Made by a program: the position numbers and the translations under genes
Notes under the pieces: model-generated
Seen by the model: only the letters and a program-made list of their open reading frames with translations
Database searches by the model: none
Told to the model about the DNA's origin: nothing
Shown here: in pieces, positions 1-23,620 of the stretch
How positions within the stretch are numbered: position 1 is the stretch's first letter
Layout of the letters: each line of letters opens with the position of its first letter
Virus record (IMG/VR): IMGVR_UViG_3300043778_000030
Span: 1-23,620 of that record
Source: a virus
Strand: one strand, 5' to 3'
Length of the DNA: 23,620 bases

Positions 1-190
1 GCTCGGCTCGGCAGCCTAGACACAACCTGTAGCGGTTTATCTTTCCACACCACAAGCGCGCTTTGCGCTAGACATCACGGCGCGCGCAGAGTACATTCCG
101 CACCGCTGACTCGGGAGTGAGACCGGGGACTGTCTAAGCGCTCACTCGCAAGATTTTTCTCCCCTCACTCCCGACCTCGGCCCGTATGTT
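1..190. other. non-coding leader before the replication gene
   Basis: I see no convincing coding sequence here. The stretch contains an 11-bp inverted repeat (listed separately) and two further CTCACT elements. A very short ATG reading frame at 186 ends after two codons. I cannot identify a tRNA, a clear promoter or a terminator. It probably carries regulatory DNA for the replication genes downstream. Confidence 0.5.
111..174. repeat. 11-bp perfect inverted repeat upstream of replication gene
   Basis: TCGGGAGTGAG at 111-121 is the exact reverse complement of CTCACTCCCGA at 164-174, with 42 nt between the arms. A further CTCACTC lies at 141-147. The long spacer argues against a simple terminator hairpin. 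Paired operator half-sites or an origin-associated element are possible. It ends about 17 nt before the first possible start codon of the DUF1376-type gene. Confidence 0.5.
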
Positions 191-1024
191 TTGAGGGGGC
201 GGGCCATCGAGTTTTATAAAAAGAATCCAGCTCACTATGCAGGCGCAACGCGAGGGCTTTCCTTCGCCGAGCATGGTGCCTACAACCTACTCTTAGACCA
301 CCTGTACCTCACCGAAATACCTCTACCTCCGCGCTTAAAAGTGATTTACAAGTTGATTGGAGCCGTCACTGCCCAAGATCGTAAGGATATTCAATATGTC
401 CTCCGCAGATTCTTCCAAAAAACTGACAAAGGGTATACTCAAAAGCGGTTCGAGAAAGAGTTAACCTTTGTCAATTCAAGGCGTTGGACAGCACGTGAGA
501 ATGGTAAGAAGGGAGGGAGACCGCCAAAGAAAAGGAAACCCACAGAAACCCAGTCGGTTTCCAACGCGAAACCCACAGAAACCAATGTCGGTTTTTCTGG
601 GTTCCTACGCGCGCGTGAGAACCCACAGAAACCAGACTCTTCAGACTCTTCAGACTCTGTGCCCCAACTTAAAATTATGCAAGTACTTGGTATTTCTCTC
701 TCTCTGTTTCAAGACTTTCGGAAAGTGCGAGAGAGCACCCACCACCCCATAGTTTCAGGCGCGGAGGATTTGATCTTCAAAGAACTTCTACGGTTCCAAG
801 AGCAAGGGGAAAATCCCGTCGAAGTTTTGGAGCAGGCGGTGCGAACCGGGTCATGGATGTTGTATCCAGTTAAAAATCAAAACGGAAACGGGAAAGGGAG
901 GGCGCATGAAAGTCATCAAGAGAGACGATCAAAGTCAACAGCAACGGCAATCGAAACAGTTCTGGGACGTTTTGAAGAAACACCTCGCGATATTCGGAGA
1001 GCACTACCGCCAGCCGATAAGTGA
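191..1024 (+). CDS. DUF1376 (YdaU-like) phage replication protein
   Basis: The N-terminus matches the DUF1376 pattern: EFYKKNPAHYAG, then LSFAEHGAYNLLLDHLYLTE-PLP at about residues 23-46. This family is common next to helicase loaders in phage replication modules and is thought to act in replication initiation. Residues about 108-155 are a low-complexity linker with KPTE, ENPQKP and SSD repeats, encoded by iteron-like DNA. The C-terminal half resembles no family I can name. TTG at 191 is the only ordinary start, but it has no Shine-Dalgarno sequence. GAGGGGG at 193-199 sits 6 nt before ATC at 206, and starting there would give a family-typical N-terminus, M/I-EFYKKN. The true start is therefore uncertain. 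The 3' end overlaps the next gene by 119 nt. Confidence 0.8.
   Translation: MRGRAIEFYKKNPAHYAGATRGLSFAEHGAYNLLLDHLYLTEIPLPPRLKVIYKLIGAVTAQDRKDIQYVLRRFFQKTDKGYTQKRFEKELTFVNSRRWTARENGKKGGRPPKKRKPTETQSVSNAKPTETNVGFSGFLRARENPQKPDSSDSSDSVPQLKIMQVLGISLSLFQDFRKVRESTHHPIVSGAEDLIFKELLRFQEQGENPVEVLEQAVRTGSWMLYPVKNQNGNGKGRAHESHQERRSKSTATAIETVLGRFEETPRDIRRALPPADK
535..658 (+). repeat. iteron-like repeats inside the replication gene (candidate origin)
   Basis: Three direct copies of AACCCACAGAAACC lie at 537-550, 570-583 and 620-633. The first two belong to an imperfect 33-bp tandem unit, in which each copy is followed by GTCGGTTT. An imperfect inverted version, GGTTTTTCTGGGTTCC, lies at 590-605. Next come three units of CAGACTCTT (633-641, 642-650, and a partial copy at 651-658), then a locally AT-richer stretch around 667-712. 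Iterons inside an initiator gene followed by AT-rich DNA is the arrangement of the lambda origin within gene O. An origin role here is inference. Confidence 0.55.
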
Positions 1025-1418
1025 ACTTTCTGTGATGGCCTACGCGGAAGACCTTGTGTCACTCACGCCAGAGCAACTGGACGCAGCATGTGTGAAGGCG
1101 CGTCAGACTTCTGAGTTCATGCCAGTGTCGGCGGCGATTCTTAGAGCGCATAGCGAGCTGGAAGCGGCGAGGCGCTCGGAAGTGGATCGAAGTCAATATC
1201 TCGGTCCCGCACTTCAATGGGACGACAAACTTGAGCAGGAACGCTTAGAGCGCAAAGCGGAGTGGGAGCGACAACTCGCCAGTGGTGAAGTAAAGCAATC
1301 ACCAACTCCCGAACCTGTGAAGCCCCGACCCTTCGCAGCAACTCGTCACGCAAAATCATTTGAACAGCAAAAACAGGAACTCCGAGAGAAGGGATGGTTG
1401 AACGACAATGTACACTGA
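906..1418 (+). CDS. putative helicase-loader-like replication protein
   Basis: This 170-residue protein has the spacing seen in small phage helicase loaders: a Trp near residue 20 (FWDVLKKHLAIFG), then YAEDLVSLTPEQLDAACVKARQ, then FMPVSAAILRAHSE. The second half is a charged helix rich in Glu, Arg and Lys (about 100-160), probably a coiled coil. Its place directly after a DUF1376-type gene fits replication. ATG 906 has an excellent ribosome binding site (GGGAGG at about 896-902), so the 119-nt overlap with the upstream gene looks real. The specific family is not certain. A structural comparison with SPP1 gp39 or lambda P would be the test. Confidence 0.6.
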   Translation: MKVIKRDDQSQQQRQSKQFWDVLKKHLAIFGEHYRQPISELSVMAYAEDLVSLTPEQLDAACVKARQTSEFMPVSAAILRAHSELEAARRSEVDRSQYLGPALQWDDKLEQERLERKAEWERQLASGEVKQSPTPEPVKPRPFAATRHAKSFEQQKQELREKGWLNDNVH

Positions 1419-1647
1419 ACAACCGCCGATCCGCAGTTTAGTTGTCCCAATCGCGCGCGACATTTGCCCGTTAGTGATCGAGCGCGCATACAGCACGCTC
1501 GACACCGTTCGCGACGCCGAGGCGATTCGCGAAGTGTGCCGACTCGCGAGTCTTGTGCGGTATGTCCAGATGGGCCTAACACCCCACTGGGTTCCTCGCG
1601 AAGAGTTGGAACTCGCTCGCAAGTTGGCGCTCGCGACAGCGCCATGA
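1408..1647 (+). CDS. hypothetical protein, 79 aa
   Basis: I do not recognise this protein. It is small and mostly helical by appearance (IERAYSTLDTVRDAEAIREVCRLASLVRYVQ, then REELELARKLAL). It has no Cys cluster beyond two isolated Cys and no membrane segment. Its ATG lies inside the end of the preceding replication gene, an 11-nt overlap. Its TGA overlaps the ATG of the following helix-turn-helix gene (ATGA). This tight coupling supports a real gene translated with the replication and packaging genes. Confidence 0.65.
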   Translation: MYTEQPPIRSLVVPIARDICPLVIERAYSTLDTVRDAEAIREVCRLASLVRYVQMGLTPHWVPREELELARKLALATAP

Positions 1648-1799
1648 GAAAAGAAATTCACCGCGTACAACTCGATGAGCATTTGCGCCGCCGCGTCATC
1701 ACGTTGCGGTCGCAGGAAGTGCCCCACGCCATAATTGGTCAGCGGCTCGGCATCTCGCGCACGACCATTCAGAAAATTCTCGCGGAAGCCAAGCGATGA
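1644..1799 (+). CDS. small helix-turn-helix protein (candidate minimal TerS)
   Basis: A 51-residue protein starts at the ATGA junction at 1644. Longer upstream extensions of this frame run antiphase through the previous gene and are rejected. Residues about 18-48 read as a homeodomain-like helix-turn-helix: RRVITLRSQEVPHAIIGQRLGIS followed by RTTIQKILAEAK. The fold is typical of resolvase and small-terminase DNA-binding domains. The gene ends in an ATGA overlap with the large terminase, the classic position of a small terminase subunit. At 51 residues it lacks the oligomerisation region of known TerS proteins, so it could instead be a small regulator. Confidence 0.65.
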   Translation: MRKEIHRVQLDEHLRRRVITLRSQEVPHAIIGQRLGISRTTIQKILAEAKR

Positions 1800-3484
1800 A
1801 GTGGGAACTGCTCCCGATCCCGAAAGACGACGCGACCGCGTACCGCGACGCTGTGCGCCTGAACTCGCTCGGCAGTTTGTTTTTCTTCACGCACTTTGTT
1901 TTGAAAAAGCATCGCCTCGCGCGCCTTCACTGGTACATGTGCTCAACCCTGGAGACCGAAGACTTGCATCTCGTGTTCGAGATTCCTATGTCGCATTTCA
2001 AAACTACCTGCGGAGTCGAAGGGCTCTCGATGTGGTGGAGTTTGCCGTTCACAAATCGCGACGAGGATTTAATGGGCGGGCTCGGCTACGACGACGCATG
2101 GCTCGCGAAGATGCGCTCACTCCACGAGCAGAACTCGCGGACACTCATCACGCACGAGACGAGCGCGCGCGTCGTCGCGATGGGCAAAGCGATTGACGAT
2201 CACTACTTGCACAACGACATGTTCCGGTTTGTTTTCGCGGACGTGATCCCCACAAGTGACACGCTCTGGAATAATCACAGCAAGCTCCACGCGCGCGACC
2301 GCAACGCGCCAATGGACCTCACGACCGCGACGTACGAACTGCGCAGCGTCGGGCAAGCATTACAAGGCGTGCACGTTAAACAAATCATTAACGATGATAG
2401 CGTCGGCAAAGCGGCGCAAGACAACATGCTCCACGGCGACGGCTCAATCATGCTCGACACCTATCGCTGGTGGAAACAAACCACGACGCGCTTCGATCCC
2501 ATCGCGTTCACGAAGTCCGGCATTGGGCGCCAGTTGGTCATCGGGAATCGCTGGGGGCACGCGGACCTGAACAGCCTGATTCGCAAGAACCATCCCGAAT
2601 TTATTTTCGAAACGCACGACGCGGAGGGCGGGTGCTGTGAGTTGCATCCCGTCCACGGCGAGCCGATCTTTCCAGAAGAGTGGACGATGGAGCGCCTGCT
2701 CCACGAGAAGCAAACGCTTGAGCACGAGGGCAAGAGTTACGACTACGTACACTTCTATAGGAATAAAACCTCGTTGCCCGAGGACTGCCTATTCAAGCCG
2801 TCGTGGTTGCGCAAGTTCAAATTCAAAGAGGCGCGGCCTGATCTCGACAAAGAAGATTTGCGAAACTACCTGATGATCGAGCATGAGGTGTACGACAGCC
2901 TCGCGCTCGATGACTTGAACGTTGGCGTGTTGCACAAGCGATTGATCGTCACGCTCGCGGACGCGAAGAAACGCAAGCGACGCACCCACGTGATTCTCGC
3001 GGTCGGCTACGATAGCGAGAAAGACAGAATCTATTTGCTCTCAGTGTGGAGCGAGAAAGTTCCGTACGGCGATTTGATGGATAAGATTTACAAAGAGGCT
3101 GCGCGCTGGGGGCTGAAAGAATTTTATCTCGCGCCCGACGCAGCAGCGAACATGAAGTTTTATCTGGACGAGCGCAACCGTCGCGACAAGACGCGCGCGC
3201 TCGACGTGCTCCCGCTGGACAGCGACGATTCGGAAAACGGGCAGAGCAACCGCATCGAGGGCCTACAAACGCTTTTGAAAGACGCGAAGCTCTGGTGTCA
3301 CCCGAGCCACAAAGAATTTTTCGCGGAGTACGACGCTTACCCGGCTGGAGCAATCGACGTGCTCGATACGCTCGGGGGTTCCGTGAAGACACTCGAAAAC
3401 ATTCGCCGTCGTGAAATGTCCGAATGGGTACTCGCGCAGCAACGCGCGTTTCAATCTCGCAATTCGGGTGCCAGCGGTTACTGA
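1796..3484 (+). CDS. terL: terminase large subunit (ATPase and nuclease)
   Basis: This is the packaging motor protein that pumps and cuts phage DNA at the portal. The ATPase half has a degenerate Walker A, IPMSHFKTT (residues 63-71, with K69-T70), in place of the usual G-rich loop. It also has a Walker B-like QIINDD (196-201) and the coupling-motif region VIGNRWGHADL (248-258), which matches the TRWHxxDL pattern of terminases. A linker with FPEEW follows at 292-296. The RNase H-like nuclease half contains VTLADAKK (D389), HVILAVGYD and AIDVLDTLG (D521, D524). The central acidic position seems replaced within FYLAPDAA. The length of 562 aa is normal. The start overlaps the preceding stop as ATGA. 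Confidence 0.9.
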   Translation: MKWELLPIPKDDATAYRDAVRLNSLGSLFFFTHFVLKKHRLARLHWYMCSTLETEDLHLVFEIPMSHFKTTCGVEGLSMWWSLPFTNRDEDLMGGLGYDDAWLAKMRSLHEQNSRTLITHETSARVVAMGKAIDDHYLHNDMFRFVFADVIPTSDTLWNNHSKLHARDRNAPMDLTTATYELRSVGQALQGVHVKQIINDDSVGKAAQDNMLHGDGSIMLDTYRWWKQTTTRFDPIAFTKSGIGRQLVIGNRWGHADLNSLIRKNHPEFIFETHDAEGGCCELHPVHGEPIFPEEWTMERLLHEKQTLEHEGKSYDYVHFYRNKTSLPEDCLFKPSWLRKFKFKEARPDLDKEDLRNYLMIEHEVYDSLALDDLNVGVLHKRLIVTLADAKKRKRRTHVILAVGYDSEKDRIYLLSVWSEKVPYGDLMDKIYKEAARWGLKEFYLAPDAAANMKFYLDERNRRDKTRALDVLPLDSDDSENGQSNRIEGLQTLLKDAKLWCHPSHKEFFAEYDAYPAGAIDVLDTLGGSVKTLENIRRREMSEWVLAQQRAFQSRNSGASGY

Positions 3485-3485
3485 G

Positions 3486-3503
3486 TTGTGCTATTCTCCC
3501 GCG
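3486..3503 (+). promoter_or_regulatory. promoter-like site before portal gene (P1)
   Basis: TTGTGC-TATTCT (3486-3497) matches the four-site pattern YTG-N-S-S-TAY-N-N-T found also at 6432, 19525 and 22404. The TG-C-TATTCT arrangement also fits an extended -10 element. Transcription would begin about 7 nt downstream, at or next to ATG 3505. That ATG has no Shine-Dalgarno sequence, so the message would be leaderless. This is inferred from sequence only. Confidence 0.45.
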
Positions 3504-3504
3504 C

Positions 3505-5583
3505 ATGGCGACCGCAGTCCCCACGCAACTCCCGCAGATCGCGCCCGCGCAACCCGCTGAGCCGCCGAAGCCGAAACTTTCCTACCGCGCGACTCGGGAC
3601 TTCGAGATGCGCTCTACGACGTTCGGCGAATCCGTCGATGAAGATATTTGCAAGTGGGTGTGGGAGCAGATCGACGTACGCCAGAAACAGCTTGAGAATC
3701 GGCACAAGCACAAAGTTCCCGAGTGGCGGAGGCTCGCGAGCGGCAAGCCGCGCGACGAAAATAAGAGTTGGCCGTTTGAGAACTGTTCAAACCTAGTACA
3801 CCCGATCATCGGAGAATCTTCTGATGAACTTTCCGCGCGCGTATTGCAGCTCATTTGGGCCACCGCCCCGATAATTAAATACAGCTACTTCATGCATACG
3901 AAGGAAGCGATCCAGGCGCATCTCAACGCAACAAAATCGCGTCTACTTGAACAGTTTATCGACTACGTGGCCTACGAGCCGAACGAACTCGACTTGTATC
4001 GCATAGAAAATTTATGGTTTCACGACAGCACCGACCTCGGAACCGCGTGGGTGTGCGTCGCGCCTGAGAAGCGCGTCGAAGCGATTCACATCGGCTATCG
4101 CGAGAAGAACGGGCGCAAGGGCGACGAGTTTGAAAACTCCGTGCTGTACGAAGGCCCGAAAGTAATCAACTTGCGCGACGAGGATGTCGGCTACGATCCC
4201 GACGCGAACACGCCAGAAGAGTCCACGATCATGTACCGGCGCTGCTCGCTCAACCGGCGCGACTTGCAAGAGCGCGTTTTCTTCGGGCACTACAAAAAAA
4301 CGCAAGTAGAAAAAATTCTCAACAAGCCTGACCGCTACGGGCCGGGCGAAGTGCGCAAACGGGAGAACGCGCGCAAGGGTGTCGTCGCGACCGAGGATCG
4401 CATTCTCGCGGAGTGGGATATTTTCGAGTGCTATTTTTACTGGTACGTGGGCAAGCGCAAATACCGGCTCATCGCGTGGTTCCACAAAGAAACAAAAACC
4501 ATGCTCAATCAGGTTTTCAACTTCATCCCTGAAAATCAGATTCCTCTGATTCGCACGCGACTCTCGCTTGGCGAACACGGCATGAACGGGCGGGGCTTCG
4601 CGGACATGGGCAGTTACTTCCAAGACGAAATCTCCACGGCGAAGAATATGCGCAACGACGCGACTACGTGGATGATGCTCGGACTAAATCGCCTGTCTCC
4701 GCATAATCGCAACATCGACAAGAACATGAAAGTGTTTCCCGGCGCGACACTCCCGTTCGGAACAGGTGAGTTTGAGCATTACGCAGTCGGCAATGTAGAT
4801 GCTGGTCAACTATCCATGCAGAACGAAGCGGCCATGATTCAGCAAGCGCGCGAGAGGTTCGGCGTCGGGCCTCCCGTTGGAGGCGCAGGTGCGGGCACGA
4901 CAAACAAGAAAGGCCAGTTCGGGAGCATGGGAACGATGGCGGTGTTGCAAGAGTCGAACTCGCGCAACAATCACCGCACATCGGACTTCCGGCATTCGCA
5001 CGTGAAGCTCATCGGACTTTTGACGGACATGTACGGGGCGCTCGGGCTCGGGCGCAAAGGCTCACTGTTCGGACTCGATGACAAACTTCTCGATGAGGCG
5101 CTATCGGATTTTCTGGAGCGCAAGGTGCGCATTCCGATTCGCGCGGCGACGGCGAGCGCGAACAAAGAAATCACGAAGCAAAACGAAATCCTGCTCAATC
5201 AGGCGCTCGACGGATACATCAAGGCCATGTCCAGCGCGATACAGGCGCTCGCGAACGAAGGACTGCCGCCGTATTACCGCAAGTGGCTCAGAGAACAAAC
5301 AATTGGTAAAGTGCATCTTATGCAACAGATAGTGAGGGACTTCCAACTCTCAGATAGTCCGACCGAATTTGTTCCGAACGTGGAATTTCCTCCAGACCAA
5401 CCGCCTCCGCAGCAACCGCCTCCGCAAAGGTCACAGCAGCCACCAAACCCTTCCGTTATGCCGATGCGCGGAGTACAATCTCCGGCAGTTCCCGCAACAC
5501 CGGGAGGTTCCCCGCAAGATGCTCTCGCGACTATTTTGGGACAAGGTGGACAAGGCGGGCCCGGTTCCGGCCCACAAGCCTGA
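3505..5583 (+). CDS. portal protein (SU10/P22-like)
   Basis: This is the dodecameric vertex channel through which DNA is packaged and released. From ATG 3505 it is 692 aa. The in-frame ATG at 3424 would overlap the terminase by 61 nt and add an unlikely N-terminus. Residues 89-100, WPFENCSNLVHP, match the conserved (W)PxxxxSN-hxxP block of SU10-like portals. Long alpha/beta core regions follow: YREKNGRKGDE, FNFIPENQIPLIRT, and a helical segment around QQARERFGVGPPVGGAG. The C-terminus is Pro/Gln-rich (PPPQQPPPQ), then Gly-rich. The gene follows terL directly. Its last 65 nt also encode the start of an HNH endonuclease, so the natural C-terminus may have been changed by that insertion. Confidence 0.85.
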   Translation: MATAVPTQLPQIAPAQPAEPPKPKLSYRATRDFEMRSTTFGESVDEDICKWVWEQIDVRQKQLENRHKHKVPEWRRLASGKPRDENKSWPFENCSNLVHPIIGESSDELSARVLQLIWATAPIIKYSYFMHTKEAIQAHLNATKSRLLEQFIDYVAYEPNELDLYRIENLWFHDSTDLGTAWVCVAPEKRVEAIHIGYREKNGRKGDEFENSVLYEGPKVINLRDEDVGYDPDANTPEESTIMYRRCSLNRRDLQERVFFGHYKKTQVEKILNKPDRYGPGEVRKRENARKGVVATEDRILAEWDIFECYFYWYVGKRKYRLIAWFHKETKTMLNQVFNFIPENQIPLIRTRLSLGEHGMNGRGFADMGSYFQDEISTAKNMRNDATTWMMLGLNRLSPHNRNIDKNMKVFPGATLPFGTGEFEHYAVGNVDAGQLSMQNEAAMIQQARERFGVGPPVGGAGAGTTNKKGQFGSMGTMAVLQESNSRNNHRTSDFRHSHVKLIGLLTDMYGALGLGRKGSLFGLDDKLLDEALSDFLERKVRIPIRAATASANKEITKQNEILLNQALDGYIKAMSSAIQALANEGLPPYYRKWLREQTIGKVHLMQQIVRDFQLSDSPTEFVPNVEFPPDQPPPQQPPPQRSQQPPNPSVMPMRGVQSPAVPATPGGSPQDALATILGQGGQGGPGSGPQA

Positions 5584-6139
5584 ACTGGGGCCGTGTTGGG
5601 TTTGGACCGGATGCAAGAACAAATTAGGCTACGGACGAATGGCTTTTTTCGTACGGAACGAACGACGCACGATTCACATCTTAGCCCACCGCTTCGCGTA
5701 CGTGTTTCTCATTGGCGAAATCCCTAATCAATTCCCCGACCTAGATCATCTCTGCTGGAATCCGTCATGTGTGAATCCCTCGCATTTAGAGCCAGTGACA
5801 CACCAAGTCAATTCGCAACGGGGCAAGACGGGCAGAAAACTCTATTGCAAGCGAGGGCATCCGTTGTCTGGTAAGAATCTGGTTCTGCGTCAAGGCTGGA
5901 GAGCGTGTAGAGAGTGCGAGAGAATGCGTGATCGCGAGAGGCTGGAATCACGCCAATGGCGCAACCTACCGTATCACAAGAGACTAAGAATGCGTTTCTT
6001 GCAGCGCATGAGGAGACAGCGTGCCCAAAAGAAGGCAGCAGCAACACGCGGACTCAGTTCGATGGCCGCAACTGTTCGCGAACACGGAAGTGGCCGACGC
6101 ACTTGTGCAGACCCCTGGCTTCCGTACGCTGCTAGCTGA
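5519..6139 (+). CDS. HNH homing endonuclease 1 (HNH_3 type)
   Basis: A 206-residue free-standing nuclease, read from ATG 5519 with GGGAGG at about 5502-5507. Residues 26-29, CWVW, start the core. LDHLCWNPSCVNPSHLEPV follows at 75-93, with H77, N86 and H89 as the HNH residues and C79/C84 as likely zinc ligands; N98 lies in HQVN. A second Cys cluster, CKRGHPLSGKN then CRECE (110-133), is typical of this family. The first 65 nt lie within the portal gene, and the last 119 nt overlap the next gene in another frame. The last 40 or so residues are therefore Arg-rich read-through without family character. It probably arrived as a mobile element. Confidence 0.85.
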   Translation: MLSRLFWDKVDKAGPVPAHKPELGPCWVWTGCKNKLGYGRMAFFVRNERRTIHILAHRFAYVFLIGEIPNQFPDLDHLCWNPSCVNPSHLEPVTHQVNSQRGKTGRKLYCKRGHPLSGKNLVLRQGWRACRECERMRDRERLESRQWRNLPYHKRLRMRFLQRMRRQRAQKKAAATRGLSSMAATVREHGSGRRTCADPWLPYAAS

Positions 6140-6293
6140 CCTCGAAATATTGCGCGAGGCGTTAGAGTACGACGTGATACATACGACGCCGAACATGGAG
6201 CTTACAAATTTCTTTAGGGGCCAGATCGCGATACTTGAACGCCTGCGCGACTTGCCCGAAGAGTTGGCCGAGTGGAAGAAAGAGCACCGATGA
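6021..6293 (+). CDS. hypothetical protein, 90 aa
   Basis: I do not recognise this protein. The start is GTG 6021 with a strong AGGAG at 6011-6015. Residues about 25-90 look mainly helical and acidic (VADALVQTPGFRTLLADLEILREALEYDV, then QIAILERLRDLPEELAEWKKEHR), suggesting an oligomerising helical bundle. Small genes between portal and scaffold are usual in phage head modules. The first 119 nt overlap the 3' end of the HNH gene, and the TGA overlaps the next ATG. It was probably the original neighbour of the portal gene before the HNH insertion. Confidence 0.7.
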   Translation: MPKRRQQQHADSVRWPQLFANTEVADALVQTPGFRTLLADLEILREALEYDVIHTTPNMELTNFFRGQIAILERLRDLPEELAEWKKEHR

Positions 6294-6496
6294 TGACAAC
6301 CGTGCCGCGAAATCGCAAAGAGCGAATCGGTTTGCGGCTCGCAAACGGCTCGTGCTACGTGGTCACACTGGACAGTTGGAAAAAATTTCTTGTACGTCTT
6401 GAAAATAATCTCTTGACAAGTACCGGGACTATTGGCCTACACTCCCCGTCCAGAGGGTCCGGTACTCATGGGCTGGTTCGACAAGCACAAACCTGA
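6290..6496 (+). CDS. hypothetical protein, 68 aa
   Basis: A small basic protein from ATG 6290 (ATGATG, overlapping the preceding TGA). The first 45 residues look like a folded protein (KERIGLRLANGSCYVVTLDSWKKFLVRLE). The last 20 or so are Ser/Gly-rich and are encoded by DNA that also holds a promoter-like site and the beginning of the scaffold gene, which it overlaps by 29 nt. The function is unknown. Its position suggests a head-module accessory protein. An upstream extension of this frame to 6272 is less likely because of the ATGA coupling. Confidence 0.55.
   Translation: MMTTVPRNRKERIGLRLANGSCYVVTLDSWKKFLVRLENNLLTSTGTIGLHSPSRGSGTHGLVRQAQT
6413..6448 (+). promoter_or_regulatory. promoter-like site before scaffold gene (P2)
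   Basis: A perfect TTGACA lies at 6413-6418, and TTGGCC-TACACT at 6432-6443 matches the window's YTG-N-S-S-TAY-N-N-T pattern. The spacer between TTGACA and TACACT is 19 nt, longer than ideal. The element GTACCGGGACT (6420-6430) is repeated exactly at 22395-22405, next to another site of the set. The predicted start near 6450 leaves a short leader with AGAGGG before ATG 6468. This would boost the scaffold and capsid genes. Confidence 0.5.
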
Positions 6497-7157
6497 CGCG
6501 ACGAAAACTCCCGAAGAGCAAAGCAAAGCGGAGATGGACGAGCTTGTGAATCGTTTCAGCGCCGCCGTCGATGAGCGCGTGAAGCCGTTGCGCGAGACAG
6601 TCGAAAAACTTCAGACCGATTGGGACACGATCAAAACCGAAGCGACGAAACCTCCCGCCGCCGACGCGACTCCGCGAAACGCGGACGGAACACCTCGCGA
6701 ATTGACTCCCGAAGAGAAGCAGCGCAACACCCAGCAAGCGACCCTCGGAGTTGCGATTCTTACCAACGCGCGATTGACCGAGCGCGAAGTCCTTGACGAA
6801 CTGTCCAGCGACTGGACGCACCTCATCCCTGAGATTCGCGGAATCTTCGCGAACACGCCGATGGAGCAGAAGGGCCGAGGCGACTACTCGCAGTATTGCC
6901 GCAACTGCGTTGACCTCGTGATCGCGCGAGAGGCGCGCAAGTCCGGCTTGCGTTACAACCGCGAGAACCAAACTTTCTTTCTCGAAGACAAGAGCACCAG
7001 CGCGACGCGCGAAGACAGCGTGCTCTCTGACCCGGCGCTCGCGTGGCGGCAAGAGACACCCAACGGCGTGCGTGTGATGAGCGCGCAAGAGCAACTGGAA
7101 AAACTCGGCATTGATCCCGCGAAGTTTGCGGAGAGCGTGAAGAAAGGCGTGGTATGA
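6468..7157 (+). CDS. putative scaffold / head assembly protein
   Basis: This 229-residue protein starts at ATG 6468 (MGWFDKHKPD), with AGAGGG about 10 nt upstream. It is highly charged. A probable N-terminal coiled coil (about 15-60, with KAEMDELVNRFSAAVDERVKPLRETVEKLQ) is followed by a Pro/Ala linker and an Ala/Glu/Arg-rich helical region. The C-terminus, EQLEKLGIDPAKFAESVKKG, resembles the short helix with which scaffolds bind capsid protein. Its place between portal and major capsid genes is typical for a scaffold. There is no sequence-level match I can name, so the call rests on position and composition. Confidence 0.55.
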   Translation: MGWFDKHKPDATKTPEEQSKAEMDELVNRFSAAVDERVKPLRETVEKLQTDWDTIKTEATKPPAADATPRNADGTPRELTPEEKQRNTQQATLGVAILTNARLTEREVLDELSSDWTHLIPEIRGIFANTPMEQKGRGDYSQYCRNCVDLVIAREARKSGLRYNRENQTFFLEDKSTSATREDSVLSDPALAWRQETPNGVRVMSAQEQLEKLGIDPAKFAESVKKGVV

Positions 7158-7747
7158 GTCAGCGCCAGATCGACCCCGCCGTTCCGCCAGCCGTCGTGAA
7201 GCAGATCATGGGACCGGACGGCATCCCGCAAGCGCAGTGGAACGATGAGCTAAAAGATTTATTCAATCCGTCCATCTCCGCGCGGCCCTTGCATTTGCCT
7301 GAGTCGGGACGTATCAAGACGATAAAAAACAAAGAGTACATGTACTTCCTCGCGTTCGATCGCAACGGCAGCGATGCGCGGCACGAGCGCGTCGAGCAGT
7401 TGCGCGCGGCGGGCTGGGACTACGCGACGACCGACGACGTGGAGATGTATTCCAAAGACAACGTGAAGCAGCAAAACGAGATTCGCTCGGGCGACCGGCG
7501 CTTGATGAAAATCCCGATGCAGCGCTGGCGCGAGATTCGCAAAGCGCAAAACCTCGCGGCGCTTGACCAGATCAATCCGCGTCGCCAAAGTTCCGGGCCA
7601 ATGGGAATCGAGAACATGACGCCGGGCATGGCGCACTACATGGGCGACGACGAGAGCATTCGCAACGCCGCGCACGTGAGCGACCCGACCGAAGAATTGC
7701 GCACGGGAAAAGTTACGGGCAATGCAGCGGTAGCGCGAATCAAGTAG
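7154..7747 (+). CDS. hypothetical head-module protein, 197 aa
   Basis: I do not recognise this family. The start overlaps the scaffold-like gene's stop (ATGA). The central part, IKNKEYMYFLAFDRNGSDARHERVEQLRAAGWDYATTDDVEMYSKD, looks like a compact alpha/beta domain. The next segment is basic (RSGDRRLMKIPMQRWREIRKAQN). The tail is rich in Gly, Met and Asn and may be disordered. Co-transcription with the scaffold and capsid genes suggests a minor head or assembly protein. It has no membrane segment or Cys cluster. Confidence 0.65.
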   Translation: MSQRQIDPAVPPAVVKQIMGPDGIPQAQWNDELKDLFNPSISARPLHLPESGRIKTIKNKEYMYFLAFDRNGSDARHERVEQLRAAGWDYATTDDVEMYSKDNVKQQNEIRSGDRRLMKIPMQRWREIRKAQNLAALDQINPRRQSSGPMGIENMTPGMAHYMGDDESIRNAAHVSDPTEELRTGKVTGNAAVARIK

Positions 7748-7765
7748 CGAACAGGAGCGAAACAG

Positions 7766-8395
7766 ATGGCAAACTTCGCCGATTCGATCGAACCAGTCAA
7801 GGACTTGGGCGGGGCTATTTCCTTCCCAATCGCGTACTCGCCCGAAGAACTAGGGCAGACGTTCGTGGAAGGTACTCCCGTCCAAATCGTAACCACTGGC
7901 GGCACCGCAGATGGCGGCGTGCAAGCGTGGGACGGGGCCACGGTTATTGCAGGTATCGCGGGCTTCGCGATTCAGAATGCGAACAACCTTGGCACGACTG
8001 GGTCGGGCCAGCCGCAACCGTTCTCGCCCGTTCTCGGGCCGGGTTCGGTCATCGGTAATTACGCCGCAAACTCGAACCAACCCCTCGCGGTTATCACCCC
8101 GCCGATGGTTCCATTCACGGACGGCACGCTCGGCTATTACATCGCGGCACCGACCACGGTGTTTCAGGGGAAGCTCGGCACTTCATCGACGGTCACGCCA
8201 GTGGCGACGGCAGCAAACATGGTCGGCCAAAATTTTGGGTTGACCAAGGACACTGGGAATAATTTCTGGTACGTCGATACGGCCAAGAACAATGCGGTTC
8301 GTATTGTAGGGATCAGCCCGCTTGAAGCAACCGGCACCGTGGGCGGGCATGTGTTTTTCGTGGTACTCAACGCAGTTGCGCAAATCTTCGCGTAG
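7766..8395 (+). CDS. putative capsid decoration / head structural protein
   Basis: A 209-residue, Gly/Thr/Val-rich beta protein with a clear AGGAG ribosome binding site. The sequence (ISFPIAYSPEELGQTFVEGTPVQIV, repeated G-A-T turns, FVVLNAVAQIFA at the C-terminus) resembles DUF2190-like decoration proteins that bind the outer capsid. These are usually encoded directly before the major capsid gene, as here. The family assignment is by pattern and position only. It could instead be a capsid-stabilising minor protein. Confidence 0.55.
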   Translation: MANFADSIEPVKDLGGAISFPIAYSPEELGQTFVEGTPVQIVTTGGTADGGVQAWDGATVIAGIAGFAIQNANNLGTTGSGQPQPFSPVLGPGSVIGNYAANSNQPLAVITPPMVPFTDGTLGYYIAAPTTVFQGKLGTSSTVTPVATAANMVGQNFGLTKDTGNNFWYVDTAKNNAVRIVGISPLEATGTVGGHVFFVVLNAVAQIFA

Positions 8396-8426
8396 TAGGT
8401 GTGAGCAGTAGTTTACTGGAGGATTA

Positions 8427-9392
8427 ATGGCACCCTTTGGTGTAATGTCTCGTAATAACTTTCCGCCACTATTGGCACCTGGGTTACGCCATATCTTCGT
8501 GGAATTCTTTGACCTCAAAGAGCACGCGCCACAGTACCCGCACTACATGAACGAGATGACGAGCGAGGATGCCTACGAGATTGACTACCAACTCTCGGGC
8601 ACCGGCCCCATGCCCTTGATGCCCGAAGGGACGCCGCCGATTACCGACTCGATGATTCAGGGCGGCACGAAAAAGTATCTGCATTTGCAGTACGGGCTTA
8701 TCTCGGAAGTCACGCGCCAACTCATCGCGGACGACAAGTACGGCATCGTGAAACAGATGCCCAAGTCGCACGCGCGCTCGGGGCTGTTCGGTCGCGAGGC
8801 CGTGTGCTGCTCGCTGTTCAATCTCGGCGGCACGCTCATCACCACGAACGACGGCGTAACGCTGTTCAACACGGCGCACCCATTGCTCGGCGGCACGCAA
8901 GCGACCGCAACCGCGCCGGGTATCACGAATATCATCTCGGCGGCGGGCACGTATCCGAACCGTCCGAATCCCGACACCGATCTTGGCGACACCGCGCTAC
9001 AGCAAGCGATTAACATCTTCGCGCGTATGCCCGATGGTCGCGGCATCCCGGTTCACGTGCACCCGCGTCATTTGATTCACCCGCCCGAACTTCGGCGCTT
9101 GACGCGCGAACTGCTTGGCTCTCCAGGCGTTCCGTTCAGCGCGAACAACGAGCTGAACTGGCTGCAAGCGGAAAACTTGCAAGGGCTGGAACTCAACTAC
9201 CTCACGTCAACAAGCGGGTGGGGACTAATCACTGAGAAGTCTGGACACCAAATGAAATTCTACGAACGCGAACCGCTCATGGCCGCGACCGACGACGACT
9301 TCAAGACGGAAGTTTTGCTGTTCAAATCTACGCAGCGTTTCAGTGCGGGAGCGACCGTCTGGCAAGGGACCTTTTTTTCGTACGGGCCGTAG
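8427..9392 (+). CDS. major capsid protein (Mu gpT-like, HK97 fold)
   Basis: The 321-residue protein would form the icosahedral head. The segment LFNTAHPLLGGTQA (about residues 147-160) matches the conserved loop LFxTxHP of Mu gpT-type and related HK97-fold capsid proteins. The regions before it (LISEVTRQLIADDKYGIVKQMPKS) and after it (ALQQAINIFARMPDGRGIPVHVHPRHLIHPPELRRLTRELLG) fit the same family. The ending SAGATVWQGTFFSYGP resembles other gpT-like C-termini. GGAGG lies 5 nt before ATG 8427. There is no obvious N-terminal propeptide or protease gene nearby. Confidence 0.8.
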   Translation: MAPFGVMSRNNFPPLLAPGLRHIFVEFFDLKEHAPQYPHYMNEMTSEDAYEIDYQLSGTGPMPLMPEGTPPITDSMIQGGTKKYLHLQYGLISEVTRQLIADDKYGIVKQMPKSHARSGLFGREAVCCSLFNLGGTLITTNDGVTLFNTAHPLLGGTQATATAPGITNIISAAGTYPNRPNPDTDLGDTALQQAINIFARMPDGRGIPVHVHPRHLIHPPELRRLTRELLGSPGVPFSANNELNWLQAENLQGLELNYLTSTSGWGLITEKSGHQMKFYEREPLMAATDDDFKTEVLLFKSTQRFSAGATVWQGTFFSYGP

Positions 9393-9431
9393 AGATTCAC
9401 GGTCCATCCCACGCTGTAGCACGAGGGGGAA

Positions 9432-9659
9432 ATGGCTGACGGTAACGGACACAGCGCGAACACGACTACGGTTATTACCGCGACGGTCACGTTCGATCCG
9501 ATGACCGGGCAAGTGGGCTTCAACGCGCCTATCAATAACGAGATGATCTTGCTGTACATGCTCGAAAAGGCGAAGGACGCAGTGAAGGCTTTTATCGCGG
9601 AGCAAGCGAAGGGGCAGCGCATCGTGCCCGCGAAAGCGATGCCGTTCATTCAGCACTAG
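9432..9659 (+). CDS. hypothetical protein, 75 aa
   Basis: A small protein with a GAGGGG ribosome binding site. Residues 10-35 are beta-like (TTVITATVTFDPMTGQVGFNAPI), followed by one amphipathic helix (MILLYMLEKAKDAVKAFIAEQAKG). It lies directly after the capsid gene and has no recognisable domain. It could be a head-completion or connector accessory factor. I cannot assign a function. Confidence 0.65.
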   Translation: MADGNGHSANTTTVITATVTFDPMTGQVGFNAPINNEMILLYMLEKAKDAVKAFIAEQAKGQRIVPAKAMPFIQH

Positions 9660-9669
9660 GGAGCGCGAT

Positions 9670-10182
9670 GTGAGCAGACCAGACGCACCATACGATCCGC
9701 CGTATCCGCTGACACAGTTTCAGAGCGGCATCAACTCGCGCTTGCGCCCGGTCATGGGCAGCGCCGTTGTGCTCACGAGCGCGCAACTTCTCGCGTTGCA
9801 AACAACCGCCGTCGTGATCGAGCCCTCGCCCTCAACCGTCGCCGTAACTGGCTCTGTGAAGCTATTGCTCGTGCCCGAGAGCATGACGCTTGAATATATT
9901 TTCAATTCCGTCGCGTACACCATCGGCAATGCGAACAACGCTTTCCAGTTGGAATACATCGGTAAGACGACCGCGCTCGCGTCAGCGAATGCGACGGGCC
10001 TTGTCGATCAATCAGCCAGTTCCAATGTCAGCGTGCTCGCGAGTGCGGCGGGGAATCTTTCCAACGCTAATTCCGTAAACCTCGGCTTCGAGTTGAAACT
10101 TGTCGGCACGACTCCCGCGCTCACGCTCGGCAACGGGACGCTGAAAGTCGTCGTGCGTTGGTCAATGGTCGCTATCGACTAG
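9670..10182 (+). CDS. hypothetical beta-rich virion protein, 170 aa
   Basis: The start is GTG 9670 with AGGGAG at about 9658-9663; the overlapping ATG at 9668 stops at once. The protein has no Cys and is rich in Ser, Ala, Thr and Val. Alternating beta patterns (VTGSVKLLLVPESMTLEYIFNSVAYTIG, LGFELKLVGTTPALTLGNGTLKVVVRWSMV) suggest a jelly-roll or Ig-like sandwich. Its place between capsid and connector genes suggests a head-fibre or decoration protein. I do not recognise a specific family. Confidence 0.6.
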   Translation: MSRPDAPYDPPYPLTQFQSGINSRLRPVMGSAVVLTSAQLLALQTTAVVIEPSPSTVAVTGSVKLLLVPESMTLEYIFNSVAYTIGNANNAFQLEYIGKTTALASANATGLVDQSASSNVSVLASAAGNLSNANSVNLGFELKLVGTTPALTLGNGTLKVVVRWSMVAID

Positions 10183-10192
10183 GAGAGTTTCC

Positions 10193-10465
10193 ATGTATCA
10201 CGTCGGAACGATTACGAAGACGAGCAACAAGTCGCTGCCATTCCATGCGCAGTGCACGTGCGGGCCGGCGGGAGACTTCTCGGCAAGGGAAACCGCTGAG
10301 GCGTTTTTGCGTTCGCATCTTGCGAAGCAAGGCGGCGTTTCAACGCAAGAACTCGTGGATAAATCCGAAGAAACGGAGCCCGAGAATCCCGTACCTCCCA
10401 TCGACGCGGCGACGGCGCAAACATCCGAAGCTGAAACGGCTTGGCCGAAAAAGAAAAAGAAGTAG
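10193..10465 (+). CDS. hypothetical protein, 90 aa, basic tail
   Basis: A small protein from ATG 10193 with AGGAGAG upstream. Residues about 18-48 contain FHAQCTCGPAGDFSARETAEAFLRSHL, a CxC element near a His that may bind metal. The middle is acidic (EETEPENP) and the C-terminus is WPKKKKK. It is the first of three neighbouring tiny genes with Cys motifs. Function is unknown; a virion or connector accessory is possible from context. Confidence 0.6.
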   Translation: MYHVGTITKTSNKSLPFHAQCTCGPAGDFSARETAEAFLRSHLAKQGGVSTQELVDKSEETEPENPVPPIDAATAQTSEAETAWPKKKKK

Positions 10466-10487
10466 GATAGATTTTTGAGGTGTCGCA

Positions 10488-10760
10488 GTGATCTGGCGCG
10501 GATATTGCGAGTACGTTTACACGACCTGCATGCGCTGCAATCGCAAGGTGCCGCTATCCGATTGCAGTTGGTGCGATGGCTTACTCGTTGACCACATTTA
10601 CGGGTGCTACGATAGGGTCATCGACGGCTCGTTCGAATTGCGCGAGGCGCGCGAGGCGAGTCGTGACCGCAACGAGTTGCAGCCCGATCCAAAACTTATC
10701 AATCCGATTGACCCGATTCTCCAACTCGAAAATGTTCCAGCCAGCGCGGGAGTCTGGTAG
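10488..10760 (+). CDS. small zinc-ribbon-like protein, 90 aa
   Basis: The start is GTG 10488 with GAGG at 10477-10480. Residues about 14-31 hold TTCMRCNRKVPLSDCSWCDG, a CxxC-x7-CxxC arrangement that should bind one zinc. Two further Cys lie at 7 and 40. The C-terminal half (REAREASRDRNELQPDP, then LINPIDPILQLENV) is charged and probably helical. It sits among connector genes, next to a second CxxC protein at 11270. I do not know a function. A structural stabiliser or a regulator are both possible. Confidence 0.65.
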   Translation: MIWRGYCEYVYTTCMRCNRKVPLSDCSWCDGLLVDHIYGCYDRVIDGSFELREAREASRDRNELQPDPKLINPIDPILQLENVPASAGVW

Positions 10761-10762
10761 CC

Positions 10763-11257
10763 ATCGCAAACATTGTCACAAACCCGTGGACCTTCACGAA
10801 CGCCGACCAAGCTACCACTACGGCGATTACCAGCATCGTGAACAATGGCGCATCGGCGCTCGTCACGGCGACTGCTCACGGGCTCGCAACGAATGCAAAG
10901 ATTAGTTTGCAGGGCGTAACGCCTTCAGGATGGGACGGCGGGTACATCGTGCAAGCGGTTCCGAGCGCGAACACCTTCCTAATCAACGTGCCCGACTGGA
11001 AGCGCACGCTCGCGAATGCGGGCGCGACGGGCAATGTTGTCACCGCAATCTATCTCGACTTGGTTCGCGCCGAGCAACTGCTCTGGGATACGGCGGGCGC
11101 GGGGACATTGCTCGTGACAAACCTCGTCGGCAATATTATCTGGAATCCCACGGCGGTTGCGGGCCAGGGGCCGTACACTTACGGCAAAACATTTTTCGTT
11201 GAAGGCCTCGTGCTCAACGCGATTCCGAACGGAACTTTGCAAATCACGGTTGTCTAG
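10763..11257 (+). CDS. FCCH-like beta protein of the tail module, start uncertain
   Basis: The coherent domain begins upstream of the first ordinary start. It reads IANIVTNPWTFTNADQATTTAITSIVNN, then ALVTATAHGLATNAKISLQGV and WDGGYIVQAVPSANTFLI. This is the pattern of the FCCH-like fold seen in phage tail proteins (VTAxxHGLxxGxxVxIxG, then GxYxVxxVxxxxTFxI). GTG 10838 would cut off the first strand. No ATG, GTG or TTG exists in this frame between the stop at 10709 and 10838. CTG 10754 and ATC 10763 are the only candidates, the latter with GGGAG at 10748-10752. The second half is also beta-rich (LLWDTAGAGTLLVTNLVGNIIW). A structural tail or connector role is inferred. Confidence 0.65.
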   Translation: MANIVTNPWTFTNADQATTTAITSIVNNGASALVTATAHGLATNAKISLQGVTPSGWDGGYIVQAVPSANTFLINVPDWKRTLANAGATGNVVTAIYLDLVRAEQLLWDTAGAGTLLVTNLVGNIIWNPTAVAGQGPYTYGKTFFVEGLVLNAIPNGTLQITVV

Positions 11258-11269
11258 GGAGATGCGCGT

Positions 11270-11422
11270 GTGGCCGTTCAAAAAGGAGGTTGGAACTTAG
11301 AGTATTTTTATCCGAAAGATAAGTACAGAATCCTATGCATGAATTGCAATTGGGGAAGATCGGTTTACGGAGTATGCCCACATGCCCGTGCAAATAAACA
11401 AGAACGGCCAGTGGGCGGTTGA
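11270..11422 (+). CDS. tiny zinc-ribbon-like protein, 50 aa
   Basis: The GTG start at 11270 has AGGGAG at 11256-11261, 8 nt upstream. The 50 residues include YRILCMNCNWGRSVYGVCPHA, a CxxC followed by a CPH that could complete a metal site. The pattern resembles the CMRCN segment of the 90-residue protein at 10488. The last 41 nt overlap the next gene in a different frame. It is easily missed because of its size and GTG start. No function is known. Confidence 0.55.
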   Translation: MAVQKGGWNLEYFYPKDKYRILCMNCNWGRSVYGVCPHARANKQERPVGG

Positions 11423-12662
11423 CTATGTTGGACCATACCTCGGGCTCGATGTGCAAACCCCGGAGAATTTAATTCCCGACAATGCCTCGCCTTCCTTCAA
11501 TAACTTCATGTTGCGCAACGCGGAGTTGCGCTCGCGCCCAAGCCTACAAAACACCTACGACCTCCACAACGCACCAACGGAGCCGCAACTCGGGATCACC
11601 ACATTCGTCGATGTGAACGGCACATATCACACCGTGCTGTGGTCCGGCGAAAGCCTGTTTCAGTTCAACTCGCATGTAATTTTAACGTCGCCGTGGGTCA
11701 TCGTAGGGCAGGCTTCCCCCGGCGACATGAAGACGAATCCAGTCAGCTATCGCGCGTTCGCGAACGCCATCTGGTACACCGACAAAGCGGCGCTGATTGG
11801 CTCCAATAACGCGCCAATCATCAATCCGTTTCTCGGGACATGGAATGGACTGAGCGCGGCCCCGCAGTTTACGCAGGTACAGTTCGACGCCTCGGTAACG
11901 CAGTCGTGCGCAGGAATCGCGCTGGCGGATTCTCCAACGGTCGGGGGCTCACTGCCCGGCGCGCCCGTGGTGACAGGGCCGCTCGCGATTGGCGGGCTGT
12001 ATCTCGGCGAGTTAAACAATCAACTGATTCTCGCGAACGTTTCCGTGCTCGACCAGGGCACGGGTGTTACGTACTCGTTCCCGAATCTCATCTGGTGGAG
12101 CGCGAACGGCCTGCCCTTTGAATGGGACCCGGTGCACAACACCAGCGCGGGCTTCAATCCATTTCTCGATGTGCCCGACATGATTACCGGGCTCGCGACG
12201 CTAGGCATCGCGGGATATATTTTCCGCACCAACGGCATCACGCAATTCAATCCCACGGGCAGCGCGGTGACGCCGTTCTCATTCAATCACATGTGGGCAA
12301 GCGACCACGGCATCGGCAACGTGTTTCCATTTTCCATCGCGCAGTATGGCCCGTCGTGCTGCTTCATAGACAACGACAACGTGTACAACCTGAGCGTGAC
12401 GAGCGCGACCAGCATCGGAGGGACGGCGCGAGACGCGATTTTTACAGACCTCGCGGCGGCAACGTTTACGCCGTTCGCCAACATTGCGCCCATCTTTGTC
12501 GATGGCTTCGTGTACCTGAGCTACATTCTGATGATCCCGCTCGCAGGCTTCGTGCGCATGTACATCTACTCCTTCGATGAAAAGAATTGGGCGCAATGGG
12601 ACTTGAATATTTTCGCGAATCCCGGTCAGCCTCCGCTGACTTGCGCCCCGAACGTGTGCTGA
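11382..12662 (+). CDS. large beta-rich tail / DNA-stabilisation protein
   Basis: A 426-residue protein made mostly of short beta segments separated by Gly, Asn and Pro turns. An early motif, PYLGLDVQTPENLIPDNASPSFNNFMLRNAELRSRPSLQNTYDL, resembles the N-termini of podovirus tail-hub and P22 gp10-like DNA-stabilisation proteins, where the ligand-list phrase NxxLRxGxLRxRPGL is typical. Internal repeats such as FPNLIWWSANGLPFEWDP and MITGLATLGIAGYIFRTNGITQF suggest a beta-propeller. It lies ahead of the adaptor gene in the connector module. The call is by pattern; no close relative can be named. Confidence 0.6.
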   Translation: MPVQINKNGQWAVDYVGPYLGLDVQTPENLIPDNASPSFNNFMLRNAELRSRPSLQNTYDLHNAPTEPQLGITTFVDVNGTYHTVLWSGESLFQFNSHVILTSPWVIVGQASPGDMKTNPVSYRAFANAIWYTDKAALIGSNNAPIINPFLGTWNGLSAAPQFTQVQFDASVTQSCAGIALADSPTVGGSLPGAPVVTGPLAIGGLYLGELNNQLILANVSVLDQGTGVTYSFPNLIWWSANGLPFEWDPVHNTSAGFNPFLDVPDMITGLATLGIAGYIFRTNGITQFNPTGSAVTPFSFNHMWASDHGIGNVFPFSIAQYGPSCCFIDNDNVYNLSVTSATSIGGTARDAIFTDLAAATFTPFANIAPIFVDGFVYLSYILMIPLAGFVRMYIYSFDEKNWAQWDLNIFANPGQPPLTCAPNVC

Positions 12663-12663
12663 C

Positions 12664-13623
12664 ATGCCGCCAGTAATCACCAGCCTAAGCCCGAACAGCG
12701 GACCCGTAGGTACGAGCGTGCTCATCAGCGGCTCGGGATTTATTTCTGGCGGGCTGCATGGCGTCGTGAAGTTCTCCAGCAACGTCATCGCGACGACGGT
12801 CTACTCCTACACCAACACTTCCATCGTTGTCGCGGTCCCGGCTGGCGCGGTAACGGGGCCAGTGTTCCTCGAACTCGTGAACGTCAACAGTAATTCCATG
12901 ACGTTCACGGTCTCCGCGCCCACGACGCCCACAATCACTTCGCTCACGCCAAGCAGCGGAGGCGTCGGAATCTCTGTCACCATCGCGGGAACAAACTTTG
13001 GCGCGACGCAGGGCACCAGCGTGGTGACATTCAACGGGCTCACGGCTACGGTATCGAGTTGGAGTTCGACAAGCATCGTCGCGACCGTGCCGCTGATGGC
13101 TACTACCGGGCCGGTAATCGTCACCGTCGCGGGCGTCGCGAGCAACAGCATGACCTTCACGGTCACGAACCCGTCGAACGGCGGAATGGGTTCGCCATTA
13201 AATTTACTCTTGGTTCCTTGCCAGCAGTTCGGCACGCAGGAAGTGCTCTCGTTCGACACGTTCAACTTTAACGACAACAGTTTCGGGAGTTTCTATAACT
13301 GGAAAGTGGAAGAGATTGCGGCGGGGCGCACGCCTTCATGTACGCGGCAGATTATTATTTTCCGCGACCTGGGCGTCGCGACGATCACCGCGACCCTCTC
13401 GGGCTACAATCAGAATCTCGCGGATAATCCATTCGTGAGCATTTCGGAAACGTTCACGATGGGCACCGCGGGCGCGACGCAAAAACTCGGCGCGGTCGTG
13501 CGCGGGCTGAGTCTCACCGCGCAAAATTTGCAGTACACTATCACGCGAGGCGGCGGCGCTGGACCTGTCTCGATCACGAAGGTTCGGCTCGAAGGTCGCG
13601 TAGAAATGACGGCATACGCCTGA
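12664..13623 (+). CDS. double IPT/TIG-domain virion protein
   Basis: Two IPT/TIG immunoglobulin-like domains are visible. The first spans about residues 3-80 (ITSLSPNSGPVGTSVLISGSGF to FLELVNVNSNSMTFTV). The second spans about 87-165 (ITSLTPSSGGVGISVTIAGTNFG to VIVTVAGVASNSMTFTV). The two end in the same SNSMTFTV phrase. A separate beta domain of about 140 residues follows (LSFDTFNFNDNSFGSFYNWKVEEI, then LGAVVRGLSLTAQN). TIG domains mediate adhesion on bacterial surfaces and on some phage virions. The gene is 1 nt from its upstream neighbour and overlaps the next by a single base. Confidence 0.75.
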   Translation: MPPVITSLSPNSGPVGTSVLISGSGFISGGLHGVVKFSSNVIATTVYSYTNTSIVVAVPAGAVTGPVFLELVNVNSNSMTFTVSAPTTPTITSLTPSSGGVGISVTIAGTNFGATQGTSVVTFNGLTATVSSWSSTSIVATVPLMATTGPVIVTVAGVASNSMTFTVTNPSNGGMGSPLNLLLVPCQQFGTQEVLSFDTFNFNDNSFGSFYNWKVEEIAAGRTPSCTRQIIIFRDLGVATITATLSGYNQNLADNPFVSISETFTMGTAGATQKLGAVVRGLSLTAQNLQYTITRGGGAGPVSITKVRLEGRVEMTAYA

Positions 13624-13976
13624 TGCGCGCGCAACCCACCGTACTCGGCGATCCGCGAAACCCGCTGGACCTCACGCGGCATAGCGAGCGGCTTGCCCTC
13701 GTGCTGAACGGCAATGTGAATTTCGGCTCCACGATGAGCAACGCGGACCAAGACATGAACATGAATGCGTTCAAGCACGCGGGCACTTCCCCCGGTGCGG
13801 CGAATACGGATTTTACTTTGACGCATCAGCTCGGGCGCGTGCCGCTGACAATCGTAGGGCAGGATACGAAAGACGGCTCGATACTCTACCGGAGCCCGAC
13901 GACCCCTTGGACAAAGACGACGATAACATTGCGCTCGACAGGGGCCAGTTCCGTGTACAATCTCATCGTTGCGTGA
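13623..13976 (+). CDS. hypothetical tail-module protein, 117 aa
   Basis: A small beta-type protein. The start ATG shares its A with the TGA of the TIG-domain gene. Residues about 55-117 (HAGTSPGAANTDFTLTHQLGRVPLTIVGQDTKDGSILY, then TTITLRSTGASSVYNLIVA) carry the pattern ANTDFTLTHxLGRVP, common in phage tail tip and fibre proteins whose C-terminal strands form an Ig-like or H-type fold. It may decorate or close the tail. No catalytic motif is visible. Confidence 0.65.
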   Translation: MRAQPTVLGDPRNPLDLTRHSERLALVLNGNVNFGSTMSNADQDMNMNAFKHAGTSPGAANTDFTLTHQLGRVPLTIVGQDTKDGSILYRSPTTPWTKTTITLRSTGASSVYNLIVA

Positions 13977-13985
13977 GGGTGAATC

Positions 13986-14396
13986 GTGGCGAGTTCTATT
14001 CAAGCGATCTTCCAAGGCATCCTTATTGGCTTAGACAACACCCAGTCGCCGCCGCCCTACGTCGCGAATATCGACCTGCAGAACCCCACGCTCACGGGCA
14101 CGAAGTTTTATTACGATGCATTCTTTCAGGCGCTCACCACGGGAAGCCACGTGCCCATCGGCGCGGGAGGCGGCGGGGCAGAAACGTTTTTGATTCTCGT
14201 GGTGAATCGTTCGACGGGCACAAACCTTCAAATCAACGTGACGCCGACTGGCGGAAGTTCGCAAGAGGTCGGAGTGTTCGGTCCGGGTGGGATTTGCGTG
14301 CTGATGGACCCGACAGAGACGGGCGTGGGATGGACGGACCTACTCTTGACAGGCATAAGCAGTACGTGTCCCGCGACGGTGTTTACGGCAATCTAA
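13986..14396 (+). CDS. hypothetical tail-module protein, 136 aa
   Basis: The start is GTG 13986 with GAGGG 6 nt upstream. The protein is beta-rich and glycine-rich: VANIDLQNPTLTGTKFYYDAFFQALTTGS, then GAGGGGAETFLILVVNRSTGTNLQINVTPTGG. The regular spacing suggests a structural sandwich. Translational coupling to its neighbours in the connector and tail block suggests a minor virion protein. I recognise no family. Confidence 0.65.
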   Translation: MASSIQAIFQGILIGLDNTQSPPPYVANIDLQNPTLTGTKFYYDAFFQALTTGSHVPIGAGGGGAETFLILVVNRSTGTNLQINVTPTGGSSQEVGVFGPGGICVLMDPTETGVGWTDLLLTGISSTCPATVFTAI

Positions 14397-14397
14397 T

Positions 14398-15222
14398 ATG
14401 CCACTAGCACAACCAGCGGCGGCAACGCTCACGATTAACGGCCTCATCAACAAAGTGGCCGCGTATCTGCAAAACCGCCCGGACGTGAGCGAGACGCAGA
14501 CAAACCCGGAGATGCGACCGAGCGCGTGGATTCGGGACACGATCCGCGAGTTAACGGCGAAGTGGCCTTTCCCTGAATTGCAAATTGCGGGACCTCTAAC
14601 GACCATCGGGCCGGGCTTGGGTTTTCAGGGTTCAAATTATATGTACCCGGTAAGCATGTTTCTCAATCCCGGCGATGACATGACTTCATCGGAAGACCCG
14701 ACGATTTTCCTGACGCCGCAAGACGCGCAAGCCGCTGCGATGCAGGGCGCAAATATTAGCAAGTTTGTTGGGACAGCGACGGGTACGGTAGCTTATCCGA
14801 TGGACCACTTAACGGTTAAGGCAATACAGCCGATGCTGTTCATACCCGGAGGCATCCCGTTTAGATATACACGCTTTGGTAATATGTATTGGTTTGGTAC
14901 GCAGCCGGGAACGAACTACAGCGTGTATCTGCCGTACAATAGACGGCACCCATTCAATCCCGATCTTGTCACATCGCCAATCTACATGCCACAGGATTGG
15001 TTCGACGTAATTGCAATAGGGGCGGCAGAGCGCGGGGCTGTAACGTTGCGTTGGTCAGACATGGCGAGCTATCTTCATCAACTACTCTATGGCGACCCTG
15101 ATTCGCAACAAAAAGATGGCTCGCTCGGGCGTCCGGGGTTGATCGCGGCTAGAGTGCTACAGCCAGAAAGGGATCGGCGGCTATCCACCGTGCAAATCTC
15201 GCCGATGGTGTCGCGTTACTAA
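14398..15222 (+). CDS. head-tail adaptor-like protein (P22 gp4 / T7 gp11 type)
   Basis: The 274-residue protein begins with LTINGLINKVAAYLQNRPDVSETQTNPEMRPSAWIRDTIRELTAKWPFPELQ. This helix-loop-helix, in which a short protein segment is followed by an Ile-Arg-Asp helix and a WPFPEL phrase, is typical of podovirus adaptor proteins that dock below the portal. The second half contains MYWFGTQPGTNYSVYLPYNRRHPF and QDWFDVIAIGAAERGAVTLRWSD, again seen in adaptors. The location fits the connector module. Its TAA shares a base with the ATG of the next HNH gene. Confidence 0.6.
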   Translation: MPLAQPAAATLTINGLINKVAAYLQNRPDVSETQTNPEMRPSAWIRDTIRELTAKWPFPELQIAGPLTTIGPGLGFQGSNYMYPVSMFLNPGDDMTSSEDPTIFLTPQDAQAAAMQGANISKFVGTATGTVAYPMDHLTVKAIQPMLFIPGGIPFRYTRFGNMYWFGTQPGTNYSVYLPYNRRHPFNPDLVTSPIYMPQDWFDVIAIGAAERGAVTLRWSDMASYLHQLLYGDPDSQQKDGSLGRPGLIAARVLQPERDRRLSTVQISPMVSRY

Positions 15223-15743
15223 TGGCTACCAGATGGGATAAGCTAACGCCGGAACAGCGATTCTGGTTGCACGTGGATAAGCGCGGACCTGATGAGTGCT
15301 GGGAGTGGACTGCGAGTTGCCAGCCGAAAGGCTACGGTGTATTCAATATTGGCGATGGCACATTGGTCCGTACCCATCGGTTTGCTTACGAATTGGTTCA
15401 CGGCCCCACGACTAAGTGGGTCCTGCATAAATGCGATAATCGTAAGTGCGTGAATGAGCGGCATCTTTTTGCCGGAACTCATCGCGAAAATATGAAAGAC
15501 ATGCGGGACAAGGGCCGGAGTGGCAAAAAACTTAACGAAATACAAGTCTCGCTGATTAAACTTTATATCACGAATGGTCGCAATCACCGCGAGATTGCCT
15601 CGCGCTTTGGCGTAAACAGGTCAGCGATCACGGCTATTGCGAATGGCAGGAATTTTCGAGATGTGAAAAAGTGGCGTTTTGGCGTCCGATTCACACCGGA
15701 AATGTGGAAGCTCGCGGGAGGTAGACTTGGCCTCGATACCTAA
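15222..15743 (+). CDS. HNH homing endonuclease 2 with C-terminal HTH
   Basis: A 173-residue nuclease. The core runs from CWEWTASCQPKGYGV (26-40), through the conserved HRFAYELVHGP (52-62), to VLHKCDNRKCVNERHLFAGTHRENMKD (67-93). Likely catalytic and metal residues are H69, C71, C76, N78, H81 and N90. A C-terminal helix-turn-helix (about 106-143, KLNEIQVSLIKLYI to VNRSAITAIANGR) should recognise the target site. The gene starts 1 nt inside the adaptor stop, and its last 17 nt cover the TTG start of the next gene. It therefore fits the junction with no spare DNA. Confidence 0.88.
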   Translation: MATRWDKLTPEQRFWLHVDKRGPDECWEWTASCQPKGYGVFNIGDGTLVRTHRFAYELVHGPTTKWVLHKCDNRKCVNERHLFAGTHRENMKDMRDKGRSGKKLNEIQVSLIKLYITNGRNHREIASRFGVNRSAITAIANGRNFRDVKKWRFGVRFTPEMWKLAGGRLGLDT

Positions 15744-16530
15744 TCCCTTATACGCTGGCTTCACTCCAACAAACCCCACTGGCAGTCAAATTTCCGTCCC
15801 TGGGGCAACATCTTCGAGCGGAGCGAACCCACTGTTGCCATCGCCGGGAAGTTCGGCAGCGGCCCCAACTTCACAAAATCCTTTGACGGCTGGCTTTCCG
15901 TCGAGCACTGTCCCGACGTTCGGCGCGAACGGGCCGGGCGCAACGAGTCTCACGGGTGCGCCAGCGATGCCCGCGACGAACGTGGCACAAGCGGCAAGTT
16001 CTCCCATTGGTGGGATGAGTTCGATGTCGCCGCAAGATATTTCTAAGCTGTACAGCGGACTGAGCAAAACTTACGGCGATGGTCCGGCGCACGCGATTCT
16101 CGATTTTCTCACGAGCGGCGCGGGATTCAATCAATCCGCGATTAACAATTTGTTTGCGGCAATGCAACCGCAAATCGAGCGCGGAACTGAAAGCCTGATG
16201 AATCAGTTTAGTACGAGCGGGAACCGTTTTGGATCGAGTGCGCAAATCGGGCTGGGCGACTTTCTCTCCCAAGTAAATCTAAATGAGGGACAACTCGAAA
16301 CGGGAATGTACGAGCAGTCAGTTAACGACTACATTAGCACGCTGCTGAGCACTTCGCAGACCGGCGCGCAACGTATCGCGAATACTCCGAGCACGTTGGA
16401 CAATGTTCTCAGTGGCCTGCAACTTGGCGGGGCGGCGGGACAGGCTGCGTCGGCGGGCATCTCGGCGGCAAATCCTGGCGCGGACACGGGCATACTTGAC
16501 ACCATCGCGGGAATTGCGGGAGCAGTATGA
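15727..16530 (+). CDS. putative internal virion / ejection protein, 267 aa
   Basis: The start is TTG 15727 with GGGAGG at 15716-15721, which gives MASIPNPLYAGF. The longer ATG reading at 15679 runs inside the HNH gene. The N-terminal 100 residues are Ser/Pro/Thr/Gly-rich and probably disordered. The rest is helical (DISKLYSGLSKTYGDGPAHAILDFLTSG, then INNLFAAMQPQIERGTESLMNQFSTSGNRFGSSAQIGLGDFLSQVNLNEGQLE), as in ejected podovirus proteins. The C-terminus is Ala/Gly-rich (GGAAGQAASAGIS, then IAGIAGAV) and might insert in membranes. It is ATGA-coupled to the next gene. Confidence 0.6.
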   Translation: MASIPNPLYAGFTPTNPTGSQISVPGATSSSGANPLLPSPGSSAAAPTSQNPLTAGFPSSTVPTFGANGPGATSLTGAPAMPATNVAQAASSPIGGMSSMSPQDISKLYSGLSKTYGDGPAHAILDFLTSGAGFNQSAINNLFAAMQPQIERGTESLMNQFSTSGNRFGSSAQIGLGDFLSQVNLNEGQLETGMYEQSVNDYISTLLSTSQTGAQRIANTPSTLDNVLSGLQLGGAAGQAASAGISAANPGADTGILDTIAGIAGAV

Positions 16531-18284
16531 GCGTAGACACGGGCACTCCTACAAGTTCGGTTCCAGGCGGGCTGCCGGGCGGCGCTGGCGGAGGCATTCC
16601 CGTCGCTACACCTCCCATTCTTCCGGGCGCGGCGGGCGGGACTCCCGATCCTTCCTCGCAAGTTTCGGAGATGACGAAGAAACTTCTCGCGACTCTCGCG
16701 CAAGCGGCGCAGCGTAAACAGTTCGCAGGCACGCCTGTACCGGGCGCGATCCCCGGCCAGCAAGACTCCGGGCGCAACATCGGCATGAACACCGCGAACC
16801 CCCACGGATGGGGATTGCAACGCTTCGCGGCGGGCATTAGCTCCTCGATTAAGAACGCGGTGTCGGCTGAGAAGCAAAAGAAACTCAACAAGGCAGAAGC
16901 GGACTGGACGTACCTGCAATCGGCACTGAATGAAAAGTACGCGGCTGACGCGAGCAAGGACCCGAAAGCAATCGCGGCGGCGCAGCAAAAAATCGACGTG
17001 GTGCTGACTGACCCGAAAAAACTCAAGGACCTCGCGAAAGCGCTGAATCAGGACTGGCTTTCGCCCGAGAAGACTACGGTTTATGGGGAGGCACTGAAAA
17101 AAGTTGCCGCTAAGACGAAGCAAGCGGAGCAACAAACCCAACAGTCCGACGCGCAGAAACAACAAGCTGCGCAAGGGCTAAAGGGGATGTTCCAAAAACT
17201 GCTCCAAAAAAATCAGCAACCGCAACTTACCGATGAGCAGAAAAAGCAGATGGGCGCGGAGATAGAAGCCAAGGCACCGACCACTACTCCCGGCTTGGAC
17301 CCGAAGCAGCTAGAGGCGCAAGAGAAAATTCTTCACGACCGCGCGACTGAGGCTCTCACTGCGGGGCGCGATGCGACCGCCGCTGCTTATAAAAAAGCAG
17401 CGCAATCACTCGCGGAAGTGAAGGTCGCGCAAGAAAAAGAAGAAAAAAGAATCGAGCAGGAGCGAAAGGATAAAGAACTTAAAATTAAGCAAGACGCGGA
17501 GGAAGAGAGGGTTCGCCACGATAAGGCGCTAGAGGCTAGGGCGCGGGCCGCCGCTGGCGAAGGTGCAGGCGGAGATGCGAAGGAAATCGCGGACGCCATC
17601 AAACGCGGCGACCAGCCGCCCACAATAACCGGGCTTTACAAAGTAGGCGCGGCGGTACGCGCTGAGTTGGCTCGTCAGGGTGTTCCACTCGCTAGAATGG
17701 AGCAGGACTGGAAGGCGACGGAGAAATACATGTCCACGCTCAACGGGCCGCAACAGACCCGCTTGCGCCAAGACATCTCCACCGTCAGCGATTCTCTCGA
17801 TAAAGTCGAAGGACTGTACGACGAATGGGAAACGCTCGCCCATGAGAGTGGCTATAGAAAAATAAACCACGCGACCTTGGAAGCAATGAAGCAATTGCCG
17901 GGACGCGCGGGAGCCGTAGCTCAGGCGCTTGAAGCGCAGATTGCCGATACGACTGCCGGTCTCGGAACGATCTACATGGGAGGGAACAGTCCTACCGATC
18001 ACTCGTTAGAGTTGGCCGGGCACAGCCTCAGTTCTGATTGGAACGATGAAACGTTTAGAGAGGGACTGAAGCAGGCCAAGGAGAACGTGAAGATTCGCAA
18101 CAATTCGATAGTTAATTCTAAGCCCGCTGGCGTGAGTACCGATTCGCCATACCTCCCTAAAAATGCTGGAGCGCCAGCAGCGGGCGGCGACATGGAAACG
18201 CAATCGTACAACGGAGCGACCTATCAACGAAAGAAAGGGTCGCAGGATCAGTGGACGCTCGCGCCAGCGGCTAAAGCACAATGA
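16527..18284 (+). CDS. putative coiled-coil internal virion protein, 585 aa
   Basis: The largest protein of the ejection block. Residues about 1-50 are Gly/Pro-rich. A long stretch with a high content of Lys, Glu, Gln and Ala (about 110-345, with KQAEQQTQQSDAQKQQAAQ and KEEKRIEQERKDKELKIKQDAEEERV) predicts extended coiled coils. A more globular helical part follows, about 365-530 (LYKVGAAVRAELARQGVPLARMEQDWKATEKYM, then LGTIYMGGNSPTDHSLELAGHSL). The C-terminus is YNGATYQRKKGSQDQWTLAPA, a short motif often found at the ends of phage structural proteins. There is no lytic transglycosylase signature. A DNA-ejection role is inference. Confidence 0.6.
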   Translation: MSVDTGTPTSSVPGGLPGGAGGGIPVATPPILPGAAGGTPDPSSQVSEMTKKLLATLAQAAQRKQFAGTPVPGAIPGQQDSGRNIGMNTANPHGWGLQRFAAGISSSIKNAVSAEKQKKLNKAEADWTYLQSALNEKYAADASKDPKAIAAAQQKIDVVLTDPKKLKDLAKALNQDWLSPEKTTVYGEALKKVAAKTKQAEQQTQQSDAQKQQAAQGLKGMFQKLLQKNQQPQLTDEQKKQMGAEIEAKAPTTTPGLDPKQLEAQEKILHDRATEALTAGRDATAAAYKKAAQSLAEVKVAQEKEEKRIEQERKDKELKIKQDAEEERVRHDKALEARARAAAGEGAGGDAKEIADAIKRGDQPPTITGLYKVGAAVRAELARQGVPLARMEQDWKATEKYMSTLNGPQQTRLRQDISTVSDSLDKVEGLYDEWETLAHESGYRKINHATLEAMKQLPGRAGAVAQALEAQIADTTAGLGTIYMGGNSPTDHSLELAGHSLSSDWNDETFREGLKQAKENVKIRNNSIVNSKPAGVSTDSPYLPKNAGAPAAGGDMETQSYNGATYQRKKGSQDQWTLAPAAKAQ

Positions 18285-18853
18285 GCGACACTCCTCCAGC
18301 GACGCTGCCGGCGAATTTCTTTGAAGGGAAAACGGGAACGGGACAGGCGACTCCACCGAAAACGCTTCCCGCGAATTTCGATTTCAAAAAAGGCGCGGCC
18401 CCGCCAGCCGATACGAGGGCAGAGCGCGGAGCAGAGCAAGCGACCGGACTGCGTGCGGCGAAGCCCATGTCCGTAGCTGAAATGGCCGATACGCCGTTTG
18501 TCAAAGACATGCTGGCGAAGAACGTTGGAGCGGGTGAGTTTGGCGCGGGAATGCTGGCCGGTGCCCCGATAGTGAAGGGAATTGCCGGGCTGTTCAAGCC
18601 AACTACAAGCGTGGTTCCTGTCGTTTCAAAGCTGCTAGACGCTCAAGGTAATCCCGCAGTTCGGGAAGTGGAGGAGGTTGGGGCGAGTGCCGCTGGCCGC
18701 GCGGCAGGGCTGACTAAAGAGGGAATCAAGAATATCCTTAAGTGGATGAACAATCACAAAGTCGAATCGTATGTGATGTTTAAGACGGCAGAACAATTAG
18801 GCTTGGCTCCCGCGAAGGCGGTGAAGATGCTTCACGTTGCGTCGGGCGAGTAG
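18281..18853 (+). CDS. hypothetical virion protein with TLPANF repeat, 190 aa
   Basis: This gene is ATGA-coupled to the coiled-coil gene and so probably belongs to the same virion module. A motif TPPxTLPANF occurs twice near the N-terminus (about residues 3-12 and 24-33). A Gly/Ala-rich segment at about 90-110 (VGAGEFGAGMLAGAPIVKGIAGLF) could be amphipathic or membrane-active. The C-terminus is helical (LTKEGIKNILKWMNNHKVESYVMFKTAEQLGLAPAKAVKMLHVASG). Its final 74 nt overlap, antisense, the minus-strand gene at 18780. Confidence 0.6.
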   Translation: MSDTPPATLPANFFEGKTGTGQATPPKTLPANFDFKKGAAPPADTRAERGAEQATGLRAAKPMSVAEMADTPFVKDMLAKNVGAGEFGAGMLAGAPIVKGIAGLFKPTTSVVPVVSKLLDAQGNPAVREVEEVGASAAGRAAGLTKEGIKNILKWMNNHKVESYVMFKTAEQLGLAPAKAVKMLHVASGE

Positions 18854-19001
18854 GCTTAAAAAACCAATACACGACCCCAACGGCGAGGGCGTCAAGTAGA
18901 GTCGGCTCGTGATGGAAAAACTCGACGCACAAAAAGTCGATGCAAGTTCCAGCGATGGCGATGAAGATGAAACCAAACACCAGAGTCAGCATGGTTTTCA
19001 C
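18780..19001 (-). CDS. small membrane protein, 73 aa (minus-strand cassette, gene 3)
   Basis: Read on the minus strand from GTG 19001, which has AGAGAGG about 6 nt upstream. The next in-frame ATG (three codons on) is an alternative. Two hydrophobic segments are clear: LTLVFGFIFIAIAGTCIDFL (about 5-24) and LLDALAVGVVYWFF (about 35-48). A basic, Pro/Ser-rich tail follows. Size and topology resemble two-span holins, but nothing proves lysis function. The tail overlaps the 3' end of the plus-strand gene by 74 nt. It lies downstream of two other minus-strand genes, 49 nt after the stop of the second. Confidence 0.6.
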   Translation of the reverse strand: MKTMLTLVFGFIFIAIAGTCIDFLCVEFFHHEPTLLDALAVGVVYWFFKPTRPTQREASSPPSREPSLIVLPS

Positions 19002-19050
19002 GGTACCCTCTCTTTCAGGAGATGCAATGATGCAAACGCGACGCAACGAC

Positions 19051-19320
19051 CTACTGGACCGACTGTGCTTCTGGATTCTGACCCGCAGACGACGTAATAG
19101 TGTATCCAAGGTCACGCATCAGTTGGACCGTGCGCCACGCGGCCTGACCAAAGAACACGCGACAGCCCAAAAAGGTACAATCTACATGGGTGAAGTCACC
19201 GCCGTAATACTCAAGTCCACAACCATCGAAGAAGCACGAGAAAAATAGCTTACCGTCGAGCAACACCAAATCAGTTGGCCCGAACCTTCGCCCTCTGATG
19301 ACCTCTTGCGCTTCGCTCAC
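19051..19320 (-). CDS. Cys-patterned beta-helix-like protein, 89 aa (minus-strand cassette, gene 2)
   Basis: The GTG start at 19320 overlaps the preceding minus-strand stop as GTGA. Residues about 12-62 have a repeating pattern: LVLLDGKLFFSCFFDGCGLEYYGG, then FTHVDCTFLGCRVFF, with Cys at 29, 34, 48 and 53. It ends in GQAAWRTVQLMRDLGY. Aromatic or hydrophobic residues alternate with small turns as in pentapeptide-like right-handed beta-helices. Comparable short bacterial proteins of unknown function end in an AAxxTxxxL helix. There is no secretion signal. This is the most conserved-looking member of the trio. Confidence 0.65.
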   Translation of the reverse strand: MSEAQEVIRGRRFGPTDLVLLDGKLFFSCFFDGCGLEYYGGDFTHVDCTFLGCRVFFGQAAWRTVQLMRDLGYTITSSAGQNPEAQSVQ

Positions 19321-19469
19321 CGAAGTTTCCAAGTGTGAACGTCCGGCAAGGCGTCCGTGGGTTGCGCGACAGGCGGCTTCGCGCGAAACACGAACAGCAT
19401 GAAGTACGCGCCGGTCGTGAGCGACGCGGCGAAGATCAGTGCTGACGGGATGAATAAGATGTTTTCCAT
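19317..19469 (-). CDS. tiny membrane protein, 50 aa (minus-strand cassette, gene 1)
   Basis: The minus-strand ATG at 19469 opens a 50-residue protein. Its N-terminus, ENILFIPSALIFAASLTTGAYFMLFVF (residues 2-28), is one membrane-spanning helix. It is followed by a short polar tail (RAKPPVAQPTDALPDVHTWKLR), probably periplasmic or cytoplasmic. The stop overlaps the GTG of the next minus-strand gene, which is strong evidence for translation coupling. No clear Shine-Dalgarno sequence is visible. TACCAT on the minus strand (19508-19503) could be part of a divergent promoter. The function is unknown. Confidence 0.55.
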   Translation of the reverse strand: MENILFIPSALIFAASLTTGAYFMLFVFRAKPPVAQPTDALPDVHTWKLR

Positions 19470-19524
19470 GCACCAAGGATGCGCCCGCGCCTCGCGCGCG
19501 ACAATGGTACTTCCGGTCCCTGTC

Positions 19525-19542
19525 CTGTGGTACAGTACCCGT
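19525..19542 (+). promoter_or_regulatory. promoter-like site between divergent genes (P3)
   Basis: CTGTGG-TACAGT (19525-19536) matches the shared YTG-N-S-S-TAY-N-N-T pattern, and TG-G-TACAGT also fits an extended -10. It includes the odd palindrome GGTACAGTACC (19529-19539), with another GGTAC at 19506-19510. A start near 19543 gives a short leader carrying GGGAGG before ATG 19560. The palindrome could be an operator. Confidence 0.45.
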
Positions 19543-19559
19543 GCCTAGGGAGGCGTCCC

Positions 19560-19766
19560 ATGATCTTCGCGAAAAAGCCCGAATCGCCCACGCAGGCGCT
19601 TAGCAACGCGGGACCCGACGAACTATTAGAGGGAAAGCAGGAAGGCGAGATGGGGCAGCGCACGCGCCGTCCGATGCAGAACACGGGAACTTGGGGTGAC
19701 ACTCAGTATCCTGGCTGCACGCATACGACTGACCCGAAGGCTCCGAAACTCACCAAGTCCATGTGA
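19560..19766 (+). CDS. hypothetical protein, 68 aa
   Basis: The start is ATG 19560 with GGGAGG 6 nt upstream; an earlier ATG in frame at 19479 has no ribosome binding site. The protein is hydrophilic and probably disordered (KKPESPTQALSNAGPDELLEGKQEGEMGQRTRRPMQ, then TWGDTQYPGCTHTTDPKAPK). One Cys-x-His pair is not enough for a metal site. It follows a promoter-like site and leads the second plus-strand block. Its end overlaps the HNH gene as GTGA. Function unknown. Confidence 0.65.
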   Translation: MIFAKKPESPTQALSNAGPDELLEGKQEGEMGQRTRRPMQNTGTWGDTQYPGCTHTTDPKAPKLTKSM

Positions 19767-20281
19767 CCAAGCGGCTACCTAGATTCTGCCTAGCATGCAA
19801 TGCCCCGTATCGTTCCACAGGAAGGGGGCAAAAATTCTGCTCGTTGCTGTGTCGGGTTTTGTGGAATATCGACGTTCGCGGCACTGACGACTGTTGGCCG
19901 TGGATGTCAGCGCGCAACAAGGACGGTTACGGCGTCACCGGCGATAATAAACTAGCGCATAGATTCATCTGCGAACTATTCCACGGTCCAATGACGAAAA
20001 CGCAGAACGCCTGCCACTCGTGCGACAATCCCCCATGCTGCAACCCCGCGCATCTCTGGCCCGGAACAAATCTACAGAACCATCAAGATTCCGCCGCGAA
20101 GCGTCGCTCTACTTACGGAGAGAAAAATCCCGGCGCTAAATTGAATGAGAAGCAAGTTAGAATCATCAAGAGCATGTCCTTTGAAATTTTTACCTTCTCG
20201 GAGATTGCGGAACTTTTGCATTGCAAGTGTGGTACGGTTGGTCGTATTGTTAGTGGCCAGCAGTGGAAGCACGTAGAGTGA
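19763..20281 (+). CDS. HNH homing endonuclease 3 with zinc ribbon and HTH
   Basis: The start is GTG 19763, overlapping the preceding TGA as GTGA. The 172 residues contain three parts. First is an N-terminal zinc ribbon (C9, C12, C26, C30). Second is the HNH core from CWPWMSARNKDGYGV (44-58) to ACHSCDNPPCCNPAHLWPGTNLQN (83-106), with H85, C87, C92, N94, H97 and N106. Third is a C-terminal region GEKNPGAKLNEKQVRIIKSM (119-138) leading into a helix-turn-helix (about 140-166). This is the standard form of HNH_3 homing nucleases with an added DNA-binding head. It separates two small genes of the same block. Confidence 0.88.
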   Translation: MTKRLPRFCLACNAPYRSTGRGQKFCSLLCRVLWNIDVRGTDDCWPWMSARNKDGYGVTGDNKLAHRFICELFHGPMTKTQNACHSCDNPPCCNPAHLWPGTNLQNHQDSAAKRRSTYGEKNPGAKLNEKQVRIIKSMSFEIFTFSEIAELLHCKCGTVGRIVSGQQWKHVE

Positions 20282-20293
20282 AGGAGACAACAA

Positions 20294-20536
20294 ATGTCAT
20301 TCCTGGGGTCAAAAGAGGACGCACGCAAGTACGCGATGGAAGCGGACAAGCAGCTAGACGACCTAATGACGACTTCGCCAGTCGGCGCGGGCGGCAGCAT
20401 GGAAGCGGGCGCGGCACCCATGTCCGGGAAGAGCGAGTTCAGTAACGAGAGAACCCGTACAAAACAAGTAGGAAACATGGGAGCGATGCGCCGCGAGTTT
20501 CCGTCCGAGGGAGTAGGTCAGAAGTCCGGCCTGTAA
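20294..20536 (+). CDS. hypothetical protein, 80 aa
   Basis: ATG 20294 has a clear AAGGAG upstream. The protein is polar and lacks Cys (FLGSKEDARKYAMEADKQLDDLM, then VGAGGSMEAGAAPMSGKSEFSNERTRTKQ). One N-terminal amphipathic helix is likely, and the rest appears disordered. It resembles the 68-residue protein at 19560 in composition but not in sequence. It stands directly before the ATP-grasp gene, and its function is not known. Confidence 0.65.
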   Translation: MSFLGSKEDARKYAMEADKQLDDLMTTSPVGAGGSMEAGAAPMSGKSEFSNERTRTKQVGNMGAMRREFPSEGVGQKSGL

Positions 20537-20543
20537 ATTCCCC

Positions 20544-21818
20544 GTGCGGATCTGCGTCGCGAGTCTCTACGGCGAGGGCCTTTGGTTCGCGCAGCGCATG
20601 GCGACCGAAGGCCACGACGTTTCTGCGATAGTCAGCGACGCGCGTTTCGAGCAAGTGCTTGGCGGCATGGTAAAAGTCATGCCGGGTCGCGAAGTTTATA
20701 CCGCTGCTGAATATGACTGCGTAGTCTTCGATACAACCGGCATGGGCAAAGATGCCGATGCCGCCCGCCTTGAAACTCCCACGATTGGCGACTCGACGCT
20801 GGCCGACGCGCTCGAAGAGGACCGCGAGTTCTCACTCGACTTCATGCAGAAGTGCGGCATCCAAGTCGCGCCGTGGGAAGTGTTCGACAATCCCGCCGAT
20901 GCGATTCGCCACATCAAGAAAACAAAAAAGCGTTATGTGTTTAAGCCGATAGGCGATCAGGACGACAAATCCACGACGTACGTCTCGCGCTCGGCGGAAG
21001 ACTTGCTCCACTATTTCGATGTGCTCTTTCGCTCCGCGAAGGTGAGCAAGTTTGTCCTGCAAGAGTTTGTCGCGGGCACGGAAGTTTCCACACAGGCGTA
21101 CATAAACGAGGCGGGATATTTCGCGCTGAATCACACACTCGAAACGAAAAAACTGATGAACGGCGATGTGGGACCGAACACGGGATGCTCGGGCTCGCTC
21201 GCGTGGCTCGCGGAAGACGACGTGCTTTTCGCGAAAGGATTGAAGCGCGCGATAGGTCCGCTGCAAGAGTTAGGCTACGTCGGGCCGATTGACCTCAACA
21301 CCATCGTGAACGCGGAGGGAGTGTGGGGCTTAGAATTTTGCCCACGCTTCGGCTATGACAGCGACGCGCTGCTCATGCGTTTGCTCGGCGTGAATTGGGG
21401 AGACTTCCTGTACGCAATCGCGACCGACCGACGCCCGCAAGAGATTATTCAGCGGCATTCGTTCTGCGCGTCGGTGCGCTTGAGTGTGCCGCCCTACCCG
21501 TGCGAGGGCCTGCCAGAAAAATTCTACAAAGCAGGCATCCCGATTGAGTGCCTGACGGAGAAAAACTTCGACCGCTTTTTTGTGTACGATGTGCGGCGTC
21601 GCGCGGAAGATGCGGACGACCTCGAAACGGCGGGCATCTGCGGTTGGATTGGCTCACCGCTCGCCGTAGGTGAAACTCTCGGGCAGGCATTCGAGGGAGC
21701 GTACGGGATGCTCAAAGAAGTGCAAGTTCCGAACGCTCAATATAGAACAGACGTTGCGGCGAACACGGCCAAGCGATATTCTCAGCTGCGCGAGGGCGGT
21801 TGGCTCATCGGTGCCTGA
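20544..21818 (+). CDS. PurD-like ATP-grasp ligase of unknown substrate
   Basis: An ATP-grasp enzyme of 424 residues, starting at GTG 20544. ATP-binding elements include YVFKPIGDQDDKSTTYV (131-147, K134) and LQEFVAGTEVSTQAY (172-186). GDVGPNTGCSGS (208-218) matches the D-x-GPNTGGMG loop of phosphoribosylamine-glycine ligase. GYVGPIDLN and WGLEFCPRFG (244-270) match the PurD metal-site region, but the Asn after EF is Cys here. The PurD N-terminal GGREHAL motif is missing; residues 8-18 read LYGEGLWFAQR. So the substrate is probably not phosphoribosylamine. It likely joins a carboxylate to an amine at the cost of ATP. No other purine genes lie nearby. Confidence 0.75.
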   Translation: MRICVASLYGEGLWFAQRMATEGHDVSAIVSDARFEQVLGGMVKVMPGREVYTAAEYDCVVFDTTGMGKDADAARLETPTIGDSTLADALEEDREFSLDFMQKCGIQVAPWEVFDNPADAIRHIKKTKKRYVFKPIGDQDDKSTTYVSRSAEDLLHYFDVLFRSAKVSKFVLQEFVAGTEVSTQAYINEAGYFALNHTLETKKLMNGDVGPNTGCSGSLAWLAEDDVLFAKGLKRAIGPLQELGYVGPIDLNTIVNAEGVWGLEFCPRFGYDSDALLMRLLGVNWGDFLYAIATDRRPQEIIQRHSFCASVRLSVPPYPCEGLPEKFYKAGIPIECLTEKNFDRFFVYDVRRRAEDADDLETAGICGWIGSPLAVGETLGQAFEGAYGMLKEVQVPNAQYRTDVAANTAKRYSQLREGGWLIGA

Positions 21819-21819
21819 A

Positions 21820-22278
21820 ATGAATTCTGGTTTCTGTCAGTGCGGGTGCGGCGGGCGAACGAAAGTCTCGGCTTATTCGAGTGCGCCGAAAGGCTACGTC
21901 AGAGGCCAACCTCGCCGATTCATCGTCGGTCACACGTTCAAGGGGACGCAGTACGAACGCTGTCCAATCGATATTCGTTTTTGGAAGTATGTGTACAAAA
22001 CGGCGTCATGTTGGTTCTGGACTGGCGCGAGCAATTCAAACGGTTCATTCGACCGTGGGATAATCCTTCACGAAAAGCGTTATCAGTTTGCCCATCGCGT
22101 CTCGTGGCAACTCCATCGTGGGCCGATTCCCGAAGGCATGAAGGTTCTGCACACTTGCGACAACGGGCTTTGCGTCAACCCGGAGCATCTATTTCTAGGA
22201 ACCCAGAAAAAGAACATTCAAGACGCATGGGCCAAGGGGAGAATGAGAAGAGAAAACTTGGTACAGTTCCGCGCATGA
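21820..22278 (+). CDS. HNH homing endonuclease 4 with N-terminal Cys cluster
   Basis: A 152-residue nuclease starting at ATG 21820; GTG 21811, nine nt upstream, is an alternative. Residues 6-13, CQCGCGGR, and RRFIVGH (32-38) form the small zinc-binding head found in many phage HNH proteins. The core runs from CWFWTG (64-69) through AHRVSWQLHRGP to VLHTCDNGLCVNPEHLFLGTQKKNIQD (109-135), with H111, C113, C118, N120, H123 and N132. It starts 1 nt after the ATP-grasp stop and ends in an ATGA overlap with the acidic small gene. Like the others it occupies a gene junction exactly. Confidence 0.87.
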   Translation: MNSGFCQCGCGGRTKVSAYSSAPKGYVRGQPRRFIVGHTFKGTQYERCPIDIRFWKYVYKTASCWFWTGASNSNGSFDRGIILHEKRYQFAHRVSWQLHRGPIPEGMKVLHTCDNGLCVNPEHLFLGTQKKNIQDAWAKGRMRRENLVQFRA

Positions 22279-22379
22279 TGCCCGATTGGCCGATTGACGA
22301 GAGCGAAGCCATTCTCCAAGAGGATGAAAGCGCGGAACCGGACGACGTAGAAGAGGCTGACGAAGAGAGCGACGACTAG
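22275..22379 (+). CDS. 34-residue highly acidic protein
   Basis: The ATGATG start at 22275 overlaps the HNH stop. Nearly half of the 34 residues are Asp or Glu (18 in all), most of them in the second half, with no Lys or Arg. Such a composition could mimic DNA or bind a basic partner. It could also be the tail of a decayed gene cut by the HNH insertion. A longer upstream frame runs antiphase through the HNH gene and is rejected. Confidence 0.45.
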   Translation: MMPDWPIDESEAILQEDESAEPDDVEEADEESDD

Positions 22380-22403
22380 ATTTCTCTTCCCGTGGTACCG
22401 GGA

Positions 22404-22421
22404 CTGACGTACTATTCACGC
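22404..22421 (+). promoter_or_regulatory. promoter-like site before the fibre gene (P4)
   Basis: CTGACG-TACTAT (22404-22415) fits the shared YTG-N-S-S-TAY-N-N-T pattern. Directly upstream is GTACCGGGACT (22395-22405), the same 11-mer as at site P2. Nine nt separate the hexamer from ATG 22425, which lacks a Shine-Dalgarno sequence, so a leaderless message is likely if this is the promoter. Confidence 0.45.
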
Positions 22422-22424
22422 ATC

Positions 22425-23620
22425 ATGCGTCGGCTACTGCTGTTAGTCCTAGCACTCCTCGCCAGCGCGATCCCCGCGCGAGGGCAGTCCACGGTCGTGA
22501 GCGGAACAATCACCGATCAAGGCGGGCAGGCGTGGTTCGCGGGAACCGTTCAGCTAACGTTTCGCCCATCGAACTCCAATCCGACCGCGCAATATTTCTG
22601 GAATGGCGCGCCGTTCGACAAAAACACTACGATTCCCGTGCCCGCGTTGCAACTCGACGGGTCCGGCTCGTTTTCGGGCGTGAGCGTCCCGAGCAATAAC
22701 TTCATCACGCCATCGGGCAGCACGTGGACAGTTCAGGTCACACCCGCGTCCACGACGCCATCATTCTCGCAAAATCTTACGATCACCGGCGCGACACAGA
22801 ACATCTCCGCGCAGATCATCCCGCCAGCGGTGAATCTAAATCTCAGTGTCCCGTTGCTGGGCGCGCGCGCGTACACCGACAGCGAAGTGAGCGGCGCGCT
22901 TCCCGGCACGCTGTACTTCAACAACACCGATAACCGCATTCACGTGTGCTTGCTCACGGGATTCCCGCCGTGCACGTGGTTTGTGCTCAACGGTGGAGGC
23001 GGGACGGTCACGAGCGTGAGTTCGGGAAGCTTCTCGCCACTGTTCAACGTGACGGTCACGAATCCCACGACTACGCCCGCGTTTTCTTTCACGGCGCTCA
23101 ACGCGGCGGCGGGAACCATCTTCGGTAATCCCACCGGATCATCCGCGCCGCCATCGTTCAACGCACCAAGTTCGTTCAGCGGCATCGGCACGGTCACGAA
23201 TATCGCGACGAGCAGCCCCATCTCTGGCGGACCGATCACTACGACGGGAACTATCTTGTGCCCCACGTGCGTCGTGAGTGTGAGCGGAACTACGAATCAG
23301 ATCACGTCAAGCGGGGGAACGACGCCGACTCTTTCGATTCCTTCAACGTTCATCGCGCCGGGCTCGATCCAAGCAACTACCAGTCTGACCGGAACGAGCG
23401 TGACGGACAGCGGACTTACGAATGGGGATTGCGTCCAGGCTGGCACGGGCGGACTGCTGACGACCATCACGAAGCCGTGCTTGGTTTCAAATATCACACT
23501 CATCTCGCTAGGAGCAAACACGAGTGTTTGCAGCACGTCGAACGTCGCGGGGAATACTTGCACGACGACGGTGACAATCTCTCCGACGCAGCCAGATACG
23601 AATTACATACCCCTGTGCAT
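22425..23620 (+). CDS. tail-fibre-like protein with Sec signal peptide (partial)
   Basis: The frame is open from ATG 22425 to the end of the window, 398 codons with no stop. The start RRLLLLVLALLASAIPARG is a clear signal peptide: basic N-terminus, hydrophobic core and a probable cleavage site before QS at about residue 21. The rest is Ser/Thr/Gly/Asn-rich beta repeats. GTVTSVSSGSFSPLF, AAAGTIFGNPTGSSAPPSF and NGDCVQAGTGG are phrases typical of long phage fibres. Near the end TISPTQPDTNYIP follows the DTNY motif of tail tip domains. Eleven or so Cys are present. A signal peptide on a phage fibre is unusual, since virion proteins are normally assembled in the cytoplasm. Confidence 0.7.
   Translation, partial: MRRLLLLVLALLASAIPARGQSTVVSGTITDQGGQAWFAGTVQLTFRPSNSNPTAQYFWNGAPFDKNTTIPVPALQLDGSGSFSGVSVPSNNFITPSGSTWTVQVTPASTTPSFSQNLTITGATQNISAQIIPPAVNLNLSVPLLGARAYTDSEVSGALPGTLYFNNTDNRIHVCLLTGFPPCTWFVLNGGGGTVTSVSSGSFSPLFNVTVTNPTTTPAFSFTALNAAAGTIFGNPTGSSAPPSFNAPSSFSGIGTVTNIATSSPISGGPITTTGTILCPTCVVSVSGTTNQITSSGGTTPTLSIPSTFIAPGSIQATTSLTGTSVTDSGLTNGDCVQAGTGGLLTTITKPCLVSNITLISLGANTSVCSTSNVAGNTCTTTVTISPTQPDTNYIPLC

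Follow-up and report, generated by a model that had tools for sequence, protein, structure and literature searches.

An optional reverse-strand cassette in a group of related phages combines a constant small membrane protein with an exchangeable slot and is a tentative candidate for superinfection exclusion

The only reverse-strand gene block in a 23.6-kb phage record appears to be an optional accessory ("moron") cassette with an exchangeable cytosolic slot, and superinfection exclusion is the function that we tentatively regard as the most likely. On its plus strand the window (the whole 23,620-nucleotide stretch of DNA that was analysed) encodes terminase, portal, major capsid protein and further virion components; the minus strand has three short genes, g1, g2 and g3 (Table 1). 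The block was compared with eight related IMG/VR viral contigs found by scanning viral contigs twice with a single protein and twice with an alignment, giving nine contigs with the window (W): A (L002/L008), B (L003/L007, 46 kb), C (L004/L012), D (L005), E (L006), F (L009, 48 kb), G (L010, 47 kb) and H (L011).

Table 1. Positions and contents of the reverse-strand block, its surroundings and the corresponding features of related contigs
Feature	Genome	Position	Strand	Description
g1	W	19469-19317	minus	50 aa, one-helix membrane protein, constant cassette member
g2	W	19320-19051	minus	89 aa, GTG start, Cys-patterned pentapeptide-like beta protein, variable slot
g3	W	19001-18780	minus	73 aa, two hydrophobic stretches (helical hairpin)
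Left neighbour	W	18281-18853	plus	190 aa, no assigned function, end overlaps g3
Right neighbour	W	19560-19766	plus	68 aa, present only in block-bearing genomes
Intergenic region between g1 and the plus gene at 19560	W	19470-19559	divergent	GGTAC motifs within
Island shared with A	W	18593-19036 (445 bp; L002 ~14422-14864)		89% identical DNA, surroundings 67-75%
Block	W		minus	g1, beta protein, hairpin
Block	A		minus	g1, helical protein, hairpin
Block	D		minus	g1, helical protein, hairpin
Block	B		minus	g1 and a 31-45-aa membrane protein, no slot protein
Block	C		minus	g1 and a 54-aa hairpin, no slot protein
Lysozyme-like gene	B	35878-36261		PHROG endolysin match E 2.5e-7; tape-measure family match better
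One-helix protein gene	B	34294-34566		90 aa
Three-helix protein gene	B	33866-34297		143 aa

The anatomy of the block largely bears out a preliminary description made from the window alone. All three minus-strand reading frames were found where it had placed them, and every other clearly coding frame is on the plus strand. It had also noted the single helix of g1, the overlap of g1 with g2 and a cysteine pattern in the middle protein, which proved to consist of C29, C34, C48 and C53. The stop codon of g1 and the GTG start of g2 overlap as GTGA, and g2 is, as judged from this junction, translationally coupled to g1. g3 also starts with GTG, preceded by GAGAGGG, and lies tail-to-tail with the left-hand plus gene, with a 74-base antisense overlap at that gene's end. 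The GC content of the block (0.55) equals that of the window, so there is no compositional sign of foreign origin; divergent base composition is common in phage morons, yet not required of them. No consensus promoter or terminator was called for the opposite-strand block by a simple scan. The divergent intergenic region on its right, whose GGTAC motifs offer no more than a lead to a promoter, contains at 19500-19545 the element TGGTACTT, a possible promoter or operator that W, A (L002) and B (L007) have in similar form; in C and D this region carries other GTAC-containing sites.

The substitution pattern indicates that purifying selection acts on the g1 and g3 proteins. Compared with relative A, g3 outside the overlap has eight synonymous and two nonsynonymous changes (pN/pS 0.07), and g1 compared with relative D has a pN/pS of 0.18, ratios that are rough because few changes were counted. 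Four of the other five frames gave ratios of 0.9-5 or had no synonymous changes, and one antisense frame, at 0.33-0.34, still exceeds the coding-frame ratio. The preliminary description of g3 as a two-helix protein antisense to a plus gene end holds for the hairpin and for the overlap itself, but not for the whole length of the protein: where the two genes overlap, constraint is seen on the plus gene (pN/pS 0.05) but not on the last 24 residues of g3 (2.6), so that the functional, selected part of g3 is the hairpin. Hydropathy and charge suggest an N-out/C-in topology for g1, following the positive-inside rule, and N-in/C-in for g3.

The block lies at exactly the same site in five of the nine contigs (W and A to D), whereas E, F, G and H have neither the block nor the 68-aa right-hand plus gene. 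Presence and absence among close relatives at one site, opposite-strand orientation and exchangeable content together uphold the earlier suggestion of an accessory (moron) cassette. g1 belongs to one family in all five block-bearing genomes, as established by leave-one-out profiles, in which each true copy outranked all unrelated reading frames of the nine contigs (E 9e-17 for W, 6e-14 for D, 3e-6 for A and B, and 1e-3 for C). In each of these genomes g1 is accompanied by a downstream second small membrane gene, and the GTGA overlap between g1 and the next gene recurs in A, with a similarly close junction in D. A search for further block-bearing genomes through the right-hand neighbour recovered only the four already known, and g1, g3 and the helical slot protein had no matches in phage records. 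The membrane genes belong to no known family, which also speaks for an accessory cassette.

Several other features of this phage group deserve mention in their own right. The major capsid protein of W (window 8427-9392) shares 93-97% identity with its counterparts in A, B, C and D, although neighbouring genes are at about 50-80%. HNH endonuclease-like genes are dispersed among the virion genes (window 5369-6139, 15222-15743, 19763-20281 and 21670-22278) and their positions differ between the relatives; D carries one (L005 ~14650-15125, plus strand) within the divergent region between g1 and the right neighbour. Window 20544-21818 encodes an ATP-grasp ligase of the GARS type (Pfam GARS_A, E 2.7e-16), which all eight related contigs share at 62-81% identity. 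A conserved 80-aa gene (20294-20536) lies nearby. For a phage-encoded ATP-grasp enzyme, conservation this strong is unusual.

Between g1 and the second membrane gene, the content of the block varies. A and D encode helical slot proteins that share homology (32% over 74 aa, E 8e-11) and are unrelated to the beta protein g2 of W, and two genomes have nothing in this slot. g3 is common to W and A only, the A copy being 88% identical; shuffles and profiles did not show it to be homologous with the second membrane genes that B, C and D carry, and these are therefore analogues at best. The island shared with A takes in the plus gene's C-terminal part, g3 and the g3 ribosome-binding region, and ends just past the g3 start. 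Its identity, well above the background, shows a recent exchange of g3 along with the plus gene end. Since g1 of W is closest to that of D and g3 is closest to that of A, the parts of the cassette have separate histories. With a constant g1, a swapped middle slot and g3 in one relative only, there is no fixed trio. The earlier picture of three proteins forming one complex around a beta-helix protein was accordingly not sustained: only one of the five genomes with a block encodes the beta protein, g1 is the constant, and the three genes were never found together as a set elsewhere, although g1 together with a second small membrane gene was found every time.

These separate histories could also mean that unrelated small accessory genes have simply gathered where a tolerant site separates two transcription units, and do not work together. 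That g2 has a lineage of its own, and that the beta protein stands alone in five of the eight places examined, would fit such a collection of passengers. Yet the starts and stops overlap, the gene order is fixed in five genomes, and g1 never occurs without a second small membrane gene downstream; we consider chance gathering unlikely.

The beta protein g2 belongs to a scattered family. It matches PHROG 26297, whose function is unknown (E 4.8e-7, residues 16-71), and has no Pfam pentapeptide match above the cut-off; for a Pseudomonadota relative that match has an E-value of 0.004, below the cut-off. Direct searches of viral contigs, genomes and phage records with g2 found no relatives, and these were reached only by way of an acidobacterial plasmid match. 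The family is present in two Granulicella plasmids, the prophage-like contig L040, Elizabethkingia phage EKP1 and a Vibrio phage; a sample of 399 Pseudomonadota genomes added two genomes and a further, marginal match. The census is small, and its genome sample consists of Pseudomonadota only. The plasmid relatives hint that the host of the window phage may belong to the Acidobacteriota. Both Granulicella tundricola plasmid copies (L013 2962-3222 and L014 ~1968-2243) are missing from the plasmid gene tables, and at one of the two an opposite-strand gene is annotated instead. A gammaproteobacterial match (L015) was discarded as a false positive, as its reading frame looks like that of a phosphoesterase.

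Structure prediction for g2 reached a pLDDT of 39 from the single sequence and 51 with one relative; the low-confidence model, with short strand pairs and one helix, is consistent with a short solenoid bearing a helix cap. Metal binding by the four cysteines was set aside as a general trait, and is unlikely to be one, because the L040 and Vibrio phage copies are without most of them. Membrane partners of the 89-residue protein, which the preliminary description had made a point of interest, were found in part. A membrane gene lies directly beside the family gene in three of eight places, namely W, EKP1 and L040 (in the last with an 11-base overlap with a one-helix protein gene), but no membrane gene adjoins the Vibrio phage copy, the two plasmid copies or the two chromosomal copies. 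The pairing thus recurs without being obligatory.

The slot protein could instead serve counter-defence or host takeover, inhibiting a host defence or enzyme at the membrane, to which g1 and g3 would anchor it, and the slot would be swapped to match host defences. The exchange of the slot while g1 remains would suit this idea, as would the family profile, for which McbG-like/Qnr pentapeptide proteins are among the best solved matches, with weak scores (E 0.03-0.07). Pentapeptide-type proteins such as Qnr, MfpA and McbG can act on gyrase as DNA mimics. Against it, g2 has only a few coils and is far shorter than the DNA-mimic pentapeptide proteins, two relatives are without any slot protein, and PADLOC gave no match, so that we assign this possibility a low probability.

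A role in lysis, raised in the preliminary description as an unusual lysis set, was rejected as the main reading. In B, an endolysin-like gene and several membrane genes, including a 67-aa hairpin reading frame, form a separate cluster ~11-13 kb from the block, with the endolysin-like gene itself ~13 kb away, and the block is therefore unlikely to be a lysis set. Within this cluster only the lysozyme-like gene is backed by a family match, and the holin and spanin roles of the membrane genes are guesses from anatomy; the 90-aa one-helix gene also occurs in D. Another version is a lysis timing module, in which g3 would be a second holin or antiholin and g1 its modulator, with endolysin and spanin encoded elsewhere; small membrane genes near late genes are frequently lysis genes. 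In size and topology, g3 and the analogues from C and D correspond to class II holins, but an N-in/C-in hairpin is common to many other small membrane proteins. We find this version doubtful as well, given the separate cluster in B, and given that the block contains no endolysin gene and, by inspection, no lipobox for a spanin, that g1, g2 and g3 have no PHROG lysis family match, that the slot proteins are not lysis-like and that four relatives are missing the block altogether.

Superinfection exclusion remains the reading that we put first, if tentatively. It draws on the fixed optional site, the g1 homology across all five genomes, purifying selection, close junctions, the slot swap and recent exchange of the g3 island, the lysis-like genes located elsewhere in B, the missing integrase, and the adjacency of the beta protein to a membrane gene in EKP1 and the prophage. 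No integrase family match was found in the nine contigs, while 14 of 14 control genomes gave matches; most of the contigs are fragments, so misses are possible, and three are 46-48 kb long. This result favours a function during infection over a function in the lysogen. Searches of Pfam, PHROGs, NCBIfam, PADLOC and phage records matched no member of the cassette to a known exclusion protein. This counts against the reading, as do the genome-like GC content of the block and the lack of a called promoter or terminator.

In the mechanism that we propose, the cassette would be an optional insertion among the late genes of a group of soil phages that look lytic, transcribed from the opposite strand. 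The constant single-helix g1 is encoded along with a second small membrane protein (here g3), with a slot for a soluble protein between them that can be exchanged or omitted. g1 and g3 would be inner-membrane proteins of the infected cell, and the slot protein would bind to their cytosolic ends. The assembly may then alter the envelope during infection, such that further phages of the group fail to deliver their DNA. That relatives swap these parts is in keeping with an arms race among competing phages. A broader principle, which we consider quite unlikely, is that of a modular membrane platform: g1 would act as a dock, varied cytosolic effectors (beta-solenoid or helical) would be plugged into the coupled slot according to host or rival, and where unrelated phages and prophages pair the beta family with small membrane proteins, the same principle would apply.

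If the exclusion function is true, uncultivated soil phages carry a compact modular membrane cassette of one fixed and two exchangeable parts, and it occurs in phages without sign of lysogeny. Its site would be a defined genomic location for collecting and testing such cassettes. The family of ~89-residue beta proteins would likewise gain a testable setting, with three of eight copies coupled to a small membrane gene.

Comparison with known systems yields partial likenesses. The 85-97-aa pentapeptide-like proteins of PHROG 26297 share the length of g2, and its C-x4-C ... C-x4-C spacing recurs in the EKP1 copy and one Pseudomonadota copy; however, members are usually not beside g1- or g3-like genes, and the cysteines are not kept in all. 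In EKP1, a 103-aa two-helix protein overlaps through ATGA with the 89-aa g2-family protein (UKL15134.1-UKL15135.1; L042 2190-2767; EKP1 35936-36513), and this pair of a membrane gene and a beta gene, located after the lysis genes, resembles the arrangement described here. By inspection its membrane protein is unrelated in sequence, there is no g1, and phage EKP1 has an integrase. Holin/spanin cassettes share a small hairpin membrane protein in the late region, but the block has no spanin features, and endolysin-like and other membrane genes lie elsewhere in B.

HalA of the Hailong system, whose architecture we viewed in a HalA-like protein (L043), combines a pentapeptide-like stretch with membrane helices, and the EKP1 beta protein is a weak profile match (E 0.012). 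The HalA profile weakly matches in 103 of 399 genomes, mostly over the pentapeptide part. g2 has no NCBIfam match, and no nucleotidyltransferase occurs among the scanned neighbours. Identity with Hailong was rejected: the match concerns the generic pentapeptide part only, and the cassette has neither the HalB nucleotidyltransferase nor a channel domain. T4 Imm and P22 SieA are superinfection exclusion systems built on small membrane proteins. The likeness, drawn solely at the level of how such a system would work, lies in short inner-membrane proteins encoded in an extra gene set of a tailed phage; there is no sequence match, and the cassette described here differs in that a hairpin protein and an exchangeable soluble slot accompany a constant one-helix protein.
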